From Devosia sp. YIM 151766 (lineage in GTDB: Bacteria > Pseudomonadota > Alphaproteobacteria > Rhizobiales > Devosiaceae): a stretch of 64,000 bases of DNA. A program made the translations under genes and the position numbers. Within the stretch, counting starts at the first letter, position 1. The number at the start of each line of letters is the position of its first letter. Location of the stretch: NCBI RefSeq assembly GCF_030285925.1, contig NZ_CP127251.1, forward strand, positions 2,356,001-2,420,000, in the 5' to 3' direction. Positions 1 through 64,000 of the stretch are shown one piece after another. The notes under the pieces are model-generated. The model saw only the letters and a program-made list of their open reading frames with translations. It was not told where the DNA came from and ran no database searches.

Positions 1-2
1 TC

Positions 3-1859
3 GCCAGCGGCAAGGGCGTGAAGCGCGGGCGTGGCACGAGCTTCGTGCGCGCCCGGAACATCTCCGGCCACTGGCATCATCGCCAGCCGGGCAGCCGCCG
101 CGTGATCGTCAAGCAGCGCAGCATCCGGGCCGCATGGAAGGGCGGCCGCGCCCGCGCACATCTGCGCTATGTCCAGCGCGACGGCACGTCACGCGATGGC
201 GAGCGCGGCAGGCTCTATTCGGCGACCGAGGACCGCGCCGATGGCGACGCCTTCCTTGATCGCGGCAAGGACGACCGCCACCAGTTCAGATTCATCGTCT
301 CGCCCGAGGACGGCGCGGAGTTGTCGGACCTCACGGCCTACACCCGCGATTTCATGAAACAGGTGGAAGCCGACCTCGGCACGAAACTCGATTGGGTCGC
401 CGTCAATCACTACAACACCGGCCATTCCCATGTGCATGTCATTGTCAACGGCCGCGACGATACGGGCGGGGATCTAGTCATCAATGGCGACTATCTGTCC
501 GCTGGCCTGCGCGAACGCGCCAGCGAGCTTGCCAGTCTGGAACTCGGCCCCGTCACCGAGATCGAGCAGACCCGCAAGCTGTCCGCCGAAATCGACCAAG
601 ACCGTTTCACCCGCATCGACCGCGCCATGGTCGAGGAAGCCGATGCCCGTTTCCTCGACCTGCGCCATGAACCGGCGGAGCCGAAGCGGCAGTTCGAGCG
701 GACGCTGCGTTTGCGCAGGCTCGGCAAGCTGGAGAAGATGGGGCTGGCGACCGAGCACGCGCCCGCCGTTTGGGAATTGAGCAAGGACATGGAGCCTGCC
801 CTGCGCGAGCTAGGCGAGCGTGGCGACATTATCCGCACCATGCAGAAGGCGCTCGGCCCGCAGGGAGGCGAACGCGATCCCATGAGCTTCCAAATCCATG
901 ACGGAGCGCCCGAGACGCCTATCGTCGGTCGCGTCGTGGACAAGCACCTGTCCGACGAGCTGGGGGAGAACCTGACCGTTGTGGTGGACGGGATCGACGG
1001 CCGCACGCACCACATCGCCGGCATCGCGCCCGAGCGGCTGGAGGATGTCCGCATCGGCAGCGTCATTGAGGTCGGCCCGGCCGAGGCCACGGCCCGACCG
1101 TCCGACCGCTCCATCACAGCCATCGCCGAGGACGGCATCTATCGGCCGAGCCGCCATCTGGAGCAGGCGAAGTTTGAGGGCCGCGTTCCGAGCGGCGACT
1201 ATGAGGGCTATGTCGATGCCCATGTCCGCCGACTGGAGGCGCTACGCCGGGCCGGGATCGTCGAACGCATCGACGCAGATCAATGGCGCATTCCCGATGA
1301 TCTGGTCAGCCGCGCCGCCGTCCATGACGCCGGCCGCGACCGGCAGGCCAGCGTTCGCGTCCTGTCCCCGTTCGATCTAGGCAAGCAGGTCGGATCGGAT
1401 GGCGCGACCTGGCTGGACCGGCGATTGGTCCATAGCGAAACGGACGATCTTGCGCCGGCCGGCTTCGGACAGCAAGTGCGTGAGGCGATGGACCAGCGCC
1501 GCGAGCATCACATCGAAGAGGGCGACGCTGCCCGAGCGCGGAACGGCCGCATCTTCTATCGGCGCAGCCTTCTCGCCACCTTGCGCGAGCGGGAGGTCGC
1601 CCGCGTCGGCGCGGAGATGGCCGAAAGGAAGGGGCTGCCGTTCCGCGCCGCCACGGACGGCGAGAACGTCAGCGGCAAGTTCACCGGCACCGTGCAGCTA
1701 TCGAGCGGCAAGTTCGCGGTGGTCGAGCAATCTCATGAGTTCACCCTTGTCCCTTGGCGGCCAGTCATCGACCGCCAGCTCGGCCGCGAGGTCATGGGCG
1801 TCGTGCAGGGCGGATCGGTGTTGTGGCAGCTAGGGCGGCAAAGGGGGTTGGGACTTTAG
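3..1859 (+). CDS. VirD2-family relaxase with DUF3363 domain, 5' end cut by the window
   Basis: This relaxase would nick the ICE at oriT and lead the transferred strand into the recipient. The reading frame is open from the first bases, so the annotated GTG at 18 is probably not the true start. Family members usually begin with a longer basic N-terminus. The three-histidine metal motif is seen as NTGHSHVHVIVNG at about residues 138-150 of the visible part. It is preceded by a likely catalytic-tyrosine region (LRYVQRDG) and followed by a long C-terminal domain of DUF3363 type. The last 105 bp are repeated at 3760-3864. The resistance cargo begins directly downstream. Confidence 0.9.
   Translation, partial: ASGKGVKRGRGTSFVRARNISGHWHHRQPGSRRVIVKQRSIRAAWKGGRARAHLRYVQRDGTSRDGERGRLYSATEDRADGDAFLDRGKDDRHQFRFIVSPEDGAELSDLTAYTRDFMKQVEADLGTKLDWVAVNHYNTGHSHVHVIVNGRDDTGGDLVINGDYLSAGLRERASELASLELGPVTEIEQTRKLSAEIDQDRFTRIDRAMVEEADARFLDLRHEPAEPKRQFERTLRLRRLGKLEKMGLATEHAPAVWELSKDMEPALRELGERGDIIRTMQKALGPQGGERDPMSFQIHDGAPETPIVGRVVDKHLSDELGENLTVVVDGIDGRTHHIAGIAPERLEDVRIGSVIEVGPAEATARPSDRSITAIAEDGIYRPSRHLEQAKFEGRVPSGDYEGYVDAHVRRLEALRRAGIVERIDADQWRIPDDLVSRAAVHDAGRDRQASVRVLSPFDLGKQVGSDGATWLDRRLVHSETDDLAPAGFGQQVREAMDQRREHHIEEGDAARARNGRIFYRRSLLATLREREVARVGAEMAERKGLPFRAATDGENVSGKFTGTVQLSSGKFAVVEQSHEFTLVPWRPVIDRQLGREVMGVVQGGSVLWQLGRQRGLGL
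1755..1859 (+). repeat. Relaxase 3'-end repeat, copy 1 (native end of the relaxase gene)
   Basis: These 105 bp, stop codon included, recur at 3760-3864 with exactly the same length. The first ~64 bp differ by one base and the last third is more divergent. Both copies encode the same peptide start (WRPVIDRQLGREVMGVVQGG) and each has its own stop. The divergence suggests that the second copy came from a related relaxase allele and not from a recent simple duplication. Confidence 0.85.
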
Positions 1860-1940
1860 AGCACCTGAAACGGCGTTGCGACACCGGCGCTATTCGGATA
1901 GGAGATAGATATTCGTATTGCCAAGTGTGGAGCTATCAGC

Positions 1941-1970
1941 ATGGGAAACGCTAAGTCAGCAGACAAGTAA
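1941..1970 (+). CDS. Leader peptide of the floR attenuator (MGNAKSADK)
   Basis: A nine-codon ORF with a GGAG Shine-Dalgarno sequence eight bases upstream encodes MGNAKSADK. It closely resembles the cmlA leader peptide MSTSKNADK that mediates chloramphenicol-inducible translational attenuation: the K-x-A-D-K ending and stop position are the same. A 12-bp perfect hairpin starts at the very next base after the stop codon, as expected for a ribosome-stalling attenuator. The match to cmlA is from memory of that leader; the ORF and hairpin are read directly. Confidence 0.75.
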   Translation: MGNAKSADK

Positions 1971-1999
1971 GCCGCAACAACAAGCACTGTTGTTGCGGC
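1971..1999 (+). promoter_or_regulatory. Attenuator hairpin upstream of floR
   Basis: GCCGCAACAACA pairs perfectly with TGTTGTTGCGGC around a 5-base loop. The stem begins directly after the leader-peptide stop codon. It lacks a following U-run, so it is more likely a translational or message-stability attenuator than a rho-independent terminator. floR starts 79 bases downstream with only a weak ribosome binding site. Confidence 0.75.
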
Positions 2000-2077
2000 G
2001 TTCTGTAAGATCAATCCCAATCTGATTGTTGACGAGCAGACGCCGCCCGGAATCTTTAATCGAGCGGTTGATTCGTC

Positions 2078-3292
2078 ATGACTATCACACGCCCCGCGTG
2101 GGCCTATACGTTGCCGGCAGCCCTGCTGCTGATGGCTCCCTTCGACATCCTCGCGTCACTGGCGATGGATATTTATCTCCCCGTCGTCCCAGCGATGCCC
2201 GGCATCCTAAACACGACGCCATCCATGATCCAGCTCACGTTGAGCCTCTACATGGTCATGCTCGGCGTGGGACAGGTGATCTTTGGCCCAATATCGGATC
2301 GCATCGGGCGACGGCCGATCTTGCTTGCGGGTGGGGCGCTTTTCATCGTCGCTTCTCTCGGAGCGGCATGGTCGTCAACGGCCGCAGCCTTCGTCGCTTT
2401 TCGCCTGCTACAAGCGGTCGGCGCGTCGGCGGCGTTGGTAGCGACGTTCGCGACGGTTCGCGACGTTTATGCCAGCCGCCCCGAGGGTGTCGTCATCTAC
2501 GGTCTTTTCAGTTCGATGCTGGCCTTCGTGCCCGCCCTTGGCCCCATCGCCGGAGCACTGATCGGCGAGTTTTTCGGATGGCGGGCGATATTCGTCACGC
2601 TGGCTGCACTTGCGTTGCCTGCACTCTTGAACGCCGGTTTCAGATGGCACGAAACCCGCCCCTCGGATGAAGTAAACACACGCCGTTCCGTTTTGCCTAT
2701 CTTCGTGAGTCCAACCTTTTGGGTTTACACGGTCGGCTTTAGCGCTGGCATGGGCACCTTCTTCGTCTTCTTCTCGACAGCCCCCCGAGTGCTCATAGGC
2801 CAAGCCGATTATTCCGAAATCGGGTTCAGTTTGGCTTTCGCCACTGTCGCACTCGCCATGATTGTGACAACCCGTTTCGCGAAGTCCTTTGTAGCCAGAT
2901 GGGGCATTGCGGGATGCGCGGCGCGTGGGATGGCGTTGCTCGTTTGCGGGGCGATTCTGTTGGGAATCGGTGAATTTTTCGGCTCACCATCGTTCCTCAG
3001 CTTCATCCTGCCAATGTGGGTAATGGCAGTCGGTATTGTCTTCACGGTGTCCGTCACCGCCAATGGTGCTCTCGCACAGTTCGACGACATCGCAGGATCG
3101 GCAGTCGCCTTCTATTTCTGCGTCCAAAGCCTGATCGTCAGCATCGTCGGGACACTAGCGGTAACGCTGTTGAACGGAGATACGGCTTGGCCCGTGATCT
3201 GTTACGCCACGACGATGGCGATGCTAGTTTCGACGGGTCTTGCGCTACTTCGATTCCGTGACGTTCACGCCGAGAGGTCGCCGGTCGTCTGA
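2078..3292 (+). CDS. floR: Chloramphenicol/florfenicol efflux MFS transporter FloR
   Basis: The 404-aa protein has the exact length and nearly the sequence of FloR, a 12-TM drug:proton antiporter of the Bcr/CflA group that exports chloramphenicol and florfenicol across the inner membrane. Recognisable features are the N-terminal MTITRPAWAYTLPAALLLM, the MFS loop motif GPISDRIGRRPILLAG (about residues 70-85) and the C-terminal KSPVV-like end (here RSPVV). Scattered substitutions relative to the FloR of Salmonella SGI1 are visible (for example EFFGWRAIF), so this is a variant allele. The start at 2078 is fixed by an in-frame stop just upstream. An attenuator leader precedes it and a lysR remnant follows 28 bp downstream. 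Confidence 0.95.
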   Translation: MTITRPAWAYTLPAALLLMAPFDILASLAMDIYLPVVPAMPGILNTTPSMIQLTLSLYMVMLGVGQVIFGPISDRIGRRPILLAGGALFIVASLGAAWSSTAAAFVAFRLLQAVGASAALVATFATVRDVYASRPEGVVIYGLFSSMLAFVPALGPIAGALIGEFFGWRAIFVTLAALALPALLNAGFRWHETRPSDEVNTRRSVLPIFVSPTFWVYTVGFSAGMGTFFVFFSTAPRVLIGQADYSEIGFSLAFATVALAMIVTTRFAKSFVARWGIAGCAARGMALLVCGAILLGIGEFFGSPSFLSFILPMWVMAVGIVFTVSVTANGALAQFDDIAGSAVAFYFCVQSLIVSIVGTLAVTLLNGDTAWPVICYATTMAMLVSTGLALLRFRDVHAERSPVV

Positions 3293-3320
3293 CCGGCGAC
3301 TGGCAGGACGGTCGGCACCC

Positions 3321-3759
3321 ATGCGGCGCACCCGTCATCGCAGCTTCATGAATGGCGGTATCCTGTCCGGCAGGATACCGCTCATTTCCCTTGTTCAGTT
3401 CATGGCCGTTGCCGAGCATCTGAATTTTCGGCACGCGGCCAACGCGCTCGGCGTCAGTCAGTCGAGCGTCAGCGCGCGCGTGAAGGCGCTGGAGAAAATC
3501 TTGGTGTCCTGCTGTTCGAGCGCCATGCGCGATGCGTCCGGCTAACGGATGCAGGCAGACATTTCATGGAGCTGGTCGCGGTGGGCGTCGATCAGCTCGA
3601 TCACGCCGTCAAGACCGCCGACATGACAGCGCAAGGCGAATGCGGCCGGCTACGCATCGGTGTCTATGCCCTGATTCCGGGCAGCTTCCTTGCAGAGCTG
3701 GTCGGCCAGTATCGGAAGGACCATCCCAATCTCGACATCGAAATCACGGAGGGCACCGC
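3321..3759 (+). pseudogene. Truncated and frameshifted LysR-family regulator (copy 1)
   Basis: The first part (from MRRTRHRS) matches the N-terminal HTH of the two other LysR genes in the window (LNFRHAANALGVSQSSVSAR). Compared with those copies, one base is missing near 3491-3500 just after KALE, which throws translation into a stop at 3543. The correct frame resumes downstream as VDQLDHAVKTAD. The homology ends abruptly at ITEGTA (about 3759), where the relaxase 3'-end repeat begins. The effector-binding domain is therefore mostly lost and the gene should be inactive. It lies directly behind floR in the same direction. Confidence 0.85.
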
Positions 3760-3864
3760 TGGCGGCCGGTCATCGACCGCCAGCTCGGCCGCGAGGTCAT
3801 GGGCGTCGTGCAGGGCGGATCGGAATCGTGGCAACTCGCGCGGCAGAGGGGGATAAGCCTCTAA
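3760..3864 (+). repeat. Relaxase 3'-end repeat, copy 2
   Basis: This orphan copy of the relaxase C-terminal coding end is fused behind the truncated lysR and runs to its own stop (TAA at 3862-3864), which touches the last codon of the convergent tetR(G). It marks the left edge of the tet module in the same way that the real relaxase end marks the left edge of the floR module. Confidence 0.85.
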
Positions 3865-4487
3865 TCTGTTGTAGATGAACGTAGCCGCTCGAAACCGGTG
3901 ATGAGGCTGTCAAGTCCGAAGTTGAACGCAGCATCTATGCCTTCTGTTTCCAACTCGTGAAACAGATCGTGCAGGAAGGACGATGCTGCCTGCCCGGACA
4001 CATCTGATCTGTCCGACATTCTCTCATCGGCATCAGATGCCTGCTGCTCGAGAACGGAACCGACCACATAGTGACTGACCGCCCGGAGCGCCCAAACAGC
4101 GTGCTTCGGACCAAAGCCCGCCGCGCAGAGAAAGCGTATTTGTGTCTCGGCAGTGCCAAAATTCGGTTCTGTCGGTCGAGTGCCGGCATGGATGCGCGCC
4201 CCGTCGCGATAATAGAGCAACGCCGTTCTGAAACTCTGGGCGTTCTCTTTCAGGAATAGCCGCCAGTCTTCGTTCTCTTCGGGTAGCGAGCGGGTGTGGC
4301 GTTCCGTCAACATCGCCTCCGCAAGTGCGTCAAGCAGCGCGCGCTTGCTCTGGAAATGCCAGTAAAGCGCAGGCTGCTGAACCTTGAGGCGTTCAGCGAG
4401 CTTTCGCGTCGTCAGGTTGTCCATGCCAACCTCGTTCAGCAGCTCCAGCGCCGCTGCGATCACGGTGCCTTTGTCCAGTTTGGTCAT
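3861..4487 (-). CDS. tetR(G): Tetracycline repressor TetR, class G
   Basis: The 208-aa protein matches class G TetR from end to end: an N-terminal helix-turn-helix (TTRKLAERLKVQQPALYWHF, about residues 25-45) and the tetracycline-binding TetR_C domain containing HAGTRPTEPNFGTAE. It represses itself and the divergent tetA(G) by binding two operators in the 104-bp gap between them, and releases DNA on binding tetracycline-Mg. Its stop overlaps the end of the relaxase-tail repeat, so the acquired segment joins ICE sequence almost exactly at the end of tetR. Confidence 0.95.
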   Translation of the reverse strand: MTKLDKGTVIAAALELLNEVGMDNLTTRKLAERLKVQQPALYWHFQSKRALLDALAEAMLTERHTRSLPEENEDWRLFLKENAQSFRTALLYYRDGARIHAGTRPTEPNFGTAETQIRFLCAAGFGPKHAVWALRAVSHYVVGSVLEQQASDADERMSDRSDVSGQAASSFLHDLFHELETEGIDAAFNFGLDSLITGFERLRSSTTD

Positions 4488-4515
4488 TCACGTTCCTCTG
4501 CCAGTGCTTGACAAT

Positions 4516-4558
4516 TTATCAACGATAATTTCTATGTCTATGTTCTTATCATTGATAA
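4516..4558. promoter_or_regulatory. Paired tet operators between tetR(G) and tetA(G)
   Basis: Two palindromes, TTATCAACGATAA (4516-4528) and TTATCATTGATAA (4546-4558), have centres 30 bp apart in the divergent promoter region. They have the arrangement and core (TATCA..GATA) of tetO1/tetO2, the binding sites of the TetR repressor. A TTGACA-like -35 element (TTGACAATT) overlaps the first one. Confidence 0.85.
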
Positions 4559-4591
4559 AGTCGCTCGCATTGAGCGGCGCTGGAGTTTCAG

Positions 4592-5767
4592 GTGCGCAGC
4601 TCTGCCATCATCGCCCTGCTGATCGTCAGTCTCGACGCCATGGGACTCGGCCTCATCATGCCGGTCCTTCCGACGCTTCTGCGCGAGCTTGTGCCGGCGG
4701 AACAGGTCGCTGGTCACTATGGTGCTTTGCTGTCACTCTATGCGTTGATGCAGGTCGTCTTCGCGCCCGTGCTTGGAAAATTTTCAGATGCTTACGGCCG
4801 GCGTCCGGTGCTTCTGGCTTCTCTTGCGGGGGCCGCAGTCGATTACACGATTATGGCATCAGCGCCGGTCTTATGGGTTCTCTATATCGGCCGACTCGTT
4901 TCTGGCGTCACGGGAGCAACCGGAGCCGTAGCTGCCTCAACCATTGCCGATTCGACGGGGGAAGGTTCTCGCGCACGCTGGTTCGGCTACATGGGGGCCT
5001 GTTATGGAGCAGGCATGATTGCCGGGCCAGCACTTGGTGGCATGCTCGGTGGTATTTCTGCCCATGCTCCGTTTATCGCCGCTGCCCTTCTCAACGGCTT
5101 CGCGTTCCTGCTTGCCTGCATTTTTCTCAAGGAGACTCATCACAGCCATGGCGGGACCGGAAAGCCGGTTCGCATCAAACCATTCGTTCTGTTCCGGCTG
5201 GATGATGCATTGCGCGGGCTAGCTGCGCTTTTCGCAGTCTTCTTCATTATTCAACTGATCGGCCAAGTGCCTGCGGCCCTATGGGTCATCTATGGCGAGG
5301 ACCGTTTTCAGTGGGACACCACGACTGTTGGTTTGTCGCTTGCGGCATTTGGAGCAACACATGCGATCTTCCAAGCGTTTGTTACCGGCCCGCTTTCAAG
5401 CCGGCTTGGAGAGCGGCGCACGCTACTCTTTGGCATGGCTGCGGATGCGACTGGCTTCATTCTTCTGGCTTTTGCCACGCAGGGATGGATGGTGTTCCCG
5501 ATTTTGTTGCTGCTTGCCGCCGGAGGTGTTGGCATGCCGGCCTTGCAGGCAATGCTTTCAAACAATGTCAGCAGTAACAAGCAAGGAGCTTTACAGGGAA
5601 CGCTTACAAGCCTCACCAATCTAAGCTCTATCGCGGGACCGCTTGGCTTCACGGCACTCTATTCTGCCACCATAGGAGCATGGAACGGTTGGGTTTGGAT
5701 TGTCGGCGCGATCCTCTATTTAATATGTCTGCCAATACTACTCAGACCTTTCGCAACTTCATTGTGA
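4592..5767 (+). CDS. tetA(G): Tetracycline efflux transporter Tet(G)
   Basis: The 391-aa MFS protein starts at GTG with MRSSAIIALLIVSLDAMGLG, as class G does, and has the motif GKFSDAYGRRPVLL in the first cytoplasmic loop (about residues 65-78). It exports the tetracycline-Mg complex in exchange for protons and should span the membrane 12 times. The length is exactly that of Tet(G), with a few substitutions, so it should be functional. It is divergent from tetR(G), and an intact lysR follows 20 bp after its stop in the same direction. Confidence 0.95.
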   Translation: MRSSAIIALLIVSLDAMGLGLIMPVLPTLLRELVPAEQVAGHYGALLSLYALMQVVFAPVLGKFSDAYGRRPVLLASLAGAAVDYTIMASAPVLWVLYIGRLVSGVTGATGAVAASTIADSTGEGSRARWFGYMGACYGAGMIAGPALGGMLGGISAHAPFIAAALLNGFAFLLACIFLKETHHSHGGTGKPVRIKPFVLFRLDDALRGLAALFAVFFIIQLIGQVPAALWVIYGEDRFQWDTTTVGLSLAAFGATHAIFQAFVTGPLSSRLGERRTLLFGMAADATGFILLAFATQGWMVFPILLLLAAGGVGMPALQAMLSNNVSSNKQGALQGTLTSLTNLSSIAGPLGFTALYSATIGAWNGWVWIVGAILYLICLPILLRPFATSL

Positions 5768-5787
5768 TTGAGTCATGGCGAATTGGT

Positions 5788-6774
5788 ATGCGTAGACTTA
5801 CGAGGAATGACGGATTAAATCCGTTGAGCCATCATCTCCTCTCGGGGCGAGTGCCGATGATGACCTTAGTTCACACTCTCGCCGTCGCCGAATATCTGAA
5901 CTTCCGCCACGCCGCCAATGCGCTCGGCGTGGCGCAATCCAGCGTCAGCGCCCGCGTGAAGGCGCTGGAAGAAGACCTTGGCATCCTTCTGTTCGAGCGC
6001 CATGCGCGGGGTGTTCGGTTGACCGAGGCTGGACGCCACTTCGTCGAGCGGATAGCCGCAGGCATCGACCAACTCGACCATGCGGTGAAGACCGCCGGCA
6101 TGGCGGCAGCCGGAGAAAGCGGCCGGCTTCGCATCGGTATCCATGCCCTGATCCCTCGCAGCTTCCTCGCAAAGCTGATCGGCCAATACCGCGAAGACCA
6201 CCCCGGCGTTGAAGTCGAAATGACCGAAGGCACAGCCCGCGAAGCGGTGATGCAGCTTCGCGCCGACCGGCTGGACGTGGTGTTCGTCGCCGGCACGCCC
6301 GAGTTGCCCGACTGCCATTCCCGCCGCATATGGACCGAACCGCTCTTGGCGGTGTTACCGGAGCAGCATCCGCTCGCCGAGCGGTCGGCCGTTACATGGG
6401 CCGATCTGGCGGGCGAGACGTTCCTTGTTCGGCATGGCGGCACCGGCCCGCAGGTTCATAGCCATATCGTGCTGCGCCATGCCGGACGCTGGCCCGCGCC
6501 GTCGATCCTGCGCTTCGACGTGGGGCGCGGCGCGCTGCTGTCCATGGTCGGACAGGGCTTCGGCATCACCATCGTCGGGGCCGCCTCGGCGCTGTTGCCG
6601 ACAACCGGCATTGTCTTCCTGCCCTTCGCCGATGAGCCCGAGCCGGTCGCCTTCTCGGCTGTCTGGTCGCCGTCCAACCGCAGCGCCGCGCTGCGCAACC
6701 TGCTCACGGTCGCCAGCGACATGGGCCGGCAGGTCTGCACGAATTCAGTACCGCCACGGATAGCGAGGGCGTGA
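5788..6774 (+). CDS. LysR-family transcriptional regulator (copy 2)
   Basis: This is a complete LysR protein of about 328 aa: HTH near residues 25-60 (LNFRHAANALGVAQSSVSAR) and a LysR substrate domain (RLRIGIHALIPRSFLAKLIG onward). The start at 5788 gives MRRLTRN, matching the MRR beginnings of the other two copies; an alternative is ATG 5857. It is very similar to the gene at 8739-9737 over most of its length, but its last ~20 residues differ, which suggests a recombination junction near the 3' end. The regulated gene is unknown. It lies 20 bp behind tetA(G) and may be co-transcribed with it. Confidence 0.85.
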   Translation: MRRLTRNDGLNPLSHHLLSGRVPMMTLVHTLAVAEYLNFRHAANALGVAQSSVSARVKALEEDLGILLFERHARGVRLTEAGRHFVERIAAGIDQLDHAVKTAGMAAAGESGRLRIGIHALIPRSFLAKLIGQYREDHPGVEVEMTEGTAREAVMQLRADRLDVVFVAGTPELPDCHSRRIWTEPLLAVLPEQHPLAERSAVTWADLAGETFLVRHGGTGPQVHSHIVLRHAGRWPAPSILRFDVGRGALLSMVGQGFGITIVGAASALLPTTGIVFLPFADEPEPVAFSAVWSPSNRSAALRNLLTVASDMGRQVCTNSVPPRIARA

Positions 6775-6808
6775 GCCGAAGTGGTCGCGGAAGCACCGTC
6801 CGGGACTG

Positions 6809-8071
6809 TTATTGCCATCGCCGGAAAGCGACACTTGCATTAACGCCGCCAAAGCCGAATCCGTTGGAAATGGCATGTTCCATGAGAACGGGCCGCGCAG
6901 ATCGGTGAACTAGGTCGATACCTGCGGCAACAGGATCGGGGTTTTCTAAGTTTCTCGTGGGGGGAGCGATTTGATCCCGTAGGGCGAGTATCGTGAAGAT
7001 TGCCTCAATACCACCTGCGGCACCAAGTAGGTGCCCCGTCGCCGATTTCGTGGCGCTTACGGCCACATCATGATTGCCAAACACGGATTTTATCGCGGCA
7101 ATTTCTCCTCGATCTCCTACGGGAGTGGAGGTGGAATGAGCGTTCAAATGTTGAATATCGATTGGCTTCAACCCGGCACTCTGGAGCGCGATTTTCATCG
7201 CACGGGCCGCACCTCGACCGTCCTCTGGACCGGCAGTCATATGGTGTGCATCAGCGCTTGTGCCGTATCCCACCAATTCGGCTATGGGCGTGGCACCCCG
7301 AGCCAGGGCATGTTCCAATTCCTCTATGACGATCAGACCCGCCCCTTCGGACATTACGAAACCATCGCGCTCGGTGTCGAACGGCCTCGACGCCATTTCC
7401 GGCGTAGTATTGTACCCCATGGATAGTGCTCGCGCGGCAGCAAATGCCCCGAGACTAACCGTATCAATGCACGCTTCTGCCCCGCCGCACAGAGCGATGT
7501 CGGCTTCGTTGGAGCGTATCAGCCGCGCGGCGTCGCCGATGGCCTGAACGCTGGCAGCGCAGGCGGTTACAGGCGTGCCAATTGGGCCTGTAAATCCATA
7601 CCTGATGGTAACCTGTCCCGCCGCGAGGTTGGCAAGAAACGATGGTACGGTAAACGGTGATAGCCTCCGTGGCCCCCGAGTGTCGGTTATGCGAACTGCC
7701 GAAGCGATAGCGGGAAACCCGCCTATACCAGAAGCAATAATCGTTGCTGTGCGCTCAAATTCGTAGTCGCTCGCGGGATGCCATCCCGCCGTTTCAAGAG
7801 CCTCCTTTGCGGCCGCAAGTGCAAACAGAATGAAGCGATCCATTTTTCGTTGATCCTTTGTGTCAACGATCAAATCGGGATCGAAACCGGCTTCGGAATC
7901 TTCAATCAGGCTAGGAACGAGTCCCCCGATTTTCACTGGTAGATTGCTGGAAATTTCATCAGGCAATGTTCTAATGCCTGATTTTCCATCAAGGAGTCTG
8001 TTCCAGCTTATTTCAGCCCCGGAACCAAGAGGGCCGACTAAACCCATGCCGGTCACAACAATTCGACGCAT
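6809..8071 (-). CDS. Beta-ketoacyl-ACP synthase II (FabF-like), ICE cargo
   Basis: The 420-aa condensing enzyme extends acyl-ACP with malonyl-ACP in fatty acid synthesis. The full catalytic set is present: Cys171 in VTACAASVQAIGDAA, His312 in LNAHSTSTP, and Lys342/His347 in TKSATGHLLGAAGG, so it should be active. The sequence type (ACAASVQAIGDAARLI, NAHSTSTPVGD) looks more like betaproteobacterial or actinobacterial KAS II than the usual alphaproteobacterial FabF (NAHGTST). It sits in an operon behind an HxlR regulator, four bases apart. A second FabF on a resistance ICE could act as a bypass for FabF inhibitors (thiolactomycin, cerulenin or platensimycin types); this is inference. Confidence 0.85.
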   Translation of the reverse strand: MRRIVVTGMGLVGPLGSGAEISWNRLLDGKSGIRTLPDEISSNLPVKIGGLVPSLIEDSEAGFDPDLIVDTKDQRKMDRFILFALAAAKEALETAGWHPASDYEFERTATIIASGIGGFPAIASAVRITDTRGPRRLSPFTVPSFLANLAAGQVTIRYGFTGPIGTPVTACAASVQAIGDAARLIRSNEADIALCGGAEACIDTVSLGAFAAARALSMGYNTTPEMASRPFDTERDGFVMSEGAGLIVIEELEHALARGATPIAELVGYGTSADAHHMTAGPEDGRGAARAMKIALQSAGLKPIDIQHLNAHSTSTPVGDRGEIAAIKSVFGNHDVAVSATKSATGHLLGAAGGIEAIFTILALRDQIAPPTRNLENPDPVAAGIDLVHRSARPVLMEHAISNGFGFGGVNASVAFRRWQ

Positions 8072-8075
8072 TGGA

Positions 8076-8585
8076 TTATTCCGCTCCTTTTTCTGAGCTT
8101 ATCCGCTTCACGCGGTTTATGACGCGCATCGTTTCTTCCGTTGCCGCTGGGCCTGCTAGAAGAACCGTGTTTTCAGGAGTGATTTTTTCTCCAGTATCCG
8201 CATCGACTATGATGGCGTTTCGTTCCCTACCAGTTTCCCTGTCGCCAAGGCGCATGGCTATTTCATTGGGCGCAAGGTTCCGGTTTCCCCATGCGAACAG
8301 GGCGATTGCTACCGGATAGAAATCTCGCCCTTTGTCGGTAAGGACGTATTCAAATCGAGGCGGATGATCATTGTATCGTTGCCTTTCAAACAACCCTTCG
8401 GCTGTGAGATGTTTCAATCGCCTCGCCAAAATGTTCGCGGAAATACCGAGATTCTTCTCGAATTCATCGAATTTGCTCAACCCTTGGAAGGCGTCCCGCA
8501 GGATCAAGATGCTCCACCAGTCACCGACGCTTTCCAGCGCTCGGGCTGCGGGACACTCTAATGACAGAAAGCTTGTTCGTTGCAT
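8076..8585 (-). CDS. HxlR-family winged-helix transcriptional regulator
   Basis: The 169-aa protein begins with the typical HxlR pattern: CPAARALESVGDWWSILILR followed by FDEFEKNLGISANILARRLKHL and YVLTDKGRDFYPV. There is a C-terminal extension of about 60 residues. HxlR proteins often sense reactive electrophiles or quinones and regulate neighbouring genes. It precedes the fabF-like gene by four bases on the same strand, so it probably controls its own operon. A near-perfect 17-bp palindrome lies 20 bp upstream of its start. Confidence 0.88.
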   Translation of the reverse strand: MQRTSFLSLECPAARALESVGDWWSILILRDAFQGLSKFDEFEKNLGISANILARRLKHLTAEGLFERQRYNDHPPRFEYVLTDKGRDFYPVAIALFAWGNRNLAPNEIAMRLGDRETGRERNAIIVDADTGEKITPENTVLLAGPAATEETMRVINRVKRISSEKGAE

Positions 8586-8605
8586 GACACATCCATAATG
8601 GTGTA

Positions 8606-8622
8606 ACTTCCATCATGCAAGT
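8606..8622. promoter_or_regulatory. Candidate HxlR operator
   Basis: ACTTCCATCATGCAAGT is an inverted repeat that is symmetric at all but two base pairs plus the centre. It lies between hxlR and the downstream lysR, in the expected promoter position of hxlR. Binding is inferred from position and symmetry only. Confidence 0.45.
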
Positions 8623-8738
8623 CACTTGTGCGTAGTAGGCGACATAGAGGGAGGGGCAATCCAATGCGTCATTCTAAGGAAGCCAAGCAACTGCGTCCGC
8701 TACGGCGTGCAATGAAGCACTGTAGTGGCATTTGAGCG

Positions 8739-9737
8739 ATGCGACGGCGGCGATCAGCACCGATGAATGGTTGCCCATGGGGCGTGCCGACCACGCTCGG
8801 ATCGCGTATCCCCCTCGCATCGCTGATCCAGACGCTTGCCGTCGCTGAGTATCTGAACTTCCGCCACGCGGCCAATGCGCTCGGCGTGGCGCAATCCAGC
8901 GTCAGCGCGCGCGTAAAGGCGCTGGAGGAAGACCTTGGCATCCTTCTGTTCGAGCGGCATGCTCGGGGCGTGCGACTGACTGAGGCCGGACGCCACTTCG
9001 TCGAGCGGATAGCGGCCGGCGTCGATCAGCTCGACCATGCGGTGAAGACCGCAGGCATGACGGCGGCAGGGAAATGGGGTCGTCTGCGCATCGGTATCCA
9101 TGCCCTGATCCCCGGCAGCTTCCATGCTGATCTGATCGCACAATACCGGGAAGACCATCCCGGCATCGAGATCGAGATGATCGAAGGCACGGCCCGCGAC
9201 GCGGTGATGCAGCTTCGCGCCGACCGGCTCGACGTGGCGTTCGTCGCCGGCAAGCTTGAATTGCCCGACTGCCATGCCCGCCCGATCTGGACTGAACCGC
9301 TGGTGGCGGTGCTGCCGGAACAGCATCGCCTTGCCGGGCAGGCGGCTATCACATGGGCCGATCTGGCCGGCGAGACCTTCCTTGTCCGCTATGGCGGCAC
9401 TGGCCCGCAAGTCCACGACCATATCGTGCTGCGCCATGCCGGACGCTGGCCTGCGCCGTCGATCCTGCGCTTCGATGTGGAGCGTGGAACAATGTTGTCC
9501 ATGGTCGGACAGGGTTTCGGCATCACCATCGTCGGCGCGGCCACGGCGCTGCTGCCGACGACCGGAATCGTCTTCCTACCTTTTGCGGATGAACCAGAGC
9601 CGGTTGCCTTTACCGCTGTCTGGTTGCCGTTCAATCGCAGCGCCGCGCTGAAAAACCTGCTCAACCTTGCAAACAATATGAGGCGTTTCGGCGATTCGCC
9701 CGGCCAGTTGCGCGATGGCGACCACTCGGCCGGATAA
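8739..9737 (+). CDS. LysR-family transcriptional regulator (copy 3, next to traG)
   Basis: The 332-aa LysR protein has an N-terminal HTH (LNFRHAANALGVAQSSVSAR, about residues 40-60) and a complete substrate-binding domain with the conserved end (FLPFADEPEPVAF). It is closely related to copies 1 and 2 and starts with the same MRR. Its place just before traG is the likely original position of lysR in this ICE type, which makes the other two copies products of module addition. Its ligand and targets are not known. Confidence 0.85.
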   Translation: MRRRRSAPMNGCPWGVPTTLGSRIPLASLIQTLAVAEYLNFRHAANALGVAQSSVSARVKALEEDLGILLFERHARGVRLTEAGRHFVERIAAGVDQLDHAVKTAGMTAAGKWGRLRIGIHALIPGSFHADLIAQYREDHPGIEIEMIEGTARDAVMQLRADRLDVAFVAGKLELPDCHARPIWTEPLVAVLPEQHRLAGQAAITWADLAGETFLVRYGGTGPQVHDHIVLRHAGRWPAPSILRFDVERGTMLSMVGQGFGITIVGAATALLPTTGIVFLPFADEPEPVAFTAVWLPFNRSAALKNLLNLANNMRRFGDSPGQLRDGDHSAG

Positions 9738-9747
9738 CGTGAAGGGA

Positions 9748-9767
9748 ACCCGTCCTATTTGCCGCCG
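9748..9767 (+). repeat. 20-bp direct repeat, copy 1 (upstream of traG)
   Basis: ACCCGTCCTATTTGCCGCCG recurs at 12355-12374 with one mismatch. The two copies sit at the two ends of the traG-CopG unit, each in a non-coding gap just after a stop codon. The function is unknown; a recombination scar or a protein-binding site are both possible. Confidence 0.5.
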
Positions 9768-9867
9768 ATAGTATCCGGCAGCCCTCCGGCATCCTCTTTC
9801 CTGTTGCCCATCCCGATTCTGACTACTCTCTGTTCGGCTCCGTCTCTTTTGCCGACTGGAGGCTGCA

Positions 9868-11856
9868 TTGCGCGGAGGCCGAATCCTTTGGGGTCAGATC
9901 GCTGTCGTCTTCGCCATCGTTCTGGTGATGGTGTGGGCAGCGACGCAATGGACGGCGTTCCGCCTCCGCTTCCAGCTCCAGCTTGGCAATCCGTGGTTCG
10001 AGCTGGCGGGCTGGCCGGTCTATTATCCGCCGGCCTTCTTCTGGTGGTGGTTTTCGTTTGACGCCTATGCGCCCGCAATCTTCGTCGAAGGAGCCATCAT
10101 CGCGGCGTCCGGCGGTTTCATCGCCATCGCCGCCGCCATCCTCATGTCGATCATCCGGGCACGGGAGGCGCGCAACGTCGCCACCTATGGTTCGGCGCGA
10201 TGGGCGGAGGATCGCGAAATCCGCGCCGCCGGTCTGCTCGGCCCCGATGGCGTGGTGCTCGGCAGATACGACCGGCACTATCTGCGCCATGACGGGCCGG
10301 AGCATGTGTTGTGCTTCGCCCCGACTCGCAGCGGCAAAGGTGTCGGGCTGGTGGTACCGACGCTGCTGACATGGCCGGGAAGCTGCATTGTCCACGACAT
10401 AAAAGGCGAGAACTGGACGCTGACAGCGGGCTTTCGCGCGAAGCATGGCCGCGTGCTGCTGTTCGATCCGACCAATGCTGTATCATCCGCCTACAACCCG
10501 CTGCTGGAGGTCCGGCAAGGGGAATGGGAAGTCCGCGACGTGCAGAACATCGCGGATATTCTGGTCGATCCCGAAGGCAGTCTCGACAAGCGCAACCATT
10601 GGGAAAAGACCAGCCATAGCTTGCTGGTCGGCGCGATCCTGCATGTTCTCTATGCGGAGAAGGACAAGACCTTGGCGGGCGTCGCCAACTTCCTGTCCGA
10701 CCCGCGCCGCCCGGTCGAGGCGACCTTGCGCGCGATGATGGACACGCCGCATCTTGGGCCGAGCGGCGTTCATCCCGTCATCGCATCGTCGGCGCGCGAG
10801 CTGTTGAACAAATCCGAGAACGAACGGTCGGGCGTGCTCTCCACCGCCATGTCGTTTCTCGGCCTCTACCGCGATCCCGTGGTGGCGCGGGTGACGGCGC
10901 GGTGCGACTGGCGCATTGCCGATCTGGTCGGCAGCCGCCAGCCCGTCACGCTCTATCTGGTCGTGCCGCCATCCGACATAAACCGCACCAAGCCGCTTAT
11001 TCGCCTGATCCTCAACCAGATCGGCAGGCGGTTGACCGAGGAATTGACCACCTCCGGCAAGCGCCATCGGCTGCTGTTGATGCTGGACGAGTTTCCAGCA
11101 CTCGGTCGCCTCGACTTCTTTGAATCGGCGCTCGCCTTCATGGCGGGGTATGGAATCAAAGGCTTCCTGATCGCACAGAGCCTCAACCAGATCGAGCGCG
11201 CCTATGGGCCGAACAACGCGATCCTCGACAACTGCCATGTCCGCGTCAGCTTCGCCACGAACGACGAAAGGACGGCGAAGCGTGTTTCAGACGCACTAGG
11301 CACCGCGACCGAGCTGCGCGACTCCACCAACTACGCAGGGCACCGCCTAGCCCCGTGGTTAGGTCACTTGATGGTGTCACGGCAGGAGACGGCGCGGCCG
11401 CTGCTCACGCCGGGCGAGATCATGCAGCTTCCGCCCACGGACGAAATCGTGATGGTCGCCGGCACGCCGCCGATCCGCGCGACCAAAGCCCGCTATTTCG
11501 AGGATGCGCGGTTTCAGGAACGCATCCTGACCCCGCCCGATCTGGTCGCCGCTCCGCTGGCGCCCAGCCCATCCGCCGATGACTGGTCCGGCCGCGTGGT
11601 CGCGGCGGATAGCCGTTCCGCGACGGCCGCCGCAGACGAGGCCGAGGGCGACCCGGCCAATGCCGGCATCCGCCGCGAGCCGGAATTGCCAAGCCAAGAG
11701 GAAATCGTCACCCCGCCGCCATCGCCCGAACAGGAGTTCGAGTTCCTGGGCGACGAGCCAGACGTTGACGCGGCCAAGGCCCGCGCCATGCGCCAGCGCA
11801 TGAGGATGGTGGCGCGGCAGGTGGCGCTGAACCCCGATGATGGAATCGACCTTTGA
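9868..11856 (+). CDS. traG: Type IV coupling protein TraG/VirD4
   Basis: The 662-aa inner-membrane ATPase links the relaxosome to the mating channel. N-terminal hydrophobic segments (about residues 8-28 and 70-95) precede the nucleotide-binding domain, with Walker A APTRSGKGVG at 151-160 and Walker B LLLMLDEFPALG near 400. The start is TTG at 9868, with GGAGG just upstream. It heads the transfer block and is followed by a CopG-like gene with a short gap. The C-terminal ~80 residues are a charged, low-complexity tail. Confidence 0.93.
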   Translation: MRGGRILWGQIAVVFAIVLVMVWAATQWTAFRLRFQLQLGNPWFELAGWPVYYPPAFFWWWFSFDAYAPAIFVEGAIIAASGGFIAIAAAILMSIIRAREARNVATYGSARWAEDREIRAAGLLGPDGVVLGRYDRHYLRHDGPEHVLCFAPTRSGKGVGLVVPTLLTWPGSCIVHDIKGENWTLTAGFRAKHGRVLLFDPTNAVSSAYNPLLEVRQGEWEVRDVQNIADILVDPEGSLDKRNHWEKTSHSLLVGAILHVLYAEKDKTLAGVANFLSDPRRPVEATLRAMMDTPHLGPSGVHPVIASSARELLNKSENERSGVLSTAMSFLGLYRDPVVARVTARCDWRIADLVGSRQPVTLYLVVPPSDINRTKPLIRLILNQIGRRLTEELTTSGKRHRLLLMLDEFPALGRLDFFESALAFMAGYGIKGFLIAQSLNQIERAYGPNNAILDNCHVRVSFATNDERTAKRVSDALGTATELRDSTNYAGHRLAPWLGHLMVSRQETARPLLTPGEIMQLPPTDEIVMVAGTPPIRATKARYFEDARFQERILTPPDLVAAPLAPSPSADDWSGRVVAADSRSATAAADEAEGDPANAGIRREPELPSQEEIVTPPPSPEQEFEFLGDEPDVDAAKARAMRQRMRMVARQVALNPDDGIDL

Positions 11857-11866
11857 GGACACGCCC

Positions 11867-12346
11867 ATGGCAACCAGAACCCGCCTGAATCTCTATTTCG
11901 ACCCCGCGCTCATTCCGCAGATCGAAGCGATGGCGCTGCGCCGCTCGGTGGCCCTGCGCCGCAATGTCTCGAAATCCGCCATCGTGGAGGCGGCTGTCAT
12001 GTCCTACCTGTCCGGCGATTCCGCCGACCAGCTTGAAGCCGCCATGTCGCGCCGATTGGACAAGCTCGGCCGGCAGATCGACACGCTCGACCTAGATCTC
12101 GCCGTTCTCGGCGAGACAGTCGCGCAGTTCATCCATTTCTGGATGACCATCACGCCGCCGCTCACGGGAGCCGCACAATCCGCTGCCCGCGCCAAAGGCG
12201 CGGAGCGGTTCGAGGGCTTCATGCAAAATATCGGCCGGCGTCTGGCGACGGGCGACAGGTTCCTCAAAGAGCTGTCGCGTGACCTCGACTCACTTCCCGA
12301 CGATCCGTTGCCGGACGAGTCCGAGAGCAACGGCGATCAAGAGTAA
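11867..12346 (+). CDS. CopG-like ribbon-helix-helix protein of the transfer region
   Basis: The 159-aa protein begins MATRTRLNLYFDPALIPQIE, the beta-strand/helix pattern of a ribbon-helix-helix DNA-binding domain, and continues with a helical region. Such a gene is usual between traG and trbB in alphaproteobacterial Tn4371-like elements and is annotated as a CopG-family regulator. ATG 11867 is chosen because it begins the conserved domain; an upstream ATG at 11837 overlaps traG. It probably regulates the tra/trb promoters or takes part in the relaxosome; this is not shown by the sequence. Confidence 0.75.
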   Translation: MATRTRLNLYFDPALIPQIEAMALRRSVALRRNVSKSAIVEAAVMSYLSGDSADQLEAAMSRRLDKLGRQIDTLDLDLAVLGETVAQFIHFWMTITPPLTGAAQSAARAKGAERFEGFMQNIGRRLATGDRFLKELSRDLDSLPDDPLPDESESNGDQE

Positions 12347-12354
12347 GTATTCGG

Positions 12355-12374
12355 ACCCATCCTATTTGCCGCCG
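12355..12374 (+). repeat. 20-bp direct repeat, copy 2 (downstream of the CopG-like gene)
   Basis: ACCCATCCTATTTGCCGCCG matches 9748-9767 at 19 of 20 positions and lies eight bases after a stop codon. Confidence 0.5.
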
Positions 12375-12416
12375 TTCGCCGCCGATCACCGCACGCAGCT
12401 AGATACTTGTTGAACC

Positions 12417-12437
12417 AGCCCAATTCCGGGCTTTTTT
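12417..12437 (+). terminator. Rho-independent terminator between the CopG-like gene and trbB
   Basis: AGCCC pairs with GGGCT around AATTCC and is followed directly by a run of six T (the last stem T excluded, five). This separates the traG-CopG transcript from the trb operon, which probably has its own promoter in the following 60 bp. Confidence 0.6.
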
Positions 12438-12492
12438 AATCGACCCCGATCCGGGGATCGCATGTCGCGCCCCATGAAGAAGCGGGGCCGAC

Positions 12493-13488
12493 ATGACCAC
12501 CAACCACCACAGGCAGGAAGCGGTCCAGCGCGGCGCGCGCATGTTGCGCACCGCGCTCGGCCCCGTCATTGCCCGGCTGCTCGAAGACCCGGCCGTGGCC
12601 GAGGTGATGTTGAACCCGGACGGCCGCCTTTGGGTGGACCGGCTGTCCGAAGGGCTTTCCGATACGGGCGAACGGCTGTCCGCCGCCGATGGCGAACGCA
12701 TCGTGCGGCTGGTCGCGCATCATGTCGGCGCGGAGGTTCACGCCCGCAGCCCGCGCGTCTCGGCCGAGTTGCCGGAGAACGGGGAGCGGTTCGAGGGCCT
12801 GTTGCCGCCGGTGGTCGCCGCCCCGACCTTCGCCATCCGCAAGCCCGCAGTCGCGGTGTTCAGCCTCGACGACTATGTGGCGGCGGGCATCATGTCCGCC
12901 GATCAGGCCGCGACGCTATGCGCGGCCGTTTCTTCCCGCGCCAACATCCTCGTGGCGGGCGGCACCAGCACCGGCAAGACCACGTTGACCAATGCGCTGC
13001 TCGCCGAGGTGGCGAAGACGGCGGATCGCGTCGTCATCATCGAGGACACGCGCGAGCTGCAATGCGCCGCGCCGAACCTTGTCGCCATGCGGACGAAAGA
13101 CGGCGTGGCAACGCTTTCCGATCTGGTCCGTTCCTCGCTACGCCTGCGCCCGGATCGCATCCCCATTGGCGAGGTGCGCGGATCGGAAGCCCTCGACCTT
13201 CTGAAAGCGTGGGGCACCGGCCATCCGGGCGGGATCGGCACCATCCATGCCGGCACCGGCATCGGCGCGCTCCGTCGCCTTGAACAGCTCATTCAAGAGG
13301 CTGTCGTCACCGTCCCGCGCGCCCTGATCGCCGAGACAATCGACCTTGTTGCCGTCCTTTCCGGGCGTGGTTCCGCGCGCCGGCTTGCCGAGCTTGCCCG
13401 CGTCGAAGGGCTGGGGCCGGACGGCGACTACCGCATCACGCATCCCATCCCTTCGGCAATCCCCACCAACACAGGAGAATCTTCATGA
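12493..13488 (+). CDS. trbB: Conjugal transfer ATPase TrbB (VirB11-like)
   Basis: The 331-aa hexameric secretion ATPase belongs to the VirB11/TrbB family. Walker A is GGTSTGKTT at 156-164, the Asp box region is [12 protein letters not shown], and [12 protein letters not shown] with GIGTIHAG are the Walker B and His-box motifs. It energises pilus assembly or substrate transfer on the cytoplasmic side of the channel. It is the first gene of the trb operon and overlaps trbC by four bases. Confidence 0.95.
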
Positions 13489-13817
13489 TCCGCACGATTT
13501 CGCGCGGCTATCGCCGCATGGCGACCGCCGCATCCATCCTTGCCATCAGTCTCATGCTCGCCCCGGCCGCCCATGCGTCGGGATCGTCGATGCCGTGGGA
13601 GCAGCCGCTTCAGCAAATCCTTCAGTCCATCGAGGGGCCGGTTGCCAAGATCGTCGCCGTCATCATCATCATCGCCACCGGCCTCACGTTGGCTTTCGGC
13701 GATACCAGCGGCGGGTTCCGCAGGCTGATCCAGATCGTGTTCGGCCTCAGCATCGCCTTCGCGGCGTCGAGCTTCTTCCTGTCGTTCTTCTCGTTCGGCG
13801 GCGGGGCGCTCGTTTGA
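13485..13817 (+). CDS. trbC: Pilin TrbC (VirB2-like)
   Basis: The 110-aa protein has a signal peptide ending near APAAHA (about residue 32) and two hydrophobic helices, the layout of TrbC/VirB2 propilin. It would be processed and assembled into the conjugative pilus. It overlaps trbB by four bases and its stop overlaps the ATG of trbD by one base, so translation is coupled. Confidence 0.92.
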   Translation: MIRTISRGYRRMATAASILAISLMLAPAAHASGSSMPWEQPLQQILQSIEGPVAKIVAVIIIIATGLTLAFGDTSGGFRRLIQIVFGLSIAFAASSFFLSFFSFGGGALV

Positions 13818-14098
13818 TGGCGGGCGGCCTCGAACAGCTCGACGCGGTGCCGGGATTCTCGATCCCGGTCCACCGGGCGTTGACCGAGCATATCCTGCTC
13901 GGCGGCGCACCGCGCGCCATCGCCATCATGAACGGAACGCTGGCCGGGGCCGTGGGCCTCGGCCTGCGCCTCTGGCTGGTGGGCATCGCGCTATGGGCCA
14001 TCGGGCATTTCGCGGCCGTGTGGGCGGCGAAGCGCGACCCCCAATTCGTCGAGGTCGGGCGGCGACATATCCGCATCCCGGCTTTTCTGGCGGTGTGA
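13817..14098 (+). CDS. trbD: Conjugal transfer protein TrbD (VirB3-like)
   Basis: The 93-aa protein (start MAGGLEQLDAVPGF) has a central hydrophobic pair of segments and a C-terminus of VirB3/TrbD type (RRHIRIPAFLAV). ATG 13817 overlaps the trbC stop by one base. TrbD is an inner-membrane partner of the TrbE ATPase. Confidence 0.9.
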   Translation: MAGGLEQLDAVPGFSIPVHRALTEHILLGGAPRAIAIMNGTLAGAVGLGLRLWLVGIALWAIGHFAAVWAAKRDPQFVEVGRRHIRIPAFLAV

Positions 14099-14108
14099 GG
14101 GCGCGGCC

Positions 14109-16601
14109 ATGATGAACCTTACCGAATACCGCCGCACCGCATCCCGGCTCGCCGACTATCTCCCATGGGCCACGCTGGTCGGCTCGGGCGTCGTCTTGAA
14201 CAAGGACGGCAGTTTTCAGAGGACGGCGAAGTTTCGCGGTCCCGATCTGGATTCCGCCGTCGCCGCCGAGCTAGTCGCCGTCGCCGGCCGCATCAACAAT
14301 GCCGTGCGCCGCCTCGGCTCCGGCTGGAGCATCTTCGTTGAGGCGCAGCGCAGCGAGGCCGCGACCTATCCCGACAGCACCTTTCCCGATCCCGCGTCGG
14401 CGCTGGTCGATGCCGAGCGCAAGGCCGGTTTCGAGGAAGCGGGCGCGCATTTCGTGTCCGGCTACTTCCTGACCTTCCTCTGGCTGCCCCCGGCCGAGGA
14501 AGCCGCCCGCACTGAGGCATGGCTCTACGAGGGCCGGGAGAAAGCGGGCGTGGACCCGTGGGAACTGCTGCGCGGCTTCATCGACCGTACCGACCGCGTG
14601 CTGGCCTTGCTCGACGGCTTCATGCCCGAATGCCGTTGGATGGATGACGGTGCGACGTTGACCTATCTTCATTCCACCATCTCGACCAACCGCCATCGCG
14701 TGCGCGTGCCCGAGGTGCCGATGCACCTCGACGCGCTGCTCGCCGACCAGCCTTTGACCGGCGGGCTGGAGCCGCGCCTTGGCGATGCACATCTGCGCGT
14801 CCTGACCATCGTGGGCTTCCCCACCGCGACGACGCCGGGCCTGCTCGACGAAATGAACCGGCTGCCGTTCTCCTACAGGTGGAGCACGCGCGCGATCCTG
14901 CTCGACAAGACCGATGCGACCCGGCTGCTGACCCGCATCCGTCGCCAGTGGTTTGCCAAGCGCAAGTCCGTAGCGGCGATCTTGAAAGAGGTGATGACCA
15001 ACGAGGCGTCCGCGCTTGTGGACACCGACGCCGCCAACAAGGCGCTCGACGCCGACATGGCGTTGCAGGAACTCGGCGCGGACGTGGCGGGCATGGCCTA
15101 TGTCACGGCGACCGTCACCGTTTGGGATGCCGACCCGCGCGTGGCGCAAGAGAAGCTGCGCCTGATCGAGAAGATCGTTCAGGGCCGCGACTTCATCGCC
15201 ATGGCCGAGACCCTCAACGCAGTTGACGCATGGCTTGGCAGCCTGCCCGGACACGCCTACGCGAATGTCCGCCAGCCGCCCATCAGCACTTTGAATCTCG
15301 CCCACATGATCCCGCTTTCGGCGGTGTGGGCGGGGCCGGAACGGGACGAGCATTTCGGTGCGCCCCCTTTGCTCTTTGGAAAGACCGAAGGCTCAACCCC
15401 GTTCCGGCTAAGTCTCCATGTCGGCGATGTCGGCCATACCCTAGTCGTCGGCCCGACCGGCGCGGGCAAATCCGTGCTGCTCGCCCTCATGGCCTTGCAG
15501 TTCCGCCGCTATGAACGCAGCCAAATCTTCGCCTTCGACTTCGGCGGCTCGATCCGCGCCGCCGCGCTCGCCATGGGCGGCGACTGGCACGACCTCGGCG
15601 GCGGGCTGACAGAAGGGGACGAGGCGTTCGTTTCACTCCAGCCGCTCGCCCGCATCCATGACACCTATGAACGCGCATGGGCGGCTGACTGGATCGCCGC
15701 CATCCTCATGCGCGAAGGCGTCGCCATCACGCCCGAGGTGAAGGAATATCTTTGGACGGCGCTGACTTCGCTGGCCTCGGCCCCGGTCGAGGAACGCACC
15801 ATCACCGGCCTTGCGGTGCTGCTGCAATCCAACGATCTGAAACAGGCGCTTCGACCGTTCTGCGTCGGCGGTGCCTATGGCCGGCTGCTCGACGCCGAGG
15901 CGGAACACCTCGGCTCGGCGGACGTGCAGGCGTTCGAGATCGAGGGGCTTGTCGGGACCGGCGCGGCCCCGGCCGTGCTGTCCTACCTGTTCCATCGCAT
16001 CGGCGACCGGCTCGACGGCCGACCCACGCTTCTCATCATAGATGAAGGCTGGCTCGCGCTCGACGATGAAGGTTTTGCCGGCCAGCTCCGCGAATGGCTG
16101 AAAACGCTGCGCAAGAAAAACGCCAGCGTCATCTTCGCCACGCAAAGCCTGTCCGACATTGACGGCAGCAACATCGCGCCCGCGATTATCGAGAGCTGTC
16201 CGACGCGGCTCTTGCTGCCGAACGAGCGGGCCATCGAACCGCAGATCACGGCCATCTATCGCCGCTTCGGCCTCAATGACCGCCAGATCGAAATCCTCGC
16301 AAGGGCCACGCCCAAACGGGATTACTACTGCCAAAGCCGCAGGGGCAATCGCCTGTTCGAGCTTGGCCTGTCCGAAGTCGGCCTCGCGCTCTGCGCCGCA
16401 TCCGCCAAATCCGACCAGACGCTCATCGCGCAGATCGTCGCCGAACACGGCCGCGATGGCTTCCTCGCCGCATGGCTACAGGCGCGCGGCGTCGATTGGG
16501 CGGCCGACCTGATCCCCAACCTCACCAATCTCGCCGACCGGCCGGAATCCGCCGTGCCGGCCCGGCTCGATAACCACCCCACACAGGAGATTCTTCTATG
16601 A
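14109..16601 (+). CDS. trbE: Conjugal transfer ATPase TrbE (VirB4-like)
   Basis: The 830-aa VirB4-family ATPase has the CagE/TrbE N-terminal domain and a C-terminal P-loop domain with Walker A GPTGAGKSVLL at about 448-458 and Walker B LLIIDEGWLAL near 640. It powers pilus biogenesis with TrbB. Its length is normal for TrbE. It starts 10 bp after trbD and overlaps trbJ by four bases. Confidence 0.95.
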   Translation: MMNLTEYRRTASRLADYLPWATLVGSGVVLNKDGSFQRTAKFRGPDLDSAVAAELVAVAGRINNAVRRLGSGWSIFVEAQRSEAATYPDSTFPDPASALVDAERKAGFEEAGAHFVSGYFLTFLWLPPAEEAARTEAWLYEGREKAGVDPWELLRGFIDRTDRVLALLDGFMPECRWMDDGATLTYLHSTISTNRHRVRVPEVPMHLDALLADQPLTGGLEPRLGDAHLRVLTIVGFPTATTPGLLDEMNRLPFSYRWSTRAILLDKTDATRLLTRIRRQWFAKRKSVAAILKEVMTNEASALVDTDAANKALDADMALQELGADVAGMAYVTATVTVWDADPRVAQEKLRLIEKIVQGRDFIAMAETLNAVDAWLGSLPGHAYANVRQPPISTLNLAHMIPLSAVWAGPERDEHFGAPPLLFGKTEGSTPFRLSLHVGDVGHTLVVGPTGAGKSVLLALMALQFRRYERSQIFAFDFGGSIRAAALAMGGDWHDLGGGLTEGDEAFVSLQPLARIHDTYERAWAADWIAAILMREGVAITPEVKEYLWTALTSLASAPVEERTITGLAVLLQSNDLKQALRPFCVGGAYGRLLDAEAEHLGSADVQAFEIEGLVGTGAAPAVLSYLFHRIGDRLDGRPTLLIIDEGWLALDDEGFAGQLREWLKTLRKKNASVIFATQSLSDIDGSNIAPAIIESCPTRLLLPNERAIEPQITAIYRRFGLNDRQIEILARATPKRDYYCQSRRGNRLFELGLSEVGLALCAASAKSDQTLIAQIVAEHGRDGFLAAWLQARGVDWAADLIPNLTNLADRPESAVPARLDNHPTQEILL

Positions 16602-17371
16602 CCTATTCCAAGATCGTCGGTGCCTCGGCCCTTACGCTGGCGCTCGCCGTGCCCGTCGCGCTTTCGCCCATGCTGGCAAGCCCGGCCCATGCGCAATTCG
16701 GCTTCGGCCGCATCGTCTATGACCCGAGCAACTATGCGCAGAACGTGCTCACGGCAGCGCGCACGCTGGAGCAGATCAACAACCAGATCACCAGCCTCCA
16801 GAACGAGGCGCAGATGCTCATCAATCAGGCCCGCAATCTGGCGAGCCTGCCATATTCATCGCTCCAGCAGCTCCAGCAGAACGTCCAGCGCACGCAACAG
16901 CTTTTGGGCCAAGCGCAGAACATCGCTTTCGAGGTCGGCCAGATCGACCAAGCGTTCCAGCAGCAATATGGCAACGTCTCGCTTTCGACGACCGACGCCC
17001 AGCTTGTCGCCGATGCACGTAGCCGCTGGGAGAACACGGTCGGCGGCTTGCAGGACGCGATGCGCGTTCAGGCGGGCGCGGTCGGCAATATCGACGGCAA
17101 CCGTGCCGAGATGGCCGCGCTGGTCGGCCAGAGTCAGGGCGCAACCGGCGCGCTGCAAGCCACGCAGGCCGGCAATCAGCTTCTCGCGCTCCAGTCGCAA
17201 CAGCTTTCCGACCTGATCGCGGTCATCTCGGCGAATGGCCGCGCCGATGCGCTGACCGAGGCAGAGCGCGCGACTGCCGCCGAACAGGGCCGCATCCAGC
17301 GCGAGCGGTTCCTGACGCCGGGCACCGGCTACCAGCCGGGCAACGCGCAGATGTTCAACGGTAACAACTGA
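16598..17371 (+). CDS. trbJ: Conjugal transfer protein TrbJ (VirB5-like)
   Basis: The 257-aa exported protein has a signal peptide ending at PAHAQ (about residue 32), then FGFGRIVYDPSNYAQN and long glutamine-rich helices, as in TrbJ. It is the minor pilus component corresponding to VirB5. It overlaps trbE by four bases. Confidence 0.92.
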   Translation: MTYSKIVGASALTLALAVPVALSPMLASPAHAQFGFGRIVYDPSNYAQNVLTAARTLEQINNQITSLQNEAQMLINQARNLASLPYSSLQQLQQNVQRTQQLLGQAQNIAFEVGQIDQAFQQQYGNVSLSTTDAQLVADARSRWENTVGGLQDAMRVQAGAVGNIDGNRAEMAALVGQSQGATGALQATQAGNQLLALQSQQLSDLIAVISANGRADALTEAERATAAEQGRIQRERFLTPGTGYQPGNAQMFNGNN

Positions 17372-17385
17372 CCGGGAGGCTCGCC

Positions 17386-17673
17386 ATGGACGGCAAGATG
17401 CTGGCCCGGCTCGGGGCCGTGGTGTTCGTCGCGATTGCCTTGACAGTGACCGCAATCGACATGGCGCGGAAGGACGAACCTCCCGCGCCACGGCCCGCAT
17501 CGGCCCTCCAGCCCCCGGCCGATCCGCTGCGCGAAAGCCTGCGCCGTTGCCAGCAGCTCGGCGAGGCGGCGGCAAGCGACGCCGACTGCCTCGCCGCATG
17601 GGCTGAATCCCGCGACCGCTTCCTCGGCCGCACGCCAGCGCCCGCCGCACCGCAATCCAGCGAAGGGCGCTGA
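17386..17673 (+). CDS. trbK: Putative entry-exclusion protein TrbK-alt
   Basis: The 95-aa protein has one N-terminal membrane segment (about residues 7-25) and a small periplasmic domain with two cysteines (RRCQQLGEAA, DADCLAAW). Size, position between trbJ and trbL and the C-rich short domain fit the alternative TrbK seen in Tn4371-type elements, which is thought to block redundant transfer into cells that already carry the element. Confidence 0.75.
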   Translation: MDGKMLARLGAVVFVAIALTVTAIDMARKDEPPAPRPASALQPPADPLRESLRRCQQLGEAAASDADCLAAWAESRDRFLGRTPAPAAPQSSEGR

Positions 17674-17675
17674 CC

Positions 17676-19061
17676 ATGGGCAACACGGGCGTCATCGACT
17701 CTTTTCTAGGCGTATTCACCTCCTACATCGACAGCGGTTTCGGCCTGCTCGGCGGCGAGGTCGCCTTCATCGCCACCACCCTGATCGTGATCGACGTGAC
17801 GCTCGCCGCGCTCTTTTGGGCATGGGGCGCGGATGACGACATCATCGCGCGCTTGGTGAAAAAGACGCTGTTCGTCGGCGTCTTCGCCTACATCATTTCT
17901 AACTGGAACAACCTCGCCCGGATCGTCTTCGAGAGCTTCGCCGGCCTTGGCCTCATGGCGTCGGGCACCGGCTTTTCTGTCACCGATCTGATGCGGCCGG
18001 GCCGCGTCGCGCAGACCGGCCTCGACGCCGGCCGTCCGCTGCTCGATTCCATTTCCGACCTGATGGGCTGGATCAGCTTTTTCGAGAATTTCATCCAGAT
18101 CGCTTGCCTGCTGTTCGCATGGGCGCTTGTGGTGCTGGCCTTTTTCATTTTGGCGATCCAGCTTTTCGTGACGCTGATCGAGTTCAAACTGGTGACGCTA
18201 GCCGGCTTTGTGCTGATCCCGTTCGGGTTGTTCGGCAAGACCGCCTTCATGGCTGAAAAGGTGCTTGGCAACGTAGTGTCGTCCGGCATCAAGGTCTTGG
18301 TCCTCGCCGTCATCATCGGCATCGGCTCGACACTGTTCTCGCAATTCACGGCCGGTTTCGGCGGGGCGACCCCGACCATCGACGACGCGATGGCGATTGT
18401 GCTCGCCGCGCTGTCGCTGCTTGGCCTCGGCATCTTCGGCCCCGGTATCGCCAACGGCATCGTTTCGGGCGGGCCGCAACTCGGCGCAGGCGCGGCCGTT
18501 GGCACGGGCCTCGCCGCTGGCGGCATGGTGCTTGCCGGCGGCGCGGCGGCTGGCGGCGGGGCCATGCTTGCCGCGAAGGGCGGCGCTGCTGCTCTGTCCG
18601 GTGGGGCCGCGGCCGTCCGCGGCGGCGCGACCGCCGCGGGCGCGGCGACCGCTGCCTATAGCGTCGGCTCGCTCGGCCAGTCCGGCGCGGCGGGCGTTGC
18701 CTCCGGCCTCGGCGGTGTCGCCCGAGCGGCAGGCTCGGCCGCCGTCTCGCCGCTCAAACGCGCAGCCTCCAGCGCAACATCCCGCGCAAGCGAAAGCGTC
18801 AAATCCAGCTTCTCCGCTGGCGTAAAGGCCGGCTTCGGCGCGACTGGCGGCAGCTCCACCATGGGCACGGTCGGCGGTGCGAGTGCCGATCCCGCAGCCG
18901 CGCCATCCAGCCCGGCCGGCGGTCCTCCGGCTTGGGCGCAGCGGATGCAGCGCCGGCAGGCCATGAACCATGGCACCACCATGACCGCCCATGCCGTCCG
19001 CTCCGGCGACAGCCACGGCTCCGGTTCCTCCGTCAACCTTTCCGAAAGTGACCGCTCATGA
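17676..19061 (+). CDS. trbL: Conjugal transfer membrane protein TrbL (VirB6-like)
   Basis: The 461-aa polytopic inner-membrane protein has several hydrophobic segments in residues 25-270, followed by an alanine/glycine-rich hydrophilic C-terminal third. This is the standard TrbL/VirB6 layout. It starts two bases after trbK and overlaps trbF by four bases. The low-complexity tail (AAGGGAMLAAKGG and following) is typical. Confidence 0.92.
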   Translation: MGNTGVIDSFLGVFTSYIDSGFGLLGGEVAFIATTLIVIDVTLAALFWAWGADDDIIARLVKKTLFVGVFAYIISNWNNLARIVFESFAGLGLMASGTGFSVTDLMRPGRVAQTGLDAGRPLLDSISDLMGWISFFENFIQIACLLFAWALVVLAFFILAIQLFVTLIEFKLVTLAGFVLIPFGLFGKTAFMAEKVLGNVVSSGIKVLVLAVIIGIGSTLFSQFTAGFGGATPTIDDAMAIVLAALSLLGLGIFGPGIANGIVSGGPQLGAGAAVGTGLAAGGMVLAGGAAAGGGAMLAAKGGAAALSGGAAAVRGGATAAGAATAAYSVGSLGQSGAAGVASGLGGVARAAGSAAVSPLKRAASSATSRASESVKSSFSAGVKAGFGATGGSSTMGTVGGASADPAAAPSSPAGGPPAWAQRMQRRQAMNHGTTMTAHAVRSGDSHGSGSSVNLSESDRS

Positions 19062-19747
19062 GCATCTTCAAACGACCAGCAACCCATTACGGCAAATCGC
19101 CCGAACCCGAGACGCCCTATCAGAAGGCCGCGCAGGCATGGGACGAGCGTATCGGCTCGGCCCGCGTGCAGGCGAGGAACTGGAGGCTCATGGCCTTCGG
19201 CTCCCTGATCCTTTCGGCCGGCTTTGCCTCGGCGCTGGTCTGGCAGTCCGCACGTGGGACCGTGGTGCCTTGGGTCGTTCAGGTCGATAATCTCGGTCAG
19301 GCGCAGACCGTCGCCCCCGCGAGCGCCGACTATCGCCCGACCGATCCGCAGATCGCGTTCCATCTCGGCCGCTTCATCGAGCAGGTCCGCGCGATCCCGG
19401 CCGACGCGATCATTGTCCGCCAGAACTGGCTTCGCGCCTATGAGTGGACCACGGATCGCGGTGCGGCGGCATTGAACGACTACGCCCGCACCAATGATCC
19501 CTTCACCCGCGTCGGCCGGAGCCAAGTCGCCGTCGAGGTGTCGAGCGTCATCCGGGCCTCGCCCAACAGCTTCCGCGTGGCGTGGACGGAAAGGCATTTC
19601 GAGAACGGCCAGCTTTCCACGACCGAACGATGGACGGCTATTCTCACCATCGTCATCCAGCCCCCGCGCGACGCCGAGCGCCTGCGCGCCAATCCGTTGG
19701 GAATATACGTCAATGCAATTTCGTGGTCGCGGGAGATGAGCCAATGA
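19058..19747 (+). CDS. trbF: Conjugal transfer protein TrbF (VirB8-like)
   Basis: The 229-aa bitopic protein has a short cytoplasmic N-terminus, one TM segment near residues 45-65 and a periplasmic VirB8-type domain. It is a core scaffold of the mating channel. Its stop TGA overlaps the native trbG start (ATGA at 19744-19747). Directly after this overlap trbG is interrupted by the SnoaL-gene insertion. Confidence 0.92.
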   Translation: MSIFKRPATHYGKSPEPETPYQKAAQAWDERIGSARVQARNWRLMAFGSLILSAGFASALVWQSARGTVVPWVVQVDNLGQAQTVAPASADYRPTDPQIAFHLGRFIEQVRAIPADAIIVRQNWLRAYEWTTDRGAAALNDYARTNDPFTRVGRSQVAVEVSSVIRASPNSFRVAWTERHFENGQLSTTERWTAILTIVIQPPRDAERLRANPLGIYVNAISWSREMSQ

Positions 19748-21144
19748 AAGCGTCAGCTTGCATCAATCACTTCGCTGATCTTCCCCTCGGAGATCATGAA
19801 GAACGAGGTGCCCGTCATCTCGATCTCCTGCCCGGCCTTCCAGCCGTTGGGCAGATCGGTTTTGACCTTGGCGCGATAGCCGATGCGCACCGCTGCACGG
19901 TCGTCTATGGCGATGCAGTCGAGGATCGTCTGTTCTCTTTCAGCAAACAACTGGACGCCCTGTTCCGCCAGCGCGCGAAATGCCTCGATCCCGTGCGTTT
20001 CGTTCGTCATCTCTCCGTTCGATCTGTTGATAAACCGAACGTCGCCCGACAGGCAGTCGAGCATCGCCTGAACATTCATCCTGTTGTAGGCGTCGATATA
20101 CCGGGCAACAATCGTCGGCACAGAATCCATTCTGTCGGTTCCTCCTTACTGATCCTGAAGTCGCTAACCTATGCGATTTTTGCGTCGGCGGTGGCAATTA
20201 CTTTGGCAGGCTGCGCGACCAACCGGACGCCGCAATTCAGCTACGACGCCAGCGTGCCGCCGCTGCCGACCGTGCAGGTGGCGGCAACCGACAACACGCC
20301 TCGGCCGCTGCATGTGCCCCCGGCATGGACCGTGGCGCGCGGCGGCACCGCCGCAGGCACGCCAACCGGCCGCGTCGAGAACGCCAATGCCGCCGCCCGC
20401 GTCGAGCCGCGCCGGGAAGGCTACTACAACGCCATCCAGATATATCCGTGGAGCGAAGGCGCGCTCTATCAGGTCTATGCCGCAGTCGGGCAGATCACGA
20501 CCATTGCGCTGGAGCCGGGCGAGAGTCTGACCGGCGCGGGGCCGATTGCAGCCGGCGACACCGCCCGCTGGATCATCGGCGACACCGAGAGCGGCAGCGG
20601 TGCGAACCGCCGTGTCCATATCCTCGTGAAGCCGACACGGCCGGACATTTCCACCAACCTTGTCGTCACCACCGACCGACGCACCTACATGATCGAACTG
20701 CGCGCGCGGGAATCGCTCTACATGCCTTCCGTCGCATGGTCCTATCCCGCAACGCCCGGCCAGCGCCGCGCCGTCCCGGCCGCGCCAATCATCCCGGCCG
20801 AGGCTGCGCGGAACTATCGCTATGGCTTGCAGGTGCAGGGCGACAGCCCGCCATGGCGGCCGGTTTCGGTGTTCGACGATGGACGCCGCGTCTATGTCGT
20901 CTTCCCGGCCGGGATTGTGCAGGGCGAAATGCCGCCGATCTTCGTGCTTGGCGCGAACGGCGAGCCGCAGATCGTCAATTCCCGCATCCACCAGAACGTC
21001 CTGATCGTGGACCGCCTGTTCGGCGCGGCCGAGTTGCGCCTTGGCAGCGGCAACCGCCAGCAGGTCGTCAGGATCGTCCGCACCAACCCGACGCAGGCCG
21101 CAGCAGAGCCAGCCAGCACGACCACGGGAGGATCGTCCTCATGA
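19744..21144 (+). CDS. trbG: TrbG (VirB9-like) gene interrupted at codon 2 by a frame-preserving insertion
   Basis: TrbG is an outer-membrane/periplasmic channel protein. From 20155 the sequence is a complete TrbG: signal with lipobox-like AITLAGCATN, then the VirB9 domain ending in QQVVRIVRTNP. The only native start is ATG 19744, which overlaps trbF. Between them lie 411 bp of foreign DNA (19749-20159) without an in-frame stop. Translation from 19744 would give a 466-aa fusion with about 137 extra residues ahead of the signal sequence, which should impair export. No good alternative ATG/GTG start with a ribosome site is visible near 20155; only CTG codons are in frame. Activity is doubtful. 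Confidence 0.8.
   Translation: MKASACINHFADLPLGDHEERGARHLDLLPGLPAVGQIGFDLGAIADAHRCTVVYGDAVEDRLFSFSKQLDALFRQRAKCLDPVRFVRHLSVRSVDKPNVARQAVEHRLNIHPVVGVDIPGNNRRHRIHSVGSSLLILKSLTYAIFASAVAITLAGCATNRTPQFSYDASVPPLPTVQVAATDNTPRPLHVPPAWTVARGGTAAGTPTGRVENANAAARVEPRREGYYNAIQIYPWSEGALYQVYAAVGQITTIALEPGESLTGAGPIAAGDTARWIIGDTESGSGANRRVHILVKPTRPDISTNLVVTTDRRTYMIELRARESLYMPSVAWSYPATPGQRRAVPAAPIIPAEAARNYRYGLQVQGDSPPWRPVSVFDDGRRVYVVFPAGIVQGEMPPIFVLGANGEPQIVNSRIHQNVLIVDRLFGAAELRLGSGNRQQVVRIVRTNPTQAAAEPASTTTGGSSS
19749..20159. mobile_element. 411-bp insertion carrying only an antisense SnoaL-like gene
   Basis: Removing 19749-20159 restores an ordinary TrbG start (MKSLTYAIFASAVAITLAGC). TGAA stands at both edges (19745-19748 and 20156-20159), compatible with a 4-bp target duplication or with microhomology. 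The insert contains little more than a Shine-Dalgarno sequence and one ORF on the minus strand, with four bases after the stop codon. No terminal inverted repeats or attC-like structure are visible, and no promoter is evident. Its length is divisible by three. Confidence 0.65.
19753..20130 (-). CDS. SnoaL-like/NTF2-fold protein
   Basis: The 125-aa protein has the NTF2/SnoaL-like pattern (IVARYIDAYNRMNVQAMLDC, then a conical alpha+beta domain ending with FFMISEGKISEVIDA). Members include polyketide cyclases, isomerases and many uncharacterised proteins, so the reaction cannot be assigned. A strong AAGGAGG site lies 10 bases before the ATG. It is antisense to the trb operon and inserted into the first codons of trbG. 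The expression source is unknown. Confidence 0.8.
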   Translation of the reverse strand: MDSVPTIVARYIDAYNRMNVQAMLDCLSGDVRFINRSNGEMTNETHGIEAFRALAEQGVQLFAEREQTILDCIAIDDRAAVRIGYRAKVKTDLPNGWKAGQEIEMTGTSFFMISEGKISEVIDAS

Positions 21145-22268
21145 GCGATACCGATACCGCCGCCCCCATGCGCCTGCGCGCCGAAACGCCCCGTGTCACG
21201 CGCCTATCGCGCAAGATGCTGGCAGGCGTCGGAGCCGTCGCGCTTCTCGGCATCGGCGGGGCGCTGATCTATGCGCTCCAGACCCGCGATGCAGGACCGG
21301 GAGGGGACGAACTCTATTCGACCGAGAACCGCCCCACGGCGGACGGATTGTCTGGCCTGCCGCGCGACTATAGCGGCCCGGCGCTCGGCCCGGCGCTACC
21401 CGGCGACCTCGGCCGCCCGATCCTCGACGCGCAGAACCGGGGGCAGCCCATTGTAACGCCGGCAATCACGACGCCCGCCGTCGATCCAGAGGAAGAACGC
21501 CGCAGGGCCGAGGAAGAAGCCGCGCGCTTGAGCAACGTCTTTTTCCAGTCCGGCCCCCGCAGGGGAGCGCCAGCCGGCACCGCCATGCCCGGCCTTGCCG
21601 GGCTTGGCCTCGGCGGGCAGCCCGCGACACAGGATCGCCACGCGGCATTTCTCAATGGACCCGTGGACCGGCAGACCGTCGCCCCGGATCGCGTTGCGCC
21701 GCCGGCATCGCCCTACATCCTTCAGGCCGGGGCCGTGATCCCCGCTGCGCTGATAACCGGCATCCGTTCCGATCTGCCCGGCCAGATCACCGCGCAGGTG
21801 ACGGAGAACGTCTATGACAGCCCGACCGGCTCGCTGCTGCTGATCCCGCAAGGCACCCGCATCATCGGCCAATACAATGACGGCGTGACCTTCGGCCAGC
21901 GTCGCGTGTTGCTGGTCTGGAATCGCCTGATCCTGCCGGGCGGCCGGTCCATCGTTCTGGAACGCCTGCCGGGCGCGGACGCCAGCGGCTATGCTGGCCT
22001 TGAGGATGGCGTCGATTATCATTGGTGGGATCTGATGAAGGCCGCAGGGCTGTCCACGCTGCTCGCAGTCGGCACCGAGCTGGCGACCAGCGACGAGGAC
22101 CGGCTGATCCGCGCCATCCGCGACGGGGCGCAGGATACCGTCAATCAGGCCGGCCAGCAGATCGTCCAACGCCAGTTGCAGGTCGCGCCGACGCTGACGA
22201 TCCGGCCCGGCTTTCCGGTCAGGATTATCGTCACCCGCGATCTTGTGTTCGAGCCGGCAGGAGGTTGA
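21141..22268 (+). CDS. trbI: Conjugal transfer protein TrbI (VirB10-like)
   Basis: The 375-aa protein has one TM segment (about residues 24-42), a proline-rich linker and the VirB10/TrbI domain with SLLLIPQGTRIIGQYN and GFPVRIIVTRDL. It spans both membranes as part of the core complex. ATG 21141 overlaps the trbG stop (ATGA). It is the last canonical trb gene. Confidence 0.93.
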   Translation: MSDTDTAAPMRLRAETPRVTRLSRKMLAGVGAVALLGIGGALIYALQTRDAGPGGDELYSTENRPTADGLSGLPRDYSGPALGPALPGDLGRPILDAQNRGQPIVTPAITTPAVDPEEERRRAEEEAARLSNVFFQSGPRRGAPAGTAMPGLAGLGLGGQPATQDRHAAFLNGPVDRQTVAPDRVAPPASPYILQAGAVIPAALITGIRSDLPGQITAQVTENVYDSPTGSLLLIPQGTRIIGQYNDGVTFGQRRVLLVWNRLILPGGRSIVLERLPGADASGYAGLEDGVDYHWWDLMKAAGLSTLLAVGTELATSDEDRLIRAIRDGAQDTVNQAGQQIVQRQLQVAPTLTIRPGFPVRIIVTRDLVFEPAGG

Positions 22269-22270
22269 CC

Positions 22271-22492
22271 ATGACCAGGCTGAAACTCGGCCCGCTGCCA
22301 GACGACAAGCCCGTCAAGGTGACGGTGGAGTTGCCCGCGCCGCTCCACCGCGATCTGGTCGCTTATGCCGAAGTGCTGGCGCGCGAGACGGGCCAGCCTG
22401 TCGCCGATCCCGTCAGGCTCATCGTGCCGATGCTGGAGCGGTTCATCGCAACGGATCGGGGGTTTGCGAGAGCGCGGCGAGCCGCCAACTAA
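22271..22492 (+). CDS. DUF2274 family protein
   Basis: The 73-aa protein (MTRLKLGPLPDDKPVKVTVE) matches DUF2274, a small family regularly found right after trbI in these elements. It may be an RHH-like DNA-binding or accessory protein; the function is unknown. It starts two bases after the trbI stop, so it is in the trb operon. Confidence 0.8.
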   Translation: MTRLKLGPLPDDKPVKVTVELPAPLHRDLVAYAEVLARETGQPVADPVRLIVPMLERFIATDRGFARARRAAN

Positions 22493-22577
22493 GTCCCATC
22501 CCGGCAGGGGTGCCGCCAGCGCATAGACGCAAATGCGGCACGCTACAGGCCGCCGACTGCCCTCCATGGTTCGCCTA

Positions 22578-22604
22578 ATTCCGGGGCCTATTGCGCCCCG
22601 GAAT
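22578..22604. terminator. Strong hairpin after the trb operon
   Basis: ATTCCGGGGC pairs perfectly with GCCCCGGAAT around a 7-base loop, 86 bp after the last trb gene. There is no clear T-run, so it is either a weak terminator or a message-stabilising structure before the next gene set. Confidence 0.45.
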
Positions 22605-22627
22605 CCACCAGAACCAAGGAGGATTCC

Positions 22628-22951
22628 ATGTGCGCAGAGCGCCGCCGCGCCCGCAAAGGGCGACCGCGACACCCGGTCCCCGAAGCACTTCCCGACGATC
22701 TTTTCGACTACGCCGACGAACCCACGCCAGACGGCCGGGAACGCCGCAGCTCGCCGCTTCGCATCGTCGATGTTGAGACGCTGCCGGTCTTCGACGACTG
22801 GCCCGAAAAGGTGCCGATCACCGAGGAAGAACTACAAATCTTCGAGCGGTATTTCGGTCATGTGCTCGACCGCCTTTTCGGCCCAATCGACCTTGAAGCC
22901 GAGAATAAATCCTTGCCATACTTATCAGAAAGTGATAAGGATAAGTCATGA
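22628..22951 (+). CDS. Hypothetical acidic protein, first gene of the TA-recombinase operon
   Basis: I do not recognise this 107-aa protein. It starts with a basic patch (CAERRRARKGRPRH) and then is acidic, without membrane segments. An AAGGAGG site lies six bases before the ATG. Its stop overlaps the start of the tumE-like gene by four bases (ATGA), so it is translated together with the toxin-antitoxin genes and the recombinase. Its place suggests a role in element maintenance or excision control, but nothing in the sequence proves this. Confidence 0.65.
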   Translation: MCAERRRARKGRPRHPVPEALPDDLFDYADEPTPDGRERRSSPLRIVDVETLPVFDDWPEKVPITEEELQIFERYFGHVLDRLFGPIDLEAENKSLPYLSESDKDKS

Positions 22952-23301
22952 GCGAGGAACGTGACCCGAGCCTCGACACGCTTCTGGACCTCGACGGACA
23001 GGTGCTCGTTGTCGATCCCGAGGGCGGCCATTGGGTGAAGTTCGTTATCACCCGCGTTCCGGCATCGCCGGAAAAGCCGCGCGGCCTCGATTACTCGCTC
23101 ACGCTTCACGGGCCTTCGGGCGAACGGCTGGTCGGCTTCGATAATGCCCATCCGGTCGGCCGAGGCAGGAGGGGCGAGCCGATGGACCATCGACACCGCC
23201 TCCAGACCGTGAAGCCCTACGCCTACGAGGATGCGGCCACGCTGCTGGCCGACTTCTGGCAGGCGGTGGACGCGGTATTGAAGGAGCGAGGTGCCCTATG
23301 A
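22948..23301 (+). CDS. tumE: TumE-like toxin (DUF6516 family)
   Basis: The 117-aa protein begins LDTLLDLDGQVLVVDPEGGHWVKF and has DYSLTLHGPSGERLVGFDNAH, the pattern of DUF6516/TumE toxins. It is followed by a paired HTH gene, which is the usual TumE-TumA arrangement. Such pairs stabilise the DNA that carries them. The gene overlaps both neighbours by four bases. The toxin activity is inferred from family and pairing. Confidence 0.7.
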   Translation: MSEERDPSLDTLLDLDGQVLVVDPEGGHWVKFVITRVPASPEKPRGLDYSLTLHGPSGERLVGFDNAHPVGRGRRGEPMDHRHRLQTVKPYAYEDAATLLADFWQAVDAVLKERGAL

Positions 23302-23684
23302 CCACATTGAAAGTTGGGATTGCCGGCTACGACGAGATGAAGGCCCGCACCATGCGGATCGCGCGCGGCGAGGAAAAGCCGGCGGCGGACGATCCGAAGG
23401 TGTGGTTCACATCAACCGAATCCTTCGCCAAGGTGCTGTCGGCCGGGAACCGCGAACTGCTGCGCGTCATCGCCGAGAAAGCTCCGGCCTCGCTGGAGGA
23501 ACTTTCGGAGATCACCGGCCGGGCCTTATCCAACCTGTCACGCACCATGAAGACGATGGAGAGCTACGGCCTTGTCCGCTTGGAGAAGGAAGGCCGCAAG
23601 CTCGCGCCCAAGGTTGTCCATGACCGTGTTGAACTGGCGTTGCCCTTGCTCGAACGCCGCGCGGCGAAAGGAGGCGCGCTATGA
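23298..23684 (+). CDS. tumA: HTH antitoxin of the TumE pair (HVO_A0114-like DNA-binding protein)
   Basis: The 128-aa protein has a MarR/ArsR-like winged helix (LEELSEITGRALSNLSRTMK, about residues 75-95), as in the HVO_A0114-type DNA-binding proteins that accompany TumE toxins. It likely neutralises the toxin and represses the operon. It overlaps the toxin gene and the recombinase gene by four bases each. Confidence 0.7.
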   Translation: MTTLKVGIAGYDEMKARTMRIARGEEKPAADDPKVWFTSTESFAKVLSAGNRELLRVIAEKAPASLEELSEITGRALSNLSRTMKTMESYGLVRLEKEGRKLAPKVVHDRVELALPLLERRAAKGGAL

Positions 23685-25411
23685 ACATTCATTCCCCACA
23701 CGTCGCCCTGCGCGCCGCGCTCTATCTGCGCGTCTCGACGGCGCGGCAAGCCGAGCATGACGTGTCGATCCCCGACCAGAAGCGGCAGGGCGAAGCCTAT
23801 TGCGAGTCTCGCGGTTATCAGCTTGTGGAAACCTTCATCGAGCCGGGCGCATCGGCGACCAACGACCGCCGCCCCGAGTTCCAGCGCATGATCGAAGCCG
23901 GCACGTCGAAGCCGCCAGCGTTCGACGTGGTGGTGGTGCATAGCTTCTCGCGGTTCTTCCGCGACGAATTTGAAATGGAATACTACTACCGGAAGCTGGC
24001 GAAGAACGGCGTCAAGCTCGTATCCATGACGCAGGAGCTTGGCGACGATCCGATCCACCAGATGATGCGGCGGATCATGTCACTGTTCGACGAATACCAG
24101 TCGAAGGAGAACGCCAAGCACGTCCTGCGCGCCTTGAAGGAGAACGCGCGGCAAGGCTTCTGGAATGGCTCGCTGCCGCCCATCGGCTACCGCGTCGTCG
24201 ATGCCGAGCAGCGCGGCACGAAGATGAAGAAGAAGCTGGAAATCGACCCGCTGCACGCCGACACCGTGCGGATGATCTTCCGCCTAGCATTGGAAGGCGA
24301 CGGCACGTCCGGCCCCATGGGCGTCAAGAACATCGTCAGCTACCTCAACAGGAACCGCATGTTCACCCGCAGCGGCGGACGTTGGGGCATCGGCCAGCTT
24401 CACCGCGTCCTGACCCGCCGCACCTATATCGGCGAACATCGGTTCAACCGCCGGTCCAAGAAAGGCGAGGTGAAGCCCGAGGAAGAAGTCGTCACCGTCG
24501 CGGTGCCGCCGCTGATCGACCTTGAGATATTCGAGGCGGTGCAGAAGCGGTTGCAGGTCAACAATCCGAAGGTGACGCCGCCGCGCGTCGTCAGCGGCCC
24601 GAACCTGCTGACCGGCATTTGCTATTGCGGCAATTGCGGTGGGGCCATGACGCTGCGCACGGGCAAGAACGGCCGCTACCGCTACTATGCCTGTTCGATC
24701 CGGGCACGGCAGGGCGAAACCGGCTGCAAGGGCCGCGCGATCCCGATGGACAAGCTGGACCGCATCGTGGTCAGCCACATCGAGGAAAGGCTGCTGGACC
24801 CCGAGCGGATCGAAGACGTGCTCGCCTCGCTGCTGGATCGCCGGCAGGAGAGCGTCGAGCGGCGCAGCCAGCACATCACCGAGTTGAACCAGCGCGCGGC
24901 CGAGGCCGATATGCGGCTAAAGCGGCTCTACGAGGCTATCGAGGCGGGTTCGCTCGACCCGGCCGAATCCGCCCTCGGCGAACGCATCGCGGGCCTTACG
25001 GCGATACGGGATCAGGCACGGGCCGACGCCGTAAGGACCGAGGCCATGCTGAAAAGCTCGGCCCATAAGGGCCTCACAGGCGCGGCCGTGCGGGAGCTGG
25101 CGAGCGAAGCGCGGACCGGGCTTCGGCTCGGAAAGGGCGGTTATCGGCGGGATCACGTCCGGGCTTTCGCCCAGCATGTCGAGGTCGCGGACGATGCGAT
25201 CTACATCAACGGCAGCAAAAACACGCTGTTGAGGGCGCTGATAGCCACAAAAGGAGGGAAATCGGCGGGAATCGGCGTTCCCGGTTTTATACCGAAGTGG
25301 CGGAGAGAGAGGGATTCGAACCCTCGAGACGGTTCCCCGCCTACACACTTTCCAGGCGTGCGCCTTCGACCACTCGGCCATCTCTCCGCGTCGCGCGTGT
25401 CTGGGCTATGA
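23681..25411 (+). CDS. Large serine recombinase (ICE integrase), C-terminus read through into tRNA-Ser
   Basis: The 576-aa recombinase has a resolvase domain with the catalytic serine in YLRVSTARQAEHDVSIPDQK (about residues 14-33), a Recombinase domain, and a zinc ribbon (ICYCGNCGGAM, near residue 310) followed by a coiled-coil region. It should catalyse integration and excision of the ICE. The last ~40 residues (from GFIPKWRRERDSNPR to LRPLGHLS) are encoded by the tRNA-Ser gene on the other strand, so the natural end of the free-element protein is probably different. It is coupled to the TA genes by an ATGA overlap. Confidence 0.93.
   Translation: MNIHSPHVALRAALYLRVSTARQAEHDVSIPDQKRQGEAYCESRGYQLVETFIEPGASATNDRRPEFQRMIEAGTSKPPAFDVVVVHSFSRFFRDEFEMEYYYRKLAKNGVKLVSMTQELGDDPIHQMMRRIMSLFDEYQSKENAKHVLRALKENARQGFWNGSLPPIGYRVVDAEQRGTKMKKKLEIDPLHADTVRMIFRLALEGDGTSGPMGVKNIVSYLNRNRMFTRSGGRWGIGQLHRVLTRRTYIGEHRFNRRSKKGEVKPEEEVVTVAVPPLIDLEIFEAVQKRLQVNNPKVTPPRVVSGPNLLTGICYCGNCGGAMTLRTGKNGRYRYYACSIRARQGETGCKGRAIPMDKLDRIVVSHIEERLLDPERIEDVLASLLDRRQESVERRSQHITELNQRAAEADMRLKRLYEAIEAGSLDPAESALGERIAGLTAIRDQARADAVRTEAMLKSSAHKGLTGAAVRELASEARTGLRLGKGGYRRDHVRAFAQHVEVADDAIYINGSKNTLLRALIATKGGKSAGIGVPGFIPKWRRERDSNPRDGSPPTHFPGVRLRPLGHLSASRVSGL
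25298..25387 (-). tRNA. tRNA-Ser(GGA), ICE integration site
   Basis: The minus strand reads GGAGAGATGGCCGAGTGG at the 5' end, has the anticodon loop CCTGGAAAGT (anticodon GGA), a long variable arm, the T-loop GGTTCGAATCC and the 3' acceptor TCTCTCC, discriminator G and an encoded CCA. The 7-bp acceptor stem is perfect, so the gene has been restored by the integration. The ICE joins its 3' end. Confidence 0.95.
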
Positions 25412-25628
25412 TGCCGGAGACGCAACCCCGGAGGGCCGTTGCGAGCGTGGCGCAATATACCCATGATCTTTGCCGGCGCAAGGGATCACTTCGCCGGTAG
25501 GCGATTGTTTTTTCCGAGATGAAATCGCATCTTGTATTGTACGGTTTTGGCGTGTCACAAGGGTTTGGTGCTGAGGGGAGCGGGTCGGGGCCGGCTCGAC
25601 TTGAACCTGGCAAGCACAGGAAAAATGG

Positions 25629-25952
25629 ATGCGGCTTGTCTTCAGACTATTGGGCACCTGGCTTATTGGCTTGGCGCTGATTTTTCTTGTAATCGACGGC
25701 ACCAGGTCGTTGGCCGCCAATGTCATCGTCTTTACCAGCCTCGGACAAGCCTGGTCGCAATTGCATATTGCCAGCCTGGAGACGGTTTCGAGCTTCTTCG
25801 ACAGCCGCTTTTTCGCCGATCTGCTCGAGGTTATGCTGCAGGCATTGCTGAGTTATCCGGCCTTTGCCGTGCTGGCCGTACCGGGCCTGGTGCTGGCCCT
25901 GGCGGGGCGCCGGCCGCGGCGCGAGCGTTTCCTGCGGCAGGAACAGATCTAG
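25629..25952 (+). CDS. Small membrane protein of unknown function
   Basis: The 107-aa protein has two hydrophobic helices (about residues 5-30 and 70-92) and a basic C-terminus (GRRPRRERFLRQEQ). I do not recognise a named family. It is the first chromosomal gene after the integration site. The 217 bp before it hold no other recognisable gene. It ends 54 bp before msrA on the same strand. Confidence 0.65.
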   Translation: MRLVFRLLGTWLIGLALIFLVIDGTRSLAANVIVFTSLGQAWSQLHIASLETVSSFFDSRFFADLLEVMLQALLSYPAFAVLAVPGLVLALAGRRPRRERFLRQEQI

Positions 25953-26006
25953 ACCCTGTAATTCCGCCGGGCCAGACACCATATATCGGGTCGAAAGGAG
26001 CACCAG

Positions 26007-26663
26007 ATGTTCTTCCGCCACAAGCCGACAAACCTGCCTTCCGCCGCCGAGGCCCTGCCCGGCCGCGCCGAAGAAATGTCCATTGAACCCAATCACTTCG
26101 TCAATGGCGAGCTGCTCAAGGGACCCTATCCCGAAGGTGCCGAGACCATCTATTTCGGCCTGGGCTGCTTCTGGGGAGCCGAGCGGCTATTCTGGCAATT
26201 GCCAGGAGTGATCGTCACCGCCGTGGGCTATCAGGGCGGGCATACGCCCAACCCGACCTATGAGGAAGCCTGCTCCGGTCTGACCGGCCATACCGAGGCG
26301 GTCAAAGTGGTCTATCATCCCAAAATTATCGGTCTCGACACCCTGCTCAAGACCTTCTGGGAGGAGCATGACCCGACACAGGGCATGCGTCAGGGCAATG
26401 ACATGGGCACGCAATATCGCTCGGCCATCTATACGACCACGCCGCAACAGGCTGAAATCGTTGAGAAAAGCCGCGCAACCTATGGCGAGGCGCTCAAGGC
26501 CAAGGGCCTGGGACCGATCACCACCGAGATCGGGCCGGCCGGGCCGTTCTATTATGCCGAGACCTATCACCAGCAATATCTGGCCAAGAATCCCAATGGC
26601 TATTGCGGGCTGGCGGGCACCGGGGTGAGCTGCCCGATCGGGCTCGGCGTGGCCGCCCAATAG
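26007..26663 (+). CDS. msrA: Peptide methionine sulfoxide reductase MsrA
   Basis: The 218-aa enzyme reduces methionine-S-sulfoxide in proteins and free methionine. The catalytic motif GCFWGAE is at 53-59, with [23 protein letters not shown] following, and recycling cysteines are near the C-terminus ([11 protein letters not shown]). The ~50-residue N-terminal extension is common in alphaproteobacterial MsrA. A ribosome site (AAAGGAG) precedes the ATG. Confidence 0.95.
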
Positions 26664-26707
26664 CAAGTATTCGCTACCTGCCCGCCAAGTAATGCCGTGT
26701 TGGCAAA

Positions 26708-26734
26708 GGCCCCCAGTCCCTCACCCTGGGGGCC
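26708..26734. terminator. Hairpin between msrA and the YjbR-like gene
   Basis: GGCCCCCAG pairs perfectly with CTGGGGGCC around 9 bases, 44 bp after msrA. There is no T-run after it; probable msrA 3' end structure. Confidence 0.45.
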
Positions 26735-26763
26735 AATTGGCTAGCAGACTGTTAACTCCAGCC

Positions 26764-27126
26764 ATGTCCCATCTGCCGATCATGCACCGCGCCGCATTCG
26801 AGGCCTTCGTGCTGGGCCTGCCCGCCGCCGAGCTGGTGCGGCAATGGCGCGACGATTCGGTGGCCAAGGTGGGCGGCAGGATTTTCTGCCTGCTCGATCG
26901 CGATCCCGGCGAGGTCTGGCTCAAAGTGTCGGACATGGCCTTCGAACTGATGACCGAAATGCCCGGCATCCGCCCGGCGCCCTATTTCGCCCGCGCCCGA
27001 TGGGTGGCCATTTCCCATGAAAGCGCCCTGAGCGACGACGAGGTCAGGGCCTATATCAGGGAGGCGCACCGGCTGGTGGCGGGCCGACTCAGCCGCAAGA
27101 AGCGGCTGGAACTGGGATTGGCATAA
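26764..27126 (+). CDS. MmcQ/YjbR-family protein
   Basis: The 120-aa protein fits the YjbR/CyaY-like fold (KVGGRIFCLLDRDPGEVWLK, then EMPGIRPAPYFARARWVAIS). Members are small cytosolic proteins, sometimes called DNA-binding, without a settled function. The start at 26764 begins the conserved domain. It is convergent with the membrane glycosyltransferase gene. Confidence 0.82.
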   Translation: MSHLPIMHRAAFEAFVLGLPAAELVRQWRDDSVAKVGGRIFCLLDRDPGEVWLKVSDMAFELMTEMPGIRPAPYFARARWVAISHESALSDDEVRAYIREAHRLVAGRLSRKKRLELGLA

Positions 27127-27158
27127 AATCCCGATCCGGCACCGGGCACCGGAGTAAA

Positions 27159-28940
27159 TCAAGGCAGGATGGCATAGACCTTGAGCGGGCCGCCGACGGA
27201 GACGTCGACCAACCAGTCCGGCAGAATATCATTGGCCAGCAGATTGAGAACGGTGCCGGGCTCGTCGCGCGCCGGCCCATGCATTTCGGGCAAGGCCTCG
27301 CAGGTGACCAGCAGGCCGAGCCCGCGTTGCTCGGCGATGCGGCGGGCGGTGGCGGCGGGACCATTGAAGAAGCGGAACGTGTCGAGCAGACCCCGCTGGT
27401 TGCGATGATAGGGCGCGCCGACCACGGCATGCGGCGTTTCGAGCAGGATATGGGCGCCCAAATCGATGGGCGCCATGATCCGCTCCGGCGGCAGCGCCCG
27501 CAGGTCGGCGAAGGCGGCGGGAGCGAGACACGCCATGCGGCCTTCCCGCGTTTCGGCCATGGCAGGGCCACCGCCCTGCGGCATGAGGCCGAGCACCAGA
27601 TTGACCAGCAGCACCAGGACCAGGCCGCAGGCGGCCAGCCAGGCGCCGAGCAGCGCCATGATCCGCGGCAGGCGCGGATGGGCCAGATAGGCGCGCCGTG
27701 CCATGACGATCAGCCAGGCGGCGGCCGGAACCGCCGGCAACACGGCCAGCCGGGCCCCGCGTATCTGGGCCAGCATGATGAAGGCGGTGCAGGTGATGAA
27801 GACCAACAGGATCAGCCAGGCGAGGCGGTGCCGCGCGTCGAAGCGGCAGGCGACCAGCCCGGCGAGCAGACCGAGCAGGATCGGCACGGCGACGCCGATG
27901 GCATAGGCGGGCATTGTCGCCAGCGCTTGATGCCAGGGCTGAGCCTCGACAATGGCGGCGATCCAATTGTCGCGCAGCCAGGGATCGAGCGCGGCATAGG
28001 GGCCGGCGAGGCATTGCGGATAGACGAGAACCACCAGGGCGGCGGCGGCCAGGCCCATGCTGGACAATAGGGCTAGGCGCTGCCAGAGCACCCGCGGCGC
28101 CGGCAGGATCGAGACCAGGAGATAGGCGCCGCCGATTGCCAGCGCCGCCAGCACATAGACCGGCGAAATCGCGTCGCAGGCCGCTTCCAGCCAGCGCCCG
28201 GGCGGCCGGGCCAGCAGGAAATGAACCAGCATGAAGCCGGCAAAGCCGAGCCCGAAACGGCGCAGATTGACGGCGCGGGCCGGATCGGCGGCATAGGCCA
28301 GGCCGAATGCCAGGATCGTAGCGACGACGCCGGGTATGGCCTCGACGGCGATGGACAGCGCCGTGGCGGCGGCCAGGCCGGCGAGCCAGGCCCAGAGCGG
28401 ACGGTGCAGGGCCAGCAGCGTCGCCAGCAGGCAGGCCATGGTCAGCACGATGACGACATTGTGGTGGTCCACTCGCCCGGGCAGGAATTCGGCCAGGACG
28501 GCGGGGGCGAGAATGGGCAGCGCCAAGGCGGGCAATAGACCCTCGCGCCCGACCAGTTCGAAGGTCACGCGCTTGGAAAGCCAGAGCAGCAGGCCCAGCA
28601 GCAGCAGCGGCCAGATCGTGCCGGTGACCGCCAAGGCCGCCTGCGGTTCGAACAGGAGAGAAGAAAAAGCCAGCAAGCCAGCCAGCGGCAGATCGACCAG
28701 CCGCGACCAATGGATATCGGCGCCATAGGGCGTGTCGAGCCGATGCTGGATAGGATCGTACCAGCCCTGCCCGGCGAGAAAATCGCGGGCCACGACCATG
28801 TGCATGGCATCGTCGGTATCGATGAAGAGCGGAGCACCGGCATTGGTGGCGAAGCTGCGGACAATCAGCGCGACGGCGACCAGCGACCAGATCAGGATGA
28901 ACCAGTGCCGGTCACGGAGATTGAGCGTGGAAGACGACAC
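27159..28940 (-). CDS. Polytopic membrane protein, STT3/GT-C-like glycosyltransferase
   Basis: The 593-aa protein has about 12 hydrophobic segments and then a soluble C-terminal ~130 residues. In the first external loop there is a DTDDAMHMVVARDFL motif (from residue 41), and later RVDHHN (about residue 155). These resemble the acidic loop and the DHH motif of oligosaccharyltransferase STT3/AglB-type GT-C enzymes, which use lipid-linked sugars. A WWDYG motif is not evident, so it may be a distant GT-C transferase and not a true oligosaccharyltransferase. It stands alone with no glycan genes adjacent. Donor and acceptor are unknown. Confidence 0.6.
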   Translation of the reverse strand: MSSSTLNLRDRHWFILIWSLVAVALIVRSFATNAGAPLFIDTDDAMHMVVARDFLAGQGWYDPIQHRLDTPYGADIHWSRLVDLPLAGLLAFSSLLFEPQAALAVTGTIWPLLLLGLLLWLSKRVTFELVGREGLLPALALPILAPAVLAEFLPGRVDHHNVVIVLTMACLLATLLALHRPLWAWLAGLAAATALSIAVEAIPGVVATILAFGLAYAADPARAVNLRRFGLGFAGFMLVHFLLARPPGRWLEAACDAISPVYVLAALAIGGAYLLVSILPAPRVLWQRLALLSSMGLAAAALVVLVYPQCLAGPYAALDPWLRDNWIAAIVEAQPWHQALATMPAYAIGVAVPILLGLLAGLVACRFDARHRLAWLILLVFITCTAFIMLAQIRGARLAVLPAVPAAAWLIVMARRAYLAHPRLPRIMALLGAWLAACGLVLVLLVNLVLGLMPQGGGPAMAETREGRMACLAPAAFADLRALPPERIMAPIDLGAHILLETPHAVVGAPYHRNQRGLLDTFRFFNGPAATARRIAEQRGLGLLVTCEALPEMHGPARDEPGTVLNLLANDILPDWLVDVSVGGPLKVYAILP

Positions 28941-29376
28941 GGGAGAGGTCCTTTGGGCGGGTGGGGCTTAGGATGACCCGGCCGGGGTTAATGGGGGGTG
29001 GAGGGGATTTTTTGGATGGTTATTGGTTCGAGGGCGACGTCCAGTCTGGCCGCGAGAAGCGCTGCGCAGTGAATGGTTTAAGACTGAGTTGACGCGAGGC
29101 GTGTGGCTCCATCCCCCCTTCCCCTTGAGGGGAGGGATTGAGGGTGGGGGTGTCGGAGCCAGGGACGAGGCTGCCGGATGTGTAGGAACCGCAGCACCCC
29201 CTCCCCTTCCCTCCCCTCAAGGGGGGAGGGGGCTAAGGGTCTCACGTCCCGAGACAACTTAGCTCGAAGTGCCCTATGTAAACACTCCTCCTCAAGGGGG
29301 AGGGAGGCGCAGGGCGATGGTTCCGGGTAAGGCTATAGGCGGCCGCGCCTCTCCCGCCGGAGCCGAGAGGCCTCCC
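28941..29376. repeat. Gene-free region with three C/G-rich palindromic repeats
   Basis: No gene is supported here. Three related palindromes centred on CCTCAAGG or CCTTGAGG lie at about 29114-29152, 29197-29240 and 29285-29307. They belong to the dispersed CCCCTC...GAGGGG palindrome type also seen at 34.5-35.0 and 37.6 kb. The piece after the second (AAGGGTCTCACGTCCCGA) resembles the flank of the repeats near 42.25 kb, so it is part of the same repeat class. Confidence 0.6.
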
Positions 29377-30084
29377 CTACCCGTCTGCGCGCGGTTTGGG
29401 GGCGAGGCCGTGCATGAAGACCTGTTCGAGATAGCGGGCGGCGTCGTCGAAGCGGTTGTCGCCGTTGCGGTCGGGACCGAGCACGGCGCGGACCTGAACG
29501 TCGAAATCGGCATAATGCTGGGTGGTGGCCCAGATGGAAAAGATCAGGTGATAGGGATCGGTGCGCACCAGCTTGCCCTGGTCCATCCAGGCGAGCAGCA
29601 CCTTGGCCTTGTCATCGACAAGATTTTTGAGATCGATCTCGATCATGTCGCTGACATGTTCGGCGCCGCGCAGCATTTCATTGGCGAAGAGCCGGCTTTC
29701 GCGCGGAAAGTCGCGGGCCATTTCCAGCTTGCGGCGGATATAGGAGCGGATTTCGCCGAAAGGGTCGCCGCCATCGTTCATTTCGCGCAATGGCGCCAGC
29801 CAGGTATCGAGCAGGGTCGAAATCAGCCTTCGGTGAATCTCTTCCTTTTTGGGGAAGTAATAGAGCAGGTTGGGTTTGCTCATCCCCGCCACTTCGGCGA
29901 TCTGGTCGATGGTGGCGCCGCGAAAGCCGTGGACCGAAAACACTTCCAGCGCCGCTTCGAGGATGATGTCCTGCTTTTCCTTCTGGATGCGGGTCAGCGG
30001 CCGTGACCGCCCCGGGACGCGGCTGCCGGCGCCCTTCCGGGCCGAAATCGGCTGCTCGACGGCTTTCATTTTTCGCGGTGCCAT
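29377..30084 (-). CDS. TetR-family regulator, RutR-like repressor of pyrimidine degradation
   Basis: The protein (about 235 aa from ATG 30084) has a TetR HTH (ATIDQIAEVAGMSKPNLLYYFP) and a C-terminal domain of the RutR/YcdC kind (RESRLFANEMLRGAEH). RutR senses uracil and controls pyrimidine use. It is divergent from the pyrimidine/beta-alanine catabolic genes, and a near-consensus RutR box lies in the gap between them. An alternative upstream start at 30135 would overlap that box, so 30084 is preferred. Confidence 0.82.
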   Translation of the reverse strand: MAPRKMKAVEQPISARKGAGSRVPGRSRPLTRIQKEKQDIILEAALEVFSVHGFRGATIDQIAEVAGMSKPNLLYYFPKKEEIHRRLISTLLDTWLAPLREMNDGGDPFGEIRSYIRRKLEMARDFPRESRLFANEMLRGAEHVSDMIEIDLKNLVDDKAKVLLAWMDQGKLVRTDPYHLIFSIWATTQHYADFDVQVRAVLGPDRNGDNRFDDAARYLEQVFMHGLAPKPRADG

Positions 30085-30119
30085 TTTCGCCTTGCGGGAA
30101 TGTGTAGGGATGCTAACAT

Positions 30120-30135
30120 TTTTCCAACTGGTCAA
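30120..30135. promoter_or_regulatory. RutR-type operator upstream of the pyrimidine catabolic genes
   Basis: TTTTCCAACTGGTCAA matches the RutR consensus TTGACCA-NN-TGGTCAA at 12 of 14 specified positions; the right half is perfect. It lies in the divergent gap between the rutR-like gene and the transaminase gene. Confidence 0.65.
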
Positions 30136-30189
30136 AATTTCTTGGGTTCACTTGCCAACGTCAAGCCCCAAACGAAAAACCAGCCCAAT

Positions 30190-31539
<1,350 letters not shown>

Positions 31540-31605
31540 ATCGGAACAAACATTCTATGATGAAAAATATAGAATTTTTGTTCCCGTTAAGAAGAGGATT
31601 GGCTG

Positions 31606-33102
<1,497 letters not shown>

Positions 33103-33194
33103 GGACAAGATGGTCAGCGTCATCCACAAATCGCTGGCCCGTTCTCCCTCTCCTTGCGGAGCGGGCCTTGCCCGCTCATTCATGAGTTCTCCCG

Positions 33195-33232
33195 GCCCTG
33201 CCGCCCGCGTCAATGCGGCGGCGGGGCTTTTT
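33195..33232 (+). terminator. Probable terminator after mmsA
   Basis: CCCTGCCGC and GCGGCGGCGGGG form a GC-rich stem with a small bulge and are followed by CTTTTTCG. It lies 93 bp after mmsA and 30 bp before the next gene. Confidence 0.5.
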
Positions 33233-33261
33233 CGTTCCGACCATCACGACGAGCGCGCATC

Positions 33262-34512
33262 ATGACCTCTCCCGGCGAAAACCTTCGGATCAATGGCGAC
33301 AGGCTCTGGGAGAGCCTGATGGCAATGGCCGAGATCGGGCCGGGCATTGCCGGGGGCAATAATCGGCAGACGCTGACCGATGCCGACAAGCAGGGGCGCG
33401 AGCTGTTCCAGAGCTGGTGCGAACAGGCCGGCCTTTCCATGGGCGTCGACCAGATGGGCACCATGTTCATGACGCGACCCGGAACCGATCCGGACGCCCT
33501 GCCCGTCTATGTCGGCTCCCATCTCGATACCCAGCCCACCGGCGGCAAATATGACGGAGTGCTGGGGGTATTGGCCGGGCTCGAAGTGGTGCGCTCGCTC
33601 AACGATCTCAATATCCGCACCAGGCATCCGATCGTCGTCACCAACTGGACCAACGAGGAAGGCGCGCGCTTCGCCCCGGCCATGCTGGCTTCGGGCGTAT
33701 TTGCCGGAGTGCTGAGCCAGGATTACGCCTATTCCCGCCAGGACCGGGAGGGCAAGAGCTTCGGCGAGGAGCTGGAGCGCATCGGCTGGCGCGGCGAGGA
33801 GCAGGTGGGCGCGCGCAAGATGCACGCCTATTTCGAATATCATATCGAGCAGGGACCGATCCTCGAGGCAGAGAACAAGCAGATCGGCGTCGTCACCCAT
33901 GGCCAGGGCCTGTGGTGGCTCGAATTCACCCTGACCGGCAAGGAAGCCCATACCGGCTCGACGCCGATGAAGATGCGCGTCAATGCCGGGCTGGCCATGG
34001 CGCGGATCCTGGACATGGTGCAGGCGGTGGCCATGGAGCACCAGCCGGGCGCGGTGGGCGGAGTCGGGCAGATGCAGTTCTCCCCCAATTCACGCAATGT
34101 GCTGCCCGGCACGGTGGTGTTCACCGTCGATATCCGCTCGCCCGAACTGGCCAAGCTCACCGCCATGCGCGAGCGGATCGAGGCGCAGGCGCAGGCCATC
34201 TGCGCCGATCTGGGCGTGGACTATGCCATGGAAGCGGTGGGGCATTTCGATCCCGTCACCTTCGATCCAAAGCTGGTGGCGCGGGTGCGCGAGGCGGCCG
34301 AAAAGCTCGGCTACAGCCATATGGACATCGTGTCCGGCGCCGGCCACGACGCCTGTTGGGCCGCCAAGGTGGCGCCGGCGACGATGATCATGTGCCCCTG
34401 CGTGGACGGGCTCTCGCATAATGAGGCGGAAGACATTTCCAAGGAATGGGCAACCGCCGGAGCCGATGTGCTGTTCCACGCGGTGGTCGAGACGGCGGGG
34501 ATTGTAGAGTGA
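33262..34512 (+). CDS. Zn-dependent N-carbamoyl-beta-alanine amidohydrolase (hydantoinase/carbamoylase family)
   Basis: The 416-aa M20-type amidohydrolase shows the metal-binding pattern GSHLDTQPTGGKYDGVLGVL (about residues 80-100), TNEEGARF and FEYHIEQGPILE. It hydrolyses N-carbamoyl-beta-alanine to beta-alanine, CO2 and ammonia, the third step of reductive pyrimidine degradation. Allantoate amidohydrolase or L-carbamoylase activities are the family alternatives. The context with dihydropyrimidinase and transaminase supports the pyrimidine role. Confidence 0.87.
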   Translation: MTSPGENLRINGDRLWESLMAMAEIGPGIAGGNNRQTLTDADKQGRELFQSWCEQAGLSMGVDQMGTMFMTRPGTDPDALPVYVGSHLDTQPTGGKYDGVLGVLAGLEVVRSLNDLNIRTRHPIVVTNWTNEEGARFAPAMLASGVFAGVLSQDYAYSRQDREGKSFGEELERIGWRGEEQVGARKMHAYFEYHIEQGPILEAENKQIGVVTHGQGLWWLEFTLTGKEAHTGSTPMKMRVNAGLAMARILDMVQAVAMEHQPGAVGGVGQMQFSPNSRNVLPGTVVFTVDIRSPELAKLTAMRERIEAQAQAICADLGVDYAMEAVGHFDPVTFDPKLVARVREAAEKLGYSHMDIVSGAGHDACWAAKVAPATMIMCPCVDGLSHNEAEDISKEWATAGADVLFHAVVETAGIVE

Positions 34513-34584
34513 GAGTTAAGGCCCCCTCATCCGGCGCTGCGCGCCACCTTCTCCCCGAGGGGGAGAAGAATGGTCCGGCGCTCG

Positions 34585-34646
34585 CTCTTATTCCTCTCCC
34601 CCTCGGGGAGAGGGTGGATCGCGCGAAGCGCGAGACGGGTGAGGGC
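34585..34646 (+). repeat. Inverted palindromic repeat, left copy, before the DUF559 gene
   Basis: The first 33 bp (34585-34617, CTCTTATTCCTCTCCCCCTC and on) are the exact reverse complement of 35007-35039. A 19-bp variable stretch and then GGGTGAGGGC complete both copies. The repeat is itself palindromic (CTCCCCCTCGGGGAGAG). An additional palindrome of the same style lies just upstream at 34521-34570. Confidence 0.8.
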
Positions 34647-34654
34647 ATTTTTCC

Positions 34655-35149
34655 ATGACCACCCGGCCCCGCCAATTGCGCCGCAATGCGTCCATTGCCG
34701 AAAACCGGCTCTGGTACGTGCTGCGCAATCGCGGGCTGGCCGGGCATAAATTCGTCCGGCAATTTCCGGTCGGCCCGTATTTCGCCGATTTCGCCTGCCG
34801 CGAGGCTGCATTGATCGTCGAACTCGATGGCGGGCAGCATGCGGAAAATGCTGCCGATGAGAGGCGAACGGCATTTCTCAATGCCGAGGGCTATGCCGTT
34901 CTGCGGTTCTGGAACAACGAGGTGACGGGCAATCGGGAGGGTGTGCTGTCGGCCATCCTTGGCGTGATCGAGGGTTCGCCCTCACCCGACCTCCGCTTCG
35001 CTTCGGCCACCCTCTCCCCGAGGGGGAGAGGAATAAGAGGGATGCGCGCCTCCGATAGCGCCAAAGCTTCAATAATGGCTCGGTCCGTTCTGCTCTCTCT
35101 CGGGGAGATGGATGAAGGGTCTAAAAGACGAGAGGAAAACGCATCATGA
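34655..35149 (+). CDS. DUF559 (Vsr-like) endonuclease-fold protein between inverted repeats
   Basis: The 164-aa protein has the DUF559 core RRNASIAENRLWYVLRNRGL...VGPYFADFACREAALIVELDGGQHAE, which keeps the D/E-x-D/E-G-x-Q/H acidic active-site style of Vsr/PD-(D/E)XK nucleases. The domain ends near residue 110 (LSAILGVIEG). The rest is encoded by the right-hand repeat (SPSPDLRFASATLSPRGRG) and spacer and is unlikely to be conserved. The last codons overlap the dihydropyrimidinase start. It interrupts an otherwise metabolic operon. The function of DUF559 proteins is not established. Confidence 0.8.
   Translation: MTTRPRQLRRNASIAENRLWYVLRNRGLAGHKFVRQFPVGPYFADFACREAALIVELDGGQHAENAADERRTAFLNAEGYAVLRFWNNEVTGNREGVLSAILGVIEGSPSPDLRFASATLSPRGRGIRGMRASDSAKASIMARSVLLSLGEMDEGSKRREENAS
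34977..35039 (-). repeat. Inverted palindromic repeat, right copy, inside the end of the DUF559 ORF
   Basis: The segment is the inverted partner of 34585-34646: 35007-35039 is an exact 33-bp reverse complement, then a variable 19-bp middle, then GCCCTCACCC. Both copies frame the DUF559 domain. Confidence 0.8.
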
Positions 35150-36597
35150 GCACGATTATCAAGGGCGGCACTGTCGTTACGGCAGACCTCAGCTATGAAG
35201 CCGATGTGAAGATCGAGGGCGATGTGATCGTCGAGATCGGGCAGAACCTGTCCGGCGACGAGGTTCTCGACGCCAGTGGCTGCTATGTCATGCCCGGTGG
35301 CATCGATCCGCATACGCATCTGGAAATGCCGTTCATGGGCACCTATTCGGCCGACGATTTCGAGAGCGGCACACGGGCCGCGCTGGCCGGCGGCACTACG
35401 ATGGTGGTGGATTTCTGCCTGCCCAATCCCGACCAGAGCCTGCTCGAGGCGCTCAAGATGTGGGACAACAAGGCCGGCAAGGCGAGCACCGATTATTCCT
35501 TCCACATGGCCATCACCTGGTGGGGCGAGCAGGTGTTCGAGGAAATGGCCGAAGTGGTCGATCGCGGCATTACCAGCTTCAAGCATTTCATGGCCTATAA
35601 GGGCGCGCTGATGGTGAACGACGACGAGATGTTCGCCAGCTTCCAGCGCTGCGCCGCCCTCGGCGCCCTGCCCCTGGTGCATGCCGAAAACGGTGACGTG
35701 GTCGCGGCAATGACGGAAAAGCTGCTGGCCGAAGGCAATAACGGCCCGGAAGGCCATGCCTATTCGCGGCCGCCGGAAGTGGAGGGCGAAGCCACCAACC
35801 GCGCCATCATGCTGGCGGATATGGCGGGCGTGCCGCTCTATGTGGTGCATACCAGCTGCGAGCAGTCGCATGAAGCCATCCGCCGGGCGCGGCAGAAGGG
35901 CATGCGCGTTTATGGCGAGCCGCTGATCCAGCATCTGACGCTGGACGAGAGCGAATATTTCAACCCCGATTGGGACCATGCGGCGCGGCGGGTGATGTCG
36001 CCGCCCTTCCGCAACAAGGCGCATCAGGACTCGCTCTGGGCCGGGCTGCAGGCGGGCTCGCTCTCCTGCGTGGCCACCGACCATTGCGCCTTCACCTCCG
36101 AGCAGAAGCGCACCGGCATCGGCAATTTCGCCAAGATTCCCAATGGCACCGGTGGGCTGGAGGACCGGCTGCCGGTGCTGTGGACGGCAGGGGTCAATAC
36201 CGGCCGGCTGACGCCCAACGAATTCGTGGCGGTGACCTCGACCAATATCGCCAAGATCCTCAATCTCTATCCGAAAAAAGGGGCGGTGATGGTGGGCGCC
36301 GATGCCGACCTCGTGGTCTGGGACCCCAAAAGCAGCAAGACGATCTCGGCCAAAAGCCAGCAATCGGTGATCGACTATAATGTGTTCGAAGGCTTCGAAG
36401 TGACCGGCCTGCCCCGCTACGTGCTGAGCCGAGGCAAGGTGTCGGTGGCCGAAAACGAGGTGAAGGCGGAGCCGGGCCATGGCAAGTTCGTGGCCCGCGA
36501 GGCCAAGAATCCTGTGAACCGCGCGCTTAGCCAGTGGAAGGAAATCGTCGCGCCGCGCAAGGTTGAGCGGACAGGCATTCCGGCAAGTGGGGTATAA
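35146..36597 (+). CDS. Dihydropyrimidinase/D-hydantoinase
   Basis: The 483-aa amidohydrolase has the zinc motif GGIDPHTHLEMPF (about residues 52-64), the carbamylated lysine in FKHFMAYKGALMV, and further His ligands in HAENGD and VHTS. It opens dihydrouracil or hydantoin rings to N-carbamoyl compounds, which the preceding amidohydrolase uses. Its start overlaps the DUF559 ORF by four bases. Dihydropyrimidine dehydrogenase (PydA) genes, needed for the first step, are not in the window. Confidence 0.92.
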   Translation: MSTIIKGGTVVTADLSYEADVKIEGDVIVEIGQNLSGDEVLDASGCYVMPGGIDPHTHLEMPFMGTYSADDFESGTRAALAGGTTMVVDFCLPNPDQSLLEALKMWDNKAGKASTDYSFHMAITWWGEQVFEEMAEVVDRGITSFKHFMAYKGALMVNDDEMFASFQRCAALGALPLVHAENGDVVAAMTEKLLAEGNNGPEGHAYSRPPEVEGEATNRAIMLADMAGVPLYVVHTSCEQSHEAIRRARQKGMRVYGEPLIQHLTLDESEYFNPDWDHAARRVMSPPFRNKAHQDSLWAGLQAGSLSCVATDHCAFTSEQKRTGIGNFAKIPNGTGGLEDRLPVLWTAGVNTGRLTPNEFVAVTSTNIAKILNLYPKKGAVMVGADADLVVWDPKSSKTISAKSQQSVIDYNVFEGFEVTGLPRYVLSRGKVSVAENEVKAEPGHGKFVAREAKNPVNRALSQWKEIVAPRKVERTGIPASGV

Positions 36598-36709
36598 TTC
36601 TCGGCATACTGACCAATAATGAGGCACGTGCACAAGGGAGAGGAAGCGAGCAGAGGCAAAGACCTGCGCTTCCCGGGAACGGCACGGAGCTTGCAAGAAC
36701 GACAAGGCT

Positions 36710-36729
36710 GCCGGACGGACCTGTCCGGC
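36710..36729. promoter_or_regulatory. Hairpin in the 157-bp leader of the ABC importer operon
   Basis: GCCGGAC pairs with GTCCGGC around six bases, 26 bp before the start of the ABC ATPase. No known riboswitch core, including the thiamine box, is visible in 36598-36754. The hairpin may be an attenuator or only a local structure. Confidence 0.35.
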
Positions 36730-36754
36730 GGGAATAAAAAATAGGGGTGGGCTA

Positions 36755-37585
36755 TTGGCCGGGACGATCGATAACAGCGCAGGACAGGCAGCGGCAGGGA
36801 CCGCCCCGGTGATCCGCGCGGACCAATTGGGGCTGACCTTCCCCGCAGGGGACGGCGACGTCGTGGCGCTGTCCGACGTGACCCTCACCATTGAAAAGGG
36901 CGACTTCGTTTCCTTTATCGGCCCCTCGGGCTGCGGCAAGACGACGTTCCTGCGCACTATTGCCGACCTCGAAAAGCCCACTTCGGGCACGCTGAGCATC
37001 AATGGGCAGACGCCGGAAGAGGCACGCAAGAGCCGGGCCTATGGCTATGTCTTCCAGGCGGCGGCACTTTATCCCTGGCGGAATATCGAGAAGAACGTGG
37101 CGCTGCCGCTCGAAATCATGGGCTATTCGGCCGCCGAGCAGGCCGAGCGGGTCAAGCGCACGCTGGACCTGGTCAATCTGGCCGGCTTTGAGAAGAAATT
37201 TCCCTGGCAGCTGTCCGGCGGCATGCAGCAGCGGGCCTCCATCGCAAGGGCGCTGAGCTTCGACGCCGACCTGCTGCTGATGGACGAACCGTTCGGGGCG
37301 CTGGACGAGATCGTGCGCGATCATCTCAATTCCGAGCTTTTGAAGCTTTGGGATCGCACCCAGAAGACCATCTGCTTCGTCACCCATTCCATTCCCGAGG
37401 CGGTCTATCTGTCGACCAGGATCGTGGTGATGTCGCCGCGTCCCGGCCGGGTGACCGATATCATCGAAAGCACCCTGCCGCGCGAACGGCCGCTGGACAT
37501 TCGCGAGACGCCGGAATTCCTCGAAATCGCGGCGCGGGTGCGCGACGGGCTGCGGGCCGGGCATTCCTATGAGGAGGTGGCGTGA
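36755..37585 (+). CDS. NitT/TauT-family ABC transporter ATP-binding protein
   Basis: The 276-aa ATPase has Walker A GPSGCGKTT (about residues 57-65), signature LSGGMQQRASIARAL, and Walker B LLLMDEPFGALDE. It energises the importer made of the next three gene products. The start codon is TTG with AGGGGTGG upstream. The place directly after dihydropyrimidinase suggests import of pyrimidines, hydantoins or related precursors. Confidence 0.9.
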   Translation: MAGTIDNSAGQAAAGTAPVIRADQLGLTFPAGDGDVVALSDVTLTIEKGDFVSFIGPSGCGKTTFLRTIADLEKPTSGTLSINGQTPEEARKSRAYGYVFQAAALYPWRNIEKNVALPLEIMGYSAAEQAERVKRTLDLVNLAGFEKKFPWQLSGGMQQRASIARALSFDADLLLMDEPFGALDEIVRDHLNSELLKLWDRTQKTICFVTHSIPEAVYLSTRIVVMSPRPGRVTDIIESTLPRERPLDIRETPEFLEIAARVRDGLRAGHSYEEVA

Positions 37586-37599
37586 TGGGGTATGGCCTC

Positions 37600-37790
37600 A
37601 CCCGTGCCGGCGTTCCTTTCCCCCTTGTGGGAGACGGTGCCCCGGAGGGGCGGATGAGGGGTTCGCGATCCGTCCATGCGGATGCGAGGGGCGGAGAGCC
37701 CCCCTCACCCTGCAATTTTGCTGAACGCAGAACTGCTGGCCCGCTCCCACCAGGGGAGAGGGGAGAAGGGCGCATCGCGCGCGGGGTGGC
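37600..37790. repeat. C/G-rich palindromic repeat region between ATPase and permease genes
   Basis: The 208-bp gap holds sequence of the dispersed palindrome class (GGTGCCCCGGAGGGGCGGATGAGG at its core, shown in part) and CCACCAGGGGAGAGGGGAGAAGG. No gene is supported. Its presence inside a transcript resembles the repeat insertions around the DUF559 gene. Confidence 0.5.
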
Positions 37791-37793
37791 GAC

Positions 37794-38660
37794 ATGAACC
37801 GTACCTTGCCCATCCTCACCATCCTCATCGCCATACTCGTCATCTGGTACGCCGCGGCGATTCCGATGAACGCGCCCTGGCAGAATATTCTTAACGGCCG
37901 GGCCGGGCTCGAAAACGTGCCCTTCACCGAATTCGCCGCCCAGACCTGGGCGCAGGACAAGCCGGTGCTGCCGGCGCCGCATCAGGTGGCCAGCGAAATC
38001 TGGAACGCCACCATCGCGCTGGACATCACCTCGCGCCGCTCGCTGGCCTATCATGGCTGGATCACGCTGTCGGCGACACTGCTGGGTTTCGGCTTCGGCA
38101 CGGCCCTGGGCGTGGTGCTGGCGGTGGCGATCATCCACAACGATGCCTCGGACCGCTCGCTCATGCCCTGGATCATCGCCAGCCAGACCATCCCCATCCT
38201 GGCGGTGGCGCCGATGGTGGTGGTGGGACTGGGCGCGGTGGGGCTGACCGGGCTGGTGCCCAAGGCGCTGATCTCGATGTATCTGAGTTTCTTCCCCGTC
38301 GTGGTCGGCATGGTCAAGGGCCTGCGCTCGCCCGAAGCGATCCAGCTCGACCTGATGCGCACCTATGACGCCAATGGCTGGCAATTGTTCTGGAAGCTGC
38401 GCTGGCCGGCCGCCATGCCGTTCCTGTTCGCCTCGATGAAAGTGGGCATCGCCATCTCGCTGATCGGGGCGGTGGTGGCCGAATTGTCCAATGCCTCGGG
38501 CGGCGGGCTGGGCGTGCGGCTGCTCACCGGCTCCTATAACGGCCAGACCATCCAGATCTGGGCGGCCCTGTTCCTGGCCGCCGGGCTCGCGGCGGTGCTG
38601 GTCGCCATTGTCGGCGGCGCCGAACGCTGGGCGAACGGACGCATGGGGGTAAGGGCATGA
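37794..38660 (+). CDS. ABC transporter permease (NitT/TauT type)
   Basis: The 288-aa permease has a signal-anchor segment (about residues 5-25), a long periplasmic loop and a C-terminal BPD_transp_1 domain with the EAA-like loop (DANGWQLFWKLRWPAAMPFL). It pairs with the permease of the next gene. The two genes overlap by four bases. Confidence 0.88.
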   Translation: MNRTLPILTILIAILVIWYAAAIPMNAPWQNILNGRAGLENVPFTEFAAQTWAQDKPVLPAPHQVASEIWNATIALDITSRRSLAYHGWITLSATLLGFGFGTALGVVLAVAIIHNDASDRSLMPWIIASQTIPILAVAPMVVVGLGAVGLTGLVPKALISMYLSFFPVVVGMVKGLRSPEAIQLDLMRTYDANGWQLFWKLRWPAAMPFLFASMKVGIAISLIGAVVAELSNASGGGLGVRLLTGSYNGQTIQIWAALFLAAGLAAVLVAIVGGAERWANGRMGVRA

Positions 38661-39763
38661 TGAAATCGCTCACCCCATTACAGCAGGTGCTGGCGCTGGC
38701 CGGCGGCATTGCGGCGCTAGCCGGGCTGGCGTTCAGCCTCACCAGCCTGAGCGAGGCGCCGCTACTGGCCCTGTTCTTCGCGCTGGGCGGGCTGTCGCTG
38801 CTGCGCCTGGCCGTGCCGCTCGGCCTCTGGCTCGACGGCGGGCTGGCGGTTCTGGGCGCCGTGGCGCTGATCGCGGCGCTGCCGGGCGGGGTCATGCCGG
38901 GACATTACTGGCTGGCGCTGGTATCGGCCTGGGCCTTTGCCTGGCTGTTCGTCGAACGGCTGTCTGCCGCCATCAGGGCGGGGCAATTGCCCGAAACCGG
39001 AACCGGGCTCCTCATCCCGGTGATCTTCGGGCTGGCGCTGCTGGTGGTCTGGGAAGTGGTCACCCGCGGCGCCAATGTGCCGCCGGTGCTGCTGCCGCCG
39101 CCATCGTCCATCGGGGCGCGGCTGGCCGCCGAGACCAATATCCTCTGGGCCGATTTCGTGCAGACCTTCATCAAGTCGGTGCTGCCCGGCTATGCCATTG
39201 GCTGTCTGGCCGGGCTGCTCGTCGCCATCGCCGTCGACCGCTCGCCCTTCCTCAAGGCGGGGCTGCTGCCGATCGGCAATTTCATGTCGGCGCTGCCGAT
39301 CATCGGCATCGCGCCGATCATGGTCATGTGGTTCGGCTTCGACTGGCAGAGCAAGGCGGCGGTCGTCGTCGCCATGACCTTCTTTCCCATGCTGGTCAAT
39401 TCCGTGGCCGGGCTCAATGCCGCCTCGTCCATGGAACGCGACCTGATGGAAACCTATGCCGCCTCCTATTGGCAGACCCTTATGAAGCTCAGGCTTCCCG
39501 CTGCGGGCCCCTTCATATTCAACGCCCTCAAGATCAACTCGACTCTGGCCTTGATCGGCGCAATCGTAGCGGAATTTTTCGGAACGCCCGTCGTGGGAAT
39601 GGGCTTCCGGATTTCGACCGGGGTGGGGCGTCTCGCCATCGACCTGGTCTGGGCGGAGATCGCCGTTGCGGCGGTCGCGGGGTCCGCCTTCTACGGGGTG
39701 ATCGCCCTCATCGAAAGGGGCGTCACCTTCTGGCATCCGTCCGTCCGTGGTGGGCGGGCGTAA
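38657..39763 (+). CDS. ABC transporter permease (NitT/TauT type), long form
   Basis: The 368-aa permease has extra N-terminal membrane segments (about residues 10-110) before the BPD_transp_1 core with the EAA loop ETYAASYWQTLMKLRLPAAG. It forms the heterodimeric channel with the preceding permease. It overlaps that gene by four bases and is 19 bp from the substrate-binding protein. Confidence 0.88.
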   Translation: MMKSLTPLQQVLALAGGIAALAGLAFSLTSLSEAPLLALFFALGGLSLLRLAVPLGLWLDGGLAVLGAVALIAALPGGVMPGHYWLALVSAWAFAWLFVERLSAAIRAGQLPETGTGLLIPVIFGLALLVVWEVVTRGANVPPVLLPPPSSIGARLAAETNILWADFVQTFIKSVLPGYAIGCLAGLLVAIAVDRSPFLKAGLLPIGNFMSALPIIGIAPIMVMWFGFDWQSKAAVVVAMTFFPMLVNSVAGLNAASSMERDLMETYAASYWQTLMKLRLPAAGPFIFNALKINSTLALIGAIVAEFFGTPVVGMGFRISTGVGRLAIDLVWAEIAVAAVAGSAFYGVIALIERGVTFWHPSVRGGRA

Positions 39764-39782
39764 AAGGGAAAAGGGAACGACA

Positions 39783-40766
39783 ATGAAGAAGAACATCATC
39801 ACGGGACTTCTGGCCGGCGCGCTGGCGCTGTCCGCCGCCCCGGCCGCCATGGCCGCCGATGCGCTGACGCTGCAACTCAAATGGGTGACGCAGGCGCAGT
39901 TTGCCGGCTATCTCGTCGCCGAGGCCAAGGGCTTCTACGACGAGGAAGACCTCGACGTCACCATCCTGGCCGGCGGACCCAATATCGCGCCGGAACAGGT
40001 GATCGCCGGCGGCGGCGCCGATATCATCGTCACCTGGATGGCGGCCGGCATGGCGGCGCGCGAAAGCGGCGTGCCATTGGTCAACATCGCCCAGCCCTAT
40101 AAGCGCTCGGGCCTGATGATGATCTGCCCGACCGAAACCGGCATCACCTCGGAAGCCGATTTCCCCGGCCATACGCTGGGCGTCTGGTTCTTCGGCAATG
40201 AATATCCGTTCTTCGCCTGGATGAACAAGCTGGGCCTGGCCACCGACGGCTCGGAAGGCGGCGTCACCGTCCTGCAACAGAGCTTCGACGTCCAGCCGAT
40301 GATCCAGGGCCAGGCCGATTGCATCTCGGTCATGACCTATAACGAATATGGACAGGCGCTCGATGCCGGCTATGGCCCGGACAACCTGACCATCTTCAAC
40401 TATACCGAGATGGGCAACGACCTGCTCGAGGACGGGCTCTACGTCATGGAGGACAGCCTCGACGATCCGGCCAAGGTCGACGCCTATACCCGCTTTGTCC
40501 GGGCCTCGATGAAGGGCTGGGCCTATGCGCTCGACAACCCGGAAGAAGCCGCCGAGATCGTGGTCGAGGCCGACGATACCGGCGCGGCCGAATATGATCA
40601 CCAATTCTATATGGTCAACGAAGTGACCAAGCTGGTCGATCCCGACGACGCCGCGCTCGACATGGAAACCTATGAGCGCACCGTGCAGGCGCTGCTCGAC
40701 CAGAACATCATCACGGAAACGCCCGAGGGCGCCTATACCACCGTGGTGACCGACGGGCTGGAGTAA
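39783..40766 (+). CDS. ABC transporter substrate-binding protein (NMT1/THI5-like)
   Basis: The 327-aa periplasmic protein has a signal peptide cleaved near AAMAAD and the THI5-like start LTLQLKWVTQAQFAGYLVAE. This family binds pyrimidine or riboflavin/thiamine precursors. Its genes sit behind dihydropyrimidinase, so a pyrimidine or hydantoin ligand is most likely. No thiamine riboswitch is present. Confidence 0.87.
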   Translation: MKKNIITGLLAGALALSAAPAAMAADALTLQLKWVTQAQFAGYLVAEAKGFYDEEDLDVTILAGGPNIAPEQVIAGGGADIIVTWMAAGMAARESGVPLVNIAQPYKRSGLMMICPTETGITSEADFPGHTLGVWFFGNEYPFFAWMNKLGLATDGSEGGVTVLQQSFDVQPMIQGQADCISVMTYNEYGQALDAGYGPDNLTIFNYTEMGNDLLEDGLYVMEDSLDDPAKVDAYTRFVRASMKGWAYALDNPEEAAEIVVEADDTGAAEYDHQFYMVNEVTKLVDPDDAALDMETYERTVQALLDQNIITETPEGAYTTVVTDGLE

Positions 40767-40789
40767 AATCGTCCAATTGCCGAACCAGC

Positions 40790-40820
40790 GGGCGGGGAGC
40801 GATCCCCGCCCGTTTCGTTT
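40790..40820 (+). terminator. Rho-independent terminator of the pyrimidine ABC operon
   Basis: GGGCGGGG pairs with CCCCGCCC around AGCGAT and is followed by GTTTCGTTT, 23 bp after the substrate-binding protein stop. Confidence 0.8.
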
Positions 40821-40948
40821 GGGCCGGGCCGCGCGGAACGAAATCTCGCCCTAAGCAGTTGATTGCGCACTGGAGCCTGTTCCGATCCGCCAGGGTCGGG
40901 TCGGCAGCTCCAAGACTTGTCCAGCGTCACAACAAGAGGGCTTTTCCT

Positions 40949-41023
40949 ATGAACAGCATCGTCTATCTCGTCGGCCTGGTGGTTATCGTCATGGCCATCC
41001 TGTCCTTTATCGGCCTCGCATGA
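40949..41023 (+). CDS. 24-aa membrane microprotein
   Basis: ATG 40949 with an upstream AAGAGGG encodes a single hydrophobic helix (MNSIVYLVGLVVIVMAILSF and four more residues). It is the first of three linked genes; a 295-aa membrane protein follows after 24 bp and a second 24-aa hydrophobic peptide after that. Expression is inferred from the ribosome site and from this arrangement. Confidence 0.6.
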   Translation: MNSIVYLVGLVVIVMAILSFIGLA

Positions 41024-41047
41024 GCCCGGCCCAGAGGAGGACAGAAC

Positions 41048-41935
41048 ATGAGCATTGAAACACCGTCCGGCATCGCCATTGTGGAAACCGGCGCCGCCGA
41101 AGGCCGCGAAGCATCCGGCTATGTCGATTGGCCGGCCATTTTCGCCGGCATCATCTTCGCTTCGGCCATTTCGCTGGTGCTGATCAGCTTCGGCTCGGCC
41201 ATCGGGCTTAATTTCGTCGACTTCAATGCCCGCGCCGGCGCTCCGGCCGTGCTCATCGGCATCGCCGCCGCCAGCTGGTTCCTGTGGGTGCAGATTTCGA
41301 GCTTCATGGCCGGCGCCTATGTTACCGGCCGGCTGCGCCGTCGCCATTTCGACGCCACGGAAGACGAGAGCGACATGCGCGATGGTGCCCATGGCCTCCT
41401 GGTCTGGGGCGGTGGCATGCTTGTCGGCGCCATCCTGGCCGTGGGCGGCCTCGGCGCCGTGGCCAGCGCCATGGGCAGTGCCGCCGCCACGGCAACTGTC
41501 GCAGCTTCGAACGTCGCCGAGGATGTCGTCGATCCCAACGCCTATTTCATCGACGGCCTGTTCCGCGCCGACAATCCGGTCGATCCGGGCGTGGCCCGCG
41601 ACGAGGCCGGACGCATCTTTGCCCAGGCGGCGCTGAATGACGGCACGATCTCCCCCGAAGACCGCACCTATCTCGCCAATGTGGTGGCGGCCAATACGAC
41701 CCTGACGCCGGACGAGGCGCAGGCCCGGGTCGACCAGACCATCGCCAATGTCGAGGCCGCGCGCCAGGATGCCATCGAGGCGGCACGCATCGCCCGCAAC
41801 ACGGCCATCATCGCCGCGTTCCTGCTGGCAGCCTCGTCGCTGGTTTCGGCCATCGGCGCCTATTGGGCGGCCCAGAAGGGCGGCAATCACCGCGACCGCA
41901 ACACCGTCTTCGCCGACGTGTTCCGCCGCTTCTAA
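41048..41935 (+). CDS. Membrane protein of about 295 aa, unknown function
   Basis: The protein has an N-terminal segment GYVDWPAIFAGIIFASAIS, three further hydrophobic stretches (about residues 60-85, 112-140 and 255-280) and a soluble loop rich in D/A between residues 160 and 250. Related proteins in Hyphomicrobiales are annotated only as PhnA-like or hypothetical membrane proteins, and I cannot assign a function. AGGAGGACAGAAC before the ATG is a strong ribosome site. Confidence 0.75.
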   Translation: MSIETPSGIAIVETGAAEGREASGYVDWPAIFAGIIFASAISLVLISFGSAIGLNFVDFNARAGAPAVLIGIAAASWFLWVQISSFMAGAYVTGRLRRRHFDATEDESDMRDGAHGLLVWGGGMLVGAILAVGGLGAVASAMGSAAATATVAASNVAEDVVDPNAYFIDGLFRADNPVDPGVARDEAGRIFAQAALNDGTISPEDRTYLANVVAANTTLTPDEAQARVDQTIANVEAARQDAIEAARIARNTAIIAAFLLAASSLVSAIGAYWAAQKGGNHRDRNTVFADVFRRF

Positions 41936-41959
41936 ACCCGCCGAGAAAGGAGAAAATCC

Positions 41960-42034
41960 ATGTTCAGAGGTCTCGCGCTTTGGCTGCTCGGCGTCCCCAT
42001 CTGGCTGATCATCATCTACTTCCTGGTCACCTGA
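41960..42034 (+). CDS. Second 24-aa membrane microprotein
   Basis: ATG 41960, with AAAGGAG ten bases upstream, encodes MFRGLALWLLGVPIWLIIIY and four more residues, a single helix. It lies 24 bp after the 295-aa membrane protein and just before a terminator, so it is the last gene of that unit. Confidence 0.65.
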   Translation: MFRGLALWLLGVPIWLIIIYFLVT

Positions 42035-42048
42035 CCGGAACGGAAAAG

Positions 42049-42069
42049 CGGGGCGAAAGCCCCGTTTTT
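42049..42069 (+). terminator. Rho-independent terminator of the microprotein operon
   Basis: CGGGGC pairs with GCCCCG around a GAAA tetraloop and is followed by five T. AAAA precedes the stem, so it could also act in the other direction. Confidence 0.85.
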
Positions 42070-42095
42070 CTTGCTCTTGCCCCCTCCCCACGCTC

Positions 42096-42171
42096 GTCCC
42101 TCGTGCTTGACGCGAGGGTTTTTGTTTGTGGAATCCGCCGCAAGAGCCCTCGCGTCAAGCGCGAGGGTGAC
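42096..42171. repeat. Dispersed palindromic element, copy 1
   Basis: Two arms of the type CCCTCGCG-TCAAG-CGCGAGGG, each a palindrome by itself, flank a ~28-bp spacer ending CCGCAAGAG. The same element, inverted, is at 55146-55223. The left arm here has a few mismatches. Confidence 0.75.
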
Positions 42172-42237
42172 GGTCTGAGAGAGAGGCGAGGGTGACGGTC
42201 TGAGAGAGAGGCGAGGGGGACGATCCGAGAGAGAGAC
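42163..42237 (+). repeat. 25-bp tandem repeat, three units
   Basis: The unit GAGGGTGACGGTCTGAGAGA + GAGGC is present at 42163-42187 and 42188-42212 exactly and at 42213-42237 with four differences. It grows out of the right arm of the palindromic element. Confidence 0.85.
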
Positions 42238-42365
42238 GAGGCTTAGGGCCTCACGTTCCGAAATAACTGGACCGGGCGCCCTCCCCAAAAATCACACAAA
42301 TCCACTTCCGCCTGCTTCGGCGTCGGGCTAGCTTCGTGCCCGCATATCAGGGAGAATCGTCGCGC

Positions 42366-43493
42366 ATGTCCGCCAAGCGTCTCGGCATCGGCTTCATCGG
42401 CACCGGCAATATTTCTTCGGCCTATCTCAAGGCTATTCTGGGCAAGGATGGCCTGCCGGGCTTCGCCATGCTCGATGTCAGGGGCCTGGCCGATATGCGG
42501 GAGGATGCAGCGCAAGCCCGGGCCAGCGAATTCGGCCTGAAGGCCCTGAGCGTCGACGACCTGCTGGCCGATCCCGAAATCGCGCTGGTGGTCAATCTCA
42601 CCATTCCGCGCGCCCATGTCGGGGTGGGGCTCAAATGCCTCGCCGCCGGCAAGCATGTCTATTCGGAAAAGCCGCTGGGCATCACCTTCGCCGAAGGGCG
42701 CAGACTGCTCGACGCCGCCGAGGCGGCGGACTTGCGGATCGGCTCGGCCCCCGACACGTTCCTGGGCGGTTCGCACCAGCAGGCCCGCGCCATTGTCGAT
42801 AGCGGCGCGCTGGGACAGATCGTCGGCGGCACCGCCTTCTTCCAATGCCCGGGCCACGAAAGCTGGCATCCCGATCCGGCCTTTTATTACGATCTGGGCG
42901 GCGGGCCGATGCTCGATATGGGACCCTATTACATTACCGACCTGGTCAACCTGCTGGGGCCGGTGGCCCGGGTATCGGCCATGTCCTCGCGTCTCAGGGA
43001 CGAGCGGACCATCACCTCCGAACCCAAAAAGGGCCAGAAAGTGCCGGTTCGGATCGACACCCATGTCACCGGCTCGCTGGGCTTTGCCAATGGCGCCATC
43101 GTGCAGATCGCCATGAGCTTCGACGTGGCGGCGCACAAACATCCGCCGCTGGAAATCTACGGCACCGAGCAGAGCCTGATCGTGCCCGACCCGAATTTCT
43201 TCGGCGGCCAGGTGGAAGTGCGCCAGCGCGGACGCGAGCAGGACTGGGTGCCGGTCGCGGTCGAGCAGGGCTATGCCGATGGCAATTACCGCTCGCTGGG
43301 CGTGGCCGACATGGCGCTGGGCATTCTCGATAACCGCCCGCACCGCGCCAATGGCGCATTGGCTCTGCACGTGCTGGAGGTCATGGAAGCCTTCGAGCAT
43401 GCCGCCCGCGACGGCCGCACCATCGCGATCAAAACCCCGGTCGCGCGCCCCGCACCCCTGGCCGAGAATATCCGGGACGGCAGGCTGGGATAA
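42366..43493 (+). CDS. apsD: Gfo/Idh/MocA-family oxidoreductase, probable D-apiose dehydrogenase
   Basis: The 375-aa protein has an N-terminal Rossmann fold (GIGFIGTGNISSAYLKAIL), the EKPLGIT motif with the catalytic lysine (about residues 100-106), and a C-terminal Gfo/Idh domain with DMGPYYITDLVNLLGP. D-apiose dehydrogenase, which makes D-apionolactone, belongs to this family. The gene is convergent with an operon that has the remaining apionate genes, which is the main support for the assignment. It lies in its own transcription unit with AGGGAG before the ATG. Confidence 0.75.
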   Translation: MSAKRLGIGFIGTGNISSAYLKAILGKDGLPGFAMLDVRGLADMREDAAQARASEFGLKALSVDDLLADPEIALVVNLTIPRAHVGVGLKCLAAGKHVYSEKPLGITFAEGRRLLDAAEAADLRIGSAPDTFLGGSHQQARAIVDSGALGQIVGGTAFFQCPGHESWHPDPAFYYDLGGGPMLDMGPYYITDLVNLLGPVARVSAMSSRLRDERTITSEPKKGQKVPVRIDTHVTGSLGFANGAIVQIAMSFDVAAHKHPPLEIYGTEQSLIVPDPNFFGGQVEVRQRGREQDWVPVAVEQGYADGNYRSLGVADMALGILDNRPHRANGALALHVLEVMEAFEHAARDGRTIAIKTPVARPAPLAENIRDGRLG

Positions 43494-43503
43494 TTGAAGT
43501 CCT

Positions 43504-44481
43504 TCAAGCCGTCTTGGCCTTGGCTTTAGGTCTGGAGAACGCGCCCCCCTGCACGGCCATGGCCAGGACCAAAATGACCACGGCGCCCTGTATCATGTCC
43601 TGCGTACCGCGGGGCAGGCCCATGATTTGCATCAGCGTGACCACCAGAACCAGCAGCACAGAGGCAAACAGGGTGCCGGCAGCCGTCGCCGAACCGCCGA
43701 AGATCAGGGTGCCGCCGATGACCACCACCGCCACCGATTGCAAAAGGTAAGGCTGTCCCATTTCCAGGAAGGCGCCGCCGACATAGGCCCCGAGCAACAG
43801 GCCGTTGAACGCCGCCAAAACGGATGAGACGACAAAGGCCGTCGCAACCACCCGATTGACCTTGATGCCGGCAAGAGCTGCCGCGCTACGGTTCTGCCCG
43901 ACGGCCGACAATTGCTGCCCATAGGCGGTCTTGCGCAAAATGATGGCAAGGCAGATCGCCAGAGCCATGGCGACCAGGGCCATATTGGGGATGCCCATGA
44001 GCCGGCCGCTGGCAAACTGCCTGAGGAGCGGGCTTACCGTGGCCCCCTGCAGCGAACGATTGGCCAGAAGGGTAGCCGTCGCCAGAATATAGCCGGATGC
44101 CAGCGTGGCAATGATAGCGGGGATGCGGACCGCGATCACCAGCAGGGCATTGACGAGGCCCACGGCAATGCCCAGGCCAAGCGTGGCCAATAGCCCGACA
44201 AACAGCATCTCGTCGGAGCCGCGGATGATCAGCATGCCCATATAGGCGCTGAGGGTCATGACCGTCGCGACCGAAAGATCGATATTGCCCTTGCCCGTGG
44301 TGACCACCATCATCTGGCCCAGCCCGGCCAGCGCCAGAAACGAGGCCGACAGGGTTATGCCGGAGAGGCTGGCCAGGCTCCAGCGGCCGGTCACCAGGGC
44401 CAGCACCAGCCAGAGCAGCACCACCGCTATTGCGGACCAGACCCAGCGGTTGGTTCTCGTGAAATAACGCAGGGTGTCCAT
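43504..44481 (-). CDS. Sugar ABC transporter permease (BPD_transp_2), probable D-apiose importer
   Basis: The 325-aa permease is of the ribose/branched-chain type with about 8-9 membrane segments and the conserved stretch TTGKGNIDLSVATVMTLSAY. It starts at 44481, where its ATG overlaps the stop of the fused ATPase-permease gene. It is the last gene of the apionate operon and forms the channel with the permease half of the fusion protein. Confidence 0.85.
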   Translation of the reverse strand: MDTLRYFTRTNRWVWSAIAVVLLWLVLALVTGRWSLASLSGITLSASFLALAGLGQMMVVTTGKGNIDLSVATVMTLSAYMGMLIIRGSDEMLFVGLLATLGLGIAVGLVNALLVIAVRIPAIIATLASGYILATATLLANRSLQGATVSPLLRQFASGRLMGIPNMALVAMALAICLAIILRKTAYGQQLSAVGQNRSAAALAGIKVNRVVATAFVVSSVLAAFNGLLLGAYVGGAFLEMGQPYLLQSVAVVVIGGTLIFGGSATAAGTLFASVLLVLVVTLMQIMGLPRGTQDMIQGAVVILVLAMAVQGGAFSRPKAKAKTA

Positions 44482-46940
44482 CAGTTTTCCTCCGTATCCT
44501 GGCTGGCGAGGCTGCGCAGCGCCAGAATGGCGAGGAGAACCCCGCCCTGGGTGGCGGCGTTGAAATCGCTGGACACATTCAGGATGCCGAGCAGAGCACC
44601 GATCAAGGATAGGGTTACCGCGCCGACCACCACGCCGAGCGGCGAGATGATGCCGCCGAAAAGGGCGCATCCGCCCATGACCACCGCCGCGACGCTGAGC
44701 AGGGTATATGAACTCCCCGAATTGATGTCGCTGGCGGTATTGATGGCGGTCAGCACCATGCCGGCGGCACCGGCGAACAGGCCTCCGATGAGATAGCGGA
44801 TGACGCCAAAGCGAAGCGCCGACCAGCCGCTGGTGGTCATGGCAGCGGGATTGTTGCCGAAGCCGCGCAGCACGACGCCCAGCGGGGTACGATCGATGAA
44901 AAGCGCCATGGCTGCGACGGATACCAGCAGGATAATGGCGGTGGGAATGCCGCCCAGCGACCAATTGACGATGGCGGCAAGCCAGGCCGGGCTGCTGCCG
45001 CCGGGCGTCGGCTGGATGGACAGCCCGATGCCCAGCCATATGAAGGACGCCCCGAGGGTGACGACGATGGCCGGTATCTTTCGGGTCTGGATGATCGCGC
45101 CCATGCCGGCATATCCCAGCACCGCCAGCGCAATGCAGCCGGCCCCAAGAAGCGGCTGCTCAAAGAGCAGGGTGGCGCTGAGAACGCTGACGAGACCGGC
45201 AAAGGCCCCTGCCCCGAGGTCAATCTCGCTGCCGCCAACGATGAACATCTGTGCGATTGCCACCAGCGCCAAGGCCACTGCAGGCATGAGCAACAGATCG
45301 AGACCGAAAGACGTCGCGACCATGGGGTTCGACCGGACCATGAGCGCGAAGACGATGGCCAGGCTGATATAGGGCATGGCGGTAACGAAGAGGCGGCGCC
45401 AGTCAAACGCCGGACGCTCGATCGCGGCTTGCCCGGCCGTTTCGCTGGTGAACGAGGCCTCGACGATGGACGCTTCGGTAATCTCGTCGCCGACGAGTTC
45501 GCGCACGATCTTCCCGCGAGACAAGACCAGCACGCGATCTGCTGTCAAAAGCTCCCGGTCTTCAGTGGTGTGCCAGACCATGATGCGGCCGGTTGGAACG
45601 ATGTCATCAACCAGTTTGTAGAAATCCTGCTTGGTGGCGATATCGACGCCGCGCATCGGATCGTCCAGCAGGATGATGGGAGCGTCGTTCACCAGCGAGC
45701 GCGCGACGAGCGCCTTTTGCTGGTTGCCGCCGCTCAGCTCGGTAATTCCCGAGATCATCCGTTCCGGATCGAGGCGCAATCTTGATGCAGCCTCCACCGC
45801 GGCGGATTGCTCGGCGCTCGCCGATATCCAGGAGAGCCCTTGGCGCTTGGACAAGCGGCCGATGGAAATGTTGGAAAGGACATCCCATAACGGGAAAATG
45901 CCTTCCTTCTTGCGGTCGCCAGTCACGAAATTGGCGTCCGCGTGCCTCTTCACGCCGGGCCGATTGCCCTGGAAAATGGCATGGAGAAGTTCGGCCTGGC
46001 CGCTCCCCTCAAGCCCGGCAAGGCCGATGGTTTCGCCCCGGCGAAGCTCGATGACGCCGCCATTGTCGGTACGCCAGCTCGGATCGATCGTGATCAGGGC
46101 CTCGCCGCTGGCGGCGAGGGGGAGGTTGCGGTCGACCTGCGCAATGTCTTGGGAGCCCCCCATGAGGGTGACCAATTGCTCGGCGGAGGCTTCCACCGCG
46201 TCTCCGCGCCAGACAAGCTGGCCATTGCGGAGCAGCGCTATGCTGCTGGCCACCGCGATGATCTCGTTGAGCTTGTGACTGATGAAAATGAACGACATGC
46301 CTTCGGCGGCGCGGCGGGTAATATAGGTGCGCAACTGGCTGGACCGCTCGGGACCAAGCGACGAGGTCGGCTCATCCAGAATGATCAATTGTACGCCGGG
46401 CGTGGCGCAAGCCCGCGCGATTTCCACCATCTGGCGTTCGCCGATATTCAGCCGAGAAATGGCGGCGCTCACATCGATGCGGTGCTCGGGGAAGACATCG
46501 TCCAGCGCCGATTGCGCCCGGTCGCGATAGCGGCGGCGCCAACCGGGTGCCGCATTGCTCCCTGCCGGCGCTTCGATGAAGAAATTTTCGACAACAGAAA
46601 GATTGGTGCAAAGGGACAATTCCTGATGCACCATGCGGATTCCGTGCCTTTGGGCGACGGCTGCATTGTAGCCGGCAAACGGGATACGCTCCCCGGCAAT
46701 CGCAATCTCGCCCAGTGTCGGTGGCGTCGCGCCGCAGAGAATGCGCATGAGCGTCGATTTGCCGGCGCCGTTGCCGCCGACCAGCCCCACCACTTCGCCC
46801 CGCGCCACGGTGAGATCGATCTTGGCATTCGCCAAGGTGGGCCCATAGCTCTTGGTGATATCCTTGAGAACAAGAAAATCTGGAGCGCGATGGACCGAGG
46901 GAATATCGGTCAATGGTGCAGGGGCAACCGCAGCGGGCAT
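44481..46940 (-). CDS. Fused sugar ABC transporter: RbsA-type double ATPase plus permease domain
   Basis: The 819-aa protein has two ATPase halves (Walker A GGNGAGKST near residue 50; second-half signature LSGGNQQKALVARSL near 415), as in RbsA-like ATPases, continued by a BPD_transp_2 permease domain (about residues 515-815). Such a natural fusion gives an ATPase and one channel half in one chain; its partner permease is the next gene. The start at 46940 leaves out a non-conserved upstream extension. The presumed substrate is D-apiose. Confidence 0.88.
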   Translation of the reverse strand: MPAAVAPAPLTDIPSVHRAPDFLVLKDITKSYGPTLANAKIDLTVARGEVVGLVGGNGAGKSTLMRILCGATPPTLGEIAIAGERIPFAGYNAAVAQRHGIRMVHQELSLCTNLSVVENFFIEAPAGSNAAPGWRRRYRDRAQSALDDVFPEHRIDVSAAISRLNIGERQMVEIARACATPGVQLIILDEPTSSLGPERSSQLRTYITRRAAEGMSFIFISHKLNEIIAVASSIALLRNGQLVWRGDAVEASAEQLVTLMGGSQDIAQVDRNLPLAASGEALITIDPSWRTDNGGVIELRRGETIGLAGLEGSGQAELLHAIFQGNRPGVKRHADANFVTGDRKKEGIFPLWDVLSNISIGRLSKRQGLSWISASAEQSAAVEAASRLRLDPERMISGITELSGGNQQKALVARSLVNDAPIILLDDPMRGVDIATKQDFYKLVDDIVPTGRIMVWHTTEDRELLTADRVLVLSRGKIVRELVGDEITEASIVEASFTSETAGQAAIERPAFDWRRLFVTAMPYISLAIVFALMVRSNPMVATSFGLDLLLMPAVALALVAIAQMFIVGGSEIDLGAGAFAGLVSVLSATLLFEQPLLGAGCIALAVLGYAGMGAIIQTRKIPAIVVTLGASFIWLGIGLSIQPTPGGSSPAWLAAIVNWSLGGIPTAIILLVSVAAMALFIDRTPLGVVLRGFGNNPAAMTTSGWSALRFGVIRYLIGGLFAGAAGMVLTAINTASDINSGSSYTLLSVAAVVMGGCALFGGIISPLGVVVGAVTLSLIGALLGILNVSSDFNAATQGGVLLAILALRSLASQDTEEN

Positions 46941-46966
46941 GTAGCAACCTTCAGTTGGAAATATTA

Positions 46967-46990
46967 CCGGAGGCCCCGTTGGGCCTCCGG
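46967..46990 (-). terminator. Intra-operon hairpin between the binding protein and ATPase genes
   Basis: CCGGAGGCCC pairs perfectly with GGGCCTCCGG around a CGTT loop. It lies between the binding-protein stop and the ATPase start and has no T-run, so it probably lowers read-through or protects the upstream mRNA, giving more binding protein than transporter. Confidence 0.6.
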
Positions 46991-47014
46991 AGATGCCTGG
47001 CGTTCGGGCGAGGG

Positions 47015-48043
47015 CTATTCCGACAGCAGATTGGTCTGCACCCATTCCAGCGAATAGGAGGGGCTGATGATCCGGCCCGGAGGGACATCAGCATAATCCG
47101 CCAGATTCTCGTTGGTGACCGTGGCTACCGGCATCAGCATTTGTTGGGGCGCCTCGGCACCCTGAAGCAGCGAGAGGCCGAGCCAGAACGCAGCGCCGCC
47201 AATGCCCGGGGTCGTGTTCATTGAAATCGTCTCATAGCCGTATTCTTCATTGGCTTCCGCCCACCAACGAACGAAGTCAGTGCCGCCGCCGCCTTCGATA
47301 ATCGGCATGGCGCCTTCATATTCACCGCCATATTGTAGAAATGCCTGGGCGATACCGACGTCATCGCTGCCGCCCTGCCCCAGAACCGCGTCGACACGCG
47401 GCAGGCTTGGCAGGACGTTGGCGATGGCCGATTGTGCGACCGATGCCGTTGCCTGACCATAAACTGTAGCGACAACATTCACGTCCGGATATTGTTCAAG
47501 CACCGATTGCTGGGCGGTGTACATGGCCTCATCCGGCGCCGACCCGGCAACGCCGCGAACCACAATCACATCGCCTTTGCCGCCGATCATTTGCATGACG
47601 GCTTCGGCCTGCTCGGCCTTGTAGCCGAGGAAATCGAAATTCAACTGATAGTTGCAGGGAGCGGAGGCTACCGAGTCAAAGCTGATGACAATGATACCGG
47701 CGGCACAGGCGCGCTCGATCATGCCATTTACCGCGGTTTCGGACGCCGCATTGATAGCGATGACGTCGACATTTTTGAGGATCAGCTCGGCCATCTGGCT
47801 GTTCTGCTGAACGACGCTGCCGTCGCCATTGAGCACGATGTAATCGGCAATCTGGCCCGCCGCCTTGGCTTCCTCGGCGGCCTCTTCAAAGGCCTCCACC
47901 ATCTGATGGCGCCAGGTATTGCCGTAGAACGAATTGGCCAGGGCAATGACCGGCGCTTCCGGCGACGCGAAGGCCGGGGTGGCAATAAACGCCAAAGTAC
48001 CAAGGGCGCTGCCAACCATCGCGTGTGCGAGTATTTTTTTCAT
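47015..48043 (-). CDS. Sugar ABC transporter substrate-binding protein (PF13407 type), probable D-apiose binder
   Basis: The 342-aa periplasmic protein has a signal peptide ending at ATPAFAS and a periplasmic-binding-protein-4 fold (VIALANSFYGNTWRHQMVEA). The family binds pentoses and other monosaccharides. The start at 48043 follows AGGAGGAG. The neighbouring apionate genes point to D-apiose as ligand. One CATTATACCAGTT operator motif lies 60 bp upstream. Confidence 0.87.
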   Translation of the reverse strand: MKKILAHAMVGSALGTLAFIATPAFASPEAPVIALANSFYGNTWRHQMVEAFEEAAEEAKAAGQIADYIVLNGDGSVVQQNSQMAELILKNVDVIAINAASETAVNGMIERACAAGIIVISFDSVASAPCNYQLNFDFLGYKAEQAEAVMQMIGGKGDVIVVRGVAGSAPDEAMYTAQQSVLEQYPDVNVVATVYGQATASVAQSAIANVLPSLPRVDAVLGQGGSDDVGIAQAFLQYGGEYEGAMPIIEGGGGTDFVRWWAEANEEYGYETISMNTTPGIGGAAFWLGLSLLQGAEAPQQMLMPVATVTNENLADYADVPPGRIISPSYSLEWVQTNLLSE

Positions 48044-48102
48044 GTTCACTCCTCCTCCTATCGAAACAGGTCCTGAATAAGACCAGTTCTTAAAGTTCAT
48101 GT

Positions 48103-48115
48103 CATTATACCAGTT
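48103..48115 (+). promoter_or_regulatory. GntR (NanR-like) operator motif, site 1
   Basis: CATTATACCAGTT is identical to the two copies in the promoter region of the divergent regulator at 53.7 kb. It contains TATACC, the complement of the GGTATA half-site known for NanR. It lies 60 bp before the binding-protein gene, inside the 84-bp gap after the kinase gene, and gives the importer genes an internal regulated promoter. Confidence 0.7.
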
Positions 48116-48127
48116 GACGGAACATGG

Positions 48128-49510
48128 CTAGCTCCGGCCGTCCTTATAGGCAGCGCCACCGCCGGATCTGATCCAACCGAAATAGTCGGGCGTCCCCATC
48201 TGGCCGCCCTTGAGCGCCAGTTGCAGCGGACGATTTAGGGATCCATGAGCAACGCAAAGCGCCGCCCCCGGAATAGTGGGCGCCAGCGCCGTCAGCGCGT
48301 GAACCCCCAATTGCTGCGTGGCATGGCCGGAGGTGTCGCCCCCGGAAACCACGGCTCTTGAAATGCTGGCTTGTGCCAGCAGCCGTTTCAGGACCTGCCC
48401 CAGCGCGATGCCAATTATCGAATTGGCCTCCGCCAAATCGAGTGTGGAGGCGCCGATGGCTGCGCGGAAGGCTGCGACGGCGGGATCGTCGGGGCCTCGG
48501 GCGCTGTGTACGAGGACGCTCTGCCCCGTCGACAGCACGGCTTTGGCTTCGCTGACCGCGCTCTCGACAGCAATATCCAGATCCGCCGGATTGGCGATAG
48601 AGGCGGCGTCGAAAGCGACCAGGCCAAATCCGTTATTGCGCGCCCACTCGATCTGCTCAGCAGTAATTGCGGACACCGAGCCGGAAACGGCTGCGATCTG
48701 GGCGACAGTTCCGGCTCCCGGCGGCATTGGCCGTTCGGACAAGGCGGAAATGGCGTTCCAATAGGCGATGAGGGCGTATTCCACCCCTTGTGAGCCCAGA
48801 ACCAGCGGCGCTTCGGACCGGCATTCCCAAATCAACTGCCCCGCGGCCACGAGGTCGGCATGATCGATCGTATCGAGCGTTATGAGCTGGGCCCCCTGGG
48901 CGCGGATAGTTTCGAGAGCAGCGAAACCTCTATCCCTTGCACGCAGACCCAACAGGTCGACACAGCCGGTCTTCAGCGTCGTCTGGGCCGCGATGTGACG
49001 CGCAACATCGCTCTCCTTCATGGGGGTCACCGGATGCCGGCTCATGACCGGGTGGCGATCGAGGCGCGTGATCCCGTCATTCGAACTGGCGAAAAGATGC
49101 CCAAATGCCTGATAGCGGCCGATCGGAGGGGCTGCGACGAGCATCGGGGACCAGGTGCTGTTCAAAATAGGCAAGGCTATATCGGCCGCTCGTCCGATCG
49201 AGCCGATCTCCGGAGAGGAATCCAGCGTCGAGCAGATTTTGTAATGAACCAGGGGCGTTTCGAGCATCGCAAGGGCCCCGAAAACCCGGGGCAGATGCTC
49301 GTCCATCCAGGTCGGCGAGCAGGACCGCGCCACGCCGGCAATGCCGATGGCACGCACATTCGGGAATGCCGCCAATTGCTCTGCACTCGGCACATCGAGA
49401 AACAGCACTGATTCCACCCCGCCAAAGGCGAGAACTTCGAGAACTGCCGCGGAACCCGTATAATCGTCGCCATACCAGGAGATGAGGCGACCATTGCCAG
49501 GAATGGTCAT
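48128..49510 (-). CDS. oiaK: DUF1537 four-carbon acid sugar kinase family, probable 3-oxo-isoapionate kinase
   Basis: The 460-aa kinase has the N-terminal motif YGDDYTGSAAVLE (about residues 13-25), HYKICSTLDSSPEIGSIG, and the C-terminal nucleotide-binding motif AVVSGGDTSGHA. DUF1537 proteins are ATP-dependent kinases of sugar acids. Next to a RuBisCO-like protein and apionate genes, the expected substrate is 3-oxo-isoapionate. It overlaps the RuBisCO-like gene by four bases. Confidence 0.82.
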   Translation of the reverse strand: MTIPGNGRLISWYGDDYTGSAAVLEVLAFGGVESVLFLDVPSAEQLAAFPNVRAIGIAGVARSCSPTWMDEHLPRVFGALAMLETPLVHYKICSTLDSSPEIGSIGRAADIALPILNSTWSPMLVAAPPIGRYQAFGHLFASSNDGITRLDRHPVMSRHPVTPMKESDVARHIAAQTTLKTGCVDLLGLRARDRGFAALETIRAQGAQLITLDTIDHADLVAAGQLIWECRSEAPLVLGSQGVEYALIAYWNAISALSERPMPPGAGTVAQIAAVSGSVSAITAEQIEWARNNGFGLVAFDAASIANPADLDIAVESAVSEAKAVLSTGQSVLVHSARGPDDPAVAAFRAAIGASTLDLAEANSIIGIALGQVLKRLLAQASISRAVVSGGDTSGHATQQLGVHALTALAPTIPGAALCVAHGSLNRPLQLALKGGQMGTPDYFGWIRSGGGAAYKDGRS

Positions 49511-50763
49511 CTGCTCAATCTTTCCAAAGCGCGCGCCAGAGCGGGATGGTCTTTGGCATAGCTTGCCAGGGGAACGCCGGCGACAGTAGCCTGCCAGCTT
49601 TCGCGGAGACTCTGGACCCCCTGGCTGATGCCATCGGGATGCGCCACCACGCCGCCGCCGGCGGCATAGATTAGATCGAGAGAACCCAGCGCCGCATAGG
49701 TGTCGGGTGGCTGGCTTACCGTCTGGCCAGAGGAAAAGACCGGCATCGCGATGCAGGGCGATTGCTCCGACATCGGCGTAAGACAGGCGCGAGCGGAAGC
49801 AGTAACGCTTGCATCATCCTCTGAGAACTTATTGCGCAGACCGTTGACATGCATGTGGTCGGCGCCGGCCAGACGCCAGATTTTTTGCCAAGCGACATAG
49901 GACCAACCCAGAAGCGGATGGCGCGACAGGTAGCCCCAACCGTTGCGATGGGCGTGGATGGGCAATTGTGCATGTCGGCGAAGTTCGATCATCCCCACCA
50001 GACCCACCGAATTGAGACTGGCCATGACGCAGGTGCCGCCCTTTTCGAGGACGAGGTCGTGATGACGTTTCATCTCATCGAGGTCACCGGTCACATTGAA
50101 CGCGAACATGACCTTCTTGCCGGTGCGGTCGGCATGGGCGTCGATGACGGCCATGACGGCATCCACGCGCTCCTCAAACGGGCAATGAGGGCCGTTCGCC
50201 TGCAATTCATCGTCCTTGATGAAGTCGATGCCGCCGTCACACAGCACTTTCACCAGCGCTGCGGTTTCCGCGGGTCCGAAGCCGACGCTAGGTTTGACGA
50301 TGGTGCCAATCAGCGGGCCAGCGTCGATGCCAGTCAGCGCCCGCGTACCAGCGACGCCGAATTGCGGCCCCTGATATGCCGAAAAAAACGCGGCGGGCAG
50401 CTCGATGTCGAGCAGGCGAAGACCGGAGAATTGCTGCAACTCGAAAAGATTGCCGGCAATTGTGGCGATCAGGTTAGGCAAGGACGGGCCCATATTCGCC
50501 AACGGCCAGGACAGGGTCACGCGGGCGCGTTGATAGCGGCCGCCGGCGGCAGCCGGCTTGGCGCCCGGCAAGGAAGGGTGCTCGACGGTATCGAGCATTT
50601 CCAACGCCACGATCTGGGCGCCCGCGCGCGCGGTGAGTTCGGGCGTTTCGCCCGGGACGGCAACGAAAGTGCCCGACGATTGCTCGCCAGCCATGATTTC
50701 GGCTGCCTTGCGGACATCGATGGCCGTTTCGATCAGATAATGAGCAATGATGCGATCACTCAC
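49507..50763 (-). CDS. RuBisCO-like protein of the apionate pathway
   Basis: The 418-aa protein has the RuBisCO large-subunit layout. The lysine in GTIVKPSVG is residue 157. The carbamylation lysine and metal ligands are in DFIKDDE (Lys183, Asp185, Glu186), followed by HAHRNG and FSSGQ. It acts on 3-oxo-isoapionate 4-phosphate, either as decarboxylase (OiaX, to L-erythrulose 1-phosphate) or transcarboxylase/hydrolase (OiaT, to 3-phosphoglycerate and glycolate). The sequence alone does not let me choose. No erythrulose-phosphate isomerase genes are nearby, which slightly favours OiaT. Confidence 0.85.
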   Translation of the reverse strand: MSDRIIAHYLIETAIDVRKAAEIMAGEQSSGTFVAVPGETPELTARAGAQIVALEMLDTVEHPSLPGAKPAAAGGRYQRARVTLSWPLANMGPSLPNLIATIAGNLFELQQFSGLRLLDIELPAAFFSAYQGPQFGVAGTRALTGIDAGPLIGTIVKPSVGFGPAETAALVKVLCDGGIDFIKDDELQANGPHCPFEERVDAVMAVIDAHADRTGKKVMFAFNVTGDLDEMKRHHDLVLEKGGTCVMASLNSVGLVGMIELRRHAQLPIHAHRNGWGYLSRHPLLGWSYVAWQKIWRLAGADHMHVNGLRNKFSEDDASVTASARACLTPMSEQSPCIAMPVFSSGQTVSQPPDTYAALGSLDLIYAAGGGVVAHPDGISQGVQSLRESWQATVAGVPLASYAKDHPALARALERLSR

Positions 50764-50830
50764 GAGGACGATCCTTCCGCATGAAAGTTAGGGAACGGCT
50801 GGGCTGGACAATAGGCAGGTGGCCGGACGC

Positions 50831-52708
50831 TCATGATTTATTCCGGAACAAGTCGCCGGTTCCGCTACTGGCAAAAGCCACGGCATAGGGGCCAAGAGCG
50901 ATGGCGGTGCCGGATTGCCGAGGGCTCTCATTCAGCCATTGGGCAGCATTTTGCGCCCGATCGAGGACCACATAGCGCGCGGTTCGCGGCAAGAAGATGC
51001 GTTGCGGGTCCGGCGTCAGATTGGCCAGGATGACGCTCTCCGTGTCACCCGATCGCGCGGCCACGGCGGCGCACCAGTCCGGCGCTTCCACAGCGCGCCG
51101 GTCGAGCCCAGCGAGACGGCTGAGCCCCAAAAAGGCATGATAGGCGGGAAAAATGCGCTGCCCCTCCACCAGACCGAAGGGACCCGATGGCGCTGCCAAA
51201 GCCAGAGATTCAACGCCGCTGGCCTGAGTGGCCGCAACGGCGCCGACCATGAAAGCGGCAGCGAACAAACCTTGCTGGCGCGGGTCATGCATCGCCATGG
51301 GACAACGAATGCGTTCCGGATTGTCCGCGACATCTTCGCCATAGGGGTTGGAACGCATGCCGATGGACACCAGGCCGAGACGATATGGCCGCCCTGCCGC
51401 CAGTTTCTCGGCGCTTGCAAAAATGTGAGGCAAGGCCTCCAGGCTTTGCATCACCGAGCGATCGTCTGCGGCGTGGACGATGGCCGTAGTATTATGGGTC
51501 ACGAAATCGCCCGCAGAGGCGGCGGCCGGATACCGGTTGAGCTCGGTGAAATTGGTCAGAACACCGCCCCCGATCAGGGACTTCCTGAAAATGCCGCGGG
51601 CCATAGAAGCAGCGTCAACTGGAGACAGGCTTGTCGGCCAGGCGCCGTCCGGCTGATAGCTTTTGAGATAGGCGGCAGGCAGGGCGACAAGACATCGTGG
51701 GATGCGAGACGCATCGTCCATATAATCGTGCAATCGCCGCAGACATTGTCCAGCGTCATCGGCGCCGTCCGGCAGGACAACTTCCAGATCCAGGTCCGAG
51801 GATGAGATGGATTTGAGAAGAGCATGCAGCGCCTCAGGCCATCGCCGGTCGGTGAGATCGAGGCGGAGGAGCGCCGGCAGGTCGGCAAAAGCTTCCAATG
51901 CCGACGAAGTGCCTTGCCACCCATCTTCCAGGGCAAGAGCGATTTCGGGAACCGGCCGATAGGTCGAGGAGCCGAGAGCAAGGGCTGCCGAAGCGGCGCC
52001 GGCCTGGACGACGCCCTCGCCTCCGATGGTGATGTCGATGGATTGGCGAATATGGGAGCCTGGCGCGAGGATATAGGGGCGCTGCCACGACAGCGGGCGG
52101 CAATAGGTCTTGTACGAGGCGTCGGACCAGTTTCGCTGATCCTCCATTTCAAACACCTCGCCCGCAAAGTCGATCCTGGCGGATACGCCGTTGATCGACT
52201 GAGAAATGGACGCAATATCGAACAATGGCTGGCCGGCTGAAATCGGATCGGGAAAGGCGCTGTCCTCAACCCGGCCATCGGTGTGCCCGACGCGTATCGG
52301 CGCGCCGGCGAAGCCGGTAACGGGGTGCAGGATGACGAAGCCAGCGCGGTTGATTTCGATCGCGTCAAGCACATCGAGATCGAAGACGAGACAGACTGCT
52401 CCCTCGCCGGAGCAAACCAGGGAGAAAGTGCCCTCCAGCTTACCGTCTCCGGTGCGAAACCGGCGGCGATAGGTGAAGGCCGCGTTCGTCTGCTGCAGTT
52501 CCTCGTCCAGGGTCTGGGCGGAAAAGGTTCCCCAATTGCTGTCCCGAACGGGGTAGTCGACGCCCCGTAAAACCTCCACGCCATCCCAGAAGAGGCCGCG
52601 AACAGCGCCCTCCCCCAAGCAGAGCTCAAGCCTGCCAACATTGAGACGACGCAGCTCCGCCGGGGGCTGCATCGTGCCATAAATGTCCAGAACGTTGTCC
52701 ACAGTCAC
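50831..52708 (-). CDS. apnL: Probable D-apionate lactonase
   Basis: The 625-aa protein has an N-terminal beta-sandwich half and a C-terminal TIM-barrel-like half without a signal peptide. It fits ApnL, the D-apionolactone hydrolase family described with the apionate pathways; length and gene context agree. The start is GTG at 52708, with GGGGGAGG eight bases upstream. It lies between the oxidoisomerase and RuBisCO-like genes in the same operon. I rely on context more than on motif recognition here. Confidence 0.75.
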   Translation of the reverse strand: MTVDNVLDIYGTMQPPAELRRLNVGRLELCLGEGAVRGLFWDGVEVLRGVDYPVRDSNWGTFSAQTLDEELQQTNAAFTYRRRFRTGDGKLEGTFSLVCSGEGAVCLVFDLDVLDAIEINRAGFVILHPVTGFAGAPIRVGHTDGRVEDSAFPDPISAGQPLFDIASISQSINGVSARIDFAGEVFEMEDQRNWSDASYKTYCRPLSWQRPYILAPGSHIRQSIDITIGGEGVVQAGAASAALALGSSTYRPVPEIALALEDGWQGTSSALEAFADLPALLRLDLTDRRWPEALHALLKSISSSDLDLEVVLPDGADDAGQCLRRLHDYMDDASRIPRCLVALPAAYLKSYQPDGAWPTSLSPVDAASMARGIFRKSLIGGGVLTNFTELNRYPAAASAGDFVTHNTTAIVHAADDRSVMQSLEALPHIFASAEKLAAGRPYRLGLVSIGMRSNPYGEDVADNPERIRCPMAMHDPRQQGLFAAAFMVGAVAATQASGVESLALAAPSGPFGLVEGQRIFPAYHAFLGLSRLAGLDRRAVEAPDWCAAVAARSGDTESVILANLTPDPQRIFLPRTARYVVLDRAQNAAQWLNESPRQSGTAIALGPYAVAFASSGTGDLFRNKS

Positions 52709-52753
52709 CCGGATCGCCTCCCCCGGCGCACCTTTCGGCAGCGCCCGATTCCC

Positions 52754-53608
52754 TCAGGAATCCGCGCCGGGCGGATTGCAGATTTCCTTCACCGAAGCCA
52801 ATACGGCCTCCGGCGCGAAAATGGCATCCAGCCAGTTCTCCTTGAAGATCACCGGGCGGGCAGCGGCGATGGCCTGCAAGGCGCCGTCGGAAAACTTGCC
52901 TTCCGGAAATTCCTCAAAAGCGATGCTGAGCTCGATATTGAGATGCCCCAGCATGAAGTCGCGGGCAGCTTCCTTCGGCACGCCACGGCGCACGGCCTCG
53001 TCGGTCGCCTCGCGAAGGGCAAGCGACAGGGTGGCGCCAATGGTTTCGGAAAGCGCCGGCTCGAGGATGGCAATCGCCTCGACCGTACAGCGATGCGCCC
53101 GCATGACCGGCTTATAGATGGTCCGCGCCACCTCCTCGCCGAGCGCATAATGCTCCTCCGGCCCCTGCATCAAAGCACAGACGATGTGCTGCTTGGCCGC
53201 GACGCCGCCGAAATAGTCCTTTTTGGCCGCCAAATCCGTTTCGTCATTGAACAGCGGCGGATGGCACGGATGGGTGATGAAATAGCTCACATCCTCACGC
53301 TCGGGCAGTTCGCCGGCATGCGGAGCGGCGGCATCGAGCATCACGATCACCGTGCCGGTTTCGACCTCATCGATGAATTGATGCAGGATCTTGCCGATGA
53401 GCCGGTCGGGAACAGCCAGGACGACGACCTCGGCGCCGGCCAGCGCCGCACTGCGATCGACACAGGCCACCCCCACCTCGTCAAGCAGACGCGCCTGCCC
53501 TTCGGGCGACACCTCGACATGGGCGACATCAAATCGCGAGCCCTGCAGGTTTTTCGACAGCCGGACGCCCATCTTACCACCGGCGCCCAACAGCGCGATT
53601 TTCGTCAT
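52754..53608 (-). CDS. apnO: Probable D-apionate oxidoisomerase
   Basis: The 284-aa NAD-dependent enzyme has an N-terminal Rossmann motif (IALLGAGGKMGVRL), the loop DAAAPHAGEL, and a 6-phosphogluconate-dehydrogenase-like helical C-terminus. ApnO oxidises and rearranges D-apionate to 3-oxo-isoapionate. It is the first gene of the operon, with GGGAG before ATG 53608. Its promoter region carries two copies of the GntR motif. Confidence 0.78.
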   Translation of the reverse strand: MTKIALLGAGGKMGVRLSKNLQGSRFDVAHVEVSPEGQARLLDEVGVACVDRSAALAGAEVVVLAVPDRLIGKILHQFIDEVETGTVIVMLDAAAPHAGELPEREDVSYFITHPCHPPLFNDETDLAAKKDYFGGVAAKQHIVCALMQGPEEHYALGEEVARTIYKPVMRAHRCTVEAIAILEPALSETIGATLSLALREATDEAVRRGVPKEAARDFMLGHLNIELSIAFEEFPEGKFSDGALQAIAAARPVIFKENWLDAIFAPEAVLASVKEICNPPGADS

Positions 53609-53686
53609 TTTTTCACTCCCAATTCCGGCAAATGCCGCACGTTCTTTACGATGCCCAACGACGAGTTCGACACATTGTGGTACGGT

Positions 53687-53756
53687 CATTATACCAGTTA
53701 TAGTGCCGCGACAAGCCTCGGCCGTTGTTTGCAGGGAAAATCAAACTGGTATAATG
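53687..53756. promoter_or_regulatory. Two inverted GntR operator motifs in the divergent apnO/regulator promoter
   Basis: CATTATACCAGTT at 53687-53699 and its exact reverse complement AACTGGTATAATG at 53744-53756 are 57 bp apart. The right-hand copy contains TATAAT, a -10 element for the regulator gene, so binding there would block transcription. The third identical copy is at 48103-48115. Confidence 0.75.
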
Positions 53757-53841
53757 GCGTAACCAAATTTGCGGGGGCCGCAAGGGCAAGCAGTGTTGTG
53801 TTGTGGAACGCCTTGCTGACGGCCCCAAAGGAACAGATCGA

Positions 53842-54573
53842 ATGACTATCAGGCCGCCGGAGCCCATTATCCGCCGCAAGCTTTCTCATCAGATTGAAGA
53901 GCGGCTGCTGGCTCAGATCCAGAATGGCGATGTTGCCCCTGGGGACCCTCTCCCGTCCGAACGCGAGCTCATGGCGCTCTATCAGGTAGGACGGCCGGCA
54001 ATCCGCGAGGCGATGCAGAATTTGCAACGGATGGGGCTGATCGAAATCCGGCATGGCGAACGGCCAAAGGTCGCCCAGCCCTCACTGGAGCAGGCGATCC
54101 TGCAGATGGGTCAGACCATGCACCACGTGCTGTCTCACTCGGAAAGCAGCTTGGATCACCTCAAGCAGGCAAGACTGACTTTTGAGATGGAAATGGCACG
54201 CATTGCCTCTCGCAGCCGCACGCAATTGCAGATCGATGAAATGCGGCGGCTGGTGGACAAGCAAAAGAACGTTGCCCATTCGGCTCCGGAATTTATGGAG
54301 CTGGACGGGCATTTTCACTTCGAAATTGCCCGGATCAGCGGCAATCCGATCTTCGCCGCTCTGAGCGAAGCGCTTTTCTCCTGGCTTGCGAAATTTCATG
54401 CGCATCTGGTGCGCAGTCCGGGCCATGAAGACCTCACCATTCTCGAGCACACCGCCATTCTCGACGCTATCGAGAGCGGAGACGCGGAGCGCGCCGCCCA
54501 ACAGATGAGCGACCACCTCAACCGCGCAAACGCGCTCTATAGCGTTGCGAATAATCAGAAGGTTGGACACTGA
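53842..54573 (+). CDS. GntR/FadR-family regulator, NanR-like, of the apionate operon
   Basis: The 243-aa protein has an N-terminal GntR winged helix (PLPSERELMALYQVGRPAIREAMQ, in part about residues 38-57) and a FadR-C (FCD) effector domain with the metal-binding histidines (DGHFHFEIARISGNP, HTAILDAIESGD). It is divergent from the apionate operon. The GGTATA core of the nearby operator motifs matches the known NanR site type, so it is the likely repressor, relieved by a pathway intermediate. Confidence 0.85.
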   Translation: MTIRPPEPIIRRKLSHQIEERLLAQIQNGDVAPGDPLPSERELMALYQVGRPAIREAMQNLQRMGLIEIRHGERPKVAQPSLEQAILQMGQTMHHVLSHSESSLDHLKQARLTFEMEMARIASRSRTQLQIDEMRRLVDKQKNVAHSAPEFMELDGHFHFEIARISGNPIFAALSEALFSWLAKFHAHLVRSPGHEDLTILEHTAILDAIESGDAERAAQQMSDHLNRANALYSVANNQKVGH

Positions 54574-54589
54574 AGATTATGGGAAGGCC

Positions 54590-55054
54590 ATGAGCTACAG
54601 CCCGCTCGACGAACCGGAAAGTATCGCCAAGGTCTTTGTCGAGGCCTGGGCCCGACGGGATGCCGAAAAGCTGGCCTCGCTTTTCGATGAGGACGCCGAG
54701 TTCGTCAACGTCACGGGACTATGGTGGCACAATCGCGACGAGATAAGAAAGGCGCATGCCTATGGCTTCGCGCACATCTTCGGCCAATCGACATTGCGCC
54801 TCGTCCGAATGAAGGTGAAGACCCTGTCGCCCAGCATTGCGGTCGTGCATGCCAAGCTCCGTCTCGAGGGACAAGCATCCGCGTCAGGGATTTCTGCACC
54901 TGCCCCGCGCCACACCATCCTGTCCTTCGTCGTGCATCGGGCCGCGGATCGCTGGAGTTGTGCATCGGCGCACAACACCGATATCATTCCGCATATGGAA
55001 ACGAACATCGCGGGTTCGGACGGAACGTTCCGATCGGTCAGCTACCGGCGCTAG
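54590..55054 (+). CDS. SgcJ/EcaC-like NTF2-fold protein
   Basis: The 154-aa protein shows the NTF2-like pattern (IAKVFVEAWARRDAEKLASL, then DEDAEFVNVTGLWW) typical of SgcJ/EcaC proteins. No catalytic assignment is possible. It follows the regulator by 16 bp, with GGAAGG before ATG 54590, so it is probably co-transcribed with it. Confidence 0.75.
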   Translation: MSYSPLDEPESIAKVFVEAWARRDAEKLASLFDEDAEFVNVTGLWWHNRDEIRKAHAYGFAHIFGQSTLRLVRMKVKTLSPSIAVVHAKLRLEGQASASGISAPAPRHTILSFVVHRAADRWSCASAHNTDIIPHMETNIAGSDGTFRSVSYRR

Positions 55055-55145
55055 GGCGTTTCAGCTTTTCATGGAAGCGGTGGCATTCGTGTCCTCTTCC
55101 TCGCAAGGCTATCGCCTATGGCGTGGAGACGTATCTTTCCCGGTC

Positions 55146-55223
55146 GTCACCCTCGCGCTTGACGCGAGGGCTCTTGCGACAGATCCGCAAACAAAGAACC
55201 CTCGCGTCAAGCGCGAGGGTGAC
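55146..55223. repeat. Dispersed palindromic element, copy 2
   Basis: A 25-bp arm (GTCACCCTCGCGCTTGACGC and on) and its exact reverse complement flank a 28-bp spacer (CTCTTGCGACAGATCCGCAA and on). The element is the inverted counterpart of 42096-42171. The rest of the 290-bp gap 55055-55344 holds no recognisable gene. Confidence 0.8.
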
Positions 55224-55344
55224 GAGCGGGGTGAGACGCCGATTCCGTCAAAGCCAGAACCGCTCTGGGCAAGTGGCCTCCCTACCTGGCGTGTCCGCTC
55301 TCTTTGTGACGAAAGGCCTTTCGCGGATCGGTCGGGGCCACTTA

Positions 55345-55686
55345 TCAATCGGTGATGAAATCCTCACGTGCCGGGGTGAAGCTGTCGACGAGGTGACCTT
55401 TTTCCAAGGCTTTGACGCCATGCACGAGGCCGGAAGGGACAATGAAAGTCCCACCTTGTTCAAGGATTTGGCTCGTCCCATCGATCGTGACTTCAAAGCG
55501 GCCCTCGGCGATGAAGCTGGCCTGAACGTGGGGATGAGAATGCAGGGCGCCGATAGCGCCTTTTTCGAAGCCGAATTCCACCAGCATCAATTGGGGCGTG
55601 TGTAGCAGAACCCGCCGCTGATTGCCGTCGGGCGCAATTGTCCAGGGGGTTTCGTCGTATTGAGAAAATAATTTGATATCAGTCAT
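55345..55686 (-). CDS. Cupin protein, KdgF-like
   Basis: The 113-aa single-domain cupin has the metal motif ALHSHPHVQASFIAEGRFEV (about residues 47-66) and FIVPSGLVHGVKAL. KdgF converts 4,5-unsaturated galacturonate into the linear ketouronate used by KduI. Its position after kduD and kduI supports that role. It is the last gene of the operon. Confidence 0.78.
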   Translation of the reverse strand: MTDIKLFSQYDETPWTIAPDGNQRRVLLHTPQLMLVEFGFEKGAIGALHSHPHVQASFIAEGRFEVTIDGTSQILEQGGTFIVPSGLVHGVKALEKGHLVDSFTPAREDFITD

Positions 55687-55695
55687 TTGGGTTCC

Positions 55696-56472
55696 CTATC
55701 GCGCCAACCAGCCGCCGTCGACGGGGATGGTGGCGCCATGCATATAATTGGATGCGGAGGCCAGAAGGAAGACCGCGGCGTCGCCAATGTCGGACGGTTC
55801 GCCCCAGCGGCCGGCGGGGATGCGCCCCAGAATCTGGGTGTTTCGATCCGGGTCGTTGCGGAGGGCTTCGGTGTTGTTGGTTTCGATATAACCCGGGGCT
55901 ATGGCGTTGACGTTTATGCCTTTTTGGGCCCATTCGCAGGCCAGAAGTCTGGTCAAACCCATAATACCGGATTTGGACGCGGTATAGGAGGCGACGCGGA
56001 TACCGCCCTGAAAGCTCAGCATTGAGGCGATGTTGACGATTTTCCCTGTTGCACCGGGGGTTTGCACCACGCGACGCGCGAAGGCCTGGCAGAGGAAAAA
56101 CGCCGCTTTCAGATTGACGCCCATGACGTCGTCCCAGTCCTCTTCGGTGAAATCGAGGGCATCGGCACGGCGGATGATGCCGGCATTGTTGACCAGGCCG
56201 TGGATGGGGCCATGGGCGTCCCAGGCCGCGTCCAGCATGGCATGTGGCGGCATAAGCGGGTCGAGATCGGCGAATATGGGCGTGATCGGCGCTTCCATGT
56301 GGGATAGGGCGGCAGCCTGGCGCGACGTGTCGTCCATATTGGACCGTCCGGCCGCCAGAACGCGCCCTCCGGCGCGCACCACGGCCAGCGCGATGCCCTG
56401 TCCGATGCCGGTATTGGCGCCGGTGACCATGATGGTTTTCCCTTCAAGGGAAAATGCCGAAAGGTCGATCAC
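55696..56472 (-). CDS. kduD: 2-dehydro-3-deoxy-D-gluconate 5-dehydrogenase (KduD)
   Basis: The 258-aa short-chain dehydrogenase has the cofactor motif TGANTGIGQGIA (about residues 18-29), NNAG, and the catalytic YTASKSG (Tyr and Lys near 165). It reduces 2,5-diketo-3-deoxygluconate to KDG in pectin/uronate breakdown. It overlaps kduI by four bases. Confidence 0.9.
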   Translation of the reverse strand: MIDLSAFSLEGKTIMVTGANTGIGQGIALAVVRAGGRVLAAGRSNMDDTSRQAAALSHMEAPITPIFADLDPLMPPHAMLDAAWDAHGPIHGLVNNAGIIRRADALDFTEEDWDDVMGVNLKAAFFLCQAFARRVVQTPGATGKIVNIASMLSFQGGIRVASYTASKSGIMGLTRLLACEWAQKGINVNAIAPGYIETNNTEALRNDPDRNTQILGRIPAGRWGEPSDIGDAAVFLLASASNYMHGATIPVDGGWLAR

Positions 56473-57305
56473 AACAGGTCCCCGGGCTGGACCGGTTCGA
56501 CGTCGGTATAATCGACATTGTCGCCGGCCATGGCCCAGATGAAGGTATAATTGGCGGTACCGGCTCCCGCATGGATCGACCAGGGGGGCGAAAGCACGGC
56601 CTGTTCGTTGGCGAGAACCAGATGGCGGGTCTCGGCGGGCTCGCCCATCAGATGGATGACGCGCTGGTCGGGATCGAGGTCGAAATAGAGATAGGCCTCC
56701 ATGCGGCGCGAATGGATATGGGCGGGCATGGTGTTCCAGATCGAGCCGGAGGCCAGCGTGGTCATGCCGACGACAAGCTGGCAGGTCTCGACCGAATGGG
56801 TGAACTGGAAGATCGAGCGCTCGTTGCAGGTATCGGACGCGCCAAGATCGAGGCGGTTGGCGTCGCCGATGCGGATATGGCGCGTAGGATGGTCGGCATG
56901 GGCCGGGGCGCTGACGAGGTAGAACTTGGCCGGGGCGGCCGGATCGTCCGAAGCGAAGGCGACGGTCTTTGCGCCGCGACCGACATAGATCATGTCGCGC
57001 GCGCCGAGGGGATAGGCGGTGCCATCGACGCTGACAATGCCCGCACCGCCGATATTGACGGCGATCAGCTCACGCCGGTCGAGAAAATTCTCGGTGCCGG
57101 TGGGCTTGATGGTTTCGAGCGGCAGGGCCCGGTCAGTGGGCGCGGCGCCGCCGACGATCATGCGGTCGTAATGGGTATAGGTGAGCGAGATTGCGCCGGG
57201 CGCGAACAGCTCGTCGATCAGGAAATTTTCGCGCAGGGCGCGCGTGTCCATGCCGGCGGCGGTGACCGGATCGACGGCGTGGCGTGAGGTAAAATTCATC
57301 GTCAT
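56469..57305 (-). CDS. kduI: 5-dehydro-4-deoxy-D-glucuronate isomerase (KduI)
   Basis: The 278-aa double-cupin enzyme has the metal site NTMPAHIHSRRMEAYLYFDL and the C-terminal motif SPPWSIHAGAGTANYTFIWA. It isomerises 5-keto-4-deoxyuronate to 2,5-diketo-3-deoxygluconate, the KduD substrate. Its length is normal. It overlaps the ABC ATPase gene by four bases. Confidence 0.95.
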   Translation of the reverse strand: MTMNFTSRHAVDPVTAAGMDTRALRENFLIDELFAPGAISLTYTHYDRMIVGGAAPTDRALPLETIKPTGTENFLDRRELIAVNIGGAGIVSVDGTAYPLGARDMIYVGRGAKTVAFASDDPAAPAKFYLVSAPAHADHPTRHIRIGDANRLDLGASDTCNERSIFQFTHSVETCQLVVGMTTLASGSIWNTMPAHIHSRRMEAYLYFDLDPDQRVIHLMGEPAETRHLVLANEQAVLSPPWSIHAGAGTANYTFIWAMAGDNVDYTDVEPVQPGDLL

Positions 57306-58042
57306 GTCAGAACCACATACTCTGTCAATTGTGCAATGTCGGTATCAGCCTTGAGGACGTCGAAAACCTTCGTGCCATGGCTCATGATCACGAAGCGGTC
57401 GCAGACCTGATAGGCGTGATAGATGTTGTGAGTGACCAGAACGCTCGAAACGTTCTCGGCCTTGAGCTTGAGAACCTGTCCCAGCAGCGCCTCGGTTTCG
57501 CGCACCGAAAGGGCCGAGGTCGGCTCGTCCAGCAGCAGCACGCGGCGCTTGAAGAAGACGGCGCGGGCGATGGCCACGGCCTGTTTCTGCCCGCCGGACA
57601 GATCGCCGACCAGTTTGTCGGGGCTGTCGATGCCCGAAATGTGGACGGCCGATTTCAGCACCTCCATGGCGATCTCGCGCATCTCGCCTTCCCTGAGGAA
57701 GCCAAGGGCGTTGGTGCGCTCGCGGCCCATGAAGATGTTGCGGGTGATCGAGAGGTCGTCGACCAGAGCGGTGTTCTGGTAAATCGTCTCGATGCCCGCT
57801 TCGGCGGAATCGGTGCGGCAGGTGAACAGCGTCTGCTTGCCGTCGACCGACAGATGACCCGAACTGGGACGGTGGATGCCCGAGATCAGGTTGACGGTGG
57901 TCGATTTGCCCGCGCCATTGTCGCCCAGAAGCCCGATGACCTCGCCTTCCCCGATATGGAAGCTCAGTTCGTTGAGCGCCACGAGGCCGCCGAACCGCTT
58001 GGTGATGGAGTGAAGTTCGAGAATGGGTGTGTTCGCCATCAT
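57302..58042 (-). CDS. Sugar ABC transporter ATP-binding protein (single-domain)
   Basis: The 246-aa ATPase has Walker A GDNGAGKST (about residues 40-48), signature LSGGQKQAVAIARA and Walker B LLLDEPTSAL. It is a single-domain ATPase of the FrcA type, unlike the double ATPase of the apiose importer. It overlaps the permease gene by four bases, and kduI follows, so the importer should supply unsaturated or other uronates. Confidence 0.88.
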   Translation of the reverse strand: MMANTPILELHSITKRFGGLVALNELSFHIGEGEVIGLLGDNGAGKSTTVNLISGIHRPSSGHLSVDGKQTLFTCRTDSAEAGIETIYQNTALVDDLSITRNIFMGRERTNALGFLREGEMREIAMEVLKSAVHISGIDSPDKLVGDLSGGQKQAVAIARAVFFKRRVLLLDEPTSALSVRETEALLGQVLKLKAENVSSVLVTHNIYHAYQVCDRFVIMSHGTKVFDVLKADTDIAQLTEYVVLT

Positions 58043-59055
58043 GCCGTCCCCCGCCGTTCGATGAGCTGGTTGAGGATGGCCGCGCCCACGATGAGGACGG
58101 CGATGAACATTTCGAGATAGAAGCCCGGCGCGCGCAGCAGCAGCAGCACGTTGGTGATGGTATGGATCAGCAATACGCCCAGGAACACCCCGATGATCGA
58201 GCCACGCCCGCCGCGCAGCGACAGGCCGCCGATGACGCAGGCGGCGATGGCCTGGAGTTCGAGCCCCGTGCCCTGGCCCGGCTGGACCGAACCGACGCGG
58301 GAGGTGGCGAGAATGCCCGCCGCCGCCGCCATGCCGCCGGCAATGGCGAAGGCGATGATCTTGACCCGCCCCGTATTGATGCCGATGGCGGTGGCCGCTG
58401 CGCGGTTGCCGCCGGTGGCGAAGACGTGGTTGCCGAAGCGGTGATGGTGCAGCAGCGCGTAAAACCCGATGCTGAGCGCGACGAACCACAGGAAAGCGGC
58501 GTTGAAGCCGAACAAAGTGCCCGCGAAGATATCGGAAAAGAGCGGCTCGGGGTCGAACCGCACCTGCACCGCACCATTATAGAGCAGCACCGCCCCGCGC
58601 CAGAACAACAGGCCGCCCAGCGTGACGATGAAGGAGGGCAGGTGAAACCGCAGCGTGATCAGTCCATTGAGCACCCCGATGGCGACGCCGATCAGGATGG
58701 CCAGCGGCGCGGCGAGAAAGGCGCTCATCCCCGCTTCGACCTGCACGGCCATGACGATGGCGGTCAGGGCATAGACCGAGCCGACTGAAAGATCGAACTC
58801 GCCCGCGATCATCAGGACGCCGACTCCGAGCGCGAGGCATCCCAGCACCGGCACGGCGCGCATCAGGATGGCGAGGTTCTGCGGCGACAGATAGCGGAAA
58901 TCGTCGGGATGGAGCAGCGCCCAGATGATGCAGGCAAGCTGGATGATGCCGAACACCAGAAGAATGGACCCGGCCGGATTGGCCAGGAAGCGGCGGGCAT
59001 AATGGCCGGCCCCGCGTGGAGGTGGGGCAGAAACGCCTTCGGCGATGGGCGTCAT
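58039..59055 (-). CDS. Sugar ABC transporter permease (BPD_transp_2)
   Basis: The 338-aa permease is of the ribose/fructose type with about eight membrane segments and the motif MIAGEFDLSVGSVYALTAIV. Start 59055 is chosen because GGGAG lies just upstream; 13 more residues are possible. It pairs with itself to form the channel, as no second permease gene is present. Confidence 0.88.
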   Translation of the reverse strand: MTPIAEGVSAPPPRGAGHYARRFLANPAGSILLVFGIIQLACIIWALLHPDDFRYLSPQNLAILMRAVPVLGCLALGVGVLMIAGEFDLSVGSVYALTAIVMAVQVEAGMSAFLAAPLAILIGVAIGVLNGLITLRFHLPSFIVTLGGLLFWRGAVLLYNGAVQVRFDPEPLFSDIFAGTLFGFNAAFLWFVALSIGFYALLHHHRFGNHVFATGGNRAAATAIGINTGRVKIIAFAIAGGMAAAAGILATSRVGSVQPGQGTGLELQAIAACVIGGLSLRGGRGSIIGVFLGVLLIHTITNVLLLLRAPGFYLEMFIAVLIVGAAILNQLIERRGTA

Positions 59056-59188
59056 GGAGCGGGCTCCCTTGGAGTTTTCGTTGCGGTGGGGCATTTCGAG
59101 CGTTTCCGATCCGTCGCACCGGATTATCTGGCTCGTCGTCCTCGGGCTTGGCCGGGGACGACGAGTTCGGGAAGCGAAACGATGGTGC

Positions 59189-60160
59189 CTAGCGATAGGA
59201 GCCGATCAGGTCCTTGATGGCCGTGATCCGGCTGGCATCGAGGAAGGCGCCCTGGCCCGTATCCACATCGGTCGGGGTCAGCCCGTAGCGGGCCGCCATG
59301 GCGATCTGGGCGATCGGGTGATAGCCCTGAAGATAGGGCTGTTGGTCCATGGTGGCGAACATCTCGCCCGATTCCACCGCATTGGCGATTTCGACGGCGA
59401 GATCGAAGCCCGCAAAGGGCACGTCGACCCCCGCATCGCGGATGGCGCCCGCCCCCACGGTCGAGGTGACCGAGCCGGTGCCGAACACGGCCTTGACGTC
59501 CGGATTAGCGATCAGGAACTGGGTCATGATGTTCTGGGCTTCGGCAGGATCGAGGCCGGCGCGAACGGATTCCACGATGATGCCGTGTTCGCCCATGGCC
59601 CGCTCGATGCCGCCGCCACGGGCGACCGCGAAGGTGGCTTCGGGGATTTCGCGCGGGTTGAACACCACGTCGCCTTCCTGCAAGCCGAACGCATCGATCA
59701 TGCGCAGCCCGAGCTCGTATCCCGACGCTTCCTCGTTCATGCCGACATAGGCCTGGCGGCAATTGCCGTCCGCGCCTTCGAGGTCGTCATTGTTGAAGCC
59801 GATGACGATGATGCCCTGTTCGACCGCCGCGCAGATGGAATCGTCGAACGCGTCCGAGGACGAGATGGCGACGGCGATGCCGTCGACCCCGGCGGCGGTG
59901 GCGCTTTCGATCAGGTCGGTCTGCCGGACCGGATCGTTATTGGCATATTGCACGTCGAGGCTGACATTGAACGCCTCGGCCGCGTCCCGCGCGCCCTGTA
60001 CGACCGGATTGAAAAACTGAACGCTGGGATCGAGATAGATGATCATGGTCGCGGTGACCTGCTCGTCCGGCCCCACGCTCTGGGCCATGGCGGTCGAGCA
60101 CAGGAGCGAAGCGCCCATGAGCCCGGCGGCGGCGGCATAGGATAGTCCCTTGAATGACAT
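59189..60160 (-). CDS. Sugar ABC transporter substrate-binding protein (PF13407 type)
   Basis: The 323-aa periplasmic protein has a signal peptide ending at STAMAQ and the binding fold (MIIYLDPSVQFFNPVVQGAR). In this uronate operon the ligand is likely a galacturonate-derived sugar acid. GGGAGGAAACC precedes the ATG. It lies 133 bp before the permease gene, a gap without a gene. Confidence 0.87.
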   Translation of the reverse strand: MSFKGLSYAAAAGLMGASLLCSTAMAQSVGPDEQVTATMIIYLDPSVQFFNPVVQGARDAAEAFNVSLDVQYANNDPVRQTDLIESATAAGVDGIAVAISSSDAFDDSICAAVEQGIIVIGFNNDDLEGADGNCRQAYVGMNEEASGYELGLRMIDAFGLQEGDVVFNPREIPEATFAVARGGGIERAMGEHGIIVESVRAGLDPAEAQNIMTQFLIANPDVKAVFGTGSVTSTVGAGAIRDAGVDVPFAGFDLAVEIANAVESGEMFATMDQQPYLQGYHPIAQIAMAARYGLTPTDVDTGQGAFLDASRITAIKDLIGSYR

Positions 60161-60250
60161 TTCCGGTTTCCTCCCTTGGATGTGTCAGACAATCGTCTTC
60201 GGCCGCGACCCCTCTCGACGCGCCGCCGATTTCTTCCGCGTGCTTTGCGG

Positions 60251-61771
60251 TCAGCCGCCGAACCAGACCGGCGGCTTTCCGAAGGTGACGTGGATGCCCT
60301 TGAACTGGGAATATTCGTCGAACCCGTAGCGGCCGAGCTCGCGCCCGACGCCGCTTTTCTTGTAGCCGCCGATGGGCAGCTCGGCGGTGCCGTCGATCAC
60401 CGAATTGATCCAGCACCGCCCCGCCCGCACCCGGCGGATGGTCTGCATGGCGTTTTCGAGATTGGTCGACCATACGCTGGCCGAGAGCCCGTATTCGCTG
60501 TCATTGGCCAGCGCCACCGCCTCATCCGCCGTGCGAAAGCCGATGGTCGAAAGCACCGGGCCGAAAATCTCCTCGCGCGCTATGCTCATCTCGGGCCGAA
60601 CGCCGGCAAAAACCGTCGGCTGGAAGAACAGCCCGTCCCCGCTTTCGGCCGCGCCGCCGATCAGCACTTCGGCCCCCTCGCTCTGGCCGGCCCTGACATA
60701 TCCATCGACCTTTTGCAGATGCTGGCGCGAGATCATGGCGCCGATCTTGGTGCGCTCGTTGAGCGGGTCGCCGAACGGCACGCGGCGCGAAATATCGAGG
60801 ACGCGGGCCAGAAGATCGTCGCGGATATCCTCGTGCACCAGCAGCCGGCTGCCCGAAATGCAGCATTGGCCGGCATTGTGATAGACGCCATAGGCAATGC
60901 CATCCGCGGCGGCGTCGAGATCGGCGTCGGCGAAGACGATCTGGGGGCCCTTGCCGCCCAGCTCCAGCCCGACGCGCTTGACCTGCCTGGCGGCGATTTC
61001 GGCCAAATGGCTGCCGACCCGGACCGAGCCGGTAAAGGCGATCATGTCGGTGCGCGGGTCCTCGGCCAGCGTCTGGCCGGCAGGGTCGCCATAGCCGGTG
61101 ACCACGTTGAACACCCCTTCGGGCAGGCCCGCCTCCAGCGCCAGCTCGGCCATCATGATCGAGGTTCCCGAGGTGAGTTCGGACGGCTTGAGCACCACGG
61201 TGCAGCCCACCCCGATGGCCCAGGGCACGCGCTCGGACGCGATGATGAAGGGGAAGTTCCACGGGGTGATGATGCCCACGACGCCGATGGGCTCGCGCAG
61301 GACCAGGCCGAGGCGATCATCGCCGATAGCGTTGTGGCTCTGGCCTTCGAGCGCCCGCGCCTGGCCGGCGGCATAGGTCCAGAGATCGGCGCAATAGAGG
61401 ATTTCGCCCTTGGCCTGCGTGATGGGCTTGCCGACTTCGAGGCATTCGGCCAGCGCCAACTCATCCGCGCGGGCGACAATCCGATCGGCCACCCTGAGCA
61501 TGATCGTCGAGCGCTCGGCCCCCGACATAAGCGGCCAGGGACCGTTATCGAATGCCTCGCGCGCCGCCCCGATGGCGAGTTTGACATCATCGGCGGAAGC
61601 CTCGGGCCAGATGCCGACGATCTTGCCGTTATGGCCGGGGCTTTCGCGCTCGATGAGCTTGCCAGATTGCGCGTCGACCGATTTGCCGCCGACCACCATC
61701 CGGTAGCGCCGGGGGGCGGCGAGGCGGGCATCGGCCAGGTCGGGGCGGATGTAGCTCGATTGTTGGCTCAT
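60251..61771 (-). CDS. NAD(P)-dependent aldehyde dehydrogenase
   Basis: The 506-aa enzyme has the ALDH motifs LELGGKGPQIVFADAD, with the catalytic glutamate, and NAGQCCISGSRLL, with the catalytic cysteine near residue 306. It is of the betaine/gamma-aminobutyraldehyde type and oxidises an unidentified aldehyde, perhaps a uronate-derived semialdehyde. It is the first gene of the uronate operon and faces the divergent regulator. Confidence 0.88.
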   Translation of the reverse strand: MSQQSSYIRPDLADARLAAPRRYRMVVGGKSVDAQSGKLIERESPGHNGKIVGIWPEASADDVKLAIGAAREAFDNGPWPLMSGAERSTIMLRVADRIVARADELALAECLEVGKPITQAKGEILYCADLWTYAAGQARALEGQSHNAIGDDRLGLVLREPIGVVGIITPWNFPFIIASERVPWAIGVGCTVVLKPSELTSGTSIMMAELALEAGLPEGVFNVVTGYGDPAGQTLAEDPRTDMIAFTGSVRVGSHLAEIAARQVKRVGLELGGKGPQIVFADADLDAAADGIAYGVYHNAGQCCISGSRLLVHEDIRDDLLARVLDISRRVPFGDPLNERTKIGAMISRQHLQKVDGYVRAGQSEGAEVLIGGAAESGDGLFFQPTVFAGVRPEMSIAREEIFGPVLSTIGFRTADEAVALANDSEYGLSASVWSTNLENAMQTIRRVRAGRCWINSVIDGTAELPIGGYKKSGVGRELGRYGFDEYSQFKGIHVTFGKPPVWFGG

Positions 61772-61820
61772 GGGCAAACGGCGTTTCGCCTTCCTCCTCG
61801 GGGTCGCAATTTTTGCTGTT

Positions 61821-61840
61821 GTATGGTAGGGTATGGTAGT
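61821..61840 (+). promoter_or_regulatory. Tandem GTATGGTAGG/GTATGGTAGT repeats in the divergent promoter
   Basis: Two 10-bp direct repeats differ only in the last base. They lie between the aldehyde dehydrogenase and the FadR-type gene, in the 93-bp divergent gap. The second one continues as TATGGTAGTACAT, partly palindromic, as FadR-type GntR sites often are. Binding by the adjacent regulator is inferred. Confidence 0.5.
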
Positions 61841-61864
61841 ACATTCCAGTTGTCAACGGATACA

Positions 61865-62569
61865 ATGGCGCCCATGAACATCGAATCATTGAGACTGGAA
61901 AAACTGGGAGACGTCGGCGCCAGCTCGGCGTTTCAGGTGGAGCGGGATTTGCGCGAGGCCATCATTCGTCTCGAATTGCTGCCCGGCACACGCCTGTCCG
62001 AGCAGGAGATCGCCGACCGGCTCGGGGTGTCGCGCCAGCCGGTGCGCGAGGCGCTGATCGCGCTGGCCAAGTCCAAGCTTGTCGAAGTGCGATCCAAGCG
62101 CGGCACTTACGTGGTCAAGATTTCGGCGCGGGAAATGATGGAAGCGCGCTTCGTGCGCGAGGCGATCGAGACCGCGGTGGTGCGGCGGGCGTGCCTCACC
62201 TTTGATCCCTGGGTGCGGGCCTCCATCGACGCGATCCTCAAGCGTCAGGCCGCGGCGAGCGAGGCTCAGGATTACAACCGCTTCCGGCGCGAGGACGAGC
62301 AGTTCCACATGGCGCTGGCCAGCGGGGCGGGTTGCGCCATGGCCTGGAGCGTCATCGCCGACGTCAAGGCCCATATCGACCGGGTCTGCAACCTCCAGTT
62401 GCGCAAGCCCGATTCCATGGGCGCACTGATCGCCGAGCACCACACCATCATCGCCGCCATCGACGCACGCGACGCCGATCGCGCCGAGCACGCCATGAAA
62501 GCTCATCTCGAAGGCATCATCGAGGACCTCCCACAGATTGAATCGGAAAACCTGGATTTGTTCGAGTGA
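61865..62569 (+). CDS. GntR/FadR-family regulator of the uronate operon
   Basis: The 234-aa protein has a GntR winged helix (LSEQEIADRLGVSRQPVREA, about residues 44-63) and a C-terminal FCD effector domain (EDEQFHMALASGAG and EHHTIIAAIDARD with metal histidines). It is divergent from the aldehyde dehydrogenase/ABC/kdu operon and is the natural candidate for its repressor. ATG 61874 is an alternative start. Confidence 0.87.
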   Translation: MAPMNIESLRLEKLGDVGASSAFQVERDLREAIIRLELLPGTRLSEQEIADRLGVSRQPVREALIALAKSKLVEVRSKRGTYVVKISAREMMEARFVREAIETAVVRRACLTFDPWVRASIDAILKRQAAASEAQDYNRFRREDEQFHMALASGAGCAMAWSVIADVKAHIDRVCNLQLRKPDSMGALIAEHHTIIAAIDARDADRAEHAMKAHLEGIIEDLPQIESENLDLFE

Positions 62570-62925
62570 GGATTTCCGGGGCAACCGAAGCGACGCTTCT
62601 CCCTTGCCACAGTCGATATTCCGGCCATCAGCATTCGCCGACGATCACTGGAGTTCCGCCTTCGCCAATCTGACCACCATTTCATTGCGATCGGCGGCAT
62701 CGTGAACCAGCCTCGATTGCGGCCTCCTACTGTGGCGCTTCGGAGCGTTACGGTCGGCACACCTGCCCTATAGCTTGCCGTTTCGGCAGAGCTGCCCGCT
62801 ATATCCATGCATCCCAACTTACGTGTGGCGGGCAATTCGATGCGCCCCGGACATAAATTTTCGGAGCGGCCAAGGTTTTCCAATGCGCTGCCGTCTTACA
62901 GGCAGAAACAATCCGGAGACCTCAA
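62570..62925. other. Gene-free region
   Basis: No ORF with a convincing ribosome site or known family is present in these 356 bp, and I see no strong hairpin or repeat. Long frames here have the look of shadows. Confidence 0.5.
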
Positions 62926-63291
62926 ATGAGCTATCGGGCCAAACCGCTATTGTTTGTTGCCATCCTGGCTGGCCTTTCCGCGCCCGCCTTTTCCGCCGAA
63001 TTCCAGCGCGATATCGATGCCGGTCATTCCTTCTGGGGTGTCGGGCGGACGGGGGTGATGTGCTATATGGCGCCGTGTCCCTGGCAGGGCATCTTCCCCA
63101 TTTCAGCGGATAAAAACGAGCGGGGCTTTCCGATAGCCCGCCAAAATCAGCCCGAACCGCGCTTCACGAGTGCTGACCCCGCCGTCACCCGAGCCGTTAT
63201 CGCCGCCTATGCCAAAGGCGACTGCCTCATCGTGGAGGGGAAGCGGATCGGGGACGGGTTGGATATCGCGAGAATAATCGGCCAATGCTGA
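62926..63291 (+). CDS. Hypothetical secreted protein
   Basis: The 121-aa protein has a signal peptide ending near APAFSAE (about residue 24) and a small periplasmic domain with three cysteines (MCYMAPCPW, GDCLIV) plus one at the C-terminus. I do not recognise a family. GGAGACCTCAA lies before the ATG. It is followed by a short membrane-protein gene on the same strand. Confidence 0.7.
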   Translation: MSYRAKPLLFVAILAGLSAPAFSAEFQRDIDAGHSFWGVGRTGVMCYMAPCPWQGIFPISADKNERGFPIARQNQPEPRFTSADPAVTRAVIAAYAKGDCLIVEGKRIGDGLDIARIIGQC

Positions 63292-63325
63292 GCTGGCCGG
63301 GTAACGATATTACAAGGAGGCAATA

Positions 63326-63730
63326 TTGTTTTTACGGTTCAAAACGCCGCTGATCGCCGTTCTGCTTGGCATATTGCCATTCTTCGTTTTTCTGGGCTGT
63401 TCGCAGACCGTTACCGTAAACGGCGCAACGGTCAGGGACGAGCAAATCAACCTTGTCGGCATGGTTCTGGCGGTTGCCGGGCTGGGGCTCGCCTTTACGG
63501 TCCTGCGCCCCTCTGCTCCCCGGGATTCTGCCCGCAAAATCCTTGCGGCTGTTGCGGGCGTGCTGTGTCTGTTGCAGCTCGCCGCCTCGTTGGACCTCAT
63601 CCGTCCGCTGGACTGGCTCACGCCCGATTCCGACCTGCCACCGCTTGCCTATAACGGGCTCAGCGACGGAAATCGAAACATTGTAGGCAGCATGCGATCT
63701 CATGAACCGTTCCGTTTTCACGCTCGATGA
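63326..63730 (+). CDS. Hypothetical membrane protein or lipoprotein
   Basis: The 134-aa protein starts at TTG behind a strong AAGGAGG. It has an N-terminal hydrophobic segment ending FVFLGCSQ (a possible lipobox) and a second one at about residues 45-60, then a third near 72-90. No family is recognised. It lies 34 bp after the secreted protein gene. Confidence 0.6.
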   Translation: MFLRFKTPLIAVLLGILPFFVFLGCSQTVTVNGATVRDEQINLVGMVLAVAGLGLAFTVLRPSAPRDSARKILAAVAGVLCLLQLAASLDLIRPLDWLTPDSDLPPLAYNGLSDGNRNIVGSMRSHEPFRFHAR

Positions 63731-64000
63731 TACGCATCAGCACATGGACTACGCTGACGTCTGCCATGCGGGCCGGTATCGCATCGATTACGACGCTCTG
63801 ATCGCCCTGTTTTCGGTCCTTCCCGAAGCGCAGCAGGATGAGGTGAAGGAAAGAGCGGCCGAGTTGCGGCGACCGGCGCCGGATGCCGAGGACTGCACCT
63901 CCCGGCGCACCAATTATGCCATGGGTAAACTGGTCGATGACGTGAACCAGCAAAGAGACATGCTCGCCATCCTGCGGGATGGCTATGTGGCCTTAATGGA
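63702..64000 (+). CDS. Hypothetical protein, 3' end cut by the window
   Basis: An open frame from ATG 63702 (MNRSVFTLDDTHQHMDYADV) runs to the window end without a stop and overlaps the preceding gene by 29 bases. A later ATG at 63744 would avoid the overlap. The visible ~99 residues are soluble and contain no motif I recognise. Confidence 0.5.
   Translation, partial: MNRSVFTLDDTHQHMDYADVCHAGRYRIDYDALIALFSVLPEAQQDEVKERAAELRRPAPDAEDCTSRRTNYAMGKLVDDVNQQRDMLAILRDGYVALM

What the first reader, a model, noticed from the sequence alone, without database searches (positions are those of the whole stretch)
1755..9737. Repeating cargo modules: [relaxase end]-[resistance genes]-[lysR]
The relaxase 3' end occurs twice (1755-1859 and 3760-3864, both exactly 105 bp) and a related lysR occurs three times (3321-3759 broken, 5788-6774, 8739-9737). 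The cargo genes (floR, tetR/tetA(G), hxlR/fabF-like) each lie upstream of a lysR copy. This looks like a slot between relaxase and lysR into which cargo from related ICEs has been stacked by homologous recombination in the conserved relaxase and lysR ends. No IS or ISCR transposase or integron is visible, so a transposase-free way of collecting resistance genes is suggested.
Basis: partly seen in the sequence, partly recalled or inferred. Interest (0 to 1): 0.75.

Follow-up and report, generated by a model that had tools for sequence, protein, structure and literature searches.

The report
Cargo dock of a mobile element
A mobile DNA element in this bacterium has a docking bay between two of its transfer genes where resistance genes are swapped between related elements, apparently by ordinary DNA recombination without a transposase, and a florfenicol-tetracycline resistance pair now found on clinical plasmids was likely assembled in such a bay.

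Summary
The lysR sits where traR sits in Tn4371-related ICEs. Relatives show a real cargo slot: 25 different first cargos behind 58 related relaxases. Nearly identical cargo sits behind relaxases about 9% different, with sharp identity switches at six or more positions in the relaxase and others in or near lysR and in traG. Cargo is linked mainly to the last 40 bp of the relaxase and to lysR, and little to the rest of relaxase and traG. That is the signature of homologous exchange. I favour homology-anchored illegitimate recombination that displaces old tail and cargo downstream; deletion between tandem ICEs is the main rival. No tested IS end lies in the slot. One such joint is on 97 of 72,556 plasmid records. 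New variant of a known kind; how these ICEs gain cargo was called "totally unknown" in 2024.

The parts
18..1859 (+). MOB relaxase (MobA/VirD2-like nuclease domain plus DUF3363); the frame is open at the window edge
   Evidence: Pfam DUF3363 E 4e-148 and Relaxase E 3e-5; open frame of 699 aa in the whole genome
1755..1859 (+). relaxase 3' end, copy that belongs to the full gene; its last ~40 bp (1820-1859) are the most cargo-linked
2078..3292 (+). floR, florfenicol/chloramphenicol exporter
   Evidence: 99% aa to floR of L004; annotated floR in plasmid relatives
3354..3382 (+). 13-pair hairpin between floR and the lysR fragment, just left of the lysR break point of the L045-type joint
   Evidence: z -5.9
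3361..3759 (+). lysR (traR-like) copy 1: 5' fragment, interrupted and truncated
   Evidence: intact relative next to floR in L127 (93%)
3760..3864 (+). orphan relaxase 3' end (second copy), starting at the joint
3861..4487 (-). tetR(G) repressor
   Evidence: annotation of relatives
4592..5767 (+). tetA(G) tetracycline exporter
   Evidence: annotation of relatives
5788..6774 (+). lysR (traR-like) copy 2; its 3' end runs into the third relaxase-end stub; start codon not verified
   Evidence: LysR domains
6744..6776 (+). stub of a third relaxase end (about 219 bp of it survive in L004/L009)
6809..8071 (-). FabF-like beta-ketoacyl-ACP synthase II (cargo)
   Evidence: NCBIfam PRK06333 707.6 bits, cut-off 525
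8076..8585 (-). HxlR/MarR-type regulator (cargo)
8739..9737 (+). lysR (traR-like) copy 3, directly upstream of traG; mosaic, identity switch near 8,900
   Evidence: 98.3% to 89.1% against L034
9868..11856 (+). traG/VirD4 coupling protein
   Evidence: annotated TraG in L005
12493..22268 (+). trb mating-pair genes (TrbB, TrbE, TrbL, TrbI among them)
   Evidence: TrbL and TrbI by Pfam, TrbE-type ATPase by Pfam; TrbB by synteny with L005
23681..25411 (+). large serine recombinase, presumed integrase at the right end of the ICE, overlapping tRNA-Ser (25298-25387, minus strand)
   Evidence: Pfam Resolvase, Recombinase, Zn_ribbon_recom; ARAGORN

Best explanation
The stretch between the relaxase gene and the lysR (likely the ICE regulator traR) is a cargo slot whose contents are exchanged between related ICEs by what the mosaic sequences show to be homologous crossovers in the flanking relaxase and lysR/traG genes, and extra cargo units were likely stacked by rare non-homologous joins that pushed the old relaxase tail and cargo downstream. 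Shown: diverse cargo in one place; nearly identical cargo behind divergent relaxases with sharp identity switches at scattered positions; cargo linkage concentrated in the last ~40 bp of the relaxase and in lysR; orphan relaxase ends at lysR/relaxase joints without long homology. Inferred: an incoming unit (relaxase end, cargo, traR) pairs with the recipient relaxase by homology at one end and joins by chance overlap at the other, just inside the recipient's relaxase tail, as proposed for Vibrio T6SS immunity arrays and orphan Rhs tips. Also inferred: each unit brings its own traR, so cargo transcription could feed ICE transfer. Later the ready-made floR-tet(G) array would have left the ICE with ISCR/IS elements.
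For: Exchange, left side: 69 locus pairs with cargo flanks at least 97.5% identical but relaxase bodies at most 95.5%; switches at 141, 291-320, 381, 705, 748-762 and 1,228 bp before the relaxase stop (each dLL above 26), weaker ones at 11-59 bp (dLL 11-21). Right side: 170 bp into lysR (window against L034, 98.3% to 89.1%, dLL 27.5), weaker at 272 and 446 bp in lysR (dLL 10-14), 969 bp (lysR-traG gap), 1,129-1,136 bp (about 60 bp into traG) and 1,897 bp (in traG). L079 lysR: 70 of 72 informative sites match L080 before position 13,800, 226 of 226 match L020 after it. Linkage: D +0.066 in the last 100 columns of relaxase and +0.207 at the lysR start, each reached by 0 of 1000 permutations, falling to about zero in traG beyond its first ~100 bp. 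Co-residence: 6 strains hold 14 of the 76 loci. Stacking: orphan relaxase ends in 22 of 71 sequences, and in a distant ICE (relaxase 45% identical, no lysR found) a 199-bp, 86% copy of its relaxase end between relaxase and traG. No tested IS end in the slot.
Against: No pair with a near-identical relaxase body and different cargo was found; the closest is 94.7%, so no very recent swap was caught. Of 18 non-terminal relaxase windows three show mild linkage (9, 43 and 40 of 1000), and in 20-bp windows linkage also appears at 1600-1659 (9-32 of 500) and 1740-1759 (4 of 500). In one search, 5 of 69 pairs place the switch in the cargo, and 4 (all with L049) at 1,662-1,701 bp with a poorly matching 5' part. 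In one search, 5 of 23 printed pairs switch the opposite way and one (L007-L011) reflects a truncated record. The window lysR3 pattern is noisy near 9,600, and other mosaics (L018, L072, L028) lack clean parents. The window joint has only about 0-2 bp of overlap; exact parents of any joint are unknown. HFIR is very rare where measured (3e-10 per recipient, PMC3240628 abstract). Some loci are MAGs (L074 among them), though the listed left-side switches can each be seen between isolates. A hairpin between floR and lysR1 could stop read-through into traR, and fabF/hxlR point away from lysR3.
Confidence: 0.66

Rival explanations
1. Tandem ICE accretion and deletion: two related ICEs sat side by side, and a deletion from lysR of the first into the relaxase end of the second removed one backbone and left both cargos in one slot.
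For: Gives the same order of parts in one step; six strains carry two or more of these ICEs (14 of 76 loci), in Kaistia adipata two on one contig about 70 kb apart, though in opposite orientation.
Against: The joints examined fall within about 220 bp of a relaxase stop and, where lysR is present, within it or within about 100 bp after it, although a deletion could end anywhere over tens of kb of backbone; this genome holds one full relaxase and one close traG (plus a 51-residue relaxase remnant at 0.97 Mb).
Confidence: 0.22
2. Circle integration: a circular molecule of relaxase end, cargo and lysR, closed by a chance join, integrates by one homologous crossover into the relaxase end of a resident ICE.
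For: Explains a repeated relaxase end bordering an added unit; single-crossover integration of circularised incoming DNA is reported in PMC3240628 (abstract).
Against: No free circle of this kind was looked for or seen; with a second repeat of only ~105 bp the crossover would have little homology.
Confidence: 0.13
3. IS- or ISCR-driven stacking: transposable elements moved the cargo in and were later lost.
For: An IS91-family element, IS6100 and IS1247 flank copies on plasmids; at least 2-3 of 63 cargo ORFs scanned in other slots carry transposase domains.
Against: The tested IS fragments have no more than 12-19 nt matches in the window slot (IS6100 not tested); the joints run directly from lysR to relaxase end; the identity switches lie inside relaxase, lysR and traG.
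Confidence: 0.05
4. Site-specific capture at a sequence in the relaxase 3' end, such as the hairpin at 1755-1780 where two different joints (window; L020/L079) start at the same base.
For: Two joints begin at TGGCGGCC and a third lies within about 12 bp; the fused copy folds into a hairpin (z -2.8).
Against: Other joints lie elsewhere (about 1641, near the stop, L084, L124); the native hairpin is not unusual (z -0.9); left crossovers scatter over 1.2 kb.
Confidence: 0.06

Closest known systems
Tn4371-family ICEs: accessory region 3 between traI and traR (PMC11448139; abstract, sections 3, 28, 36 and passages read)
   Same: Cargo lies before a LysR-type traR directly upstream of traG, reading towards traR in 30 of 32 ICEs of that paper; traR overexpression activated excision and transfer in ICEKKS102Tn4677.
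   Different: That paper says alphaproteobacterial relatives (types alpha-I, alpha-II) lack traR here and that how cargo is acquired is totally unknown. Here alphaproteobacterial ICEs do carry a lysR here, cargo is stacked with orphan relaxase ends, and a serine recombinase stands at the ICE end.
Tn4371-like ICE of P. aeruginosa TL1285 (PMC8256890; section 20 and passages read)
   Same: Variable region between traF and traR with floR and tetR-tetA-lysR cargo; a 13.7-kb insert between 695-bp direct repeats in sister strains.
   Different: No relaxase-end scars or exchange mechanism were described in what I read (the word relaxase does not occur in its main text).
SXT/R391 hybrid ICEs (PMC2786100; abstract read)
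   Same: ICEs gain new resistance combinations by inter-ICE recombination.
   Different: Other family; formation tested there depends on recA and ICE-encoded bet/exo homologues; no repeated relaxase-end/regulator units described in the abstract.
Vibrio cholerae T6SS immunity-gene arrays and orphan Rhs tips (PMC5361080; passages read)
   Same: Units swap by homologous recombination, and new units are proposed to be added by homology-facilitated illegitimate recombination that displaces older 3' ends downstream.
   Different: Chromosomal toxin loci there; here an ICE relaxase gene with resistance cargo.
floR-lysR units next to IS91-family elements (PMC11851438; passages read) and the SGI1 floR-tetR-tetA(G) cluster (recalled)
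   Same: Same gene order; L008 (P. aeruginosa plasmid) has the L045-type joint next to an IS91-family transposase.
   Different: That paper reads the lysR as a floR regulator and the gene as most likely gammaproteobacterial; the flanking relaxase end and traR position instead suggest a piece of an ICE slot.

Membership tests
Tn4371-family ICE | relaxase - cargo - traR (LysR) - traG - trb order | tested here: met
   window order; lysR within 1.3 kb before traG in 39 of 47 sequences with both ends visible; that this lysR is an orthologue of traR was not tested by sequence
Tn4371-family ICE | integrase related to int of Tn4371 (above 70% protein identity per PMC8256890) | tested here: not met
   no PF00589 match anywhere between 1.68 and 2.71 Mb, which includes the window and its surroundings; a large serine recombinase stands at 23681-25411
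Tn4371-family ICE | TraR activates excision and transfer | not testable with these tools
   needs expression and mating experiments
IS- or ISCR-bounded resistance transposon | transposase gene or IS ends at unit boundaries | tested here: not met
   no unassigned slot ORF of 90 aa or more; no long match to the tested IS91-family, sul2-neighbourhood and IS1247 fragments; IS6100 ends not tested
Integron cassette array | attC sites and intI | not tested
   no integrase gene among the slot ORFs; attC sites not searched
Displaced-tail array made by homology-facilitated illegitimate recombination | orphan 3' ends of the conserved gene in front of older cargo | tested here: met
   22 of 71 sequences; distant case L124
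Displaced-tail array made by homology-facilitated illegitimate recombination | homologous junction on one side and micro-overlap on the other within one event | tested here: inconclusive
   overlaps of ~0-2 and 5-7 bp; parents of one event not identified

The most novel reading that the evidence does not exclude
The 3' end of the ICE relaxase gene is a transposase-free capture dock: each capture swaps in a new relaxase tail, cargo and its own traR and pushes the older units downstream as an array with orphan relaxase tails, as with Rhs tips; alphaproteobacterial ICEs built the floR-tet(G) cluster this way before ISCR and IS elements carried it into clinical bacteria, and because every unit brings a traR, each drug's operon could call the whole element to transfer.
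Probability: 0.42. Interest if true: 0.8.

Novelty: new variant of a known kind. Interest (0 to 1): 0.63.

Why it matters
How Tn4371-related ICEs acquire cargo was called totally unknown in 2024 (PMC11448139). The scattered crossovers, cargo-linked relaxase tails and orphan relaxase ends give a concrete, testable answer for an alphaproteobacterial branch and suggest where the floR and floR-tet(G) units of clinical plasmids were put together. They also suggest that the lysR beside floR, read as a floR regulator in PMC11851438, is a transplanted ICE transfer regulator. The orphan relaxase end is a short, searchable scar for tracing resistance genes that came from such ICEs.

Tried and rejected
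Rejected: simple duplication of lysR inside one ICE (the copies' nearest neighbours in other genomes are mostly copies beside the same cargo, at least in the 5' third); a chance repeat; IS boundaries of the kinds tested; one fixed capture site (scattered joints and crossovers). A search for a repeat of the tRNA-Ser end within 20 kb upstream found nothing above chance, so the left ICE end is not placed. The idea that the conserved relaxase 3' block is a special site was not supported: the highest third-codon conservation lies elsewhere in the gene. A recent swap (same relaxase, different cargo) was looked for and not found. Passages of PMC10269605 (Brevundimonas with floR and ICE remains) added nothing. 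Structure prediction and the search for homologous proteins were not used.

Rows dropped before counts: one search left out plasmid loci L005-L011 and incomplete genes, then reduced 55 relaxases to 40 and 29 lysR-traG stretches to 24 by removing near-identical rows of the same cargo; one search printed only pairs passing two identity limits; one search compared 50 same-cargo pairs and printed 23 with cargo above 0.9 and traG end below 0.96; for one search left out 5 near-duplicate loci (L031, L032, L049, L074, L080) and ORFs under 110 aa, and one search showed only 25 of 63 families. One search returned 76 loci, one genome per species, found by two peptide patterns, so more distant relaxases are undercounted. 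Searches listed only part of their match-free genomes and part of its matches.
Full report
What is there. The window starts inside a relaxase gene (Pfam DUF3363 and MobA/VirD2-like nuclease) and continues floR, a broken lysR, a 105-bp second relaxase end, tetR(G)/tetA(G), lysR, fabF-like/hxlR, lysR, traG and trb genes. A large serine recombinase (23681-25411) overlapping tRNA-Ser marks the presumed right end of the ICE. The genome has one full relaxase of this kind (plus the 105-bp copy and a 51-residue remnant at 0.97 Mb) and one close traG. The host's order also holds G719, whose two relaxase coordinates equal those of Kaistia adipata loci L031 and L048, so the host is an alphaproteobacterium (inferred by coordinates).

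The repeats. The two relaxase ends are 87.5% identical over 104 nt, lysR2 and lysR3 84.7% over 857 nt, and the lysR1 fragment 74-75% to the others. The window also keeps a stub of a third relaxase end behind lysR2: P. paraeruginosa plasmids L004/L009, 97.5% identical to window 1755-6782, carry about 219 bp of relaxase end there. So each unit after the first starts with a relaxase end: [relaxase end - cargo - lysR] three times, with deletions.

The slot in relatives. A scan with the relaxase gave 76 loci. With the window, 71 sequences have a relaxase 3' end; 47 of these show traG after it; 39 of 47 have a lysR within 1.3 kb before traG (of the other 8, seven have hxlR there and one, L059, is empty with 182 bp between relaxase and traG); 24 of 47 are stacked by the criterion of two lysR or a second relaxase end; 22 of 71 carry an orphan relaxase end. 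Single-cargo forms exist: relaxase-floR-lysR-traG (L017, L029, L081), relaxase-tetRA(G)-lysR-traG with two more ORFs (L076), relaxase-TetR/RlmN-like-lysR-traG (L018). Among 58 complete relaxases (above 85% aa identity) there are 25 first-cargo groups. Cargo includes UvrA-like plus SDR (L013), EmrB-like MFS (L025, L083), GNAT acetyltransferases, methyltransferases, a weak bleomycin-binding-like protein (L036) and AHSA1 plus ArsR (L085); most of these matches are below family cut-offs and name a superfamily only. In 63 cargo ORFs scanned, transposase domains appear in 2 (DDE_Tnp_1) and 1 (DDE_5) members among the 25 of 63 families shown.

Exchange is homologous. In pairs with nearly identical cargo flanks the relaxase switches sharply from about 91% to about 99% identity at different positions (141, 291-320, 381, 705, 748-762, 1,228 bp before the stop; weaker at 11-59 bp); 69 pairs in all, not independent; five place the switch in the cargo and four, all with L049, show a poorly matching relaxase 5' part instead. 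On the other side switches lie 170 bp into lysR (window against L034, 98.3% to 89.1%), weaker at 272 and 446 bp, and 969 bp (lysR-traG gap), 1,129-1,136 bp (about 60 bp into traG) and 1,897 bp (inside traG) after the lysR match start; five of 23 printed pairs switch the other way. In L079 the lysR matches the RlmN-cargo locus L080 at 70 of 72 informative sites and then the GNAT-cargo locus L020 at 226 of 226. L074 looks like an L080-type ICE to which a tet unit was added by crossovers in floR and lysR (it is a MAG). By position, same-cargo pairs are no more alike than different-cargo pairs over most of the relaxase body (15 of 18 non-terminal windows) and over traG beyond its first ~100 bp, but they are in the relaxase end and in lysR, strongest at its 5' end. 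In 20-bp windows the last 40 bp of relaxase carry the strongest signal (0 of 500), with weaker signal at 1600-1659 and 1740-1759. A site-specific insertion would not give scattered switches; vertical descent would not give a free backbone. Six strains hold two to four of these ICEs (14 of 76 loci by record titles), which gives the opportunity.

Stacking joints are not homologous. Window joint: lysR (intact relative L127, 93% identical) to relaxase end, overlap about 0-2 bp. L045-type joint: the first ~40 bp of lysR to relaxase, overlap CTTGT to CCCTTGT. Others: behind the lysR stop to the same relaxase base as in the window (L004, L020, L079); lysR2 end to about 1641 (L004, L015, L045 and others); behind an RlmN-module lysR to about the relaxase stop (L010, L080, read by eye); L084; and in a distant ICE (G082/L124, relaxase 45% identical, no lysR match) a 199-bp, 86% copy of the relaxase end between relaxase and traG with ORFs on both sides. 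All of these lie within about 220 bp of a relaxase stop. This fits an incoming unit anchored by homology in the relaxase and joined by chance just inside the recipient's tail, leaving old tail and cargo downstream, as proposed for T6SS and Rhs arrays (PMC5361080 passages). Tandem ICEs with deletion remain a fair rival.

Spread. The L045-type joint (311-bp query) is found with at least 80% coverage in 97 of 72,556 plasmid records; of the 105 records with any match, 99 match at 99% identity or more, and 60 are Klebsiella and 13 Pseudomonas. It is in 4 of 5,426 E. coli genomes. floR in E. coli can keep the relaxase end and lysR: all 20 listed rows of 1,096 matching records begin at the relaxase end. 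Copies on plasmids have IS partners: IS91-family (L008), IS6100 (L004, L126, L127), IS1247 (L006, L010). This is why I think the pair was assembled in an ICE first; direction is inferred from the flanking ICE genes and from single-unit relatives, not dated. That the same cluster is in SGI1 is recalled, not tested.

Function. In ICEKKS102Tn4677 the traR in this position is co-transcribed with cargo and activates xis and transfer (PMC11448139; abstract, sections 3, 28, 36 and passages). If lysR2 starts at 5788, it follows tetA(G) by about 20 bp on the same strand. A drug that derepresses tetA(G) might thus raise TraR and transfer; untested. Against it: a strong hairpin follows floR, and fabF/hxlR point the other way.

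Literature. Searches (open-licence PubMed Central only) showed no paper whose title or abstract start in the listings describes relaxase-end scars or crossover mapping in this slot; full texts of most listed papers were not read, and subscription papers were not searched. The slot itself and floR-tet cargo in Tn4371-like ICEs are known (PMC8256890, PMC11448139).

Noticed in passing
L018:12610-13680 (also L010, L031, L049, L058, L074, L079, L080): A TetR plus RlmN/Cfr-family radical-SAM methyltransferase cargo unit. In L018 it scores below both the RlmN and Cfr cut-offs (275 of 290; 200 of 530 bits) and keeps CxxxCxxC and the ACGQL cysteine; in seven of the eight loci it lies upstream of floR: a candidate ribosome-methylation resistance gene.
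   Followed up: partly
window 6809-8585: FabF-like synthase with an HTH regulator as ICE cargo; could be target replacement against fatty-acid-synthesis inhibitors (speculation).
   Followed up: no
L094:10414-12846 (8-10 kb upstream of the relaxase): DDE_Tnp_1_4 transposase next to a pterin-binding (Sul/DHPS-type, 271 aa) gene, so an IS-linked candidate sulfonamide-resistance gene in the same region.
   Followed up: partly
window 1755-1780 and 3354-3382: Two different joints start at the same relaxase base, where a hairpin begins, and the L045-type joint lies just behind a 13-pair hairpin in the lysR leader; hairpins may favour the breaks.
   Followed up: partly
L094:6256-10384: Possible defence genes beside the ICE region: an AAA/ABC ATPase with DUF4435 and a protein with two SLATT effector domains.
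   Followed up: no
window 25298-25387: tRNA-Ser overlaps the 3' end of the serine recombinase gene; no repeat of it was found 20 kb upstream, so the left ICE end is further away or the att core is very short.
   Followed up: partly
G000:C1:973620-973772 (L090): A 51-residue relaxase remnant (65% identity, one stop) elsewhere in the chromosome, perhaps left by an older ICE.
   Followed up: no
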